48,110 nt of DNA, taken from contig JALHLV010000029.1 in assembly GCA_022844405.1 (NCBI GenBank), forward strand, positions 1 to 48,110, read 5' to 3'. The notes beneath the pieces are model-generated. The model was not told the DNA's origin and did not search any database. It saw nothing but the letters and a program-made list of their open reading frames with translations. Within the stretch, counting starts at the first letter, position 1; each line of letters starts with the position of its first letter. The stretch is from Sphingomonadales bacterium. GTDB taxonomy: Bacteria > Pseudomonadota > Alphaproteobacteria > SMXS01. Made by a program: the position numbers and the translations under genes. Shown one piece after another: positions 1 to 48,110 of the stretch.

Positions 1-714
1 ACGGCACCGCCGCTCGTGCCGCCGGTGACCGCGGCCACTGAAGCGCCGGTCGAGACCGCCGAGCGGGTCGCCGCCGCCGAGGCCGCCGCGGTGGCCCGCG
101 ACCTGCCGCCGGACAATTTCGCCCAGTTCCACCGTTCGGCCTCGACCGGCGAGGAAACCTCCGGCTCGGGCCGCAGATGGGCCCTCGCCATAATCGTGCT
201 GGTGATCCTGGCGCTGGCCGCGCTGGTGGTCTTCAGGCAGCAGGTGCAGGACCTGACAGGCATCCAGCTGGTATCGGCACCCGTCCCGGCGCCGGCCGTG
301 CCCGCGCCGGCCTCCGGCACCGCCGCGCCGGCCGCTCCCAGGGCGCCACAACCGCTGACGCTGACCTTCGAGGAGGTGGAATCCTCCATCGAGGAGATCG
401 ACGGCATCAGGCGGCTGATGGTCAAGGGCCTGATCGTCAACCCGGCCGACCACGAGCAACTGGTGCCGCCGCTCGCCTTCAACATGATGGCCAAGGACGG
501 CAAGCCCATCGACCGCTGGACCTTCGCCGCGCCGGTCCGCGCGCTGGCGCCGCGCACCACGACCCGGTTCTCGGGCCAGCGCGATACCCCGCCGACGACC
601 CTGCACGAACTGGTCCCCGGCTTCGACGTGCCCGAGAATCCGCCACCGGTGATCGAGCCGCCCGCCGGCGCCACGCCGAAGCCGCCATCCGCGACGCCGC
701 CGCAACCCCAGTAG
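1..714 (+). CDS. zinc-ribbon/DUF3426-type single-pass membrane protein, 5' truncated
   Basis: The reading frame is open from the first base, so the true start lies left of the window; the GTG at 16 is only the first in-frame start codon. An acidic, Ala/Pro-rich stretch is followed by one hydrophobic segment (about bases 172-246), a Pro/Ala-rich linker, then a roughly 100-residue extracytoplasmic domain (about bases 352-640) and a Pro-rich tail. This matches the alphaproteobacterial proteins that start with an MJ0042-type zinc ribbon and end in a DUF3426-like domain. The zinc ribbon itself would lie outside the window, so the family call rests on layout and the C-terminal domain. The biochemical role is unknown. 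Confidence 0.6.
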   Translation, partial: TAPPLVPPVTAATEAPVETAERVAAAEAAAVARDLPPDNFAQFHRSASTGEETSGSGRRWALAIIVLVILALAALVVFRQQVQDLTGIQLVSAPVPAPAVPAPASGTAAPAAPRAPQPLTLTFEEVESSIEEIDGIRRLMVKGLIVNPADHEQLVPPLAFNMMAKDGKPIDRWTFAAPVRALAPRTTTRFSGQRDTPPTTLHELVPGFDVPENPPPVIEPPAGATPKPPSATPPQPQ

Positions 715-722
715 CGACGGTC

Positions 723-1589
723 CTAGTCTTTCCGCGCGGTGACGATCCAGGCGCCGGCCGCCAGCATGACGCCGCGCTTGGTCTGATGCCGCGCGAGCGC
801 CTCGCGCACCGCATCCCTGGCCTTGGCGCGAACCTCGTCGGGCGCGTCCTTCAGCAGTGACGTGGCCGGGCCGATCTGCAGGCTGAAATCCACCGCATCG
901 TCGAGTACCAGCATACCGCCCAGCGCCACCTCGGTGTCGAACGGCTCGACGGCGATGTCGGAGAAGCCGGCCTCGGCCAGGATGCGCCGCACCCGGTCCG
1001 CGTCGGCGAAGGAGAACGGACCCGGGTCCTCGGGACCCATCGGCGGCGGCGGTGGCACCAGCGGCAGCACCGCCTGCATCTGGATCGAGACCCACTGATT
1101 GCGCGGCAGCGCCTGCCAGCAGGCGAAGGCGATGCGGCCGCCCTTGCGCAGCGCCGCGTGGACGTTGGCGAAGGCGGTCACCGGATTGCGGAAGAACATG
1201 ACGCCGAAGCGCGAGAACGCCAGGTCGAAGCTGTCGCTGTGCAGCGGGCCGACTTCCACGTCGGCGAGCTCGAAGAACACGTTTGTCAGCTCGGTCTGTG
1301 CCGCCATGTACTCGGCCCGCGCCAGCATGGGCTCGGAGATGTCGACGCCGACGACCTCGCCGGTCACGCCGACCGCCATGGCCAGGTCGATGGACGTATC
1401 GCCGCAGCCGCAGCCGATGTCGAGCACCGCCTCGCCGGCCTTGACGCCGATACGGCGCATGGCCTCCTCGCCGAACGGCTTCAGCATGAGGTCGAGCGCA
1501 TTCTGGTAGCGGACGAATTTCTCGCCGCCCTCGCCGTTCCAGAATTCGATCTGGTCGGCGTTGGGACCTGCCGCCACGAGCTTTGTCAT
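723..1589 (-). CDS. class I SAM-dependent methyltransferase
   Basis: The 288-residue protein carries motif I of Rossmann-type methyltransferases, VLDIGCGCGD (residues 55-64), followed by the usual acidic strand-2 end (GVDISEPML) and the central DLAFSRFGVMFF region. This resembles UbiE/COQ5-like enzymes that transfer a methyl group from S-adenosylmethionine to a small molecule. A good ribosome site (GGAG) precedes the ATG. Its stop lies 8 bases from the stop of the convergent left-edge gene, and it is divergent from the histidine phosphatase. The substrate cannot be read from the sequence, and no ubiquinone or menaquinone genes are nearby to suggest UbiE itself. Confidence 0.85.
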   Translation of the reverse strand: MTKLVAAGPNADQIEFWNGEGGEKFVRYQNALDLMLKPFGEEAMRRIGVKAGEAVLDIGCGCGDTSIDLAMAVGVTGEVVGVDISEPMLARAEYMAAQTELTNVFFELADVEVGPLHSDSFDLAFSRFGVMFFRNPVTAFANVHAALRKGGRIAFACWQALPRNQWVSIQMQAVLPLVPPPPPMGPEDPGPFSFADADRVRRILAEAGFSDIAVEPFDTEVALGGMLVLDDAVDFSLQIGPATSLLKDAPDEVRAKARDAVREALARHQTKRGVMLAAGAWIVTARKD

Positions 1590-1711
1590 GAAGTTCTCCT
1601 CGGACCCGCGATGGCGATTATGGGGTGACCGGATAGCGGACGCAACACGGTGGACGGGTGCGCCGCCGCGCCATACAACTTGGCGCGCCGATTCAACCTG
1701 GGGGAACCGAC

Positions 1712-2287
1712 ATGAGCAAGCCGATCCGCCTCTATCTGATCCGTCACGGCCAGGCCACCGGCGGCTGGGACCAGGACATGGACCCCGGCCTGAGCGACCT
1801 GGGCTGGGAGCAGGCCAGCGAGGCCGCGGCCAGGCTGGAGCATCTGGGTCCGCTGCCCATCATCAGCAGTCCCATGCGGCGGACGCAGGAGACGGCGAGG
1901 CCGTTCACCGCCCAGTGGAAGGGCGCCGCGCACATAGAGCCGCGCATCTCCGAGATACCCTCGCCCAGCGAGGATCTCGAGGCGCGCAAGGCATGGCTGT
2001 CCGGGGTGATGGCCGGCAGCTGGAGCGACCCCGCCGCCCGGCACGCCGGCGGGCACGACCTGAAGGCCTGGCGCCAGGGCGTGATCGACGCTGTGCGCGA
2101 GGCGCGCGAGGACACGGTGTTCACCTCGCACTTCATCGCCATCAACGTCGTCGCCGGCCATTTGCTGGGCGACGACCGGGTGGTGGCGTTCCGGCCCGAC
2201 AACTGCTCGATCACGATCGTGGAGAACGACAGCGGCACGCTGCGTCTGGTCGAGTTGGGCCATGAGGCGGTGACCGAGGTCCGGTAG
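1712..2287 (+). CDS. histidine phosphatase superfamily protein
   Basis: The 191-residue product begins with the phosphohistidine motif LIRHG (residues 9-13) of the phosphoglycerate-mutase/SixA branch, and a second conserved histidine sits in the SHF segment near the C-terminus. Enzymes of this family remove phosphate through a phospho-histidine intermediate; the substrate is not predictable here. An upstream in-frame ATG at 1658 exists, but the ATG at 1712 has a GGGGGAA ribosome site about 5 bases ahead and starts just before the conserved core, so it is preferred. The gene stands alone between a divergent methyltransferase and the vapB remnant locus. Confidence 0.85.
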   Translation: MSKPIRLYLIRHGQATGGWDQDMDPGLSDLGWEQASEAAARLEHLGPLPIISSPMRRTQETARPFTAQWKGAAHIEPRISEIPSPSEDLEARKAWLSGVMAGSWSDPAARHAGGHDLKAWRQGVIDAVREAREDTVFTSHFIAINVVAGHLLGDDRVVAFRPDNCSITIVENDSGTLRLVELGHEAVTEVR

Positions 2288-2315
2288 CAGATAGAGGACA
2301 CGGCACCCACCTCGC

Positions 2316-2334
2316 AGCTATATTGATAGCTATC
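2316..2334. promoter_or_regulatory. palindromic operator candidate upstream of vapB
   Basis: The arms AGCTAT and ATAGCT (2316-2321 and 2326-2331) form a perfect inverted repeat overlapping the 10-bp palindrome GATAGCTATC (2325-2334). It lies 17 bases before the vapB ATG, just ahead of a GAAGGAGG ribosome site. VapB antitoxins of the AbrB fold autoregulate by binding such palindromes. The assignment to VapB is inferred from position. Confidence 0.45.
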
Positions 2335-2351
2335 CGCTGAAGGAGGCTGTC

Positions 2352-2615
2352 ATGGGACGGCGAACCGCCAAACTCTTTACCACCAGCCGTAGCCAGGCGG
2401 TGAGGCTGCCGAAGGAATTCCGCTTCGAGGGAAATGAAGTGTTCGTGCGCCGTGATCCGAAAACCGGCGATGTGATCCTTTCCAGCAAGCCCGATTCATG
2501 GGACGGCCTGTTCGCGCTTTGCGACAAGGGCGGCGTGCCCGACGACTACATGGGACCGGTAGATCGCGACCAGCCGCCGCACAACCGTGATCCGTTCAGA
2601 GGCTGGAAAGAATAA
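2352..2615 (+). CDS. vapB: VapB-type antitoxin (AbrB/SpoVT fold)
   Basis: The 87-residue protein begins with the swapped-hairpin AbrB DNA-binding region: [19 protein letters not shown] (about residues 7-25) followed by the second strand set through VILSSKP. The acidic/Pro-rich C-terminus is the part that normally wraps the toxin. It has a strong ribosome site (AAGGAGG) and a likely operator just upstream. The partner toxin should follow with a small overlap; a vapC start is indeed there but the frame breaks after about 25 residues. The antitoxin is therefore intact but probably orphaned. Confidence 0.85.
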
Positions 2616-2764
2616 GCGGCTATCTGGTCGACACCAATGTCGCCGGCCACGTCATCCGCGGAGACAGACCGCGACGCGCGGCAACCAGCCCCTCAGCCAT
2701 ATGGCTGTCAACGGCCCGGCTGGGTCGCTTCGCGTTGCTCGCGAAGTCACAGGTGGGCGCGTAG
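2612..2764 (+). pseudogene. vapC: truncated VapC toxin remnant (PIN domain N-terminus)
   Basis: Overlapping the last codons of vapB, the frame from 2612 reads [19 protein letters not shown], the N-terminal strand and helix of a PIN-domain RNase with its first catalytic Asp (in DTN). Downstream the reading loses any resemblance to VapC and stops at 2762-2764, after about 50 codons against the usual 130 or so. None of the later conserved acidic residues is visible in any frame before the next gene at 2855. This indicates a deletion rather than a simple frameshift. A start codon for the remnant is unclear. Confidence 0.7.
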
Positions 2765-2854
2765 ATGCGGTAAAGATCAGCTCGTCCGAATATCTTCCGC
2801 ATTGCCAAACCGGCCCCGTCCGGGCTTGAATGGCGGCTCATCGGGGAGATGACC

Positions 2855-3397
2855 ATGAGCGAACGCAAGGGAATGCCGGGACTGCGCGGGGTCGAGCATA
2901 TCGGCCTTACCGTGCCGGACTTCGACCAGGCCTATGACTTCTTCGTCAACGTCATGGGCTTCGAGCCGTTCTACCGCCACGGCCCCTACAAGGGCGACTG
3001 GATGGAAAGCACGCTGAACGTGCACCCGGACGCCGAGATCAGGAGGGTGCAGCAACTGTGCGGCGGCGCCGGCCTGAACATCGAGCTGTTCGAGTACGCC
3101 TCGCCCGATCAGAAGCGGCAGATGCCCCGGAACACCGACTGGGGCGGCCACCACATCGCCATCTACGTCGACGACATCGACGCCGCCGTCGATCACCTGA
3201 AGGCCCACGGCGTGCGGGTGATGAAGGGCGGCGATCCCGGCCCCGAAATAGCCAGCGGCCCCGAGGCGGGCGCGCGGTCGTGCTATTTCCTCACCCCGTG
3301 GGACTTCCAGATGGAGCTGATCTCCTACCCGCGCGGCAAGGCTTACGAGACAGAGTATGAAACGCGGCTATGGGATCCGCGGCACCCCGGAAAATAG
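2855..3397 (+). CDS. VOC (glyoxalase/bleomycin-resistance fold) protein
   Basis: The 180-residue product opens with GVEHIGLTVPDFDQAYDFF, the first beta-alpha-beta unit of the vicinal-oxygen-chelate fold. A second unit begins at HHIAIYVDDIDAAVDHLKAHG and ends with FQMELISYP. Metal ligands typical of the fold are present (His in each first strand, Glu in MELI). The ATG at 2855 has GGGGAG six bases upstream; the ATG at 2849 directly abuts that site and is less likely. It is followed after 8 bases by an SDR gene, suggesting a two-gene operon. The reaction (lyase, isomerase or extradiol type) cannot be assigned. Confidence 0.85.
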   Translation: MSERKGMPGLRGVEHIGLTVPDFDQAYDFFVNVMGFEPFYRHGPYKGDWMESTLNVHPDAEIRRVQQLCGGAGLNIELFEYASPDQKRQMPRNTDWGGHHIAIYVDDIDAAVDHLKAHGVRVMKGGDPGPEIASGPEAGARSCYFLTPWDFQMELISYPRGKAYETEYETRLWDPRHPGK

Positions 3398-3405
3398 GAG
3401 AACAC

Positions 3406-4182
3406 ATGGCAGGACGGGTCGAGGGTAAGGTCTGCGTCGTCACCGGCGGCGCCATGGGGCTGGGCGAATCGGACAGCCGGCTGCTGGCGCGCGAAGGCGG
3501 CAAGGTGATCATCGCCGACATCGCCGACGAGAAGGGCCGGGCGCTGGCCGCCGAGATCGGCGCCGAATACTATCATCTGGACGTCACGAAGGAGGCCAAC
3601 TGGGTCACCTTCCTCGCCCATGTGAAGGACAGATACGGCAAGCTGAACGTGCTGGTGAACAACGCCGGCATCGTCATCCCGGGAACCGTGGAAACCTGCA
3701 CCGAGGAACAGTGGCGCGCGGTCAACGCGGTCAGCACCGATGCGACGTTCTACGGCATGAAGCACGCCATCCCGCTGATGCGCGAGAGCGGCGAGCCATG
3801 CTCGATCGTCAACATGTCGTCGATCGCCGGCATCGTCGGCGTGCCCTATGTGTTCGCCTATGCGGCGGCCAAGGGCGCGGTCCGGCTGATGAGCAAGGCG
3901 GCGGCGGTCCACTGCGCCCAGAACGGCGACAAGATCCGGGTCAACTCCATTCATCCAGGCGGCATCGTCACGCCGATGACCCAGGCGGTCGGCAGGCAGG
4001 TGGCCGAGGCCATCGCCGCCGATCCGCGCAACAAGCCGTCGGTGCGCGGCACGACGCCGGGCCAGCCCGACGACATCGGCTACATGGTGCTGTACCTGGC
4101 GTCCGACGAAAGCCGGTACACCAACGGCGCCGAGCTGATCATCGACAACACGGTCACCTCGATGGAAGGCATTGTGCCCTGA
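3406..4182 (+). CDS. short-chain dehydrogenase/reductase (SDR)
   Basis: This is a 258-residue classical SDR: cofactor motif TGGAMGLG (residues 13-20), NNAG (85-88), and the catalytic set Ser139, Tyr152 and Lys156 in SSIAG...YAAAK. Asp38 at the end of strand 2 (IIADIA) suggests NAD(H) rather than NADP(H). It probably oxidises a secondary alcohol or reduces a ketone. The start at 3406 has the ribosome site TAGGAG. It follows the VOC gene closely, and its stop is 1 base from the stop of the convergent transporter gene. The substrate is unknown; the surroundings suggest a hydroxylated catabolic intermediate. Confidence 0.92.
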   Translation: MAGRVEGKVCVVTGGAMGLGESDSRLLAREGGKVIIADIADEKGRALAAEIGAEYYHLDVTKEANWVTFLAHVKDRYGKLNVLVNNAGIVIPGTVETCTEEQWRAVNAVSTDATFYGMKHAIPLMRESGEPCSIVNMSSIAGIVGVPYVFAYAAAKGAVRLMSKAAAVHCAQNGDKIRVNSIHPGGIVTPMTQAVGRQVAEAIAADPRNKPSVRGTTPGQPDDIGYMVLYLASDESRYTNGAELIIDNTVTSMEGIVP

Positions 4183-4183
4183 G

Positions 4184-5563
4184 CTACTCGGCCAGGGCCG
4201 GCGCGGCTCCCCTGCGGCGCGCCTCGAGCTGGGCGCGCATGTCGGCATGAACCGCCTCGGTGATCGGGTAGCGCCAGGCGATCACGCCGGCGGCGAGGAA
4301 GAACAGCGACGGCACCAGCGCGAACATGATTTTCAGCCCCAGGATCTGATCCGGGCCGTTGGTCAGAACCGTCGGATCGAAGTCGAACCATGCCAGGCTT
4401 CTCAGCGCCAGCCATCCGGCGACCGCGGTCGCCAGCTTCTGGATGACGGACCAGACCGAGAAATACAGCGCCGCCCGGTCCTCGCCGCTGCGCAGTGAAT
4501 CCAGGTCGATGACGTCGGCCTTCATGGAATTGGGCAGCGACATGAAGGCACCGGCGGCGATGCCCGAGGCCATGGTCATGGGCAGCATCCACCAGAAATC
4601 GCCCGGCCCCAGCAGCATGTAGAACGGGTTGGCGATACTGATCACCACGAAGCTGTAGATCCAGGCCTTGTGCTTGCCGGTGCGGTGCGACAGCCAGATC
4701 CAGAACGGCACCGCCGCCATGTTGCAGATGTAAACCACCAGCAACATGTAGACGCCCATCTTCTGCTCGCCGACCACATGGCGGACGTAGAACAGATAGA
4801 GCGTGGTGGTGATCGACAGCGCGGTAAAGCCGACAAGGAATGCCAGCGCCAGCCGCAGGAACGGCCCGTTGCCGAGCATCAGCTTCACCCCCGTGAGCAG
4901 CGGCATGACCGAGCGGACGTAATTCTGCTTCTCGGGCACCTGGGTGACCGTCAGCAGGATGCAGACCGGAATCAGCACCACCACCATGATGCCGACCAGC
5001 TTCAGGGCCTCACCGGTGCCGCCATAGCCGAAGACGAGCAGCGCGAATACCGGCAGCGCCTGCGCGAGAAACTGGCCGATGACGCCCGCCATGGACCGCC
5101 AGCCGGTGATGACCGACCGTTCGTGGAAGTCCTGCGACAGCTCGGCGGCCCATGCGTAATAGGGGATCAGCAGCATGGACCAGCCGATCCACATCAGCAT
5201 GATCCAGCCGGCCAGGTACCAGATGGTCGCGTCGGGCGGCGGCAGGAACAGCATGTAGAACGAGATGGCGAGGATCGGCGCTGACGCCAGTATCCAAGGC
5301 CGTCTGCGTCCCCAGCGCGACTGGCTCCGATCGCTCAGCCAGCCGATCAGCGGATCGACCAGCAGATCGAGCAGCCGGGTGATCAGCAGCACGTTGGCCA
5401 CCATCACCAGGTCGAGCTTCAGGTCGCTGGTGTAGAAGTTGGGCAGGAACACGGCCAGCGGGATGAGCGCCATCATCACCGGCATATCGGTGAGGCCGTA
5501 GAAGAAGATGGTCTTCCGGCTGAGTTTCCGGCCCTCGGGCGCGGCGGCATCCGTGTTCGACAT
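4184..5563 (-). CDS. MFS transporter, GPH (MelB-like) cation symporter family
   Basis: The 459-residue membrane protein has about 12 hydrophobic segments. Its signature, DLLVDPLIGWLSDRSQSRWGRRRPWIL, matches the cytoplasmic loop 2-3 region of glycoside-pentoside-hexuronide:cation symporters. Members move a solute with Na+ or H+ across the inner membrane. In alphaproteobacteria many members sit beside catabolic genes for non-sugar compounds, which fits here. It is divergent from the EthD gene, with a perfect 8-bp inverted repeat just upstream of its ATG. The transported solute cannot be predicted. Confidence 0.85.
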   Translation of the reverse strand: MSNTDAAAPEGRKLSRKTIFFYGLTDMPVMMALIPLAVFLPNFYTSDLKLDLVMVANVLLITRLLDLLVDPLIGWLSDRSQSRWGRRRPWILASAPILAISFYMLFLPPPDATIWYLAGWIMLMWIGWSMLLIPYYAWAAELSQDFHERSVITGWRSMAGVIGQFLAQALPVFALLVFGYGGTGEALKLVGIMVVVLIPVCILLTVTQVPEKQNYVRSVMPLLTGVKLMLGNGPFLRLALAFLVGFTALSITTTLYLFYVRHVVGEQKMGVYMLLVVYICNMAAVPFWIWLSHRTGKHKAWIYSFVVISIANPFYMLLGPGDFWWMLPMTMASGIAAGAFMSLPNSMKADVIDLDSLRSGEDRAALYFSVWSVIQKLATAVAGWLALRSLAWFDFDPTVLTNGPDQILGLKIMFALVPSLFFLAAGVIAWRYPITEAVHADMRAQLEARRRGAAPALAE

Positions 5564-5575
5564 CGATATTTCTCC

Positions 5576-5605
5576 CCGGTAACAAGTTTGACGGGAGGTT
5601 ACCGG
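5576..5605. promoter_or_regulatory. inverted repeat, likely operator between MFS and EthD genes
   Basis: Perfect arms CCGGTAAC (5576-5583) and GTTACCGG (5598-5605) are separated by 14 bases in the 134-base divergent region. The repeat starts 13 bases before the MFS start codon, in its leader or promoter. The arm length and spacing suit a dimeric repressor such as a TetR or GntR protein, but no such gene is adjacent. Function is inferred from position and symmetry only. Confidence 0.45.
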
Positions 5606-5697
5606 AATGCCAAGCCGAAAGCGCGTTGCACGCGGGGAGTCGCCTGTTACAGTTCGGCGAAACCCGCCGGGATCACGCGGCGAAGCAGGGGACGACG

Positions 5698-6372
5698 ATG
5701 ATCAAGACCTTCGGCATGCTGCATAAACGCGGCGACATCAGCCAGGAACAGTTCCACGCCCACTGGCGCGGCCCGCACGCCGACCATGCGGTGAAACTGG
5801 TGCCGGTGATGCGGCGCTATGTGCAGAATCACCGTGCCGCGAAGCCCTATCCGGGTTTCCAGCCGCCGTCGGACGGCTGTCCCGAGGTGTGGCTCGATTC
5901 GCTGGAGGCGGCGCGCCGCCTGACGACCATGCCGGAATACATGACCGGCGCCTTCATCGACGAGCCGGCGTTCATGCGCGTCCGCTCGGAGGGCGTGCTG
6001 GTCCACGAGAAGGTGATGATCGAGGGACCGACGCTGGCCCGGGACGCCAAGCCGGTGAAGGTGCTGTTCTTCCTGAAGCGGAACCCGAAGGTAAGCCACG
6101 CCGCATTTCTCGAATTCTGGCTGGCGCGCGACGCGCCCGCGTTCAGCGGCGGCGGCAAGCTGCAGCGCTGGGTGAAGTCGCCGGTCATCGGCGAGGCCTA
6201 TGTGGGCGCCGAGCCGCTCTATGACGGCGTCGAGGAACTGTGGTGGGCCGACAGCGCCGCGCAGGAGCACGACGCCGGCGCGCCGGCCGACCGCACCGTC
6301 GAGAACTTCATCGACCGGACCGCGACCCGCGCCATGTTCGTCGACGAGAACCGGGTGGTCTGGGAAGGGTGA
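5698..6372 (+). CDS. tandem EthD-domain protein
   Basis: The 224-residue protein contains two copies of the dimeric alpha/beta-barrel EthD unit. The first starts at KTFGMLHKRGDISQEQFHAHW, with the downstream GPHADHA signature. The second starts near VKVLFFLKRNPKVSHAAFLEFW, where the GPHA-like signature has become ARDAPAF. EthD proteins accompany P450 or other oxidative catabolic systems, but their chemistry is poorly defined. The ATG at 5698 directly opens the first domain and has AGGGGA upstream; an in-frame start at 5626 is less likely. It is convergent with the CoA-transferase across a palindromic repeat. Confidence 0.8.
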   Translation: MIKTFGMLHKRGDISQEQFHAHWRGPHADHAVKLVPVMRRYVQNHRAAKPYPGFQPPSDGCPEVWLDSLEAARRLTTMPEYMTGAFIDEPAFMRVRSEGVLVHEKVMIEGPTLARDAKPVKVLFFLKRNPKVSHAAFLEFWLARDAPAFSGGGKLQRWVKSPVIGEAYVGAEPLYDGVEELWWADSAAQEHDAGAPADRTVENFIDRTATRAMFVDENRVVWEG

Positions 6373-6396
6373 AGCCTAAACCGAGGCCGAGCTGAT

Positions 6397-6526
6397 CCCC
6401 TCTCCCCTTGTGGGAGAGGGTGGACGCGAAGCGGCCGGGTGAGGGGTCGCCCGCGGCAGGTCGGCGGACGCTGGAGATGCTGAAACACCCCCTCACCCCA
6501 ACCCTCTCCCACGAGGGGAGAGGGGG
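6397..6526. repeat. large palindromic intergenic repeat between convergent genes
   Basis: Two near-identical hairpin units face each other. The left unit starts CCCCTCTCCCCTTGTGGGAG (6397-) and the right unit, 6501-6526, is its reverse complement apart from a few bases. Each unit is itself a small stem (CTCTCCC/GGGAGAG), so several alternative folds are possible. The element fills the gap between the convergent EthD and CoA-transferase genes and could stop transcription from both sides. It resembles dispersed bacterial interspersed palindromes rather than a coding region. Confidence 0.7.
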
Positions 6527-6544
6527 CCCGACCGAGCCCGCCAA

Positions 6545-7768
6545 CTAATCCTTCGGCATCAAGCTATGCAGCGCCCCTGACGCCTCCAGCGCGGTCACCG
6601 CCTCGGCGCTCAACCCCGCCTCCAGCAGCACCTCCCTGTTGTGCTCGCCCAGGCCCGGCGGATCGCGCCGAATCGAGGCGGGTGTTTGGGCGAACTTCAC
6701 CGGCTGGCGCATGGAGCGGTACACGCCCTCGGTGGGATGCCGGCGCTGCTCGAAGAAGCCGACGCTGGACAGATGCTCCTCGGTCTTCAGCTCCTCGACC
6801 CGGTTCACCCGCATCACCGGGATGTCCCGCTCGGTCAGCAACGTCATCCATTCGTCGCTGGTCCGGGTCGGCGTGACATCGACCAGCAGACCATAGAGCT
6901 CGCGGAAATGGCGGGCGAGGCCGCCCATGGTCAGCAGGCGCGGATCGTCGTCGGCGATCGGGATGCCGCCGAGGCGCAGCGCCTGGCGCCACTGTTCGGT
7001 GGAGTAGGGCATGATGCAGATGTAGCCGTCCCTGGTCCGGTACGGCTTGCGGTTGATGTTGATGATGCGGTGATAGCCGTAGTCGCCTTGCGGCGGCTCC
7101 CAGGTATGGCCGTTCATGTGCTCGATCATCAGGAACGAGGTGAAGCTTTCCAGCATGGGCACCTCGACGAACTGGCCCTCGCCGGTGCGCTGGCTGTGGA
7201 ACAACGCGGCCAGCGTGGCGTAGGCCGCGTGCAGGCCGGTGGTCTTGTCGGCGGCCAGCGTCGCCATGTAGCGCGGCTCCTCGTCCGGATCGACCATCCG
7301 GTTGAGACTGGCCGCGCTGGATGCCGCCTGCACCAGGTCGTCATAGGCGGCCCGGCCCGCATAGGCGCCCTCGGTGCCGAAGCCGACGCAATGGACATAG
7401 ACGACGTCCGGCTTGATGGCGCGCACGGCCTCGTAGCCCAGGCCGAGGCGCTCGATGGCCTCCAACCGGACGTTGTGCAGGAACACGTCGGCGGTGCGGA
7501 TCAGTTCGACCAGTGCCCCCCTGGCGCCGTCCTTCTTCAGGTCGAGGCACAGCGACCGCTTGTTGCGGTTGCAGTTCATGAAGATGGGCGAGAAGCCCGG
7601 ATGGGCGGACGGCCCGGCCCATCGGGTCATGTCGGCCTTGGGCGATTCCACCCGGATCACGTCGGCGCCCAGGTCGCCGAGAATCTGGCCGGCATAGGGA
7701 CCGAGCAGCACGGTCGACATATCGATCACCCGGACGCCGTCCAGCGGCCCGCGCTTGGGTTCAGTCAT
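6545..7768 (-). CDS. CaiB/BaiF (family III) CoA-transferase
   Basis: The 407-residue protein begins GVRVIDMSTVLLGPYAGQIL, the typical N-terminus of family III CoA-transferases. It has the predicted catalytic Asp143 in AYDDLVQA, the residue that forms the mixed-anhydride/thioester intermediate. Such enzymes move CoA from a donor thioester to a carboxylic acid, usually as the first step of acid degradation or in a side-chain pathway. It is the last gene of the minus-strand set P450, Rieske oxygenase, VOC, CoA-transferase, with gaps of 62-76 bases. The acid it activates is unknown. Confidence 0.92.
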   Translation of the reverse strand: MTEPKRGPLDGVRVIDMSTVLLGPYAGQILGDLGADVIRVESPKADMTRWAGPSAHPGFSPIFMNCNRNKRSLCLDLKKDGARGALVELIRTADVFLHNVRLEAIERLGLGYEAVRAIKPDVVYVHCVGFGTEGAYAGRAAYDDLVQAASSAASLNRMVDPDEEPRYMATLAADKTTGLHAAYATLAALFHSQRTGEGQFVEVPMLESFTSFLMIEHMNGHTWEPPQGDYGYHRIININRKPYRTRDGYICIMPYSTEQWRQALRLGGIPIADDDPRLLTMGGLARHFRELYGLLVDVTPTRTSDEWMTLLTERDIPVMRVNRVEELKTEEHLSSVGFFEQRRHPTEGVYRSMRQPVKFAQTPASIRRDPPGLGEHNREVLLEAGLSAEAVTALEASGALHSLMPKD

Positions 7769-7838
7769 CTTTACCCCGCTTCTGGTTTGGCATGTGTTCG
7801 CAATATTGCCGGATCAGGCCGACCGGCAAAAGGGCGAG

Positions 7839-8378
7839 TCAGTCCTTCGACGGTGTCCAGGTCACCAGGCGGATGGGGTCGGTCTTGCCGTCCCACGCCG
7901 CATGCACATCCCGCCAGTTCTTGAACGAGGCGCGGACCTGCGGGTTGTCCTGATAGAGCTCGACGAAGCAGCCGAACAGGTGGCGGGCGTCCATGTAGGC
8001 GACACGGGCAGACGAGAACAGCTCGGTCACCGTCTCGCAGCCGGCTTTTTCGAAGCGCTGCTTCTCCTCGTCGATGTCGGGAACGAGGATCGCGAAGTGA
8101 TGGAAGCCCTGCTCGCCTTTCCGGTACATGTCGCCGTAGCACGACGGCTCGTCGTTATGCACCTGGATGAGCTGGACGTGCGCCGGCCCGGCCTGGCCGA
8201 ACGCATAGGACACGTCCACGTCGCACGGCTTGCCGCGGTAGACGGTGTCGCGCGACTTGTGGTGCGGCATCAGGAAGAACGGCCCGGCGCCGACCAGATC
8301 GACCCAGCGCATGCACGCCGCCTCGATGTCGTCGACCACATAGGCATATTGCTCGATGGGATAGCGGATCAGGCTCAT
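7839..8378 (-). CDS. VOC-fold protein (methylmalonyl-CoA epimerase-like)
   Basis: The 179-residue product shows two VOC half-modules: QYAYVVDDIEAACMRWVDLVG near the start and GFHHFAILVPDIDEEKQRFE from about residue 90. It ends each with the expected metal-ligand strands (QLIQVH and CFVELYQD). Length and order resemble epimerase/lyase-type VOC proteins rather than antibiotic-resistance dimers. The ribosome site GGGGAG precedes the ATG. It lies between the Rieske oxygenase and CoA-transferase genes on the same strand, so it probably acts on an intermediate of the same pathway. The exact reaction is not assignable. Confidence 0.82.
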   Translation of the reverse strand: MSLIRYPIEQYAYVVDDIEAACMRWVDLVGAGPFFLMPHHKSRDTVYRGKPCDVDVSYAFGQAGPAHVQLIQVHNDEPSCYGDMYRKGEQGFHHFAILVPDIDEEKQRFEKAGCETVTELFSSARVAYMDARHLFGCFVELYQDNPQVRASFKNWRDVHAAWDGKTDPIRLVTWTPSKD

Positions 8379-8454
8379 CGGTACGTCTCCCCGTTGGACA
8401 TGCGACGCAGGCGGCGGATGGCTCCACCGCCCGCTCCGACGATAACCCGGCTTG

Positions 8455-9732
8455 CTACTCCGCCGCCATTGACTGCTGCTGGCGCAGCCGTTCGTTGGTG
8501 TCGTTGGGGTGGATCCATTCGTCGCCGATCACCGGCTCGGCGCGCAGGTGCGCCGGGACGATGTTGGCGCCGATGGTCTTGTCGATGTTCTGGTGCATGT
8601 GGTAGATGCGCGCCTCCTGGTAGCACAGCGGCACGCCCTTGAAGGCATAGGAGTCCACCGACTTCTGGATCGCGTCGCCGAACTGGGTGTCCTCGGTGAT
8701 CACCACGTTGAAGTACTCGATCTGCTTGCGCCAGATCTCCGGCACCGGACCGGTGCCCCAATCCATGGCGAACCAGCGGATCTCGTATTTGGTCTCGCGG
8801 ATGTTCACCGGCCAGAAGTGCAGCACCGGAAACAGGGTCGGCCCCAGCGGCGACACCCAGTTGGGTTCGATGTGGTAGGACTGGGTGCAGGTGCGGCCGA
8901 TTTCGCCCACCGTGTCGATCTCAGGCAGCCCCTGGCCCACCTGGGCATAGCCCGACTTGCGCCCCACGACCCGGTTCGGCGCCACCATGCGCGAATGGCC
9001 GTGCGGATAGAGCGTGTTGACGTTGCCGCGGTAGTCCAGGCTCGGGTCCACCGTCTGCGGGTGGATCGACTTCACATGATAGACCTCCATGTTGGCTTCC
9101 ATGGCGATCTTCCAGTTGCAGTGCAGGTCCCAGATGTAGTGGTCGACCAGGCGCAGGTTCTGGAACTGGAACTCCTGCAGCTCGTCGTAGATCGGACCCA
9201 TGTAGTCGCGCAGCGACGGCGCATCCTCGTCGAAGTTGACGAAGATCAGCTTGCCGAACATCTCGGTTTTCACCGCATAGAGGCTGCGGCATTCCATGTC
9301 GAAGTCGACGAAGTCGCGTCTGTCGCGCATGCCGACGAGCTCGCCCTGATGGTTGTAGGTCCAGCCGTGATAGCCGCACACCAGCCCGTGCTCGGCGGTG
9401 CCGTACTTTTCGGTGACGACCGGCGCGCCGCGGTGACGGCAGGTGTTGTAGAACGAGCGGACCACGCCGTCCTTGCCGTGCACGATGACGATGGGCTGGC
9501 GCGCGATATCCCACAACATGTAGTTGCCCGCTTCGGGAATCTCGTCGAGCGTGCCGGCCAGCATCCAGACCTTGCTCCAGTAGTGCTTGTTCTCCAGCTC
9601 GAAGAACTCTTCGTCGTTGTAGCGGCCGGCGGGCAGGTCGGGGAACTTGGGGAAGCCCTCAGGCGGCGACTTGCGCTTGAACTCGAAGTCGATCTGCTGG
9701 CGGATATCCCGGATCTGCTCTTGCGTCAGCAT
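8455..9732 (-). CDS. Rieske non-heme iron oxygenase, large (alpha) subunit
   Basis: The 425-residue protein has the Rieske [2Fe-2S] motif C98-x-H100 ... C119-x2-H122 (CRHRG and CGYHGWTY). It also has the mononuclear iron site in NMEVYHVKSIH, with His219 and His224 as predicted ligands; an Asp in the later EDTQFGD segment is a candidate third ligand. Such enzymes hydroxylate or demethylate aromatic or alicyclic substrates using electrons from a reductase and ferredoxin. No reductase, ferredoxin or small-subunit gene is adjacent, so electrons must come from elsewhere. The AGGAG site 8 bases before the ATG supports this start. Confidence 0.93.
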   Translation of the reverse strand: MLTQEQIRDIRQQIDFEFKRKSPPEGFPKFPDLPAGRYNDEEFFELENKHYWSKVWMLAGTLDEIPEAGNYMLWDIARQPIVIVHGKDGVVRSFYNTCRHRGAPVVTEKYGTAEHGLVCGYHGWTYNHQGELVGMRDRRDFVDFDMECRSLYAVKTEMFGKLIFVNFDEDAPSLRDYMGPIYDELQEFQFQNLRLVDHYIWDLHCNWKIAMEANMEVYHVKSIHPQTVDPSLDYRGNVNTLYPHGHSRMVAPNRVVGRKSGYAQVGQGLPEIDTVGEIGRTCTQSYHIEPNWVSPLGPTLFPVLHFWPVNIRETKYEIRWFAMDWGTGPVPEIWRKQIEYFNVVITEDTQFGDAIQKSVDSYAFKGVPLCYQEARIYHMHQNIDKTIGANIVPAHLRAEPVIGDEWIHPNDTNERLRQQQSMAAE

Positions 9733-9794
9733 GTCATGGTCTCCTGGCTGGGCATTTTATGCGCTGGTGCATCTTCTACAGGGATTCGTCGGTA

Positions 9795-11039
9795 TCAGCC
9801 AGCCCTCGGCGTCAGCCGAAGCGGCAGCTTCGTCGGCCCCCGCAGCGCGAAGCTGGGGTGGTAGTGGATTTCGGATGACGGCACGGCCAGCTCGAAATGG
9901 CTGAAGCGGTCGAGAACGGCGCGGAAGCTGACCAGCATCTCGGCGCGGGCAAGCTGGGAGCCGACACAGTGATGGATGCCCGAGCCGAAGGCGATGTGGG
10001 CGCCGTTGTTCTTGCGGTCCAGGTCGAACTCCTCGGGCCGGTCGAACTTGGCCTCGTCCCGGTTGCCGGCGGCATAGCGGATCATCACCGTCGCGCCCTT
10101 CGGGATGCGCACGCCGCCGAGCTCCGTGTCCTCGGCGACATAGCGGAACAGGCCCTGAACCGGCGACTCGATGCGCAGGATTTCCTCGACGAACTTTGGT
10201 AGCCGCTCGGGACTGGCGCGCAGCCGCGCCTGCAGGTCCTGATCCTCGGCCAGGCGCTGGAGGCCGTTGGCGATACCGTTGGTGGTGGTTTCGTTGCCGG
10301 CCACCAGGATCTGCTCGACGATCGACAGTACTTCCTTGTCGGTCAAGGGCCGTTCGCCGTCGTAGGTGGCCTGTACAAGGTCGCTCATGATGTCGTCGCG
10401 GGGCAGGGTCCGGCGCTCGGCCATGCGGGCGATCATGTAGTGCTGCATCTCGACCACCTTTTCGGCGGCATCGATCAGCACCGCGTCCGGGACCTTCATG
10501 CCGAGGCCGATGACCCAGGCGTCGGACCATTCCTTGAACTTCTGGAAGTCCTCGCGCGGCACGCCGAGCTGGTCGGCGATGACGTACATGGGCACCGGCA
10601 CGGCCAGGTCGGCGACAGCGTCGCACTCGCCCTTGCCGGCGAACGTCTCGACCAGGCCGGCCACCACCTCGGTGATGTAGGCTTCCATCTGGCGGATGCG
10701 GCCGGCGCGGAACGCGTCGTTGACCAGACCGCGATAGACCGTATGGCCGGGCTGGTCGTTGTTGACGATGGTCGGCATGAACCGGCCATAGCCCTTCTCG
10801 TTGATGATCCGCTCGGCCTCCTCGCAATAGAGGCCGGCGCGGCGGCCGGACGGCGCCAGGTTCGAGTAAACCTTGTTGTTCTTCATCACCTCCAGGAGCA
10901 GGTCATAGGACGTGACGATATACATGCCGGTCTCGGGCATCAGATAGACCGGCGCCTCTTCGCGGAGCACCTTGTAATAGGCGAATGGGCACTGCTGCAC
11001 GGCAGGGTCCAGCAGGCTGAACTGCTCTGGCTTGTTCAT
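9795..11039 (-). CDS. cytochrome P450 (first of three)
   Basis: The 414-residue soluble bacterial P450 has the I-helix oxygen-activation motif AGNETTT (residues 247-253), the K-helix ExxR (Glu286, Arg289) and the heme loop [10 protein letters not shown] with proximal Cys358. It would hydroxylate a hydrophobic substrate, with electrons from ferredoxin and reductase partners not seen nearby. It is the first gene of the P450-Rieske-VOC-CoA-transferase set. It is divergent from a LuxR-type regulator, and a lux-box-like palindrome lies 62 bases upstream of its ATG. It is clearly less similar to the other two P450s here than they are to each other. Confidence 0.95.
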
Positions 11040-11101
11040 GTGGGTACGCTTCCCCGTATTCCCGATGCCATGGAGTTTGGGCGAACGCGCCTGTAACGTC
11101 T

Positions 11102-11121
11102 ACCTCTCGGAATCGACAGGT
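11102..11121. promoter_or_regulatory. lux-box-like 20-bp palindrome
   Basis: The 20-mer ACCTCTCGGAATCGACAGGT has the size, outer ACCT...AGGT ends and imperfect dyad symmetry of the classical Vibrio fischeri lux box: the left half and the inverted right half agree at 8 of 10 positions. It lies between the divergent P450 gene (62 bases from its ATG) and the LuxR-type gene (18 bases from its ATG). It could thus activate the catabolic set while repressing the regulator gene. Binding by the neighbouring regulator is an inference. Confidence 0.55.
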
Positions 11122-11139
11122 GGGGAGCGCCGCGCGAGG

Positions 11140-11907
11140 ATGAGCCTGAACGACGTCACCGCATGCCTCGACGCACTGGAGCGCGCGACCCGGCTCGCCG
11201 AGGGCGTCGGCCTGCTGCGGCGCATCGGCGAACTGATCGGCATTCCGCTGGTTGCTGCCCTCGACGACATCTCGACCACCGTGCCGCTGACCGACGAGGA
11301 CGGCAACCGCCTCGCCGAGCTGTTCGGCTGGAACAAGGCGGCGATCGACGAATGGGTCGATCAGAACTACACGCTGATCAGCCCGACGACGCACGCCTGC
11401 CGCTTCCAGCACCTGCCGTTTTTCTGGCAGGCGAACCATCCGTTCCCGCAGGAGCAGGCGCTGGAGCCGATCCAGCGCAAGGTGCTGGACTGGCAGGTGA
11501 GCCAAGGCATCCACGGCGCCATCATCGTGCCGACGCATCTGTCGCGCGGCCGGGTCGGTTCGGTGTCGTGGCTGAACCGCGATCCGGCGCTGGACATCGA
11601 GCCGATCTGGCGCGAGCACCGTCGCGCGCTGCTGCTTGCCGCCTTGCAGTTCATGCAAATCGCCGACACCGCGCGCGGCATCAGCGCCCCGGAAACCGCG
11701 TTCATCTACCTGACCAGCCGCGAGATCGAGTGCCTGACCTGGGCCGCGCGCGGCAAGACCGACCAGGAGATCGCGGTGATCCTGTCGTTCTCGCCCTCGA
11801 CCGCCCGCTTCCACATCGAGAACGCCGCCGGAAAGCTGAACGCGGTGACGCGAACCCAGGCCGTGGCGAAAGCCGCGCAGCTCGGAATCATCGGGCCGAT
11901 TTTTTGA
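11140..11907 (+). CDS. LuxR-family regulator with autoinducer-binding-type domain (LuxR solo)
   Basis: The 255-residue protein has an N-terminal domain (about residues 10-165) like autoinducer-binding domains, including the NYTLISP...PFFW stretch, and a C-terminal LuxR helix-turn-helix (about 190-250: [21 protein letters not shown]). Where AHL receptors carry Asp-Pro, this protein has Ser-Pro, so the ligand may not be a standard acyl-homoserine lactone. No luxI-type synthase is in the window. The ATG at 11140 starts just before the conserved domain; upstream in-frame starts would overlap the promoter region. It is divergent from the P450 set, which it probably controls. Confidence 0.85.
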
Positions 11908-11911
11908 GGGG

Positions 11912-12142
11912 TCACAGGTCGACCGGTTCCGGAGGTGGATCGTCGATTTCCGGGAACTCTTCGTCAATTGGCTCCAAAGTCGCGAGAAACTCCAGAAGTG
12001 ACCGAGACTTGGGCCTAACAGGCTCGAGGATTAGGCGGTTACCCTGCTTCCGTATCGTAACCGTATCTCCCTCGATTTCGAATTCGCGCGGGATGCGGGT
12101 GACTTGATGAGTACCCATTCGAAATAATTTGAGCTGACGCAT
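11912..12142 (-). CDS. solitary VapB-like antitoxin (AbrB fold)
   Basis: The 76-residue protein contains the AbrB-type DNA-binding region KLFRMGTHQVTRIPREFEIE followed by DTVTIRKQGNRLILEP, then an acidic Pro-rich tail. The ATG at 12142 follows AGGAGGG by about 10 bases; a longer in-frame start would add a non-conserved segment. In a normal module the vapC toxin would follow on the same strand, but the next gene downstream is the convergent LuxR-type gene, whose stop is 4 bases away. No toxin is present upstream either. It is either an orphan antitoxin or a stand-alone regulator. Confidence 0.75.
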   Translation of the reverse strand: MRQLKLFRMGTHQVTRIPREFEIEGDTVTIRKQGNRLILEPVRPKSRSLLEFLATLEPIDEEFPEIDDPPPEPVDL

Positions 12143-12218
12143 AATGACACGACCCTCCTGATCACCAGCAAACTGGATCGGAGAGTCGATAAAGCTAGCG
12201 AGAAATAACAACCCTCGC

Positions 12219-12309
12219 CGTCATTGCGAGCGCAGCGAAGCAACCCAGGCGTTGGTGTAGAGGCACCGGCGTCTGGATTGCCGCGTCGCTTCGCTCCTCG
12301 CAAAGACGG
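12219..12309. repeat. palindromic interspersed repeat (REP-like)
   Basis: The left arm CGTCATTGCGAGCGCAGCGA (12219-) is mirrored by a right arm ending near 12307 whose reverse complement begins CGTCTTTGCGAGGAGCGAAG. The arms are imperfect inverted copies of about 30 bases around a 25-base centre. This CATTGCGAGCGNAGCGAAGCAA motif is widespread between genes in alphaproteobacteria. It lies between the start of the solitary antitoxin gene and the stop of the acyl-CoA dehydrogenase gene. Confidence 0.75.
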
Positions 12310-12321
12310 CGATGGAGAATG

Positions 12322-13344
12322 TCACGTCCGCGAGGCGAACTTCCACAGATTGTCGGCGCCGGCCTTGGCCACCTGGCGGCCGATCTCGGCCTGCCAGTAG
12401 GGCTCGCCGCCGAATTCGTCGCGCCATGCCCACAGCCGCCTGGTGAACTGGTGCAGCGCGTATTCATGGGTGAAGCCGATGGCGCCGTGGGCCTGGTGGG
12501 CCAGTTCGGCGGCGATGCCCGCCGCCTCGCCGACGCGGGCCTTGGCGACGGCGATGGAGACGCCCGGGTCGCCCGCTTCGGTCGCCTCGATGGCCGTGTC
12601 GGCGGCCGAGGACGCCGCCGCCACCTGGCCGGCCATGGCCGCCAGCGACTGCTGGACGGCCTGGAACTTGGACAGGGTCCGGCCGAACTGCTTGCGGTCC
12701 TGCACATACTGCACCGACATGGCGAGAATGCCCTCAAGGGCTCCCGCCATCTGCACCGAGCGCACCAGGGCGCCGAGCTGCCAGACGCGGCCGGCCGGGA
12801 CCTTGCCGACGATGGTGGCGGACGCCCCGTCGAAGATCACGGTGTCGCGCGGCTCGCCGGCCATGCTCTTGTCCCGCTCGATCCTGACCGCCTTGGGATC
12901 GACGATCGCGAGCCCGGCGGAGGTCGCCACCACGATGGCCGCGGCGGCGTGCGCGAACGGCACCCGCGAGGCGGTGCCCGACAGCGTGCCGTCCCTGAAC
13001 TCGATGACCTCGCCCGCGCGGACCGGCGCGATGGTGAGCGGACCGGCCGGCACGTCGGCGCCCGCCTCGGCCAGCAGCACGCCGGCGATCAGCGTCTCGG
13101 CCAACGGCAGCGGCGCCGCATAGCGGCCCGACGTCTTCAGGAAATAGAGGCCGTCGCCGATGGTGCCGCCCGCGCCGCCGCGTTCCTCGGGAACGGATGC
13201 CTGGGTCAGGCCGGAGTCTTCCAGCGTCTGCCACAGGCCAGCGGGCCATTCGCCCTTCTCGGCCTTGTCGACGAGAGCCTGGTCGCAGAGGTCGCGGAAG
13301 ATGCGTTCCGCGGTGTCGAGGATCAGCGTGCGCATGTCGTTCAT
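12322..13344 (-). CDS. acyl-CoA dehydrogenase, shorter subunit of a heteromeric enzyme
   Basis: At 340 residues it is shorter than a normal acyl-CoA dehydrogenase. It keeps the C-terminal helical domain with YVQDRKQFGRTLSKFQAVQQ, but the middle beta domain is poorly conserved. Its ATG overlaps the stop of the next dehydrogenase gene by 4 bases (ATGA), implying translational coupling. Long-plus-short pairs of this kind form alpha2-beta2 dehydrogenases, as known for the actinobacterial steroid side-chain FadE pairs. A similar heteromer acting on a bulky acyl-CoA is inferred here. A palindromic repeat follows the gene. Confidence 0.85.
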   Translation of the reverse strand: MNDMRTLILDTAERIFRDLCDQALVDKAEKGEWPAGLWQTLEDSGLTQASVPEERGGAGGTIGDGLYFLKTSGRYAAPLPLAETLIAGVLLAEAGADVPAGPLTIAPVRAGEVIEFRDGTLSGTASRVPFAHAAAAIVVATSAGLAIVDPKAVRIERDKSMAGEPRDTVIFDGASATIVGKVPAGRVWQLGALVRSVQMAGALEGILAMSVQYVQDRKQFGRTLSKFQAVQQSLAAMAGQVAAASSAADTAIEATEAGDPGVSIAVAKARVGEAAGIAAELAHQAHGAIGFTHEYALHQFTRRLWAWRDEFGGEPYWQAEIGRQVAKAGADNLWKFASRT

Positions 13345-14495
13345 CGTAGGCCGAGCCCCCTTGCGATCATGCCGCGCAGGATTTCGCGGGTGCCGCCCTG
13401 GATGGTGAGCGACGGCGCGATCAGCGTCGCCGTCCTCAGCATCTTCTCGTATCTGGAATTGCTGCCGGCGCCGTCCTCGGGCGGACAGATCAGCCGCGCC
13501 ACTTCGGGCACCTCCTTGCAGTAGTTGGTGCCAACGTCCTTGACCAGCGCCGCCTCGGTGACCGGCATCTTGCCGTCGGCCAGCATGCCGGCGACCGATA
13601 CCGACATGCCGCGCAGGGTCATCAGGTGCGCGGTCAGCCGGCCGATGGCGCGCGCCTCGACCTCGGACGGGTCGTCGCCCACCTGGCGGACCAGCTCGAC
13701 CAGGGTCTGGAACGTCGACAGGATGCGCTCGGGGCCGCTGCGCTCATAGGCCAGCTCGCTCATCACCTGTTCCCAGCCGGCGCCGATCTCGCCGACCACG
13801 TTCTCATCGGGGACGAAATAGTCGGTAAAGACTTCCTGGTTGAAGTGGTGCTCGCCGGACAGGTTGTAGACCGGACGGACCTCGACGCCGGGCGCCTTGA
13901 GGTCGACGATCATCTGGCTCATGCCCTCGTGCCGGTTGTCCGGATTGACGGGCGAGGTGCGCACCAGCGCGATCATGTAGTGGCAGATATGGGCGAGCGA
14001 GGTCCACAGCTTGGTGCCGTTCAGCAGCCAGCCGCCGTCGGTGCGCGTCGCCGACATGCGGACCGAGGCCAGATCCGAGCCGCTGTCCGGCTCGGACATG
14101 CCGATGCAAAAGAACGCCTCGCCGGCGACAATCCTCGGCAGGAATCGCTGGCGCTGCTCCTCGGTGCCGTATTTCAGCAGCAGCGGACCGCTCTGGCGGT
14201 CGGCCACCCAATGGGCGCCCACGGGCGCGCCGGCGGCCAGCGCCTCCTCGGTGACCACGTAGCGGTCGAGGAAGGTCAGTCCGCGGCCGCCATACTGCTT
14301 GGGCCAGGTGATGCCGATGAAACCGGCCTGGCCCCAGCGGCGCGAGAATTCCAAGTCGTAGCGGGCCATGGCCTCCTGACCGCGGCCGAAGCCGCCCGCG
14401 GCGTATTCCTTCTGCAGGAACGCGCGCACTTCAGCCCGCATGGCCTCCTGTTCCGGCCCGAGCGTGCGTGGCGGATATGTGAGGGCTGTGGTCAT
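13341..14495 (-). CDS. acyl-CoA dehydrogenase, longer subunit
   Basis: The 384-residue protein has the flavin/substrate-binding segment MSEPDSGSDLASVRMSATR and NGTKLWTS of acyl-CoA dehydrogenases. Near the C-terminus, where medium-chain enzymes have the catalytic Glu in YEGT, it reads TIQGGTREI, so the base must be elsewhere or be supplied in the heteromer. The ATG at 14495 is preceded by GGGGAGAG; longer in-frame extensions upstream are antisense to the MAPEG gene and are rejected. It overlaps the shorter subunit by 4 bases. It introduces an alpha-beta double bond into an acyl-CoA and passes electrons to ETF. Confidence 0.92.
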   Translation of the reverse strand: MTTALTYPPRTLGPEQEAMRAEVRAFLQKEYAAGGFGRGQEAMARYDLEFSRRWGQAGFIGITWPKQYGGRGLTFLDRYVVTEEALAAGAPVGAHWVADRQSGPLLLKYGTEEQRQRFLPRIVAGEAFFCIGMSEPDSGSDLASVRMSATRTDGGWLLNGTKLWTSLAHICHYMIALVRTSPVNPDNRHEGMSQMIVDLKAPGVEVRPVYNLSGEHHFNQEVFTDYFVPDENVVGEIGAGWEQVMSELAYERSGPERILSTFQTLVELVRQVGDDPSEVEARAIGRLTAHLMTLRGMSVSVAGMLADGKMPVTEAALVKDVGTNYCKEVPEVARLICPPEDGAGSNSRYEKMLRTATLIAPSLTIQGGTREILRGMIARGLGLR

Positions 14496-14622
14496 GGCTC
14501 TCCCCTGGAGGTTCGGATCGGACAGGCGCTGTACGCGTCGGGTTCGCCGCCGGATTTGTGGCCTGCAACTTAGTGCGTCTCGCGCCTCGCCTGCAAGGCT
14601 GCAGAAACCTGCCGGATGCCGA

Positions 14623-14653
14623 TTGTAAGGCGGATGTCGCCATGCATTATAGT
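14623..14653 (+). promoter_or_regulatory. candidate sigma-70-type promoter of the MAPEG/GST pair
   Basis: TTGTAA (14623-14628) and TATAGT (14648-14653) are spaced 19 bases apart, ending 28 bases before the MAPEG start codon. The spacing is slightly long and the -35 is partial, so this is a modest prediction. It faces away from the acyl-CoA dehydrogenase operon. Confidence 0.35.
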
Positions 14654-14681
14654 GCGAGCGGAAACGGCACAGGGGGAGGAG

Positions 14682-15335
14682 ATGCACGGCGTCAATCTGA
14701 GCGTGTTCGGCACGGCTGTCGGTCTTGCCTTGATCATGGTGGGGATCGGCCTGACCTATGCCTATCGCCGCATCCTGCCTTATCTGAAGGATCCCGAGGC
14801 GCAGCCCCACAAGCCGCCGCCGACGCTGATCCCGATCTTCGGTGGGTTCATGAAGGGCGCCTGGGCCTGTTTCGCCGTGGGCATCGGCCTGGTGGTCGTG
14901 TCCATCGTCCTGGGACCCGGCATCCCGATCGGCCGCGGCCTCGCCCAGGTGCCGGTGACGCTGTACTACACGGCGGCGCTGGGCCTGCTGCTGGTGATCC
15001 TGACCTACAACGTGCTGCATCACCGGGTCCGCTCGACCGTCGAGAATTTCGGCAACGAGGACAAGACCGCCGACCGCATCGCCCGCGTACACGCCAACTA
15101 CACGGAATATGTGCCGACGGGCCTGGCGCTGCTGATCGCGCTGGAATGGTCGGGCGCGCCGTCGCTGATGGTGCATTTCGGCGGCGCCCTGTTCACCGTC
15201 GCCCGCTACCTGCATGCCTGGGGCTACAGCAAACACGAGATGGCCAGCTTCGGGCGCATCGTCGGCATCCAGGCGACCCTGCTGGCGCTGTGCTACATGG
15301 TGGTGGCATCCGCCTATTACATCCTGATCGCGTGA
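14682..15335 (+). CDS. MAPEG-domain membrane protein
   Basis: The 217-residue protein has a membrane anchor at about residues 8-25, two more hydrophobic segments before residue 105, and then the MAPEG core. The core starts at VENFGNEDKTADRIARVHANYTEYVP, the Glu/Asn/Arg-rich signature that in microsomal GSTs binds glutathione, and is followed by two membrane helices. The N-terminal extension is unusual for the 130-residue family. AGGGGGAGGAG precedes the ATG. It lies 10 bases before a Nu-class GST gene, so the two are probably co-expressed for detoxification or isomerisation of reactive intermediates. Confidence 0.82.
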   Translation: MHGVNLSVFGTAVGLALIMVGIGLTYAYRRILPYLKDPEAQPHKPPPTLIPIFGGFMKGAWACFAVGIGLVVVSIVLGPGIPIGRGLAQVPVTLYYTAALGLLLVILTYNVLHHRVRSTVENFGNEDKTADRIARVHANYTEYVPTGLALLIALEWSGAPSLMVHFGGALFTVARYLHAWGYSKHEMASFGRIVGIQATLLALCYMVVASAYYILIA

Positions 15336-15345
15336 GGACCGGACG

Positions 15346-16083
15346 ATGATCGACCTCTACTATTTCCCGACGCCGAACACCTGGAAGGTCAGCATCTTCC
15401 TGGAGGAGACCGGCTTGGCCTACAATGTCATCCCGGTCAACATCATGGTCGGCCAGCAGTTCGAGCCGGACTTCCTGAAGGTCAGCCCCAACAACCGGGT
15501 GCCGGCCATCGTCGACCACGACGTCAAGGGACCGGACGGCGCGCCGCTGTCGATCTTCGAATCCGGCGCCATCCTGATTCACCTGGCGGAGAAGACCGGC
15601 CAGTTCCTGTCCACCGACCCCTTCAAGCGCGCCAAGGTCATGGAGTGGGTGATGTGGCAGATGGGCGGCCTGGGTCCCATGGGCGGCCAGGCCAATCACT
15701 TCCGCGCCTATGCGCCGGAGAAGCTGCCCTACGCCATCAACCGCTACACCAACGAGGTGGCGCGGCTGTGGGGCCTGCTCGACGACCAGCTCGAGGACCG
15801 CGACTGGATCGCCAACGACGAATACTCCATCGCCGACATGGCGTGCTGGGGCTGGATCACGCTGCACGAGCTGCAGGGCCAGGACCTGAACGACACGCCG
15901 CACCTGAAGCGCTGGTTCGAGGCCATGGGCGAGCGCCCGGCGGTCAAGCGCGCCTATGCGCTGGGCCGCGAGATCGCCGCGACGCCGGGCAAGATTTCCG
16001 AGGAAGCCAAGAACCTGCTCTACGGCCAGACCCGCGAGCAGCTGCTGGAACGCAAGAAGGCGAAGCGGGCGGCGAAGGGCTGA
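15346..16083 (+). CDS. glutathione S-transferase, Nu class (YfcG/YghU-like)
   Basis: The 245-residue GST has an N-terminal thioredoxin-like domain with TPNTWKVSIFLEE. The Thr/Asn pair in this motif replaces the catalytic Tyr/Ser/Cys of other classes and marks Nu-class disulfide-bond reductases. SPNNRVPAIVDH and LSIFESGAILIHLAEKTG form the glutathione site, and the helical domain contains WQMGGLGPMGGQ. Known relatives reduce disulfides or peroxides with two glutathiones. It sits 10 bases after the MAPEG gene. Its stop codon directly abuts the stop of the convergent P450 gene with no base between. Confidence 0.92.
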   Translation: MIDLYYFPTPNTWKVSIFLEETGLAYNVIPVNIMVGQQFEPDFLKVSPNNRVPAIVDHDVKGPDGAPLSIFESGAILIHLAEKTGQFLSTDPFKRAKVMEWVMWQMGGLGPMGGQANHFRAYAPEKLPYAINRYTNEVARLWGLLDDQLEDRDWIANDEYSIADMACWGWITLHELQGQDLNDTPHLKRWFEAMGERPAVKRAYALGREIAATPGKISEEAKNLLYGQTREQLLERKKAKRAAKG

Positions 16084-17361
16084 TCAGCGCTTCCTGAACC
16101 GGATCGGCAGTTCCCTTAGCTGGTGCAGGAAGATGCTCGGCTCGTGAGTGAACTCGTCGAGCGGGCGGGCGAGCTGGATGTCGTCGACCCGGTCGAGCAG
16201 GATTTCGAACGCCGAGACCATCTCGCGGCGCGCCAGCATGGCGCCCGGGCAGAAATGGGTGCCCATGCCGAAGGCGATCTGGGCGCCGGCGTTCTTGCGG
16301 CTGACGTCGAAGCTCTCGCCGTCGTCGAACTTTTCCTCGTCGCGGTTCGCCGAACCATAGGCCATGAACACGATGGTGCCCGCCGGAATCACGGTGCCGC
16401 TCAGCTCCACGTCCTGCGTCGCCTGGCGGAACAGGCCGAGCACCGGCGTCTCGTAGCGCAGCGTTTCCTCGACGAAGTTCCTGATCAGCGACCGGTCGGC
16501 GCGCAGCTTGGCCATCTCGGACGGATTCTTCAGCAGGTTCCAAAGGCCATGCGCCAGCGCGCTGGTGGTGGTCTCGTTTCCGCCGGTGATGAGCTGGTGC
16601 ATCATGTTCTGCAGCTCGTGCATCGACATGGGCTCCTCGCCCTCGAAGCGGGTGTTGACCAGCACCGACATGATGTCGTTGGTCGGCTGCTTCCGCCGGT
16701 CCTCGAACACCCTGTAGAAGAAATGCTGGGCGTCGAGTTCGGTCCACGCGCAGCGCTCGATCTCGGCGTCGGTCGCCATCAGACCGCCGGGCATCAGCAT
16801 GGCGTCGGACCAGGACTTCAGCCGCAGATACTGGTCGTTGGGCAGGCCGAGCTGGTCGGCGATGACCTTGCAGGGAAGGGGCACGCAGAAGTCGCCGACG
16901 AACTCGCATTCGCCCTGATCGACGAAGGCATCGACCAGCTCGTGGACCATCTGGTCCACATAGGGCTTCATCTCGTTGACGCGGCTGGCCGTGAAGGTGC
17001 GGTCGATATATTGCCGCCAGCGGTTATGGGCGGGCGGATCGGTCCGCTGCAGTACCTGCACATGGGCCCAGCCATAGGTGCGCAGGATGTCCTCGTGACG
17101 GATGAGCGCTTCGCGCGGACCGCCGCGCGAGCTGTGCGTCATGTCCGAGGTGAACAGGTCCGGCCGCTTCTTGATGAAGCGGATGTCGTCGTACTTGGTG
17201 ACGTAATACATGCCGGTCTGCGGGCTGGGATAGACCGGGCACTGGGCGCGCATGGTCTGGTAGTAGGGATAGGGGCAGCCCTGCACCTTGCGGTCCAGCG
17301 GGTTGAACCCTTCGATCGGCAGCGCCGTTCCCATGACCGGCTTTTCGGCGAGCGTGCTCAT
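16084..17361 (-). CDS. cytochrome P450 (second of three)
   Basis: The 425-residue P450 has GGNETTT (residues 260-266) in the I helix, the K-helix pair Glu299/Arg302, and the heme loop FGMGTHFCPG with Cys371. It shares long stretches with the P450 at 18368-19630, for example DPP.H.RWR, PLPCKVIADQLG and the identical C-terminus ELPIRFRKR. The two are clear paralogues from a local duplication. The ATG at 17361 starts a normal N-terminus; a longer frame would run antisense through the neighbouring toxin gene. No ferredoxin or reductase is nearby. Confidence 0.95.
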   Translation of the reverse strand: MSTLAEKPVMGTALPIEGFNPLDRKVQGCPYPYYQTMRAQCPVYPSPQTGMYYVTKYDDIRFIKKRPDLFTSDMTHSSRGGPREALIRHEDILRTYGWAHVQVLQRTDPPAHNRWRQYIDRTFTASRVNEMKPYVDQMVHELVDAFVDQGECEFVGDFCVPLPCKVIADQLGLPNDQYLRLKSWSDAMLMPGGLMATDAEIERCAWTELDAQHFFYRVFEDRRKQPTNDIMSVLVNTRFEGEEPMSMHELQNMMHQLITGGNETTTSALAHGLWNLLKNPSEMAKLRADRSLIRNFVEETLRYETPVLGLFRQATQDVELSGTVIPAGTIVFMAYGSANRDEEKFDDGESFDVSRKNAGAQIAFGMGTHFCPGAMLARREMVSAFEILLDRVDDIQLARPLDEFTHEPSIFLHQLRELPIRFRKR

Positions 17362-17437
17362 GACCTGTCCCCGTTGATGCGCTGAAAGCGTCACAGGGAT
17401 ATTTACATTCGTGGATGACCGCATCAAGCCCGCGCTT

Positions 17438-17899
17438 TCATAACAGCCGCGGGTCGAAGGCGAAGGCGCGCCGGCCGGGGTCGGGGATCGCGGCCGCCAA
17501 TGAATGTCGCACGTTGAGGACGAGGTTGGCGGATTCGGCCACCAGCACCGAGGGCACCCGCAGCACCGGCGTCCGTGCCTCGGCGATCCAGCGGTCGCCC
17601 CAGGCGCGGCTGTCGCGCTCGTCCAGCAACTCGGCGGGGCCGTTCTCGGCCCAGGCTCCGGGCGCGGCCCGCTCCAGCGGCGACAGGTCAACGCGCATCA
17701 GAACGTAGTCGGGTGGCAGCAGGTCAGGCGGCAGATCCAGGTGAACCAGCACCTCGAGCAGCGGCAGCGCGGCCTCCTCGGACAGATAGACCACGGGCCG
17801 GCTAGGGGAATTCCAGCGACCGCCGTGGCGCCGCGCGCCCTCGCCGGACAGATCGGCCCATGGCAGGCGCGTCAGCCGCCACGCGGTGGCTGGCGGCAT
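17438..17899 (-). CDS. RES-domain toxin (NAD+-degrading type)
   Basis: The 153-residue protein shows the RES signature: GARRHGGRWNSPSRPVVYLSEE with the conserved Arg in GRW, then LPLLEVLVHL with its Glu, and later PSVLVAESANLVLN, ending in AFDPRLL. Characterised RES toxins of RES-Xre systems degrade NAD+ by phosphorolysis or hydrolysis and stop growth. Its ATG overlaps the last base of the antitoxin stop (TGATG), the usual coupling of this module. The length is normal for the family and nothing looks broken. The module lies between two paralogous P450 genes. Confidence 0.85.
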   Translation of the reverse strand: MPPATAWRLTRLPWADLSGEGARRHGGRWNSPSRPVVYLSEEAALPLLEVLVHLDLPPDLLPPDYVLMRVDLSPLERAAPGAWAENGPAELLDERDSRAWGDRWIAEARTPVLRVPSVLVAESANLVLNVRHSLAAAIPDPGRRAFAFDPRLL

Positions 17900-18306
17900 C
17901 AGGCCGCGAGGCCGTGATCGATGCGGCTGAGCACGTCCTCGACGAAGCGGGCGCCTTCCTCGGTATCAAGCAGCGTCATGGGTGCCTGCCCGCCCAGCGG
18001 CCGCGTCGGCCGCTCCAGCCAGCGCCGCGCCTGGTCGGCGCCGCCGAAAGTATCGAGCGTCCGCCGCCAGACCCGAAAGAAACGGGCGACACGGTCGGAC
18101 TGCGCCGGGCTGAACTGTCCGCCCTGGCGGCTATGCGACAGGGTGCGCAGGGGAATCACGCCGAACGCGGCGAGATCGTTGACGGTAAGGCCCAGTGCCT
18201 GCGCGGCGGCGGCGACGGCGTCGAACGAAAGCCCGGTGCGAATCTGGTCGATGAAGTCCAGTCTCGCGACCGGCCCCTCGGAAAATCCATACGGCGTCTC
18301 GGGCAT
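17899..18306 (-). CDS. Xre/MbcA/ParS-type antitoxin of the RES module (DUF2384)
   Basis: The 135-residue protein has an N-terminal helical DNA-binding region (about residues 20-70, FDAVAAAAQALGLTVNDLAAFG) and a C-terminal DUF2384/MbcA-ParS-Xre toxin-binding domain (about 75-130, LDTFGGADQARRWLERP). Two ATGs compete: GGAG is 7 bases before the one at 18306 but only 1 base from the one at 18312, so 18306 is chosen. Upstream lies a near-perfect inverted repeat overlapping the promoter, the expected site of autoregulation. It should neutralise the RES toxin encoded immediately downstream. Confidence 0.85.
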   Translation of the reverse strand: MPETPYGFSEGPVARLDFIDQIRTGLSFDAVAAAAQALGLTVNDLAAFGVIPLRTLSHSRQGGQFSPAQSDRVARFFRVWRRTLDTFGGADQARRWLERPTRPLGGQAPMTLLDTEEGARFVEDVLSRIDHGLAA

Positions 18307-18318
18307 CGTCATGCTCCT

Positions 18319-18364
18319 TTGGCAACTTGCCCTAGTATATACGGCAAATTGCCAAGGCGTGCAA
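18319..18364 (-). promoter_or_regulatory. promoter with overlapping operator of the RES/Xre module
   Basis: Reading on the minus strand, TTGCAC (18364-18359) and TATATA (18341-18336) are 17 bases apart, an ideal sigma-70-type arrangement. The arms TTGGCAACTTGCC (18319-18331) and GGCAAATTGCCAA (18343-18355) form a 13-bp inverted repeat with one mismatch; the 11-base spacer contains the -10 element. A dimeric antitoxin bound here would cover the promoter. The whole control region fits in the 61 bases between the P450 stop and the antitoxin start. Confidence 0.7.
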
Positions 18365-18367
18365 GCC

Positions 18368-19630
18368 CTACCGCTTTCTGAAGCGGATCGGCAGTTCCTT
18401 CATCTGGTGCAGGAACACGCTGCGCTGGTGGGTGTCCTCGGGCAGCGGCCGGGCAAGGGCGATGTCGTCCAGCCGGTCGAGCAGCGCCTCGAAGGTGCTG
18501 AGGATTTCCTGCCGGGCCAGCATGGCGCCTGGGCAGAAATGCGCGCCCATGCCGAAGGCGATCTGGGCGCCGGCGTTCTTGCGGGTGACGTCGAAGGTCT
18601 CGCCGTCGTCGAACTTGTCCTCGTCCCGGTTGGCGGCGGCGTAGGTCAGCACCACGAGCGAATCCTTTGGGATGGTCGTGCCGGACACCTCCACGTCGCG
18701 CGTGGTCTTGCGGGCCAGGCCCAGCACCGGCGTCTCGAAGCGCAGCGTCTCCTCGACGAAGTTCTTCAAGAGCGAGCGGTCGGCGCGCAGCCGCGTCATC
18801 TGCTCCGGGAACTTCAGCAGGTTCCAAAGCGCGTGGGAGATGGCGCTGGTCGTCGTCTCGTTGCCGCCGGTCAGCAGCTGGTTCATGAGATTTTGCAGCT
18901 CATGCATGGTGAGCGGCGGCTCGCCGCCCATGTCGGTGTGCACCAGCGCCGACATGATGTCGCCCTTGGGCTCGCGGCGCCGGTCCTCGAACACCTTGTA
19001 GAAATAGTGCTGGGACTCGACCACCAGGTGCGCGCACTCGACGACGCGCTCGTCCGGGCATGTCGGGCTGCCGGGCTCGAGCATGGCGTCGGACCACGCC
19101 TTCAGCTTCCAGAAATTGTCGCGGTCGACGCCGAGCTGGTCGGCGATCACCTTGCAGGGCAGCGGGATGGCGAACTGGGTGACGAACTCGCATTCGCCGT
19201 CGTCGATCCAATTGTCGATCAGCTCGGCCACCATGGCGTCGATATAGGGCGTCATCTCGCGCACCCGGCCGGCGGTGAAGGTGCGGTCGATCAGGTTGCG
19301 CCAGCGGCTGTGGCCCGGCGGATCGGTGCGCTGCAGGGTCTGGACGTTGTCCCAGCCATAGGTCTGCAGGATGCGGTCGTGCTCCTTGTGGACATCGCGC
19401 CGGCCGCGCTCCTGCAGGGTGATGTTGGAGGTAAAGTCCTGGTAGTTCTTCTTGATGGCGCGGATGTCGTCATAACGGGTGACCAGATAAGTGCCGGTCT
19501 CCGGCATGCGGTAGACCGGGCACTCGCCGCGCAGCCGCTGGAAGAACTCGTAGGGGCACGCATGCACCTTCGGGTCGAGCAGGCTGTAGTCGTCGAGGTC
19601 CTTGGTGTTGTCGCGTGGCCGCATCGGCAT
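18368..19630 (-). CDS. cytochrome P450 (third of three)
   Basis: The 420-residue P450 has GGNETTT (residues 256-262 region), K-helix Glu295/Arg298 and the heme loop FGMGAHFCPG with Cys366. It is a paralogue of the P450 at 16084-17361, with matching N-terminal (CPVYxxPxTG), central (PLPCKVIADQLG) and C-terminal (ELPIRFRKR) segments. The RES/Xre module sits between the two copies. The transporter and NTF2-like genes upstream are on the same strand, so it may be the distal gene of that transcript. The substrate is unknown. Confidence 0.95.
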   Translation of the reverse strand: MPMRPRDNTKDLDDYSLLDPKVHACPYEFFQRLRGECPVYRMPETGTYLVTRYDDIRAIKKNYQDFTSNITLQERGRRDVHKEHDRILQTYGWDNVQTLQRTDPPGHSRWRNLIDRTFTAGRVREMTPYIDAMVAELIDNWIDDGECEFVTQFAIPLPCKVIADQLGVDRDNFWKLKAWSDAMLEPGSPTCPDERVVECAHLVVESQHYFYKVFEDRRREPKGDIMSALVHTDMGGEPPLTMHELQNLMNQLLTGGNETTTSAISHALWNLLKFPEQMTRLRADRSLLKNFVEETLRFETPVLGLARKTTRDVEVSGTTIPKDSLVVLTYAAANRDEDKFDDGETFDVTRKNAGAQIAFGMGAHFCPGAMLARQEILSTFEALLDRLDDIALARPLPEDTHQRSVFLHQMKELPIRFRKR

Positions 19631-19686
19631 CTTCGTCCTCCCGTTGCAGCAGGTGAGTATGCGCCGGCCGGGCGCGATTGGTAAGC

Positions 19687-21075
19687 TCAGGCGAGGCCCT
19701 TAGCGTCCTCCCGGTCGCGAGCGTCCTCTTCGGCGCTCCACTCCTCGGCGTCCTGGGCCGTGCGGATGTAGTGCTTGCGGGCCAGGGTCAGGAACAGGAA
19801 CCCGAGCGCGCCAAAGATCACGGTGACCGACATGACCGAGTAGCGCACGCCCTGGTCGCTGGGGAAGATGTGCTCGTTGAACATTCCCGCGATCGGCGGC
19901 CCCAGCATCATGCCGAACGACACCATGAACATGTACACGGCGGCCACGCGCGCCCGCAACGGCGGCGGCGTGACATAGGTGAGCGACGCATAGGCCATGG
20001 CGAAGGGAGAGTTCACGAAGATCAGCGCCGGCACGTAGAAGACGAACGCCCAAACCGGATTGGGCATCACCTGGATGGCGAGAACCGAGGCGACGCCGAT
20101 CAGGCCACCGACCAGCGGTGCCAGGATGTTGGCGTCCTTCCTGCCGCGCCGCGTCAGATGCGCGGCGTAAAGCGCAGCGAAGATCGGCCCCAGCGGTCCC
20201 GTCACCAGGAATATCCAGCCGAAGATCTGCGACGCCTCGGCATTGTTCATCCCGTGCACGCGGACGAAGTAGGAAACGGTCCAGAACACGAAGGCGTAGC
20301 CGAGCAGGCCGAAGCACAGAAAACCGAGATGATGGAACACCGTCATCCTGGCGTTTCGCCGGTAGAAATTCATGATCGAGATGTCGGCGCCGGTACCTGC
20401 CGCGGCGTCGGCCGGGCGGGCGACGGTCCGGCGTACCGGTTCGCGGATCAGCAGGAACAGGAACGCCAGCAACAGACCCGGCGCGCCGACATAGAGGAAC
20501 GTCTGTTGCCAGGGCGCCAACTCGCCGAAGAACGGGAGATGCAACGGATCGGCCTGCTCGACCATGCCATAGACGTAGCCGCCGATGATGAAAGCGATAC
20601 CCGAGCCCATGATCGGGCCGGCCTGCACCACGCTGAGCGCCAGCGGAATCTTGTCGCGAGGGAAATAGTCGCCGATCAGCGAGTTGGTCGCCGGGGTCAG
20701 CGTCGCTTCGCCGACGCCGACGCCGATGCGGGCGAGAAACACGATCCAGAAGCTCTTGGTCAGGCCGCAGGCCATGGTCATCAGCGACCAGAAGAAGATG
20801 CCGATGGCGATGATGTGCTTGCGGCTCTTGCGGTCCGACATCCAGGCGATGGGAAGTCCCGCGATGGCATAGAAGACGGCGAAGACGCCGTAGAGCCAGG
20901 CGATCTGGGCATCGCCCACGTTCAGGTCGGCCTTCATCTGGTCGACGACGATGGCCACCACCTGGCGGTCGATATAGGCGATCAGCGCGGCGATGATCAG
21001 CACGCCGACGACCGCCCATGCCAGTAGCGGTTTCGGGTAAGCGGCCTGCGCCGGCGCCCCTTGCGATTCAGCCAC
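19687..21075 (-). CDS. MFS transporter, spinster-like
   Basis: The roughly 462-residue protein has 12 predicted membrane helices and the YIDRQVVAIVVDQMKADL and GLPIAWMSDRKSRK segments typical of the spinster-like branch of the major facilitator superfamily. Members often accompany genes for degradation of hydrophobic or aromatic compounds in proteobacteria. The start is taken as GTG at 21075 because AGGGGAGG lies 8 bases upstream; a longer in-frame GTG start at 21096 would place that ribosome site inside the coding region. The gene is followed by a P450 gene after 56 bases. The transport direction and solute are unknown. Confidence 0.88.
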   Translation of the reverse strand: MAESQGAPAQAAYPKPLLAWAVVGVLIIAALIAYIDRQVVAIVVDQMKADLNVGDAQIAWLYGVFAVFYAIAGLPIAWMSDRKSRKHIIAIGIFFWSLMTMACGLTKSFWIVFLARIGVGVGEATLTPATNSLIGDYFPRDKIPLALSVVQAGPIMGSGIAFIIGGYVYGMVEQADPLHLPFFGELAPWQQTFLYVGAPGLLLAFLFLLIREPVRRTVARPADAAAGTGADISIMNFYRRNARMTVFHHLGFLCFGLLGYAFVFWTVSYFVRVHGMNNAEASQIFGWIFLVTGPLGPIFAALYAAHLTRRGRKDANILAPLVGGLIGVASVLAIQVMPNPVWAFVFYVPALIFVNSPFAMAYASLTYVTPPPLRARVAAVYMFMVSFGMMLGPPIAGMFNEHIFPSDQGVRYSVMSVTVIFGALGFLFLTLARKHYIRTAQDAEEWSAEEDARDREDAKGLA

Positions 21076-21165
21076 GGCGTCTGCCTCCCCTGTCACTTCC
21101 GGCAGGGACTATATCAATTTGTACGGGTTCGGCGAGCGATGAATGGCTGCCTGAGGTTTTGCGGA

Positions 21166-21792
21166 TCACCCATAGAACGCGCGGCGGTGATACAGGAAGT
21201 CGTCGCGGTTCTGCTGCATGCGCATTTCCTGCGGTATGCCGTAGTAGCCCTGCGACGACGGAGATTCGATGCGCTGCCAGTCGGTTATGCCGGTGCGGTA
21301 GGTGATCTTCCAGACGTTGTCGCGTTTTTCCATCCGGTCCATGTAACGGCCGCCAACCCAGTAATCCATTTCGGTGTCATGGGCGGTGGCCGAGGCCTGC
21401 GGGTCGCCCTTGGGCCGCATGCGGTGGTACGCGGTGAAGTAGGCTTCCGTGTAGGCGGCCGTGGCGCCGGGCTCGACATCGATGAAGATGTTGCCGAGCT
21501 GGTGGTGGGTGCGGAAATGCGTCGCCAGCACGCCCAGCGCATAGGCGACGAAGTCGCCGGGCTGTCCGGGCTTCGACGGCCGCGCCGGATCGGACGACGG
21601 ACCGATGAAGCCGTGCCGGTGCTGCGAGCCGGGATGGAACACGCTGCGCAGCAGCTCCTCGTCGCGGTGATCGATGGCGCGGCAATAGGTCATCATCACC
21701 TCGGCGCAGGCCTGCTTGTCGAGCAGCATCTGAAGATGTGGATCGGAAACGCTGGCCACGCTGCCGGCCTGGAGCATGTGCTGGATGGTCAT
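21166..21792 (-). CDS. NTF2-like (SnoaL/LinA-type) protein, first of three in a row
   Basis: The 208-residue protein has the cone-shaped NTF2-like pattern: N-terminal helix QMLLDKQACAEVMMTYCRAIDHRD, then FHPGSQHRHG, a THHQLGN.FIDV strand, VGGRYMDRMEKRDNVWKITYRT, and a conserved Trp in DWQRIE. The Asp in AIDHRD and the His preceding the Asn in HHQLGN match the catalytic Asp-His pair of LinA and scytalone dehydratase, so a dehydratase or isomerase activity is plausible. It is the last of three related genes on this strand, 29 bases after the second. Confidence 0.82.
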   Translation of the reverse strand: MTIQHMLQAGSVASVSDPHLQMLLDKQACAEVMMTYCRAIDHRDEELLRSVFHPGSQHRHGFIGPSSDPARPSKPGQPGDFVAYALGVLATHFRTHHQLGNIFIDVEPGATAAYTEAYFTAYHRMRPKGDPQASATAHDTEMDYWVGGRYMDRMEKRDNVWKITYRTGITDWQRIESPSSQGYYGIPQEMRMQQNRDDFLYHRRAFYG

Positions 21793-21821
21793 TCGGTCGT
21801 CCCTCGGTTCGGATGGAAGAT

Positions 21822-22346
21822 CTAGTCGGCGGCGCCGAGACGGCGGGCGCTGTAGAGCAGGTCGTCGGGCTTGCGCTTGCCGGCGAGCCGGCTGCGCGCC
21901 GGGTCGGTGCGCCAGTTGACGCTGGGCTCGATCCGGCTCCAGTCGCTGAGGCAGGTGCGGTGCTTGATGCGCCATTCGCCGCCCCGCCTCTCGTACCGGT
22001 CGATATAGCGGCCGACGGCGAGCTGGTCGTGCGGCTGGCCGTTCACCTCGTAGGTGTAATAGCCGGTCCAATGGACCTCGCCGAAGGCGGTGTCGCCGTC
22101 GATATCGATCAGGATGTTGGTGTTGTCGTGATGCACCGCGATCCAGCCGGACAGCAGGCCGATCACCCAGTCCACATAGTCGGGCGCGCTGCCGACGAAG
22201 GCGCCGTGGTCGTCGGTGCCGTCGGGCCAGTAGACCGACGCCAGCAGCTCGCGGTCCAGCCGGTCGGCGGCGCGGGAATAGCGGTAGCTGAGGTCGGTGA
22301 TCGCCTGCTTGTCGAGCAGCGCCTGGATCTGGTCGTCGCGCGACAT
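21822..22346 (-). CDS. NTF2-like (SnoaL/LinA-type) protein, second of three
   Basis: The 174-residue protein aligns with its two neighbours: LLDKQAITDLSYRYSRAADRLD at the start, WPDGTDDHGAFVG, then HHDNTNILIDIDGDTA and AVGRYIDRYERRGGEWRIKHRT. The Asp in AADRLD and the His in HHDNTN correspond to the LinA-type catalytic pair. Its ATG overlaps the stop of the upstream member by one base (TGATG), which implies translational coupling and joint stoichiometry. Sequence differences outside the core suggest a different substrate rather than simple redundancy. Confidence 0.82.
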   Translation of the reverse strand: MSRDDQIQALLDKQAITDLSYRYSRAADRLDRELLASVYWPDGTDDHGAFVGSAPDYVDWVIGLLSGWIAVHHDNTNILIDIDGDTAFGEVHWTGYYTYEVNGQPHDQLAVGRYIDRYERRGGEWRIKHRTCLSDWSRIEPSVNWRTDPARSRLAGKRKPDDLLYSARRLGAAD

Positions 22347-22882
22347 CAGGTGCCCTTTCCCATGCTCGCTTCGAGGCGGTAGACCGGATCGTCCGGATGC
22401 TTGCCGCCGATCTTCTCGGCCGGCATCGTCCACATGTTGCGGTCGGACGGCGGATCGAACCGTTCGAAATCGCTGACGCCGGTGCGGGCGATGATCTTCC
22501 ACTCGCCGTCGCGCCGCTCGAGGCGGTCGAGATACCGGCCGCCGGTGAAATAGTCCTCCTCGGCGCCGCTCTGCTCGTTGATCCGGCGGTGATGGGCCCA
22601 GAAATGGCATTCGGACACCGCACGGTCGCCGTCGAGCGTCACCAGCACGTTGGAGATCATGTGCTTGCAGGCCTTCAGCGGCCGGCAGATCGCCATCGCC
22701 CGGCCGACGAAATCCCACGACCTGCCGACGAACATGCCGTGATTGTGCGCCGACTCCGGATGGAAGCACGAGCGCAGCGCCGCCTCGTCCGCCCGGTCGC
22801 AGCCGCGCGCATAGCGGTAGAGGACTTCGGCGATTTCCTGCTTGTCGGCGAGCGCGGCAAGGCGCGGGTCCGATCCCGTCAT
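22346..22882 (-). CDS. NTF2-like (SnoaL/LinA-type) protein, third of three (promoter-proximal)
   Basis: The 178-residue product has the same layout as the two that follow it: ALADKQEIAEVLYRYARGCDRAD, FHPESAHNHGMFVG, KHMISNVLVTLDGDRA and TGGRYLDRLERRDGEWKIIART. The Asp-His pair is again present (GCDRAD and KHMISN). The ATG at 22882 has GGGAGA about 8 bases upstream; an in-frame start at 22936 would precede that site and add an unconserved peptide. It is the first gene of a run NTF2-NTF2-NTF2-MFS-P450, placed just after the terminator of the first TonB receptor gene. Confidence 0.82.
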   Translation of the reverse strand: MTGSDPRLAALADKQEIAEVLYRYARGCDRADEAALRSCFHPESAHNHGMFVGRSWDFVGRAMAICRPLKACKHMISNVLVTLDGDRAVSECHFWAHHRRINEQSGAEEDYFTGGRYLDRLERRDGEWKIIARTGVSDFERFDPPSDRNMWTMPAEKIGGKHPDDPVYRLEASMGKGT

Positions 22883-22945
22883 GTGGCGTCTCCCGTTTCC
22901 CGCCGTCGAGGATAACGGGCGCGTGGCCGACCGCAAGCGGAGAAG

Positions 22946-22976
22946 AAAAAGGGCGCCGGTGTTGCCACCGGCGCCC
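22946..22976 (-). terminator. rho-independent terminator of the first TonB receptor gene
   Basis: On the minus strand an 11-bp perfect stem (22976-22966 pairing with 22961-22951, GGGCGCCGGTG type) closes a GCAA tetraloop and is followed by five T residues (22950-22946). It lies 45 bases beyond the receptor stop codon and separates the receptor from the NTF2-like operon. Confidence 0.88.
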
Positions 22977-23021
22977 TGGATCAGGAGTGGCCGGCGATGC
23001 CGGCCGTCCCCCTCCTGGAGA

Positions 23022-25589
23022 TCAGAAGTCCGCGGACAGCGTGATGCCGTAGGTCCGCGGCCGGGTCGACTGCTCGAACGAGAACAGGAACGCCACCGGG
23101 GTGACCGACAGGCGCTGCCTGTCGTTGGTGATGTTCTTGCCCCACAGCGAGATGCGGTACTTGCTGTCCGGCGACTCCCAGGAGATCTGGGCGTCGACCA
23201 GCAGCATGGAACGGCGGTCGCCGCGCGGCAGCGGCACGCCCGTCGTCACCATCTTCGAGGTGTAGCCGAAGCTGTTGCCGATGCTGATGTTGCCCATGTC
23301 GCCGATCGGGAAGTCGTAGGTCCAGCCCAGATTGGCGATCAACTCGGGCGCGAACGCGAGCTTCACATTGCTGAAGTCGGTGAAGGTGATCCAGGTGCCG
23401 TTGGGCAGCTGGCTGGCGCCGGGACCGCAGAGCGCGCGACCATTAGCCGGGCTGGAAGTCGGCTCGGGGCCGTCCAGGTCGGCGCAGTAGCTGGTGTACT
23501 TGATGTTGTTGTAGGCCATGTTGGCGTTGATCGTCAGGCCATCCGTCGGGATCACCACCACTTCCAGCTCGACACCGTAGGCGCGGGCGTCGGCGTTGTT
23601 GGAGATGAAGGTCTCCTGGCCCGACGGGTTGTTGGCCGGGCGGATGACCTGGCGCTGCAAGCCCTTCAGCTTCTGGTAGTAGATGTTGCCGTTGAGCTGC
23701 AGCCGGCTGTCGAACCACTCGGTCTTGAAGCCGCCCTCGAAGTTGTCGATCAGCTCTTCGCCATAGGGCGAGCCGACAAAGGTGGTGTAGGCCGCCGCGT
23801 TGTTGACGAAGCCGCCCGACTTGTAGGCGCGCTGCCAGAACGCGAACAGCAGGATGTCGTCACTGACCTTGAAGTTCAGGCCGACGCGCGGGGCGAAATT
23901 GTCCCAGGTGTCGCCTTCCTGGTTTTCCCAGAACGCGAAGCAGGGGGCCGCCGCCGTGCCGAGCACGCCGATGGGCGCGCAGTCCGGGGCGCTGGAATTG
24001 GTCGGGAACCGCGACCAGTCGGAGGTCGGGTCGAGGCCCTGGTTGCGGACGCTGTTGTTCGGGGTCTCGAAGATGTTGAACTTCTTCTCCCACGAATAGC
24101 GCACGCCGGCGACGACGCTGACCCAGTCGGTGATGTGCACCTCGAACTGGGCGTAGGCCGCCCAGGTCTTGCGCTCCTGGCCGTTCTGGTAATACGACAT
24201 CAGCGGGTTGTCGTAGGTGAACTTGCCGATGCCCGGCGTCCACAGGATCTGACCCAGATGGTAGCTGTCGTAGAGGTAGAACACGCCGGCGATCATGTCG
24301 ACGACCTCGGAGAAGTCGGACACGAAGTGGCCCTCGAACTGATAGGTCTCATAGCTCTGGAACCGGGTCGACGAGAAGAAGTCGACGTTGAGGCCGTCGG
24401 TGTCGGTGTTGATCAGGTCGCGCTGGTGCTGGTAGTTGGCCGTGAAGCTGAACGTGCCGAAGCCGGTTGTGTAATCGGCGTTCAGCGTCGCGGTGTAGCT
24501 GTTCAGGTCGCTGTTGTTGTACGGCAGCCCGTAGCCGACCTCGTGCGGATCAGCGGTCTTGTCACGGTCGATGCCAGCCGGACCGTCGCCGAAATAGTTC
24601 AACTGGGCGCCCGGGTAAAAGACCTCCATCAGGTCGGTGTTGCAGTTGTAGGCGGTCGGCGTGCCGACGCCGCCGCACAGCGGGTTGGACGGCGTGCGCG
24701 GGTCATAGACCGGGGCGAGCGATATGGTGCCGTCGCCGCGCTGGCGGATGAACTCGGTGGTCAGCGTAATGTCGAGGGCGTCGTTCGGCGTGAACCGGAA
24801 GCTGGGACGGAAATAGACGTACTTGTTGCCCTGGATGCGGGTGCCCTTCAGATCCTCGTCGACGGTCTGGGTGACGGGATCGTAACCGTCGTTCTTGTAG
24901 AAACCGGAGTCCTTGTAGAACTGGCCGGCAAGGCGCATGGCGAACTTGTCCTGCACGATCGGGATGTTGCCGATCAGGCCGACGACCAGCTTGCCGGGGT
25001 TGCCGTATTGCAGGCTTGCCTTGCCGCTGTACTCGGTGACGTCCGGCTTCTTGGTGGTCAGGGTGATGGCGCCCGAATAGGCGTTGCGGCCGTAGATCGT
25101 GCCCTGCGGGCCGCGCAGCATTTCGACCGATTCGACGTCGAGCAGGTTGGCCACCGCCCAGGCGTTGCGCGGCTGGTAGACGCCGTCGATGAAGATGGCG
25201 ACGTGCGGATCGTCGAAGCTTTCGATGCCCGCCGTGCCGATGCCGCGGACGGTGAACGACGACGCGTTGTGGAACAGGCCCACATGCTGCAGCTGGACCG
25301 ACGGCGCCAGCTTGTTCAGGTCCTCGAGGTTGACCGCGAACTTGCGCTCGATCGCCACGCTCGAGAACGCCGTCACCGGAATCGGCACTTCCTGCACCGA
25401 TTCTTCCTTCTTCTGCGCCGAGGAGATGACCGTCTCGATGCCGCCCTTCTGCGAAAACAGGCTGCCGCTGCCTGCCTGGTCTTGCGCCGGCTGGGCCGGC
25501 GGGTCCTGTGCGTAGGCCGCGCCGGCGGTCAGCATCGCGGCCGCCACGGCCAGTGACGACGCGCGCAACGATAGGGTATTCAATTTCAT
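23022..25589 (-). CDS. TonB-dependent outer-membrane receptor (first of a tandem pair)
   Basis: The 855-residue protein has a signal peptide cleaved after AYA (about residue 27), a TonB-box-like ETVISSA near residue 52, and a plug domain with VRGIG, LRGPQGTIYGRNAYSGAI. A long beta-barrel ends in the terminal Phe needed for outer-membrane assembly. The plug style matches receptors that alphaproteobacteria use for bulky organic substrates as well as iron complexes. It is a close paralogue of the receptor at 26281-28830, and a 485-bp plug segment is identical at DNA level. GGGGAGG precedes its ATG, and an intrinsic terminator follows. Confidence 0.95.
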   Translation of the reverse strand: MKLNTLSLRASSLAVAAAMLTAGAAYAQDPPAQPAQDQAGSGSLFSQKGGIETVISSAQKKEESVQEVPIPVTAFSSVAIERKFAVNLEDLNKLAPSVQLQHVGLFHNASSFTVRGIGTAGIESFDDPHVAIFIDGVYQPRNAWAVANLLDVESVEMLRGPQGTIYGRNAYSGAITLTTKKPDVTEYSGKASLQYGNPGKLVVGLIGNIPIVQDKFAMRLAGQFYKDSGFYKNDGYDPVTQTVDEDLKGTRIQGNKYVYFRPSFRFTPNDALDITLTTEFIRQRGDGTISLAPVYDPRTPSNPLCGGVGTPTAYNCNTDLMEVFYPGAQLNYFGDGPAGIDRDKTADPHEVGYGLPYNNSDLNSYTATLNADYTTGFGTFSFTANYQHQRDLINTDTDGLNVDFFSSTRFQSYETYQFEGHFVSDFSEVVDMIAGVFYLYDSYHLGQILWTPGIGKFTYDNPLMSYYQNGQERKTWAAYAQFEVHITDWVSVVAGVRYSWEKKFNIFETPNNSVRNQGLDPTSDWSRFPTNSSAPDCAPIGVLGTAAAPCFAFWENQEGDTWDNFAPRVGLNFKVSDDILLFAFWQRAYKSGGFVNNAAAYTTFVGSPYGEELIDNFEGGFKTEWFDSRLQLNGNIYYQKLKGLQRQVIRPANNPSGQETFISNNADARAYGVELEVVVIPTDGLTINANMAYNNIKYTSYCADLDGPEPTSSPANGRALCGPGASQLPNGTWITFTDFSNVKLAFAPELIANLGWTYDFPIGDMGNISIGNSFGYTSKMVTTGVPLPRGDRRSMLLVDAQISWESPDSKYRISLWGKNITNDRQRLSVTPVAFLFSFEQSTRPRTYGITLSADF
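24886..25370. repeat. 485-bp block identical to 28145-28629 (copy A)
   Basis: Comparing the two receptor genes base by base, positions 24886-25370 match 28145-28629 without a difference (offset 3259), while sequence on both sides has scattered mismatches. The block covers most of the plug domain. This pattern points to gene conversion or selection for an unchanged plug. Confidence 0.9.
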
Positions 25590-26012
25590 CTCTGGGCCTC
25601 CCCTGGATGCCGCCGCATTCCCCTGAAAGCGCGGCTTAGTTGATCGCGGAACCTGTACTCCGGAACTCTGTCATATCGTCCACCGAACCAGAAATAAAAA
25701 CATCACTGTCCGTAACAGTCGATGAAGTTTGTTTCTTTGTGTGGCTTCTGTGCGTCACTGCCGCCCGGATGGACGGCAGGCACGCGGCAGGCGCCAACAT
25801 GCGCAACGACATCCTGAGCTTCAATCCGTGTCCTCTCCTGACGGCCTGGACACCCGAGTGACCGGACGCCTTATGGTTTGACGTCCGCCACAGTCACATA
25901 CCGTGATTTAATTTCAAATAAAAACAGCAATGACTGTTTTAATATGCCCGGTGTATTTTTTGGTCCGCCCCGAATAGAGGGAAATTGAGGTTTGATGCAG
26001 GTCACTCCATAG
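25590..26012. other. non-coding region between the two TonB receptor genes
   Basis: This stretch of over 400 bases between the receptor start (25589) and the downstream repeat has no credible gene; short open frames in it lack ribosome sites and similarity. It is more AT-rich than the surroundings, especially 25860-25970. It holds a small palindrome with arms AAAACAG and CTGTTTT (25921-25927, 25934-25940). It presumably contains the promoter and regulator sites of the first receptor gene, but I could not pick a convincing -35/-10 pair. Confidence 0.5.
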
Positions 26013-26083
26013 CCGTGTCCCTGAGCCTCGAAGGGCATGCATCCGCGTTCGTGCAAGGCCCTTCGACAGGCTCAGGGACACGG
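26013..26083. repeat. palindromic interspersed repeat, family of the element at 31012
   Basis: The left arm CCGTGTCCCTGAGCCTCGAA (26013-) is mirrored by the right arm ending CTTCGACAGGCTCAGGGACA and CGG at 26083. The left arm lacks a few bases (GAGCCTCGAAGG instead of GAGCCTGTCGAAGG), so this copy is decayed. The same CCTTCGACAAGCTCAGGGACACGG motif occurs at 31012-31085. It lies between the terminator of the second receptor gene and the promoter region of the first. Confidence 0.8.
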
Positions 26084-26195
26084 TGAAAGTTATGTTTTGC
26101 CCGACGAAAGCTGATGAACAACTACGCTGGCCTCCAGATCCCCCACCATTCCGCGATGAACCGTTTCTTGGTTCGGTGGTGGCGGTAGGCACATG

Positions 26196-26225
26196 AAAAG
26201 AGCGCCAGCGTTGCCGCTGGCGCTC
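26196..26225 (-). terminator. rho-independent terminator of the second TonB receptor gene
   Basis: Minus-strand arms 26225-26215 and 26210-26200 (GAGCGCCAGCG type, 11 bp, perfect) enclose a GCAA tetraloop and are followed by TTTT (26199-26196). It sits 55 bases past the receptor stop. The geometry matches the terminator of the sister receptor, although the stem sequence differs. Confidence 0.88.
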
Positions 26226-26280
26226 TCGTTTCCGTGACCGGGCCGGCTTGACGCCGGCCCGGTAACCCTGGTCCTTGACC

Positions 26281-28830
26281 TTAGAAGTCGGCGGTCAGGG
26301 TAATGCCGTAGGTCCGCGGCGTGGTGCCCTGCTCGAACGAGAACAGGAACGCCACCGGGGTGACCGAGAGACGCTCGATCTCGTTGGTCAGGTTCTTGCC
26401 CCACAGCGAGACGCGGTACTTGCTATCCGGCGACTCCCAGCTGATCTGGGCGTCGACCAGCAGCATGGAACGCCGGTCGCCCCGCGGCAGGAACACACCC
26501 GTCGTCGCCATCTTGGAGGTGTAGCCGAAGCTGTTGCCGATGCTGATGTTGCCCATGTCGCCGATCGGGAAGTCGTAGGTCCAGCCCAGGTTGGCGATCA
26601 GCTTGGGCGCGAAGCCCAACTTCAGGTCGCTGAAGTCGGTGAACGCGATCCAGGTGCCGTTGGGCAACTGGGTGGCGCCCGGGCCGCAGAGCCCGCGACC
26701 ATTGGCCGGCGTCGCGAACGGCTCGGGGCCGTCCAGGTCGGCGCAGTAGCTGGTGTACTTGATGTCGTTGTAGGCCATGTTGGCGTTGATGGTCAGGCCG
26801 TCGACCGGAATCAGCACCACTTCAAGCTCGACGCCGTAGGCGCGGGCGTCGGCGTTGTTGGAGATGAAGGTCTCCTGGCCGGACGGGTTGTTGGCCGGGC
26901 GGATGACCTGGCGCTGCAGGCCCTTCAGCTTCTGATAGTAGATGTTGCCGTTGAACTGCAGCCGGCTGTCGAACCACTCGGTCTTGAAACCGCCCTCGAA
27001 GTTGTCGATCAGCTCTTCGCCATAGGGCGAGCCGATGAAGGTGGTGTAGGCCGAGGCGTTGTTGACGAAGCCGCCGGACTTGTAGGCGCGCTGCCAGAAC
27101 GCGAACAGCAGCACGTCGTCGCTGACCTTGAAGTTCAGGCCGACGCGCGGGGCGAAGTTGTCCCAGGTGTCGCCTTCCTGGTTCTCCCACAAGGCGTAGC
27201 AGGGCGCGGCCGCTGTGCCCAGGGTGCCGATCGGCGAGCAGGCCGGGGCGCTGCTGTTCATCGGGAACCGCGAAAAGTCGGATTTGGGGTCGAGACCCTG
27301 GTTGCGGACCGAGTTATTCGGGGCCGAGAAGATGTTGTACTTCTTCTCCCACGAATAGCGGACACCGGCGACGGCGCTGACCCAGTCGGTGATGTGCACC
27401 TCGACCTGGGCATAGGCCGCCCAGGTTTTGCGCTCCTGGCCGTTCTGGAAGTAGGACATCAGCGGGTTGTCCAGGGTGAACCGGCCGATGCCCGGCGTCC
27501 ACAGAACCTGGCCCAACTGATAGCTGTCATAGAGGTAGAACACGCCGGCGATCAGGTCGACGACTTCGGAGAAGTCCGACACGAAATGACCTTCGAACTG
27601 GTAGGTCTCGTAGGTCTGGAACCGGGTCGACGCGAAGAAGTCGACGTTGAGGCCGTCGGTGTCGGTATTGATCAGGTCGCGCTGGTGCTGGTAGTTGCCG
27701 GTCAGGCTGAAGGTACCGAAATCGGTGGTGTAGTCGGCGTTCAGCGTGGCGGTGTAGCTGTTCAGGTCCGAGCTGTTGTAGGGCAGGTTATAGCCGACCT
27801 CGAACGGATCGTTGTTCTTGTCCTTGTCGATGCCCAGGCCAGCGTCGCCGAAATAGTTCAACTGGGCGCCCGGGTAAAAGACCTGCATCAGGTCGGTGTT
27901 GCAGTTGTAGGCGGTCGGCGTGCCGAGGCCGCCGCACAGCGGGTTGGACGGCGTGCGCGGGTCATAGACCGGGGCGAGCGACACGGTGCCGTCGCCGCGT
28001 TGGCGGATGAACTCGGTGGTCAGCGTGATGTCGAGGGCGTCGTTCGGCGTGAGCCGGAAGCTCGGCCGGAAATAGACGTACTTGTTGCCCTGGATGCGGG
28101 TGCCCTTCAGATCCTCGTCGACGGTCTGGGTGATGGGATCATAGCCGTCGTTCTTGTAGAAACCGGAGTCCTTGTAGAACTGGCCGGCAAGGCGCATGGC
28201 GAACTTGTCCTGCACGATCGGGATGTTGCCGATCAGGCCGACGACCAGCTTGCCGGGGTTGCCGTATTGCAGGCTTGCCTTGCCGCTGTACTCGGTGACG
28301 TCCGGCTTCTTGGTGGTCAGGGTGATGGCGCCCGAATAGGCGTTGCGGCCGTAGATCGTGCCCTGCGGGCCGCGCAGCATTTCGACCGATTCGACGTCGA
28401 GCAGGTTGGCCACCGCCCAGGCGTTGCGCGGCTGGTAGACGCCGTCGATGAAGATGGCGACGTGCGGATCGTCGAAGCTTTCGATGCCCGCCGTGCCGAT
28501 GCCGCGGACGGTGAACGACGACGCGTTGTGGAACAGGCCCACATGCTGCAGCTGGACCGACGGCGCCAGCTTGTTCAGGTCCTCGAGGTTGACCGCGAAC
28601 TTGCGCTCGATCGCCACGCTCGAGAACGCGGTCACCGGAATCGGCACTTCCTGCACCGACTCTTCTTTCTTCTGCGCCGAGGAGATGACCGTCTCGATCC
28701 CGCCCTTCTGCGAGAACAGACTCTGGTCACCGGGCTGATTCGCTGGCGGCGGATCCTGCGCATAGGCCGCGCCGGCGCTCAGAATCGCGGCCGTCACGGC
28801 CAGCGACGTCGTTAACTTCATGGATTTCAT
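26281..28830 (-). CDS. TonB-dependent outer-membrane receptor (second of a tandem pair)
   Basis: The 849-residue protein has the same architecture as its neighbour: signal peptide cleaved after AYA (about residue 24), TonB-box-like ETVISSA, plug with LRGPQGTIYGRNAYSGAI, barrel, and terminal Phe. The start is set at the ATG at 28830, 6 bases after GGGGGGA; an ATG at 28836 lies too close to that site. The two receptors differ mainly in barrel loops, such as the DAGLGIDKDKNNDPFE segment, so they may bind related but different ligands. A hairpin with a T-run in the leader suggests premature-termination control. Confidence 0.95.
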   Translation of the reverse strand: MKSMKLTTSLAVTAAILSAGAAYAQDPPPANQPGDQSLFSQKGGIETVISSAQKKEESVQEVPIPVTAFSSVAIERKFAVNLEDLNKLAPSVQLQHVGLFHNASSFTVRGIGTAGIESFDDPHVAIFIDGVYQPRNAWAVANLLDVESVEMLRGPQGTIYGRNAYSGAITLTTKKPDVTEYSGKASLQYGNPGKLVVGLIGNIPIVQDKFAMRLAGQFYKDSGFYKNDGYDPITQTVDEDLKGTRIQGNKYVYFRPSFRLTPNDALDITLTTEFIRQRGDGTVSLAPVYDPRTPSNPLCGGLGTPTAYNCNTDLMQVFYPGAQLNYFGDAGLGIDKDKNNDPFEVGYNLPYNSSDLNSYTATLNADYTTDFGTFSLTGNYQHQRDLINTDTDGLNVDFFASTRFQTYETYQFEGHFVSDFSEVVDLIAGVFYLYDSYQLGQVLWTPGIGRFTLDNPLMSYFQNGQERKTWAAYAQVEVHITDWVSAVAGVRYSWEKKYNIFSAPNNSVRNQGLDPKSDFSRFPMNSSAPACSPIGTLGTAAAPCYALWENQEGDTWDNFAPRVGLNFKVSDDVLLFAFWQRAYKSGGFVNNASAYTTFIGSPYGEELIDNFEGGFKTEWFDSRLQFNGNIYYQKLKGLQRQVIRPANNPSGQETFISNNADARAYGVELEVVLIPVDGLTINANMAYNDIKYTSYCADLDGPEPFATPANGRGLCGPGATQLPNGTWIAFTDFSDLKLGFAPKLIANLGWTYDFPIGDMGNISIGNSFGYTSKMATTGVFLPRGDRRSMLLVDAQISWESPDSKYRVSLWGKNLTNEIERLSVTPVAFLFSFEQGTTPRTYGITLTADF
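28145..28629. repeat. 485-bp block identical to 24886-25370 (copy B)
   Basis: This is the second copy of the perfectly identical plug-domain segment. The first mismatches are at the base pair 25371/28630 on one side and just before 24886/28145 on the other. Confidence 0.9.
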
Positions 28831-28849
28831 GGGCATTCCCCCCGGTTTC

Positions 28850-28881
28850 AAAAAAAGCGGAGAGCCCCGTTGGGACTCCGC
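28850..28881 (-). terminator. terminator-like hairpin in the leader of the second TonB receptor gene
   Basis: On the minus strand, GCGGAG (28881-28876) pairs with CTCCGC (28862-28857). An inner CCC/GGG helix is present, and seven T residues follow (28856-28850). It ends only 20 bases before the receptor start codon and no other minus-strand gene precedes it. It therefore looks like an attenuator rather than the end of a neighbouring operon. The inner stem is imperfect. A ligand-binding domain or leader peptide upstream has not been recognised. Confidence 0.5.
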
Positions 28882-29138
28882 GCCGTAGCGTTGCTTGTTC
28901 TTGGTTCTTGCTGGTTTTTACACCAGGGTGCAGGATTGAAAAACAATAAACTTATAATCTGCTTTTAAACATTGGCCCTGTGATATTTTTGCATCTTCTG
29001 CCGGTTTTTTTTGGACGGCGCCCTGCGGTCCACGCCAAATCGGGGCGGGCAACGCCCTTTTTTCTTTACCTTTGCGCGGTCCACGGCGGCGCGCTAGGCT
29101 TCGCCGCGCACCAAACGGAACGACCAGGGGAGAGCTTC
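28882..29138. other. AT-rich divergent control region between receptor and NTF2-like operon
   Basis: This stretch has no gene. The segment 28935-28970 is AT-rich for this genome (contains CAATAAACTTATAATCTGC), and two T-runs lie at 28985-29013. Promoters for the minus-strand receptor gene and the plus-strand NTF2-like gene are expected here, for example with the TATAAG hexamer on the minus strand. No -35 match was good enough to call one. Confidence 0.4.
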
Positions 29139-29648
29139 ATGTCAGACGCCGCGCAACGCGCGCTCGATCACATCGACATCTACACCACCATGTCACGCTA
29201 CTGCCACGGCGTGGACCGCTGCGACCTCGCCATCCTGAAGTCGGCGTTCTGGCCCGACGCCACCTGCAACTATTCCGACCAGGACATCGACGCCATGACC
29301 TGGGCCGAGAACTGCGTCAAGGGCATCAGCCAGATGGAGCGCACGCTGCACACCATCGGCAACCACTGGATCAAGCTGGACGGCGACAAGGCGACTGGCG
29401 AGACCTACTGCCTGGCCTACCACCTGCTGAAGAACGAACAGGGCGTGCTGACCGACATGCTGGTGGGCGGCCGCTACCTGGACCACTTCGAGAAGCGTGG
29501 CGGCGAATGGAAGATCAAGAGCCGCTTCTATACCATGGACTGGAACCACAACATCCCGTCCACCGGCAACTGGACAAGCGGCATGCTCGGCGGCCTGAAT
29601 ACCGGCGCGCGCACGCCCAACGACCATTACGACCGCGTCTTCGGCTGA
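29139..29648 (+). CDS. NTF2-like (SnoaL/LinA-type) protein, first gene of a four-gene operon
   Basis: The 169-residue protein belongs with the three NTF2-like proteins at 21.2-22.9 kb: IDIYTTMSRYCHGVDRCD, FWPDATCNY, HTIGNHWIKLDGDKA and VGGRYLDHFEKRGGEWKIKSRF. The Asp in GVDRCD and the His in HTIGN again match a LinA-type pair. AGGGGAG lies 8 bases before the ATG at 29139. The next three genes follow within 4 bases or overlap, so the four form an operon divergent from the second TonB receptor. A dehydratase or isomerase role is inferred only. Confidence 0.83.
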   Translation: MSDAAQRALDHIDIYTTMSRYCHGVDRCDLAILKSAFWPDATCNYSDQDIDAMTWAENCVKGISQMERTLHTIGNHWIKLDGDKATGETYCLAYHLLKNEQGVLTDMLVGGRYLDHFEKRGGEWKIKSRFYTMDWNHNIPSTGNWTSGMLGGLNTGARTPNDHYDRVFG

Positions 29649-29652
29649 TCCC

Positions 29653-29901
29653 ATGGACACCATCGACTGGTTCGCCTGGCGCATCATCATCGGCCTGGGC
29701 TGCATGTGGCTGGGCGGCGGCATCTTCATCGTCAAGGGGCTGCCGCGCCAGTTGAGGCGCGGCCCGCAGCCGACGGCGCCCAAGAGCACGCCTGAGCGGT
29801 TCGGCCTGTTCTGGCTGGACCAGTACTGCTACATCGGCCTGACCCTGCTGATCGGCGGCCTTGTGCTGGTGCTGATCAGCCTGGTCGGCGGGCGCGGATA
29901 G
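29653..29901 (+). CDS. small two-helix membrane protein of unknown function
   Basis: The 82-residue protein has two hydrophobic segments (about residues 10-27 and 60-78) joined by a positively charged, Pro-rich loop (RQLRRGPQPTAPKS), predicting a hairpin with the loop in the cytoplasm. I do not recognise a family. It starts 4 bases after the NTF2-like gene and ends 4 bases before the flavin reductase gene, so it is almost certainly co-translated with them. It may anchor or organise the neighbouring enzymes, but nothing in the sequence proves it. Confidence 0.65.
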   Translation: MDTIDWFAWRIIIGLGCMWLGGGIFIVKGLPRQLRRGPQPTAPKSTPERFGLFWLDQYCYIGLTLLIGGLVLVLISLVGGRG

Positions 29902-29905
29902 GGCG

Positions 29906-30559
29906 ATGGATTTCGACTTCCGCAACATGGAGCGCATGGACCGCTACAAGCTGATGGTGTCGTCCATCGTGCCGCGGCCCATCGCGCTGGTGACCACCAT
30001 CAGCCGCGACGGCATCGTCAACACCGCCCCGTTCAGCTTCTTCAACGCGGTGAGCGCCGAACCGCCGCTGGTGGTGCTGGGCCTCGAGGTCACCGACTAC
30101 GCGCCGCGCAAGGATACTGGCGACAACATCCGCGACAGCGGCGAGTTCGTCGTCAGCCTGGTGAGCGAGACCATCGCGCCGCAGATGAACCTGTGCGCCA
30201 TGGACTTCCCCACCGACGAGGACGAGATGGCCCAAAGCGGCCTGACCGCCGCGCCCAGCACGATCGTGAAGCCGCCCTATGTCAAGGAATCGCCGGTCAG
30301 CTTCGAGTGCAAGCGCGTGGTGACCATGGAAGTGGGCACCGGCAACCGCGTCGTCATCGGCGAGGTGGTCTACATGCATGTCGACGACCGGTTCATCGAC
30401 AGCGAGAAGATGTATGTGGACGCGCCCGCCATGCAGCTGATCGGCCGCATGCACGGCCGTGGCTGGTACGTCAGGACGGGGGACGCGTTCGACATGCCAC
30501 GCATCGACTACAGGGTGTGGGCGGCCGAACGCGACAGGAAGAGGGGAACACGAGGATGA
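29906..30559 (+). CDS. flavin reductase-like FMN-binding protein
   Basis: The 217-residue protein has the split-barrel FMN-binding pattern: VSSIVPRPIALVTTISRDGIVNTAPFSFFNAVSAEPP near the start, NLCAMDFP and FECKRVV in the middle. This is the branch containing DIM6/NTAB-type flavoproteins. Members either deliver reduced flavin to a monooxygenase or act as oxidoreductases themselves. It might supply electrons for a local oxygenase, but the window has no flavin-dependent monooxygenase. It overlaps the next (MAPEG) gene by 4 bases (ATGA). Confidence 0.85.
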   Translation: MDFDFRNMERMDRYKLMVSSIVPRPIALVTTISRDGIVNTAPFSFFNAVSAEPPLVVLGLEVTDYAPRKDTGDNIRDSGEFVVSLVSETIAPQMNLCAMDFPTDEDEMAQSGLTAAPSTIVKPPYVKESPVSFECKRVVTMEVGTGNRVVIGEVVYMHVDDRFIDSEKMYVDAPAMQLIGRMHGRGWYVRTGDAFDMPRIDYRVWAAERDRKRGTRG

Positions 30560-30951
30560 ACACGCCGGGCATACCGATCACGCTGTTCTACGCCGGCATC
30601 ATGGGACTGCTGGCCGTGGCGCTCGCCACCCAGGTGCTGTGGGCGCGCATCAACGCCAAGAAGCTGCCGGACTGGAAGCCCGACACCACCATGCGGGTGC
30701 AGGCCAACTTCGTCGAGAACGTGCCGCTGGCGCTGATCCTGCTGTACCTGCTCGAAGCCGGCGGCGCGCCCGTCCCGATCGTCCATGTGCTGGGCGGCGC
30801 GCTGGTGATCGCCCGCCTGCTCCACACGTGGGGCTACAGCAGCAACCCCGGCGCGACCTATCCGCGGCTGATCGGTGCCCAGGTCACCTTCCTGCTGCTG
30901 TCGATCATGGGCTTCGGCGCCATCTACCTGTCGCTCGCGCCGAGGTTTTAG
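30556..30951 (+). CDS. MAPEG family protein
   Basis: The 131-residue protein has the normal MAPEG size with four hydrophobic segments. Its signature, MRVQANFVENVPLALILLYLLE, is the conserved Arg-x-x-Ala-Asn-x-x-Glu-Asn helix that in microsomal GSTs contacts glutathione. HTWGYSS precedes the last two helices. It is the fourth gene of the operon starting at 29139 and overlaps the flavin reductase gene by 4 bases. With the MAPEG/GST pair at 14.7-16.1 kb this makes a second glutathione-linked membrane protein in the region. Confidence 0.85.
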   Translation: MNTPGIPITLFYAGIMGLLAVALATQVLWARINAKKLPDWKPDTTMRVQANFVENVPLALILLYLLEAGGAPVPIVHVLGGALVIARLLHTWGYSSNPGATYPRLIGAQVTFLLLSIMGFGAIYLSLAPRF

Positions 30952-31011
30952 GGCACGCGCCGGGTGATACCCGCCTCGCGCGCCGCACTCGTCATGCGGG
31001 AATAATCCTTA

Positions 31012-31085
31012 CCGTGTCCCCGAGCTTGTCGAAGGGCCTTGCACGAGCGCTGGAGCAAGGCCCTTCGACAAGCTCAGGGACACGG
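31012..31085. repeat. palindromic interspersed repeat, intact copy
   Basis: The left arm CCGTGTCCCCGAGCTTGTCG (31012-) and the right arm ending CAAGCTCAGGGACACGG at 31085 form an almost perfect inverted repeat of about 30 bases around a short centre (ACGAGCGCTGGA). It lies between the convergent MAPEG and enoyl-CoA hydratase genes and may end transcription from the plus-strand operon. It shares its core with the decayed copy at 26013-26083. Confidence 0.85.
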
Positions 31086-31104
31086 ATAAAGGGGAGGCTT
31101 GCAT

Positions 31105-31139
31105 AGAAATAAAGGGCGCGGCCATCGCTGACCGCGCCC
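31105..31139 (-). terminator. rho-independent terminator of the enoyl-CoA hydratase gene
   Basis: On the minus strand a 10-bp stem (31139-31130 with 31123-31114, GGGCGCGGTC against GGCCGCGCCC, one G.U pair) with a 6-base loop is followed by TTTATTT. It begins 25 bases after the hydratase stop codon. Confidence 0.8.
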
Positions 31140-31163
31140 CCTTCTATCAGGTAACCGAAAGCC

Positions 31164-31943
31164 TTACCGGCCCTTCCAGTTGGGCTTGCGCTTTTCCGAG
31201 AAGGCCTTCGGGCCTTCGATGAAGTCCTCGCTGTCGCGCATCTTCTGGGTCATCGGATAGACTTCCTCGATGGCTTGCTCCAGCGTCGCGGCGTCGAAGC
31301 CCTTGTAGACCGCTTCCTTGGTGGCGCGCACCGAGATGGGCGAGGCTTCCAGGATCTCGGCGGCCCAGCGGCGCGCGGCGGTCATCAGGTCGGCGTGTGG
31401 CACCACTTCGTTGACGAAGCCGAAGCGCAGGCCGTCCTCGGCGCTCATGCGCTTGCCGGTCAGCATCATGCCCATGGCCTGCTTCAGCGGCATGGTGCGC
31501 GGCAGGCGGTGGACGCCGCCCGCGCCCGCCATCAGGCCGACGCGGACTTCCGGCAGCGCGAACACCGCCTTGTCGGAGGCGACGATGATGTCGCAGGCCA
31601 GCGCGATCTCGAAGCCGCCACCCATGGCGACGCCGTTCACCGCCGCGATCACCGGCTTGAACAGGTCGAAGCGCGAGGTGATGCCGCCGAAGCCGGTCTT
31701 GACCTTCCAGCGCTTGCCGCCGGCTGCCTGGTATTTCAGGTCGTTGCCGGCCGAGAAGGCCCGGTCGCCGGCGCCGGTGACGATGGCCACCCACAGGCTG
31801 TCGTCGCCCGCGAACGCGTCGAACGCCGCCTGCATCTCCTCATGCATGGGCGAGTGACAGGCGTTCATCACGTCGGGCCGGTTCATGGTCAGGATGAACA
31901 GGTTGCCGTCGCGTTCGGTCTTGATGAATTCGTAGCTGGACAT
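31164..31943 (-). CDS. enoyl-CoA hydratase (crotonase family)
   Basis: The 259-residue crotonase-family protein has the oxyanion-hole segments AFSAGNDL and NGVAMGGG. Both catalytic glutamates of true hydratases are present: Glu112 in GGGFEIALACD and Glu132 in LPEVRVGL. It should add water to a trans-2-enoyl-CoA. The ATG at 31943 is preceded by GGGGAAG. It stands divergent from a second crotonase gene at 32071 across 127 bases and is followed by its own terminator. The acyl chain it acts on is unknown. Confidence 0.92.
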   Translation of the reverse strand: MSSYEFIKTERDGNLFILTMNRPDVMNACHSPMHEEMQAAFDAFAGDDSLWVAIVTGAGDRAFSAGNDLKYQAAGGKRWKVKTGFGGITSRFDLFKPVIAAVNGVAMGGGFEIALACDIIVASDKAVFALPEVRVGLMAGAGGVHRLPRTMPLKQAMGMMLTGKRMSAEDGLRFGFVNEVVPHADLMTAARRWAAEILEASPISVRATKEAVYKGFDAATLEQAIEEVYPMTQKMRDSEDFIEGPKAFSEKRKPNWKGR

Positions 31944-32070
31944 GCACGCTTCCCCGTTGCGAGATGTGGCGCCGAGCCGCCGTGACTTTCGGGCGGAATT
32001 TCCCTTGCGATGCCGGGGAAAATGCCCTTTGTTGGCGCGGCCTGTAAGTGTTCCCGGGGAGATAAAGCAC

Positions 32071-32868
32071 ATGAAGAACGGCAAGGTCAAACTGGATATC
32101 GACGGTTCGGTCGCCGTCCTCACCCTCAACGATCCGACCGCGCTCAACGCCGTATCGGTCCCCATGCTGGAAGACATCCAGGCGGCGCTCGACGCGCTTG
32201 AGGCCGGGGACAGCGGCGTGCGCTGCCTGATCCTCACCGGAGAGGGCCGCGGCTTCTGCGCCGGCGCCAATCTGGGCGGCGGCATCTCGCGCGAGCCGGG
32301 CGCCAGGAACAGCGACGCGGGCGACGTGCTCGAGCGCTTCTATCATCCGATCCTGAAGCGCCTGCGCGACCTGCCCTTCCCGATGATCACCGCCGTCAAC
32401 GGCGTGGCCGCGGGCGTCGGCATGAGTTTCGCGCTGATGGGCGACATGATCCTCGCCGCCAAATCCAGCTATTTCCTGCAGGCGTTCCGCCGCATCGGCC
32501 TGGTGCCGGATGGCGGCTCGACCTACCTGCTGCCGCGCCTCGTCGGCCTGGCCCGCGCCAAGGAGCTGTCGCTGATGGCCGACAAGCTGCCGGCGCCGAC
32601 CGCGCTGGAATGGGGCCTGATCAACCGGGTCTACGAGGATGACGCGCTGATGGGCGAGGCGAGGAAGCTGGCCACCGAGCTGGCCAACGGCCCGACCGTG
32701 GCGCTGGGCCTGATCCGCAAGCTGTACTGGAACAGCCCGCTCAACACCTACGACGACCAGCTCGACCTGGAACGCAACAGCCAGAAGATCGCGGGCCGCA
32801 CCGAGGATTTCGGCGAGGGCGTGAAGGCGTTCTTCGAGAAGCGTCCGGCCCAGTTCAAGGGCAAGTAG
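32071..32868 (+). CDS. enoyl-CoA isomerase/hydratase (PaaG-like crotonase)
   Basis: The 265-residue crotonase-family protein has FCAGANL and NGVAAGVGMSF for the oxyanion hole. The first hydratase Glu is replaced (GVGMSFALMGD), and the second position is the Asp of IGLVPDGGS (Asp147), as in PaaG-type isomerases that shift double bonds. An isomerase role on an enoyl-CoA is therefore more likely than hydration. GGGGAG lies 9 bases before the ATG. It starts an operon with a CoA-transferase (4-base gap) and malonyl-CoA decarboxylase. Confidence 0.88.
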   Translation: MKNGKVKLDIDGSVAVLTLNDPTALNAVSVPMLEDIQAALDALEAGDSGVRCLILTGEGRGFCAGANLGGGISREPGARNSDAGDVLERFYHPILKRLRDLPFPMITAVNGVAAGVGMSFALMGDMILAAKSSYFLQAFRRIGLVPDGGSTYLLPRLVGLARAKELSLMADKLPAPTALEWGLINRVYEDDALMGEARKLATELANGPTVALGLIRKLYWNSPLNTYDDQLDLERNSQKIAGRTEDFGEGVKAFFEKRPAQFKGK

Positions 32869-32872
32869 CCCC

Positions 32873-34021
32873 ATGGTCGACGGCCCGCTCTCCGGCCTCC
32901 TGGTCGTCGACCTGACGCGCGTGCTGGCGGGGCCGTACTGCACCATGGTGCTGGCCGACATGGGCGCGCGGGTGATCAAGGTGGAGACGCCCGTGACCGG
33001 CGACGACAGCCGCCACATCGGGCCGTTCATCGAGGACAAGTCGGCCTATTTCATGTCGCTCAACCGCGGCAAGGAAAGCATCGCGCTCGACCTCAAGGCC
33101 GACGGCGACCGGGCCATCTTCGAGGACCTGCTGGCCCGCGCCGACATCCTGGTGGAGAACTACCGACCCGGCGTGATGGAGAAGCTGGGCTATGGCTGGG
33201 AGGCGATGCATGCGCGCTTTCCCCGACTGATCTACGCCGCCGCGTCGGGTTTCGGCCATACCGGACCCTACAAGTCGCGCCCCGCCTACGACATGGTTGT
33301 CCAGGGCATGGGCGGCATCATGAGCATCACCGGCCATCCGGGCGGCCCGCCGACCCGGGTCGGCAGCTCGGTGGGCGACATCACCGCCGGCCTGTTCGCC
33401 ACCATCGGCATCAACGCCGCGCTCTATCACCGGGCCACGACCGGCCTGGGCATGAAGATCGACGTGGCCATGCTGGACTGCCAGATCGCCATCCTGGAGA
33501 ACGCCATCGCCCGCTATGCGGCGACCGGCGTCGCGCCCGGCCCGCTGGGCGCGCGGCATCCGTCGATCACCCCGTTCGCCGCCTACCAGGCGCAGGACGG
33601 CTGGATCGTCATCGCCGCCGGCAACAACAGCCTGTTCGAGAAGCTGTGCGTCGTGCTCGGGCGGCCCGACCTGCTGGCCGATCCCGACTTCGCCACCAAC
33701 GACGCGCGCACCACCAATGTGGACCGGCTGGCGCACGAGATGGAATTCACCCTGCGCCACCGGCCCGTCGCGTTCTGGATGGTGGCGCTGGAGCAGGCGG
33801 GCGTCCCGTGCGGACCGATCAACAATGTCCAGCAGGCGCTCGACGACCCGCATGTGCGCGCCCGCAACATGGTGGTGACCGTCGACGACCCGGTCACCGG
33901 ACCGCTGGAGATCGCCGGCAATCCGATCAAGCTGTCGGCCTTCGCCGATCCGCCGACGCGGGATCCGGTGCCCGACCTGGATGGAGATCGTGCCGCGATC
34001 CTGGCGTGGCTCGGGCGCTGA
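32873..34021 (+). CDS. CaiB/BaiF (family III) CoA-transferase
   Basis: The 382-residue protein has the family start LLVVDLTRVLAGPYCTMVLADMGA, catalytic Asp140 in PAYDMVVQG, and GHPGGPPTRVG in the CoA-binding region. It transfers CoA between carboxylic acids. It differs clearly from the transferase at 6545-7768 and is not its recent copy. It begins 4 bases after the isomerase gene and is followed after 64 bases by malonyl-CoA decarboxylase. A three-gene acyl-CoA operon is likely, perhaps using a malonyl- or succinyl-type donor. Confidence 0.92.
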   Translation: MVDGPLSGLLVVDLTRVLAGPYCTMVLADMGARVIKVETPVTGDDSRHIGPFIEDKSAYFMSLNRGKESIALDLKADGDRAIFEDLLARADILVENYRPGVMEKLGYGWEAMHARFPRLIYAAASGFGHTGPYKSRPAYDMVVQGMGGIMSITGHPGGPPTRVGSSVGDITAGLFATIGINAALYHRATTGLGMKIDVAMLDCQIAILENAIARYAATGVAPGPLGARHPSITPFAAYQAQDGWIVIAAGNNSLFEKLCVVLGRPDLLADPDFATNDARTTNVDRLAHEMEFTLRHRPVAFWMVALEQAGVPCGPINNVQQALDDPHVRARNMVVTVDDPVTGPLEIAGNPIKLSAFADPPTRDPVPDLDGDRAAILAWLGR

Positions 34022-34085
34022 GCGCAATTCAACCGTCACAACGGCGCGGTGGTTGACGGGCGGCTTCCATGCTAGGGAATCCGTC

Positions 34086-35501
34086 ATGAGCGGCGATCCC
34101 CTGAAGCTTCCGCCACCGGCGCGGGAGACATTCCTGAACCGGACGCTGTACCGGGTGCGGCGCGCATGGAAAGACGTGCGCGACGGCGCGGTCGCCATCG
34201 CCGCCGGCGGCGACATCGGCGCCGACCTGCCGGCCGCCAAGCTGGAGGCGGTGCGCCGCCAGATCGCCGACTGCATCGCCGGTCCCGGCGGCGAGTTCGC
34301 CGCCCGCGCCCGCGCCGCCGGGCTGGGCCGGCTCTACCTGTCGTTCGACGACACCGGCCGCCGCCGCTTCCTGACACTGCTGGCCGAGCGCTTCGCCACC
34401 GACGCCGATGCGCTGACCGCCGGCGTCGACGCCTGGCGCGAGGCCGCCACGGTCGAGGCGCGGGTGAAAGCCGAGCGCCGCATGAAGGAGGCGCTGACGC
34501 CGCCGCGCCTGCGGCTGCTGCGCCAGTTCAACGCGCTGCCCCAGGGTGTGAAGTTCCTGGTCGACCTGCGCGCCGACCTGCTGGCGGTGCGCGACATGTC
34601 GCCCCAGCTCGCCGCCCTCGACGACGACCTGCGCGAGCTGCTCGAATCCTGGTTCGACCTGGGCTTTCTCGACCTGCGCCAGATCACCTGGCAGTCGCCC
34701 GCCGCGCTGCTCGAGAAGCTGATCGCCTATGAGGCGGTGCACGAGATCAAGTCGTGGGACGACCTGCGCAACCGCCTGGAATCCGACCGGCGCTGCTTTG
34801 CCCTGTTCCATCCGCGCATGCCGGACGAGCCGCTGGCCTTCGTCGAGGTGGCGCTGGTCAAGGGTCTGGCCGGCGACGTGCAGGTGCTGCTCGACCGCGA
34901 CGCGCCCACCGGCGAGCCGAAGACCGCCGACACCGCCATCTTCTATTCCATCTCCAACACCCAGAAGGGCCTGCAGGGCGTCAGCTTCGGCGAGCACCTG
35001 ATCAAGAAGGCGGCCGAGGCGCTGGGCCGCGACCTACCCGGCCTGAAGCAGTTCGCCACCCTGTCGCCGGTGCCCGGCTTCCGCCGCTGGCTGGACCGGG
35101 CCGCCGCCGATCACGAAGACGTGATCTTCCAGCCGGGCGACGCCCAGCGCTACCAGTCGCTGAAGTCGCTGGCCCAGGCCGACGTGGCCGATACCGCCGG
35201 AACCCGAGACTTCATCCATCGCATGGCCGGCTGGTATTTCGCCCAGCGCAACCGGCAGCACCAGCCCATCGATCCGGTCGCCCGCTTCCACCTGCGCAAC
35301 GGCGCGCGGCTGGAACGCCTCAACTGGCCCGCCGACCGCTCGGCCAACGGCTGGGCGCAATCCTACGGATTGATGGTGAATTATCTTTATGATCTCAACC
35401 GCGTGGAAACCAATCATGAGGGCTACATGCGCGACGGAACTGTGGTAGTCTCCCGCCCGTTAAGGGAGCTGACACAGCGAACGCGCGCCCTTGAATCATA
35501 G
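34086..35501 (+). CDS. malonyl-CoA decarboxylase
   Basis: The 471-residue protein matches malonyl-CoA decarboxylase over its length: a helical N-terminal half, then the acyltransferase-like catalytic half with FHPRMPDEPLAFVEVAL, IFYSISNTQKGLQGVSFG, LKQFATLSPVPGFRRWL and the HLRNGARLERLNW segment. The last carries the catalytic His; a catalytic Ser is expected in the FYSIS stretch. It converts malonyl-CoA to acetyl-CoA and CO2. The ATG at 34086 has AGGGA upstream; a longer frame from 33981 would overlap the CoA-transferase. A malonate or malonyl-CoA by-product of the pathway would explain its presence. Confidence 0.93.
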   Translation: MSGDPLKLPPPARETFLNRTLYRVRRAWKDVRDGAVAIAAGGDIGADLPAAKLEAVRRQIADCIAGPGGEFAARARAAGLGRLYLSFDDTGRRRFLTLLAERFATDADALTAGVDAWREAATVEARVKAERRMKEALTPPRLRLLRQFNALPQGVKFLVDLRADLLAVRDMSPQLAALDDDLRELLESWFDLGFLDLRQITWQSPAALLEKLIAYEAVHEIKSWDDLRNRLESDRRCFALFHPRMPDEPLAFVEVALVKGLAGDVQVLLDRDAPTGEPKTADTAIFYSISNTQKGLQGVSFGEHLIKKAAEALGRDLPGLKQFATLSPVPGFRRWLDRAAADHEDVIFQPGDAQRYQSLKSLAQADVADTAGTRDFIHRMAGWYFAQRNRQHQPIDPVARFHLRNGARLERLNWPADRSANGWAQSYGLMVNYLYDLNRVETNHEGYMRDGTVVVSRPLRELTQRTRALES

Positions 35502-35643
35502 ATTTTGGGTGCTTTGGCCCTGCCACGCACAACAAAATGATTCGATAGAGGGGGGAAACGCGCACTTGTTGTTTGTAAGATTCCATTGGATGTGCAAAAG
35601 TTGCTCGTCCTGTAGCCGTCTCTGGGAAGAGGAGTAAAATCGA

Positions 35644-35892
35644 ATGAAAGGGATGTGGAAAATCGTTCTGCCGGTAGCCGTAATGGGCCTGGCGCTTTCC
35701 GCTTGCGAAAAGAAGACCGAAGAAGCCCCGGCTGAGGCGCCGGCGGTAGAAGCACCGGCTGAGCCGGCGCCGGAAGCCGCTCCGGCCGATCCGGCCATGG
35801 AAGCCCCGGCCGAAGCACCGGCCGATGGCATGGCGCCCCCCGCTGACGGGGCCGCTCCGGCCGAGACCAAGGAAGGCGCGCCGACTCCGTAA
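35644..35892 (+). CDS. small Ala/Pro/Glu-rich lipoprotein
   Basis: The 82-residue protein has a short signal peptide with lipobox LSAC (lipidated Cys21), then EKKTEE and a low-complexity stretch built from EAPAEAP-type repeats to the end. It is probably a periplasm-facing lipoprotein without a folded domain; I recognise no family with a defined function. GAGGAG stands 8 bases before the ATG and a strong intrinsic terminator follows within 30 bases, so it is a single-gene unit. The repeat content makes the C-terminal length likely to vary between strains. Confidence 0.8.
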   Translation: MKGMWKIVLPVAVMGLALSACEKKTEEAPAEAPAVEAPAEPAPEAAPADPAMEAPAEAPADGMAPPADGAAPAETKEGAPTP

Positions 35893-35919
35893 GGACGGCA
35901 TCTTCTTGAGTTCAGGAAA

Positions 35920-35948
35920 GGGCTTCCGGACCTTCCGGGAGCCCTTTT
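35920..35948 (+). terminator. rho-independent terminator after the small lipoprotein
   Basis: GGGCTTCCGG (35920-35929) pairs with CCGGGAGCCC (35935-35944) with one G.T pair and a 5-base loop, followed by TTTTCGTTTT. Confidence 0.88.
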
Positions 35949-36035
35949 CGTTTTCGCGTGCCGCTGTGCGCCGGCGCCGCGCGACACCGGAATCGGCATA
36001 GGGCGCCGGCCACGCGCCCGCTATAGTGCCGCGCC

Positions 36036-36698
36036 ATGGCGATGCTGCGCTACCTGCGGACCCACCCGTTCTCGACGATGGCGCTGTGCAACATCGCCGG
36101 CGATCTTTGCTATGTGGGCTTCGCGTTCGATTCAGAGCAGGCGGTGAGCCTGCCCAAGCTGGCCGGCGCGCTGTTCACCATCCTCGCCCACACCATCCTG
36201 CTCGCCTATGGCGACGACCAGGCCCGGCACATCGCGGGGGAAAAGGGCCTGCTGTCCCGGATCGTCCTGCGCCTGCGCGCAAGGGCCCAGCGCGTGCTGG
36301 AGAGGATGCCCGACGGGCCGCGAAAATGGGCGCGGGTCAAGCCCATCGGCGTCAGCTTCTCCATGCTGGCGCTGAATGGCGTCGGCCTGCTGGCGGACGC
36401 GCTGCGCCACGGCGATCCCGGCAACTGGGCAAGCCTGTCGCAGGTGGCGCTGGGCAGCTTCATCATCCTTGGCTGCGGGTGTTTCGCGGCGGCCGACTTT
36501 GTGCGCGGCCAGAGCGCGGCCGACGCCCTGACCACCGCGGCGCCGGTGATCCTGACGCTGGCCACGATCGCGAGCTGGGCGCTGGCCGCCACGACGCTCA
36601 ACCCGTTCGTGATCGCGTCCATTGTCGTATTCGGCATCTCGAACCTGGCCGGCTACTTCACCCGGATCGAGAAGCCACTGCCGGCGGGCAAGACATGA
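36036..36698 (+). CDS. multi-pass membrane protein of unknown function
   Basis: The 220-residue protein has about six hydrophobic segments and an Arg-rich loop (RIVLRLRARAQRVLERMPDGPRKWARVK) between the second and third. I recognise no family. A TATAGT hexamer ends 8 bases before the ATG and no ribosome site is visible, so the mRNA may be leaderless. Its stop overlaps the start of the proline-iminopeptidase-like gene by 4 bases (ATGA), so the two are co-translated. Confidence 0.7.
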   Translation: MAMLRYLRTHPFSTMALCNIAGDLCYVGFAFDSEQAVSLPKLAGALFTILAHTILLAYGDDQARHIAGEKGLLSRIVLRLRARAQRVLERMPDGPRKWARVKPIGVSFSMLALNGVGLLADALRHGDPGNWASLSQVALGSFIILGCGCFAAADFVRGQSAADALTTAAPVILTLATIASWALAATTLNPFVIASIVVFGISNLAGYFTRIEKPLPAGKT

Positions 36699-37660
36699 AG
36701 GGCGTCTATCCCGCGACCGACCCCTACGACAACGGCCTGCTCGACGTGGGCGATGGGCATCTAGTCTATTGGGAGACCTGCGGCAATCCGGCGGGGAGGC
36801 CCGCGGTGATGCTGCATGGCGGACCCGGGTCGGGCTGTACGCCCGGGATGCGCCGGCTGTTCGACCCCGCGGCATGGCGGATCATCCTGTTCGACCAGCG
36901 CGGCAGCGGCCGGAGCACACCCCATGCCAGCGCGCCGGGCGCGGACCTGTCGTCCAACACCACCGCGCACCTGTTGGCCGACATGGAACGGCTGCGCCGG
37001 CATCTGGGTGTCGACCGCTGGCTGGTCTGGGCCGCGTCATGGGGCACGACGCTGGCGCTGGCCTATGCGCAGGCCTATCCGGCGCGTGTCACGGGGCTGA
37101 TCCTGTGCAGCGTGACCACCACGACACCGCGCGAGATCGACTGGATCACGCGCGGTGTCGGCACGTTCTTTCCGGAGGCATGGGAGCGCTTCAACGGGGG
37201 CATTCCCGAGGCCGTCCGGACCGGCAATCCGGTCGAGGATTATCACCGGCTGCTGATGCATCCCGACCCGGCCGTTCACGACAAGGCGGCGCGGCACTGG
37301 TGCGACTGGGAGACGGCGATCGTCGCCGTCCACCCGGATCACAACCCCCATCCCCGTTACGAGGATCCGGCGTTCCGCCTGGGTTTCGCCCGGCTGGTGA
37401 CGCACTACTGGCGCCATGCCGCCTGGCTGGAGGACGGCGCGTTGCTGCGGGACGCAGGCCGGCTGGCGGGCGTTCCCGGCATCCTGATCCACGGCCTGCT
37501 GGACCAGACCGGTCCGCTGATCACCGCGCGCCGCCTCGCCGACGCGTGGCCGGGCAGCGATCTGGTGGTGGTCGGCCGCGCCGGCCACGACGCCCGCGAC
37601 CCCGGCATGAACGAGGCCGTGATCGCGGCGACGGACCGGTTCGCGGCCGGCGGACACTGA
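36695..37660 (+). CDS. alpha/beta hydrolase, proline iminopeptidase family (S33)
   Basis: The 321-residue protein has HGGPGSGC (residues 41-48), DQRGSGRSTPH (67-77) and the nucleophile elbow around Ser115 (AASWGTTLALAYAQ). The acid and base appear as HGLLDQTGP and RAGHD. Length and motifs match prolyl aminopeptidase, which cuts N-terminal proline from peptides. Differences are the elbow (AASWG rather than GGSWG) and the missing LRG after it, so the specificity may have changed. Enough of the signature remains for the family call, less for the exact activity. Confidence 0.82.
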   Translation: MKGVYPATDPYDNGLLDVGDGHLVYWETCGNPAGRPAVMLHGGPGSGCTPGMRRLFDPAAWRIILFDQRGSGRSTPHASAPGADLSSNTTAHLLADMERLRRHLGVDRWLVWAASWGTTLALAYAQAYPARVTGLILCSVTTTTPREIDWITRGVGTFFPEAWERFNGGIPEAVRTGNPVEDYHRLLMHPDPAVHDKAARHWCDWETAIVAVHPDHNPHPRYEDPAFRLGFARLVTHYWRHAAWLEDGALLRDAGRLAGVPGILIHGLLDQTGPLITARRLADAWPGSDLVVVGRAGHDARDPGMNEAVIAATDRFAAGGH

Positions 37661-37855
37661 TCTCGCCGGGCGCGGCGGCCTGGGCATGCCCGTGCCGATG
37701 CCCGGCGCTTCCACCGGCATGTTGCCTTCGGCCCACGCGATCGAGAACGGAAACGAGGAAGGGCGGCGTCAGAAGAACGACGAACTCATGGAAGCCGTTT
37801 CCCTCTCACGCTGAGGTGCTTGCCTGAGGGTCGGATTCGGAGGTGACGCGCGGCG

Positions 37856-39238
37856 TCAGCGTCCGCCGGGCATGTTCGGCATCTCCGAATGATCGACGGG
37901 CGCCTTGGCCGCCGGCGGCTCGCGGCGTGCCGGCGAACCGAAGTTCGGGTCGTCGCTGACCCGGCGCGCCAGGCCCGATTTCGGGTGGCGGTACCAGCCC
38001 GGATCGCCGTAGTCGCCGGGAGCCAGGTCGTCGCGCACCTTGACCACGGTGAACATGCCGCCCATCTCGATCGGGCCGAAGGGACCCTCGCCGCTCATCA
38101 TCGGCGGCGTGTTCTCGGGTCCCTTCAGCATGCCCATCGCGACATGCTCGCCGTGCTCGGCCATGCCGTCCCTGCCCATGGCCATGTAGCCCGGCAGGAT
38201 CGACCGGATATCCTTCTCGACGCCGGACTGATCCACGCCGATGGGATTGGGAAGCTGGTGTCCCATCGGCCCCATGGTGTGGTGCGACATGTGGCAGTGC
38301 AGCGCCCAGTCGCCCGGGATGGCGTCGAACTCGATGTCGCGCATCTGGCCGACACCGATGATCTCGGTCACCTCGGTGCGCCATGACGACCGCGGCCAGC
38401 GTCCGCCGTCGCCGCCGGTCACCCGGAACTGCACGCCGTGCAGGTGGATCGGATGGTTCCACATCGAGAGGTTGCCGATCCTGATCCGCACCCGCTCGCC
38501 GGTGCGCGCGACGATGGGATCGATGGCCGGGAAGGTCTTGCTGTTGAAGGTCCACAGGTCGAATTCCTGCATGACCGCGGGATCGGGCCGGTAGGTGCCG
38601 GGATGCAGCGCCCAGTTGTGCAGCAGGAAGGCATAGTCGCGGTCGATCCGCTCCGGCTCGCCGCCCTTCGGATAGATGATGAAGAGGCCCATCATGCCCA
38701 GCGCCATCTGGGTCATCTCGTCAGCATGCGGATGGTACATGTGCGATCCATGCTGCCGGAGGGTGAACTCATAGGCATAGGTTTCGCCCGGCTTGATATG
38801 GGGCTGCGACAGCCCGCCGACGCCGTCCATGCCGCTGGGCAGGTAGAGCCCGTGCCAATGCACGGAGGTATGCTCACCGAGCCGGTTGGTGACGTAGATG
38901 CGCACGCGGTCGCCTTCGACCGCTTCGATGGTCGGGCCTGGAGTCGAGCCGTTGTAGCCCCAGCACTTCGCCCTGACACCGGGAGCGAATTCGTGGTCGA
39001 CCTCCTCGGCCACGAGGTGGAACTCCTTTACGCCCCCGTTCATGCGGTGGGGCAGGGTCCAGCCGTTCAGGGTGCGTACGGGCACGGAGAGACGAGGTCC
39101 CCCATGGCCGCCATGGGCGGCCATGGGGTCCATCGTCTCGGCCGCGCGCGCTCCGTCACCCCTGGCCAGGCCGCCGGTCGCCATGGCTGCGGCCGACCCC
39201 ATACCAATCGCCGCGAGGAGCTTGCGCCGCGTGACCAT
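37856..39238 (-). CDS. multicopper oxidase, apparently two-domain, copper resistance type
   Basis: The 460-residue protein has an RRKLL-type twin-arginine-like signal peptide. The copper motifs are HWHG (127-130), HMYHPH (166-171), HPIHLHG (262-268) and HCHMSHH (314-320). Only about 90 residues separate the second and third motifs, too few for the middle cupredoxin domain of CopA/CueO-type enzymes, so a two-domain oxidase is likely. A Met/His-rich tail of about 130 residues follows. It probably oxidises Cu(I) in the periplasm. Its ATG overlaps the stop of the Met/His-rich protein gene (TAATG). Confidence 0.9.
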   Translation of the reverse strand: MVTRRKLLAAIGMGSAAAMATGGLARGDGARAAETMDPMAAHGGHGGPRLSVPVRTLNGWTLPHRMNGGVKEFHLVAEEVDHEFAPGVRAKCWGYNGSTPGPTIEAVEGDRVRIYVTNRLGEHTSVHWHGLYLPSGMDGVGGLSQPHIKPGETYAYEFTLRQHGSHMYHPHADEMTQMALGMMGLFIIYPKGGEPERIDRDYAFLLHNWALHPGTYRPDPAVMQEFDLWTFNSKTFPAIDPIVARTGERVRIRIGNLSMWNHPIHLHGVQFRVTGGDGGRWPRSSWRTEVTEIIGVGQMRDIEFDAIPGDWALHCHMSHHTMGPMGHQLPNPIGVDQSGVEKDIRSILPGYMAMGRDGMAEHGEHVAMGMLKGPENTPPMMSGEGPFGPIEMGGMFTVVKVRDDLAPGDYGDPGWYRHPKSGLARRVSDDPNFGSPARREPPAAKAPVDHSEMPNMPGGR

Positions 39239-39543
39239 TACTGGCCGTCCTTGTGGTGTTCGTGCCGGGGCGCCGCGGTGTCGTTCCCATGGGCCTCGTG
39301 GCCGCCGGAATGGTCATGGCCCGCGGCGTCGCCCTGGCCATGCATCCCGCTCATGCACTTGTCGTGCATCGCCTTCATGGCCGGGTCGTTCATGTCCATC
39401 TTGCTCATGTCCATGGTCTTCATCGCCGGACACTCGTGCGCCGTCGCGCCGCCTTCCGGATGCTTGCCCGGATCATCGGCCAGAGCCGGCGCCGCAGCCG
39501 CGGCGACGGCAACCGAGAACAGCAGGGTGAGAAAGGCCTTCAT
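39238..39543 (-). CDS. Met/His-rich periplasmic protein, copper-binding candidate
   Basis: The 101-residue protein has a signal peptide cleaved after ALA (about residue 22). The mature part is rich in Met and His: MKTMDMSKMDMNDPAMKAMH, CMSGMHGQ and HDHSGGHEAHG. Such sequences bind Cu(I) through Met and Cu(II) through His, as in CopC/PcoE-like carriers. It lies 9 bases after the TolC-like gene and overlaps the multicopper oxidase start by one base, so it may deliver copper to the oxidase. No folded domain is recognisable. Confidence 0.78.
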   Translation of the reverse strand: MKAFLTLLFSVAVAAAAAPALADDPGKHPEGGATAHECPAMKTMDMSKMDMNDPAMKAMHDKCMSGMHGQGDAAGHDHSGGHEAHGNDTAAPRHEHHKDGQ

Positions 39544-39552
39544 GGTAATCTC

Positions 39553-41073
39553 CTAATGTTGATGGTGGTGAGCGCCGGATGGGGAGCCGTCCCCGCCGCC
39601 ACCGTCCGGCGCATCGGTCGCGGGCTGGGATGAGTCTGGCGTATCCATGGCTGGCATCGCCCCATGCCCGGCATGACCGGGCACTTCGGGCACCGGGGGC
39701 TCGACCGTTTCGCCGCCAGACCCTTGGGGAAGAGGCAGGTCGGCCGCGACCTGCCGGCTCAGCTCGGTGCGGGCGACCCAATAGTCGCGCACGGCTTCCA
39801 GATAGCCTTGATAGGCGGTGTATTCGTCCTGCTTCAGCCGCAGCAGATCGAAGACACCGTCGAGCATGTAGTTCACCCGCTCCTGCATGCGGGCGACGAT
39901 CGCTTCGCGCGCCGGCACCAGGCGGGTCCGATACTCCTCCACCCTTGCCCGCGCGTTGAGCAAGCGTTGGTGGGCAAGCTGAACGTCGTGGCTCGCCGCG
40001 ATTTCCAGGGCGTCGAGTTCGGCTTGCGCCCGCTCCAGTTCGGACGTGGCGCGCAGCACGCCGGCCTGGTTCTGATTGAAGATCGGCACGGCCAGTGAAA
40101 CGGTCGGGCCGGTCAGCCTGGTGCGGTCGGTGTCGCGCTCGCGCTCGACGCCGACCTCGATCTCGCTGACGTACCGGAACCGCCTGGTAAGCGTCACACC
40201 CGACCGAAGCAACTCGACCTCCTTGCGCGCGGCGGCCAGGTCGAGACGATAGGCATCGGCGAGGCCGTGCAGCACGCCGACGTCGATGTCCCCGTCGGGC
40301 GGCAGTTCCAGCGCTGCCGGTGCCCGCCACGCTTCGCCATTGGCACGCACGCCGAGTAGGGTGCCCAGGTCGTTCCGCGCCCGCGCCACCCGCGCCTGGG
40401 CATCAAGCAACTGCAGCGCGGCCTCGGATGCCGCGGCCTGTTCGGCGCGCAGTTGCAGCGCCGGCATGTTCCCGGCGTCGTGGAACCGCTGGGCCAGGTC
40501 GGCCGAGGCGCGGGCCGCCCTGGCCGCCACCTCGCGCATGGCGGCGACCTGCTGGGCGCTCACCAGAGTGTAGTAGGCCTTCTGAACCTCCGCGGTCAGG
40601 CGCAGGATGTCGTGTCCGACCAGTGCCTTGGCGCGCTCGAATTCGCCCTCGGCGATGCGGCTGCGCATCGGCAGCATCAGCAGATTGGTGAAGTTCTGCA
40701 CGAGCCCCATCGTCACCTGGTTCGCCGCGCCGATGGCGCTGGGATCCAGCACGGTCAGGGAAAAGGTGGGATTGCCGAGGCGCCCCGCCTCGTAGACGTC
40801 GGCCCCGGACAGGCCGAGCTGGGCATAGGCCTTGCGCAGTTGCGGGTTCCGCAGCAGCGCGATCTGCACGGCGTCCTGCGCGGAAAGCGGCCGGTCGGGC
40901 AGAACGGCCGGCTGGTCGGGTGGCGATGGCGCGGGGATCATGGGGCCGCCGCGCGCGGCAACCGCGTTTGCGACGTCGGCCATCCCGCGATCGGCCGGAA
41001 TCGCCGCGCACCCGGAGACAGCGAGCGCTCCGGCCGACACCGCCAACAGCAGATACAACGTCCTGGCAACCAA
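39553..41073 (-). CDS. TolC-like outer-membrane efflux lipoprotein
   Basis: The product (about 506 residues) has a signal peptide with lipobox VSGC (Cys22) and two outer-membrane-efflux repeats rich in long amphipathic helices. It ends in a Pro/Gly-rich tail finishing HHHQH. The start is set at TTG (41073) because GGAGG lies 6 bases upstream and no ATG or GTG fits the signal peptide. Relatives form the outer-membrane channel of RND metal pumps, yet no cusA- or cusB-like genes follow. The His-rich tail and the downstream genes point to copper. Confidence 0.85.
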   Translation of the reverse strand: MVARTLYLLLAVSAGALAVSGCAAIPADRGMADVANAVAARGGPMIPAPSPPDQPAVLPDRPLSAQDAVQIALLRNPQLRKAYAQLGLSGADVYEAGRLGNPTFSLTVLDPSAIGAANQVTMGLVQNFTNLLMLPMRSRIAEGEFERAKALVGHDILRLTAEVQKAYYTLVSAQQVAAMREVAARAARASADLAQRFHDAGNMPALQLRAEQAAASEAALQLLDAQARVARARNDLGTLLGVRANGEAWRAPAALELPPDGDIDVGVLHGLADAYRLDLAAARKEVELLRSGVTLTRRFRYVSEIEVGVERERDTDRTRLTGPTVSLAVPIFNQNQAGVLRATSELERAQAELDALEIAASHDVQLAHQRLLNARARVEEYRTRLVPAREAIVARMQERVNYMLDGVFDLLRLKQDEYTAYQGYLEAVRDYWVARTELSRQVAADLPLPQGSGGETVEPPVPEVPGHAGHGAMPAMDTPDSSQPATDAPDGGGGDGSPSGAHHHQH

Positions 41074-41176
41074 GCGGATCCTCCATGGTCGAACGATTGA
41101 GGAGGTTCGCGACGCCGCGCCGCGCGCGGCCAACTGACCGTGGTCCCGGCGCCCTGTCAGGAACCTCTGTGATCGA

Positions 41177-41587
41177 CTACGAGAACCTCGGTGGTCGAAG
41201 AGGGAGCGCGGCCGCTGCGTCGGCGATGAACGATGGCGTATGCGCCGGCACGAGGCCCGACGCACCGGTGTCCACACCGATTTCGTCGAACGTCGCCATC
41301 ACCAGACCGCCCGCGCAGGCCGTGTGACAGGATCCGGCGCAGGCGCAGCCACAGGTACATCCGGCGTCCGTGCGATGCTGGGCCGCCTGCTGGTGCAGGT
41401 GGTCGACCGTGGCGCCGGTCCGCATGCCGTGGTGATGCATAGACTCGGAAGCTGTCGATACCGGCGCGGGAGCGTCCGGGACGCCCACGTGGCGTTCGCA
41501 ATGCGTCATTGCGCCGACGGATGCCGTTGCCGCCACCGGCAGAACGAGCGCGATCACCAGGACCAGCACGCCGCGGAAGATGTTCAT
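41177..41587 (-). CDS. secreted Cys/His-rich small protein, metal-binding candidate
   Basis: The 136-residue protein has a signal peptide (MNIFRGVLVLVIALVLPVAA), a His-rich stretch (MHHHG, DHLHQQAAQHR) and a cluster of six cysteines at residues 77, 79, 81, 83, 87 and 91 (CTCGCACAGSCHTAC), ending PLRPPRFS. Similar small exported proteins are found next to copper-resistance genes, though a defined function is lacking. It is the first gene of the minus-strand copper set, 103 bases before the TolC-like gene. A longer in-frame start would lack a signal peptide and is rejected. Confidence 0.7.
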   Translation of the reverse strand: MNIFRGVLVLVIALVLPVAATASVGAMTHCERHVGVPDAPAPVSTASESMHHHGMRTGATVDHLHQQAAQHRTDAGCTCGCACAGSCHTACAGGLVMATFDEIGVDTGASGLVPAHTPSFIADAAAALPLRPPRFS

Positions 41588-41744
41588 ATCGTCAATATCG
41601 CGCCCCATGGGCGGCATTGCAAGCCGCCTCGATCCGGGAATTTTCTTGGAGTCCTGTGACATGGTGACGGATTTCGGCGACAGTGCATTTAATGTGCGCG
41701 ACGTGAATCTAGTTAACGCAATGTCCGCCGAAATTCCCTGAATT

Positions 41745-41768
41745 TCATGCAACTCTGAGGTTGCATGA
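41745..41768. promoter_or_regulatory. perfect inverted repeat, likely ArsR operator
   Basis: The arms TCATGCAAC (41745-41753) and GTTGCATGA (41760-41768) are a perfect 9-bp inverted repeat with a 6-base spacer. It ends 12 bases before the GTG start of the ArsR-type gene, in the 193-base region shared with the divergent copper set. Autoregulation by the ArsR-type protein is inferred from position. Confidence 0.6.
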
Positions 41769-41780
41769 TGCGTCGTCTCG

Positions 41781-42131
41781 GTGCTAACTGAACCGGTGGA
41801 CCTTGACCCTATCTTCAAAGCACTAGCCGATCCTACCCGTCGGCGCCTTATCGATGAACTCGACGAACGGAGCGGGCAGACGCTCTTTGAACTCCATGTG
41901 AGGATGATCTACTGGCACGGGCTTGCGCTCTCGCGCCAAGCTCTCTCTAAGCATCTGGTTCTGCTGGAAAAAGCCGGCCTGGTCCGCAGCGAATGGGAGT
42001 GGCGGTCGAAGCACCACTACTTGGTGCGGGAGCCGCTGGAGCGCATGTGGCAACTTTGGCTTGGGCCTATCGCAGGATATTCAACAAGAGGAGCGAACAA
42101 TGAAAATCGTAGTGACGAGCGTGCTCGTTGA
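41781..42131 (+). CDS. ArsR-family transcriptional regulator
   Basis: The 116-residue winged-helix protein contains FKALADPTRRRLIDELDERSGQTLFEL and LSRQALSKHLVLLEKAGLVRSEW, the ArsR recognition helix and wing. The usual metal-binding cysteines are absent, as in the subgroup that sits next to VOC or SRPBCC genes. The start is GTG at 41781; a second GTG at 41796 is possible. It overlaps the following VOC gene by 32 bases. A perfect inverted repeat precedes it. Control of the copper set on the other side is possible but unproven. Confidence 0.85.
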   Translation: MLTEPVDLDPIFKALADPTRRRLIDELDERSGQTLFELHVRMIYWHGLALSRQALSKHLVLLEKAGLVRSEWEWRSKHHYLVREPLERMWQLWLGPIAGYSTRGANNENRSDERAR

Positions 42132-42486
42132 CGATCAGGCGAGGGCGTTGGCATTTTACCGGGACATACTGCGTTTCGAACTGAAGCATGACATTCCGCT
42201 GGGTCAGCATCGCTGGCTAACGCTTACATCGCCCGGTGATCCGGAGGGTGTTGAGTTGTTGCTGGAACCCGACGTGCACCCGGCAGCGCGGCCCTTCAAG
42301 GCAGCTCTCAAGCAGGATGGGATCCCTTACACCTCGTTCGGGGTAGACGACGTGCACGCTGAGCACGCACGGCTCTCCGCCGCGGGAGTCCGTTTTACTC
42401 AGGCGCCGGCTAACATGGGCCCAGTAACAACCGCCGTGTTCGACGACACTTGTGGTAATCTGATTCAGATTGCCCAGCGGCATTGA
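42100..42486 (+). CDS. VOC-fold protein downstream of ArsR gene
   Basis: The 128-residue protein has the compact single-unit VOC form: SVLVDDQARALAFYRDILRFE at the start, and YTSFGVDDVHAEHARLSAAGVRF in the second half ending with DDTCGNLIQI. This is the type often annotated as glyoxalase or dioxygenase-like and commonly paired with an ArsR regulator. GAGGAG lies 7 bases before the ATG. The 32-base overlap with the regulator gene implies co-translation. Substrate unknown. Confidence 0.85.
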   Translation: MKIVVTSVLVDDQARALAFYRDILRFELKHDIPLGQHRWLTLTSPGDPEGVELLLEPDVHPAARPFKAALKQDGIPYTSFGVDDVHAEHARLSAAGVRFTQAPANMGPVTTAVFDDTCGNLIQIAQRH

Positions 42487-42583
42487 GAACAACTGTTGGC
42501 GAGTGCCTTGAATATCGACGAGGTCGGGCCGTTGCGAAAACGTGCCTGAACCGGCTGTGCCATCAAGCTTCGGGAGAGTACCG

Positions 42584-42985
42584 ATGCCCATCACCGGCGG
42601 CTGCCATTGCGGAACGATCCGCTATCAGGCGGAAGGCGACCCGCTCAATCATTCGCTGTGCCATTGCAGCGACTGCCGGCGCCACGCCGGCGCGCCCATG
42701 GTCGGCTGGACCATGTATCCCGCCACCGCGGTGACGGTGACGCAGGGCCGCCCGAAGATCTACGAGTCTTCGGCCAATGGACGGCGGCATTTTTGCGCCG
42801 ATTGCGGCACCGGACTCTTCTATACCAATGCCGAGATCCTGCCCGGCATCATCGACGTCCAGAGCGCGACCTATGACGACCCGGACGCGGTGCCGGCCCA
42901 GGCGCATATCCAGGTCGCCGACCGCATCCGCTGGATGGAGCACGCGCACGAGTTGCCGGCGTTCGAGCGCTATCCGCGGCAGTAG
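42584..42985 (+). CDS. GFA-domain (CENP-V/glutathione-dependent formaldehyde-activating) protein
   Basis: The 133-residue protein has the zinc-binding pattern of the Gfa family: GCHCG (residues 6-10), CHCSDCRR, and CADCGTG. Family members are named for a formaldehyde-glutathione activity that most do not show, so the function should be left open. The ATG at 42584 has GGGAGAG 6 bases upstream and starts just before the first zinc motif; a longer in-frame start is less likely. It is convergent with the NTF2-like gene at 43062. Confidence 0.88.
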   Translation: MPITGGCHCGTIRYQAEGDPLNHSLCHCSDCRRHAGAPMVGWTMYPATAVTVTQGRPKIYESSANGRRHFCADCGTGLFYTNAEILPGIIDVQSATYDDPDAVPAQAHIQVADRIRWMEHAHELPAFERYPRQ

Positions 42986-43061
42986 GCGCCTGCGGGCCCG
43001 GCGTTTCGGCGATGGCGCCGTTTCGATGGCGGTGCATGCAATGCGCTCTCGGCGAAATCCT

Positions 43062-43544
43062 TCATGGGTTTCGTTCTCCCCGCGCAAGGGACGCGGCCTG
43101 TGTCCAACTGACGTCCGTGACGAGTGGGTCGGCATGCCGGTGCGCCAGCCGCCACTCGGATCCTTCGCGCCGATAGACCAGGGTAACGCGCAGCGCCCAC
43201 TCCTGGCCCGGCAGCCCTCCCACCTCGACATGGGACCGTTCGATGAGTGCCAGCACGACCATGTCGGCGGATGCGTAGGCCTGGACCAGTTCCTGCTTGA
43301 ACGTGCCGTTTCTGAAGAACCGGCCCATCCGCTCCCAGCGTTCGGTCGACATGTCCGAGCCGCGGGTTGGGGTGCCGCCGAACGGGGACATCAGCGTAAA
43401 GTCACCCGTATAGGCGAGCAACGCCCGATAGGCGTCGATATCTCCGCGCATGAGCGCGGCATTCGAGTTGAGCGATAGCCGGATGAGTTCGGCGGCCAGG
43501 CCGTCATGAGCGGCCGCGGGTATCGGATGTAGGGAAGCTGGCAT
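43062..43544 (-). CDS. NTF2-like protein (SnoaL/DUF4440 type)
   Basis: The 160-residue protein has an N-terminal helix pair (AAELIRLSLNSNAALMRGDIDAYRALL), then DFTLMSPFGGTPTRG, and a sheet ending in RVTLVYRREGSEWRLAHRHADPL. It belongs to the small NTF2-like group with SnoaL/DUF4440 similarity and is distinct from the four LinA-type proteins elsewhere in the window. It is divergent from a LysR-family regulator gene across 110 bases and is therefore its likely target. Function unknown. Confidence 0.8.
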   Translation of the reverse strand: MPASLHPIPAAAHDGLAAELIRLSLNSNAALMRGDIDAYRALLAYTGDFTLMSPFGGTPTRGSDMSTERWERMGRFFRNGTFKQELVQAYASADMVVLALIERSHVEVGGLPGQEWALRVTLVYRREGSEWRLAHRHADPLVTDVSWTQAASLARGERNP

Positions 43545-43633
43545 GCGTATCTCCTGTCCTCAATGATCGAAAGGCGAGGCAACCAGACACCCCCTCGTTC
43601 GAGCGAGAGATCGCAATTTCATCTTGCTGAATA

Positions 43634-43660
43634 CAGTGATATGATTTCAACGATATGCTG
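43634..43660. promoter_or_regulatory. possible LysR-type operator at the regulator start
   Basis: CAGTGATAT (43634-43642) is mirrored approximately by ATATGCTG (43653-43660), giving an imperfect dyad that covers the LysR start codon. LysR regulators bind dyads of this kind between divergent genes. Two mismatches and the position over the ATG keep this weak. Confidence 0.25.
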
Positions 43661-44644
43661 AACAAAACTGATCTCCTACGCGCCGATCTCAACCTGCTCG
43701 TCCTCTTCGAGGCCGTGATCGAGGAACGTCACGTCGGCAGGGCGGCGGAGCGGCTGAACCTGACACCGTCTGCTGTAAGCCACGGACTGGGCCGGCTGCG
43801 CCGCCTGCTGAACGATCCGCTGTTCCTGAGAACGCCAAGGGGGGTCGTGCCGACGGCGCGAGCCACGGAGTTGGCGGCCCCCATCGCAGACGCGCTGGCG
43901 CGGGTGCAAAGCATCGTCTCGAGCGCAGCGCCCTTCGATCCGATGACGTCCACGCGCCGCCTCACCATTGGGGCTCCCGACGCCATTTCGACGGTCTGCG
44001 TGCCGCCGCTGCTTGGCACGCTGCAGCAGACCGCGCCCGGCATCAACATCAGCGTGCGCCAACTACTGCCGACGCAAGGGGAAACATCGCCGGAGCGTGC
44101 CTGGCAGTCCACCTTCGCCGAACTCGACGCACGTGCGATCGACATCGCCATCGTTCCTACCGACGACATCCCCGCGCGCTTCTTCAAGCGACGCCTCTAT
44201 GTAGAAGACTTCGTCGTCGCCATGCGCGACGGGCATCCTCTCGCGGACGATCTGACGCTCGAACGATATTGCGAAATGCAGCATCTGGTCGTCTCCGTGA
44301 CCGGCGATCCGTATGGCTTTGTCGATCGCATGCTCGCGGAACAAGGCCGCTCGCGGCGAACCGTGCTTACTGTTCCGAATTTCTTGTTCGCCCTCGCAGC
44401 GATCTCCGAGACCGACCTCGTCGCGGCATTGCCCAGGCGCTTCGTGGCAATGCATGCGGCCCGCTTCGGAGTCATTGGCCGGGAGCCACCACTTTCGCTG
44501 GGTCGTTTCGGGTTGAACGTCATAGCACCCAAGGTCGCGACACTGGATGCGGGCCTGGCCTGGCTCTTCGATATGCTTGCCCCGCCACAACGGGAGCCGG
44601 AAGACCGCCACAAGATCCCGGCCAAAAGCGGTTCGAAGTCGTAG
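43655..44644 (+). CDS. LysR-family transcriptional regulator
   Basis: The 329-residue protein begins with the LysR winged helix (LLRADLNLLVLFEAVIEERHVGRAAERLNLTPSAVSHGLGRLRRLL, residues 7-52). A two-subdomain effector-binding region follows from about residue 95. It resembles the NodD/LinR-like group with DLNLL near the start. It is divergent from the NTF2-like gene at 43062-43544, the expected target. The ATG at 43655 is chosen because the HTH starts at once; no strong ribosome site is visible. Inducer unknown. Confidence 0.9.
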   Translation: MLNKTDLLRADLNLLVLFEAVIEERHVGRAAERLNLTPSAVSHGLGRLRRLLNDPLFLRTPRGVVPTARATELAAPIADALARVQSIVSSAAPFDPMTSTRRLTIGAPDAISTVCVPPLLGTLQQTAPGINISVRQLLPTQGETSPERAWQSTFAELDARAIDIAIVPTDDIPARFFKRRLYVEDFVVAMRDGHPLADDLTLERYCEMQHLVVSVTGDPYGFVDRMLAEQGRSRRTVLTVPNFLFALAAISETDLVAALPRRFVAMHAARFGVIGREPPLSLGRFGLNVIAPKVATLDAGLAWLFDMLAPPQREPEDRHKIPAKSGSKS

Positions 44645-44720
44645 TTGGGACCGCAACGTCAGGAGCCAACGCTTCCTTCGGCTTGACGCTTCCATTCAAT
44701 TCGCGGACGAGGCTCGGCGC

Positions 44721-45776
44721 TCATAGTGAATACCATGTGGCGCGCGCCTTGCCGTGCTGCCGCACACGCCTGTCTGCGACCAGTTCGCGCAGACGCACCT
44801 TTAGCGTGTTCCGATTTGCGCCGGTGATCGACGCAAGCTGCGAGATCGTCAGGCGCTCTTTCGCCCGCAGCGCTTTGAGGACCTCGAGCGATAGGTCCGC
44901 CAAATCGGCCTCGCTGGCCTGAGCGATCCGTTCACGGTCTAGTCGTGCCGCAAGGTCATCCTTCTGCCTCTTGAGAGAACGCAGGAAGAAGCCCACCCAA
45001 GGCTGCCAATCCGGTGTTTCGCTCTTGAGGGTCGTCTGCGTACGCCGGAGCGCGTTGTAGTACAGATCTTTGTTTTCCTCGATCACGCGCTCCAGCGAGG
45101 CGTACGGCACATAAGCGTAGCCCGCTCGCAGCAAGAGGAGCGTGGTGAGCACGCGCGAGAGCCGCCCGTTTCCATCCTGAAAAGGATGGATCGCCAGAAA
45201 CGCCACGATGAAGACGGCGATGATGAGGAGAGGGTGTAGTGCTTCCTCATCCAGCGTTTTTCGCGTCCAGGCGACGAGCGCCTCCATCTCGCGCGATGTG
45301 TCGAAAGGCGAGGTCGTTTCGAACACGACGCCGATCTCCCGCCCGTCCGCATCGAACGCCACGACATTGTTGGAGAGCGTCTTATAGGAGCCGCGATGGC
45401 GCGCATCCTTGTCGCTGTGACGCAGTAAGGTCTGGTGTAGTTGGCGGATATGGTTCTCGGTGAGACGCATGTCGACGTAGGCTTCGAGCACGAGGTCCAT
45501 CGCCTCGGCGTATCCGGCCACTTCCTGTTCATCGCGCGTCTTGAAGGACTTGATGGAGATCGCCCGCGAGAGCAGGTCCTCGACCTCGGCATCCGATAGC
45601 TTCGCGCCCTCGATGCGCGTAGAAGAGCCGACGCTCTCGATGGTCGCCACCTTGCGGAGTGCGCTGAGGCGGTCTGGCGAGAGGGTCTTGAGGGCCTCCC
45701 ACCTCCCTTTGAACTCATCGATTTCGGCGATGAGCTTCACGAGGTCGGGGCCGAGTATGAACTTGGGCTCCCTCAT
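44721..45776 (-). CDS. Fic-domain protein, class II (AMP-transferase type)
   Basis: The 351-residue protein has the canonical Fic motif HPFQDGNGR (residues 197-205) plus LSR after it. An N-terminal inhibitory motif, SSTRIEG (51-57), marks a class II, self-inhibited Fic enzyme. A C-terminal winged-helix-like region (about 295-351, LTISQLASITGANRNTLKVRLRELV) follows. Such proteins transfer AMP to a Tyr, Ser or Thr of a target protein or of themselves. The ATG at 45776 is preferred over a TTG at 45821. No separate antitoxin gene is adjacent, which fits class II. Targets are unknown. Confidence 0.9.
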   Translation of the reverse strand: MREPKFILGPDLVKLIAEIDEFKGRWEALKTLSPDRLSALRKVATIESVGSSTRIEGAKLSDAEVEDLLSRAISIKSFKTRDEQEVAGYAEAMDLVLEAYVDMRLTENHIRQLHQTLLRHSDKDARHRGSYKTLSNNVVAFDADGREIGVVFETTSPFDTSREMEALVAWTRKTLDEEALHPLLIIAVFIVAFLAIHPFQDGNGRLSRVLTTLLLLRAGYAYVPYASLERVIEENKDLYYNALRRTQTTLKSETPDWQPWVGFFLRSLKRQKDDLAARLDRERIAQASEADLADLSLEVLKALRAKERLTISQLASITGANRNTLKVRLRELVADRRVRQHGKARATWYSL

Positions 45777-46401
45777 GCCCGGGGCGCCCTCATATCTGAT
45801 TCCATACCCAATGATACCCAATTAGACCCGATTATCCATCCTGGTTTCTACAGCCGCCAGCACGTGGATTCGGAACTCGCGGACGGCTATCGGGTATCTG
45901 CGGGTGTGGAATTGGGTGCGTGGCCGTCCATGGCAGCCCTGCCCGGAACCCTTAAAATGGCCATGGCGCCTTCCACCCTTTCCAGCCGCGCTCGACCGCA
46001 CCTGGCACATAGGACGAGCGACTGCACTAGAAAGCGCTGGATTGCGGGCAACTCATTGTCCCCCGAAGAACAATATACTGATGCGAACGCCGAGGGCCTC
46101 CGACCACCATCCTTCCTACGACAACGAATTTCTACCGTTGTGTTCTGGCGTGGCTGCGTGCACGAAATAGTAGATTCGGCGGAGTTTGGCCCGCCAGCGT
46201 GGATGAAACCGATAACTACGCTTCTGCTGGAGTGCTATGAAATTCTGTCCTTCGGTCCGCGGACGCCACCGGGAGCAGCCGATGCTCGCCAGAGTCACTT
46301 CGATCGACTACCAATCGTCTCGTAGGTAGGCGGCCGAACCTTGCTCATTCGCCTCCGCGCGCGCAAGGAACGGCAGGAGATTCAGCGATAGCGACAATGT
46401 C
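45777..46401. other. gene-poor region between the divergent Fic and AAC(3) genes
   Basis: This 625-base stretch has no recognisable gene. Open frames of up to about 150 codons occur on the plus strand (for example 45864-46325), but they have no good ribosome site, no recognisable domain and no third-position G+C bias. Base composition looks lower in G+C than the catabolic region. Near the Fic start an imperfect direct repeat of TTGGGTAT-type (on the minus strand) is visible. It could hold decayed genes. Confidence 0.5.
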
Positions 46402-47133
46402 ATGCTCAGCCGCGCAGCTCTAGTCAATCAATTGGCCGACCTGGGCGTGGGCGGGCGCACCCCCCTCATGGTCCATGCCAGCCTGCGTCGCGTAGGACCG
46501 ATCGAGGGCGGCGCCGATACACTGCTCGATGCACTGTTCGAAAGCCTGGGTCCGGACGGGACGCTGCTGATGGCGCTAGGCGCCGATGGCGAAGTTCCCT
46601 TCGACGCCCTGACGTCACCAGCCGAGAAGGACATGGGTGTGCTCGCGGAGGTTTTCCGGCGGAGAGCAGGGACGCGCGTCAACGATCATGCCGCCGGCCG
46701 CTTCGGCGCGGCTGGTCCTCGGAGCGTCGATTTGCTCGAACCGACACCGCTTCACCACTATCACGGTCCTGGATCGGTAATGTCACGGCTTGCCGCGTTC
46801 GAGGGCTGGGTGCTGCGTTTGGGTGCCGACCTGGACACGGTCACGCTCACTCATTGGGCTGAGTACATCGCAAACGTGCCGGAGAAGCGCCATGTTCGTA
46901 TCCGCTACGTGCGAGCGGACATCGGGGAGCAATGGATCGAATCTCTTGACGACACCGAGGGCATCGCAGGTGAGGGAGAATACTTCCCCCAAATCCTGGT
47001 GGATTTCCTCGCCGCTGGAAAGGCACGCATCGGTCCCGTCGGATATTGCACGGCAGAGCTCTTCGCAGCGCCCGTGTTTGTCGATTTCGCCGTAGCGTGG
47101 ATGGAAACGAAGTTCGGCTCACAAGACGATTGA
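46402..47133 (+). CDS. AAC(3)-family N-acetyltransferase
   Basis: The 243-residue protein carries the aminoglycoside 3-N-acetyltransferase signatures: VHASLRRVGPIEGGADTLLDAL, LGPDGTLLM, NDHAAGRFGAAGPRS with the conserved His, and HHYHGPGSV followed by GADLDTVTLTHWAEYIA. It uses acetyl-CoA to acetylate an amino group; relatives confer gentamicin-type resistance, but chromosomal members may have other substrates. It is somewhat shorter than the 260-290 residues usual for the family. AGGAG lies further upstream than ideal. It stands alone, 30 bases before the tRNA on the other strand. Confidence 0.88.
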   Translation: MLSRAALVNQLADLGVGGRTPLMVHASLRRVGPIEGGADTLLDALFESLGPDGTLLMALGADGEVPFDALTSPAEKDMGVLAEVFRRRAGTRVNDHAAGRFGAAGPRSVDLLEPTPLHHYHGPGSVMSRLAAFEGWVLRLGADLDTVTLTHWAEYIANVPEKRHVRIRYVRADIGEQWIESLDDTEGIAGEGEYFPQILVDFLAAGKARIGPVGYCTAELFAAPVFVDFAVAWMETKFGSQDD

Positions 47134-47163
47134 AAGCGTGCGCTTCGCGCTGTGGCGTAGATT

Positions 47164-47240
47164 TGGCGCGCCCGGAGAGATTCGAACTCCCGACCCCCAG
47201 ATTCGTAGTCTGGTGCTCTATCCAGCTGAGCTACGGGCGC
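47164..47240 (-). tRNA. tRNA-Arg (anticodon ACG), CCA encoded
   Basis: On the minus strand the acceptor GCGCCCG pairs with CGGGCGC, the D stem is GCTC/GAGC, and the anticodon stem CCAGA/TCTGG encloses CTACGAA (anticodon ACG). The T arm is GGGAG-TTCGAAT-CTCTC. The 3' end continues G-CCA, so CCA is encoded. Length 77 is usual. The A at position 34 is normally converted to inosine to read CGU, CGC and CGA. Confidence 0.97.
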
Positions 47241-47256
47241 CTGCGTCAGGCGGCGG

Positions 47257-47285
47257 AACCTACTCAAATCGTCAGGGCATTGCAA
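47257..47285 (-). promoter_or_regulatory. candidate promoter of tRNA-Arg
   Basis: On the minus strand TTGCAA (47285-47280) and TAGGTT (47262-47257) are 17 bases apart, placing a start site about 10 bases before the tRNA 5' end. The -10 match is only partial. Confidence 0.3.
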
Positions 47286-47463
47286 GCGCCGACGCGGGCC
47301 GGCGGGACGATTGCCCTTGAACCGAGGGCAGCGCGCCCGACGTCTGGTAAAGGAATTCCGCGGCAGGGCGATGGAACGGCCTGGAACGCTTGTGAGGGTG
47401 GGAGCGAATGCCTAAGATCGCCGGGTTCATGAACTTTCTCCCAGCCGTATCATGCCCGTTCCG

Positions 47464-48110
47464 ATGAGCCGCTGCCTGGTGGTTCTGGCCATCCTTGTTC
47501 TCGCCGGCTGCGAAGGCGGCGGGTCGTGGCCCAATCTGGCCGACGTGCCGCCGGAGGTGAAGCCCGGCTTCCAGCAGGCATCGACCCTGGCGCCGCCGGC
47601 ACCGCCCGCGCCGCCCGCCACGCCGTCGCAGGCCCAGGCGGCGATGGCCAAGGCGGCGACTATGGTCGCCGGGCTGGGGGCCAGGCTCGACCAGCACCGC
47701 AACCGCTTCTCCCAACTGCAGCAGGATCTGGACGGCCAGTCGCGGCTGCTGGACTCGGACATCGCCGCCGGCAAGGGCACGTCCTCGGACGACTGGAGCA
47801 AGGCCCAGGCCGACCTGTCGCGGTTCAATGCCGACGTGGGCACCCTGCGCGACCTGCGCGAGGACGTGGGCGCGGACGCCGCCGCGGCCGGCGGCCTGGT
47901 CGCCGACCTGGAACCGGTGGGCCGCGCGACCCTGGACGATGCGGCGAAGCGCCAACTCGAGGCCCTGCGCGGCGCCGTCGACACGGTGCTGGCGGGACTG
48001 GGGTCGCTCGACCGCGATATCGGCGACGCCATGACGCGCTGGCTGGACAAGACCGCGGCCCAGGCCGGCCGCCTCGACCGGACGCCGCCGCCGCTTGCCG
48101 GCGCGTCCGC
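47464..48110 (+). CDS. lipoprotein with coiled-coil-like body, 3' truncated by window end
   Basis: The frame from 47464 reads MSRCLVVLAILVLAGCEGGG, a lipoprotein signal peptide with lipobox LAGC (Cys16), and stays open for 215 codons to the window edge without a stop. The mature part has a Pro/Ala linker (LAPPAPPAPPATPSQ) and then long helices rich in Ala, Leu, Asp and Arg with heptad-like spacing. This predicts a periplasmic coiled coil that might span from the outer membrane. An in-frame ATG at 47452 is also possible. Codon use (G/C at third positions) supports it over the open frame on the opposite strand. The family is not recognised. Confidence 0.72.
   Translation, partial: MSRCLVVLAILVLAGCEGGGSWPNLADVPPEVKPGFQQASTLAPPAPPAPPATPSQAQAAMAKAATMVAGLGARLDQHRNRFSQLQQDLDGQSRLLDSDIAAGKGTSSDDWSKAQADLSRFNADVGTLRDLREDVGADAAAAGGLVADLEPVGRATLDDAAKRQLEALRGAVDTVLAGLGSLDRDIGDAMTRWLDKTAAQAGRLDRTPPPLAGAS

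Follow-up and report, generated by a model that had tools for sequence, protein, structure and literature searches.

The divergent gene pair and its LuxR-type regulator

The window, by which we mean the whole stretch of 48,110 nucleotides from a Sphingomonadales bacterium that was analysed, contains two divergent genes separated by an intergenic region of exactly 100 bp (11040-11139). The start codon of a cytochrome P450 gene begins at 11039 on the minus strand, and the ATG of a LuxR-type gene lies at 11140. The P450 gene (9795-11039) is the first gene of a predicted target operon. It is followed, all on the minus strand, by genes for a Rieske oxygenase alpha subunit (8455-9732), a VOC/glyoxalase-fold protein (7839-8378) and a family III CoA-transferase (6545-7768), each assigned by domain match. 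The LuxR-type regulator (11140-11907, plus strand) has 255 aa, inside the 230-270 aa typical of LuxR solos, and carries the autoinducer-binding domain PF03472 at its N-terminus and the GerE helix-turn-helix PF00196 at its C-terminus, at 51.5 bits each (cut-offs 23 and 23.5). An earlier note on this DNA had named the same five protein types and had placed a 20-mer in the region between the divergent luxR and P450 genes. The domain calls were right, and the two start codons bear out the placement.

The P450 is nearest by sequence to a chain named CYP125MRCA, to CYP142-type and to other bacterial P450s of known structure. The Rieske proteins are nearest, over the N-terminal half, to carnitine monooxygenase and to phthalate and biphenyl dioxygenases. 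None of the NCBIfam matches listed for the P450 and Rieske proteins lies at or above the cut-off. A steroid, a terpenoid or an aromatic acid are our guesses for the substrate class of the pathway. The genome to which the window belongs (G000, 3.78 Mb) is very rich in oxygenases, with 44 Rieske alpha-subunit matches and approximately 38 P450 genes (41 match rows, three of which are second pieces of one frame). In G007, which belongs to the same family, there are 48 such Rieske matches.

The AF2 model of the regulator (mean pLDDT 87.1, pTM 0.70) has its best PDB matches in TraR, QscR and LasR (E 2e-11 to 2e-10; full-length TM approximately 0.5). Ser81, followed by Pro82, aligns with Asp70, the residue in contact with the AHL amide, of RhlR variants, QscR and LasR; the Ser-Pro that had been read earlier in place of the Asp-Pro of AHL receptors is thus seen against all of these. 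Pro82 (Pro71 position) and Trp96 (Trp85 position) are kept. Two other pocket positions depend on the alignment, with Trp or Val at the Tyr61 position and Ala or Ile at the Trp57 position; the Gly113 position is read as Ala. Plant-responsive LuxR solos are defined by W57M and Y61W in the part of PMC4414361 used here. This signature is absent from the window protein, in which position 57 is not Met and Trp stands at position 61 in one alignment only. Among 32 aligned family members, the Asp70 position is Ser in 26, Cys in three, Asn in two, Ala in one and Asp in none. Judged from sequence, the change from Asp to Ser makes an AHL ligand less likely and names no other ligand. We consider it likely that the ligand of this protein is not an AHL.

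Eighty LuxR-type loci were retrieved as relatives. The top 37 (L060-L096) share a GW...W region (RW in L084) ahead of the Asp70 position and lack the Asp; the cut between L096 and L097 was made by rank and by this region, judged by eye. A P450 or Rieske gene lies within approximately 4 kb (BLAST to the window proteins) in 16 of these 37 loci and in none of the other 43. The 16 are not independent cases because they include four orthologues of the window gene and several close kin. Asp occupies the position in 14 of the 80 loci, all among the 43, many of which also lack it. In a draw of 385 genomes from the class, six had a match at E ≤ 1e-28, five of them belonging to the family of the window LuxR.

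Matches to PF00765 (luxI) at E ≤ 1 were found on contigs C15 and C1 only, and none on C29, the contig of the window. With no adjacent luxI, the window LuxR is a solo by test. The statement in the earlier note that the window holds no luxI gene is therefore true, but it has no value as evidence, since luxI-type genes occur elsewhere in the genome. On C15, a luxI/luxR pair (L049) has a strong dyad, ACCCTACGGAGTACCGTAGGTG (CCTACGG-N4-CCGTAGG), before luxI (start 4690, minus strand), which is possibly the lux box of a true quorum-sensing pair. In this one genome, it differs from the 20-mer of the window.

A conserved 20-mer in the intergenic region

The 20-mer ACCTCTCGGAATCGACAGGT at 11102-11121 is an imperfect dyad with seven of ten symmetric base pairs, and 18 bp separate its end from the LuxR start codon. 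It had been described as having the size and outer bases of a classical lux box. This description fits, with a palindrome that is weak: the left half reads CTCT and not CTGT, and the likeness lies in the size and the outer bases. The lux-box consensus is quoted as NNCT-N12-AGNN, 20 bp, in the part of PMC7432010 consulted. The window copy has this form, as do all 21 of the sites listed; those 21 were found with search patterns or matrices biased towards CT and AG. When the 100-bp region was shuffled (2000 mononucleotide shuffles), 36% of the shuffles reached at least 7/10 pairs and 5.5% reached 8/10. The palindrome by itself therefore proves nothing, and we rejected its strength as evidence of function.

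The case for function begins with conservation. Orthologues of the LuxR are present in all six other genomes of the genus that were searched (82-96% identity), each divergent from a P450 orthologue. The 20-mer is near-invariant and always lies between luxR and the P450 gene in all seven species. Conservation of the palindrome at orthologous LuxR/P450 loci, the check that the earlier note had proposed for itself, is thus present in 7/7 species. In the seven-species alignment, which takes in the first luxR codons, 16 of 20 columns are invariant in the 20-mer compared with 44 of 89 elsewhere. A 31-bp block (11090-11120) covering most of the 20-mer has 28 of 31 invariant columns, compared with 32 of 78 outside, and an 11-bp block, TGGAGTTTGGG (11071-11081), is also invariant. 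The P450 orthologues of other genera, in G007 (75%) and G008 (69%), lack the site.

The segment CCTGTAACG beside the 20-mer was considered as part of a longer 31-bp dyad. This was rejected, as only 5 bp pair at the ends, judged by eye. We take this segment, which falls in the 31-bp block, as the putative -35/spacer of the P450 promoter.

Among 33 further LuxR relatives, the upstream region holds an exact dyad in one and a dyad with one mismatch in three; the other 29 have none. The exact one is in L074 (Caulobacteraceae), beside a Rieske gene. There, a CTGTC-N6-GACAG dyad (L074:3884-3911) stands just before an in-frame ATG of the LuxR relative. The Rieske gene comes after that relative and has 57% identity to the Rieske of the window.

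Sites before Rieske genes and promoter geometry

The search pattern CTNTCNGANTCGAYAGG was derived solely from the seven-species alignment of the luxR/P450 region. At up to two mismatches, it matches 22 times in G000 compared with 21 for the reversed control, and 199 times compared with 140 in the seven genus genomes, which is a modest excess. Raw counts at this level were rejected as evidence, because G000 shows no enrichment; the informative part is the places of the close matches. Six places among the 22 matches in G000 were inspected (C29, C8, C11, C27, C16 and C26). At up to one mismatch, three matches are left in G000: the window site and two upstream of Rieske genes on C8 and C11, where the 20-mer ends 57 and 67 bp before the start codons, respectively. 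In the four genus genomes for which close matches were listed (G000, G002, G005 and G006), 9 of 14 non-self matches at up to one mismatch stand no more than 100 bp ahead of a Rieske gene. Of these nine, one (G002:C1:1418365) precedes a Rieske gene of another kind and lacks the usual -10, and the remaining five are not oxygenase promoters. The candidate sites at G000:C27, C16 and C26, G002:C2:1541406, G005:C3:348639, G005:C2:390911, G006:C36 and G006:C65 have no P450 or Rieske start just downstream. Outside the genus, none of the matches at up to one mismatch in G007 (four) and G008 (one) lies just upstream of a Rieske gene, and in G009 the pattern finds nothing at one mismatch. The Rieske site of G007 carries two mismatches to the pattern.

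A weight matrix trained on the sites of other species, including orthologues of the G000 sites, was applied in G000 to the starts of 50 Rieske-like frames, which represent 44 loci, and of 39 P450-like frames, which represent 36 loci. It scored 27.7 at the C11 Rieske gene, 25.8 at the window P450 and 19.7 at the C8 Rieske gene. Two Rieske-like frames and one P450-like frame among those scanned thus carry the site. The next-best scores are only 6.3 (Rieske-like) and 3.0 (P450-like), so this is not a general oxygenase site. Compared between types, the site-bearing Rieske genes are 65-71% identical to the C11-type query. Their clade also has members without the site, namely the first Rieske gene of the C8 cluster (five genomes), G007:C14, G008:C140 and G008:C55; in the C8 cluster, the second and third Rieske genes have it. 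A Rieske fragment (G006:C26) was left out, as it has too little upstream sequence.

In G002:C2, two copies 22 bp apart (L297:10475-10516) stand before a C11-type Rieske gene. Near VOC/P450 genes of the C8 cluster, there are near-perfect palindromes, ACCTGTCAGCCCTGACAGGT in G002 (L296:19687-19706) and ACCTGTCAGGGGTGACAGTG in G005 (L299:10654-10673). The G007 counterpart of the catabolic island of the window has an operator-like sequence, GCTATCGATTCCGGGAGC, between a SnoaL-like gene and a TonB-receptor gene (L302:10415, G007:C35).

We measured the distance from the site to a -10-like hexamer in 19 Rieske and seven P450 promoters that bear it. Only the offset of 24 after the 16-mer peaks clearly, with a mean of 3.38/6 matches to TATAAT over six promoter groups; the next-best offset, 21, has a mean of 2.03/6. 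This offset wins or ties in 21 of 26 promoters. Five depart from it: L305, L011 and L014, together with L332, which is one base shorter and does best at 23, and L312 of G008, which has no hexamer at that place. As hexamer, the C8a group has GATAAT, the C11 group TAnnnT and G007 TATTAT; the C8b group has AATAGT, AATAAT, CACAGT or CATAGT. All seven P450 promoters share CAAACT, a poor match (3/6). An ungapped alignment of 17 of the 26 promoters, which does not include L332 and L312 (either would break it), has C3, T4, A15, A17, G18 and T20 invariant, C3-T4 and A17-G18 being the lux-box CT and AG; the A at position 2 and the T at position 6 of the -10 are invariant as well. The Rieske site of G008 scores 24.2 with the matrix, yet has no -10 at the usual offset.

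The centre of the 20-mer is 35 bp from that of the predicted -10 hexamer, which places it at approximately -44.5, as inferred from the hexamer. Published positions, in the parts of the sources used, are -42.5 for a lux box (PMC7585371) and approximately -45, overlapping the -35, for a class II tra box (PMC3907764). On the sequence evidence, the predicted position would suit an activator site of the lux-box type.

A sequence model of operator and promoter together (R1) was then used on ten genomes at E ≤ 0.01, with 150 of the 510-1806 first-look candidates scored per genome and with training sequences matching by construction. Within these candidates, only P450 promoters and C8- and C11-type Rieske promoters were found, giving three or four units per genus genome, one in G007 and none in G008 and G009. 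The match at the window P450 promoter covers 11072-11120 on the minus strand; the G008 Rieske site has no R1 match. Because the 20-mer recurs at the same place in the promoters of related Rieske genes, it is very probably a real control site, and we are highly confident that it is a functional operator.

The probable binding protein and its proposed mode of action

The scan of 18 window proteins turned up a single regulator, the LuxR, and it stands beside the site in 7/7 species. Going by this sequence context, it is probably the main binder of the operator, a view held slightly less firmly because of the close matches in G007 and G008. If it does bind, it is likely to activate. The explanation we favour, with reasonable rather than strong confidence in the whole, is a LuxR-type activator operator that serves a small P450/Rieske regulon, with the adjacent LuxR as the likeliest binder. 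The LuxR solo would bind as a dimer and make contact with RNA polymerase in the manner of LuxR and TraR at class II promoters, at a weak sigma-70-type promoter (-10 CAAACT, 11079-11074) that would drive the P450-Rieske-VOC-CoA-transferase set leftwards. As the same operator is found at the same -10 distance before two or three related Rieske genes elsewhere in each genus genome, it would define a small oxygenase regulon. The switch would be a non-AHL compound, probably the substrate or an early intermediate of the pathway. As the operator ends so close to the luxR start codon, luxR is probably autoregulated through it. The regulator thus probably switches on the breakdown of an organic compound rather than cell-to-cell signalling. 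The earlier note had suggested a catabolic operon wired to a LuxR-type receptor with a non-AHL ligand. That reading gains a conserved site at a predicted activator-type position and has to be extended, since the operator is not private to the P450 operon.

It is unlikely, though well worth weighing, that another LuxR-type protein binds the operator, namely a paralogue of the type encoded on C35 or the quorum-sensing LuxR of C15. A C35-type LuxR gene adjoins C8-type Rieske genes in G001, G002, G003 and G005, and its recognition helix (TVRFHLEN) is similar to the one in the window LuxR (TARFHIEN). Quorum-sensing control of ring-hydroxylating dioxygenase genes with lux boxes has also been published for Croceicoccus (PMC7432010, seen in part). 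However, the C35-type gene was not found in G006 (an 84% complete draft), although the C8-type sites are kept there, and the draft G009 has the C35-type, no window-type and, at E ≤ 0.01, no such operator. Moreover, the Rieske gene divergent from the C35-type LuxR lacks the operator, and the C15 luxI promoter has a different dyad. The C35-type was also not found in G004 (78% complete). In the LuxR tree, the window type groups with G008_C139 (96/92), and the LuxR of G007 (44%) falls weakly on the C35-type side (82/58). We regard it as improbable that a regulator of another family acts in trans on all sites, for example the LysR-type protein near the C11-type Rieske gene. That LysR gene is kept in G000, G002, G005 and G007 (71-85% identity to the G000 copy), and the C8 cluster contains TetR-type genes. 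Nevertheless, the Pfam scan found no LysR-type protein among the 18 window proteins and seven C8-locus proteins (not every gene there). LysR boxes are usually T-N11-A and odd-centred, whereas the present dyad has an even centre and, like a lux box, is bounded by CT-N12-AG.

The operator might instead serve a repressor, with the ligand-free LuxR blocking both the P450 promoter and its own gene. Some LuxR-type proteins repress, and the site also lies 18 bp ahead of the luxR start codon; the near-constant spacing to the -10 and the class II position are what is expected of an activator, and we judge repression to be decidedly unlikely. A chance palindrome without function would account for a dyad strength at chance level. 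It is made highly improbable by the conservation in seven species, the recurrence before Rieske genes and the common promoter geometry. Activation by the adjacent LuxR is therefore kept as the preferred reading.

A LuxR-type regulator with a lux box and a class II promoter is a known kind of system. As in the V. fischeri lux system, regulator and target are divergent and the box is a 20-bp NNCT-N12-AGNN dyad; as in the class II LuxR/TraR promoters of V. fischeri and Agrobacterium, the operator is predicted to lie at approximately -42.5 to -45 and to overlap the -35 (PMC7432010, PMC7585371, PMC3907764 and PMC4427320, each used in part). In contrast to those systems, a cognate luxI beside the regulator is absent here, Ser replaces Asp70, the predicted targets are oxygenase genes and the start site is a predicted one. 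In Croceicoccus naphthovorans PQ-2, according to the part of PMC7432010 consulted, AHL quorum sensing controls PAH catabolism through a LuxR-type system, and a ring-hydroxylating dioxygenase gene has a lux box in its promoter. That system is an AHL-dependent LuxI/LuxR pair, whereas the window protein is a solo without the AHL-contacting Asp, and its operator is unlike the dyad before the luxI of its own genome. PluR and PauR of Photorhabdus, which have non-AHL ligands, are likewise solo LuxR proteins with an altered WYDPWG motif; they keep the Asp (TYDQCS and TYDQYI), whereas the window protein has Ser and lies among catabolic genes (PMC4414361, in the part consulted). The titles and abstract openings listed from the open-access literature searched contained no PF03472 LuxR solo that controls P450/Rieske genes, and the words P450, catabol and oxygenase are absent from the main text of a review on LuxR solos (PMC10134790). 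In that open-access literature, we have seen no precedent for a solo without Asp70 that runs a dispersed P450/Rieske regulon. Nearest in theme, compared by title only, is a LuxR solo that reportedly controls dibenzofuran catabolism in Rhodococcus (Fu et al., 2025).

If the preferred reading is true, a quorum-sensing receptor scaffold has been turned to the sensing of a nutrient or pollutant, and its operator is defined, its target set small and defined, and its promoter easily tested. Oxygenases that share one operator probably have a substrate family in common, which offers an entry to the function of a few among the many Rieske and P450 genes of this genome. More tentatively, and with somewhat more doubt than belief, the clade with FGW...W...SP and without the AHL-binding Asp may have left quorum sensing and become sensors of P450/Rieske pathway substrates in alpha- and gammaproteobacteria that are rich in oxygenases; the window LuxR would then command its dispersed regulon through class II lux-box promoters.

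Two further observations concern other LuxR-type genes of G000. On C1, at approximately 27.5-27.9 kb (L050:5469-5912), a second luxI-like gene adjoins a LuxR gene and appears as short overlapping frames (110 and 147 aa), perhaps frameshifted. On C37, a lux-box-like dyad, ACTGTAAGAAGTGACAGT (L052:5709), lies near another LuxR-type gene.
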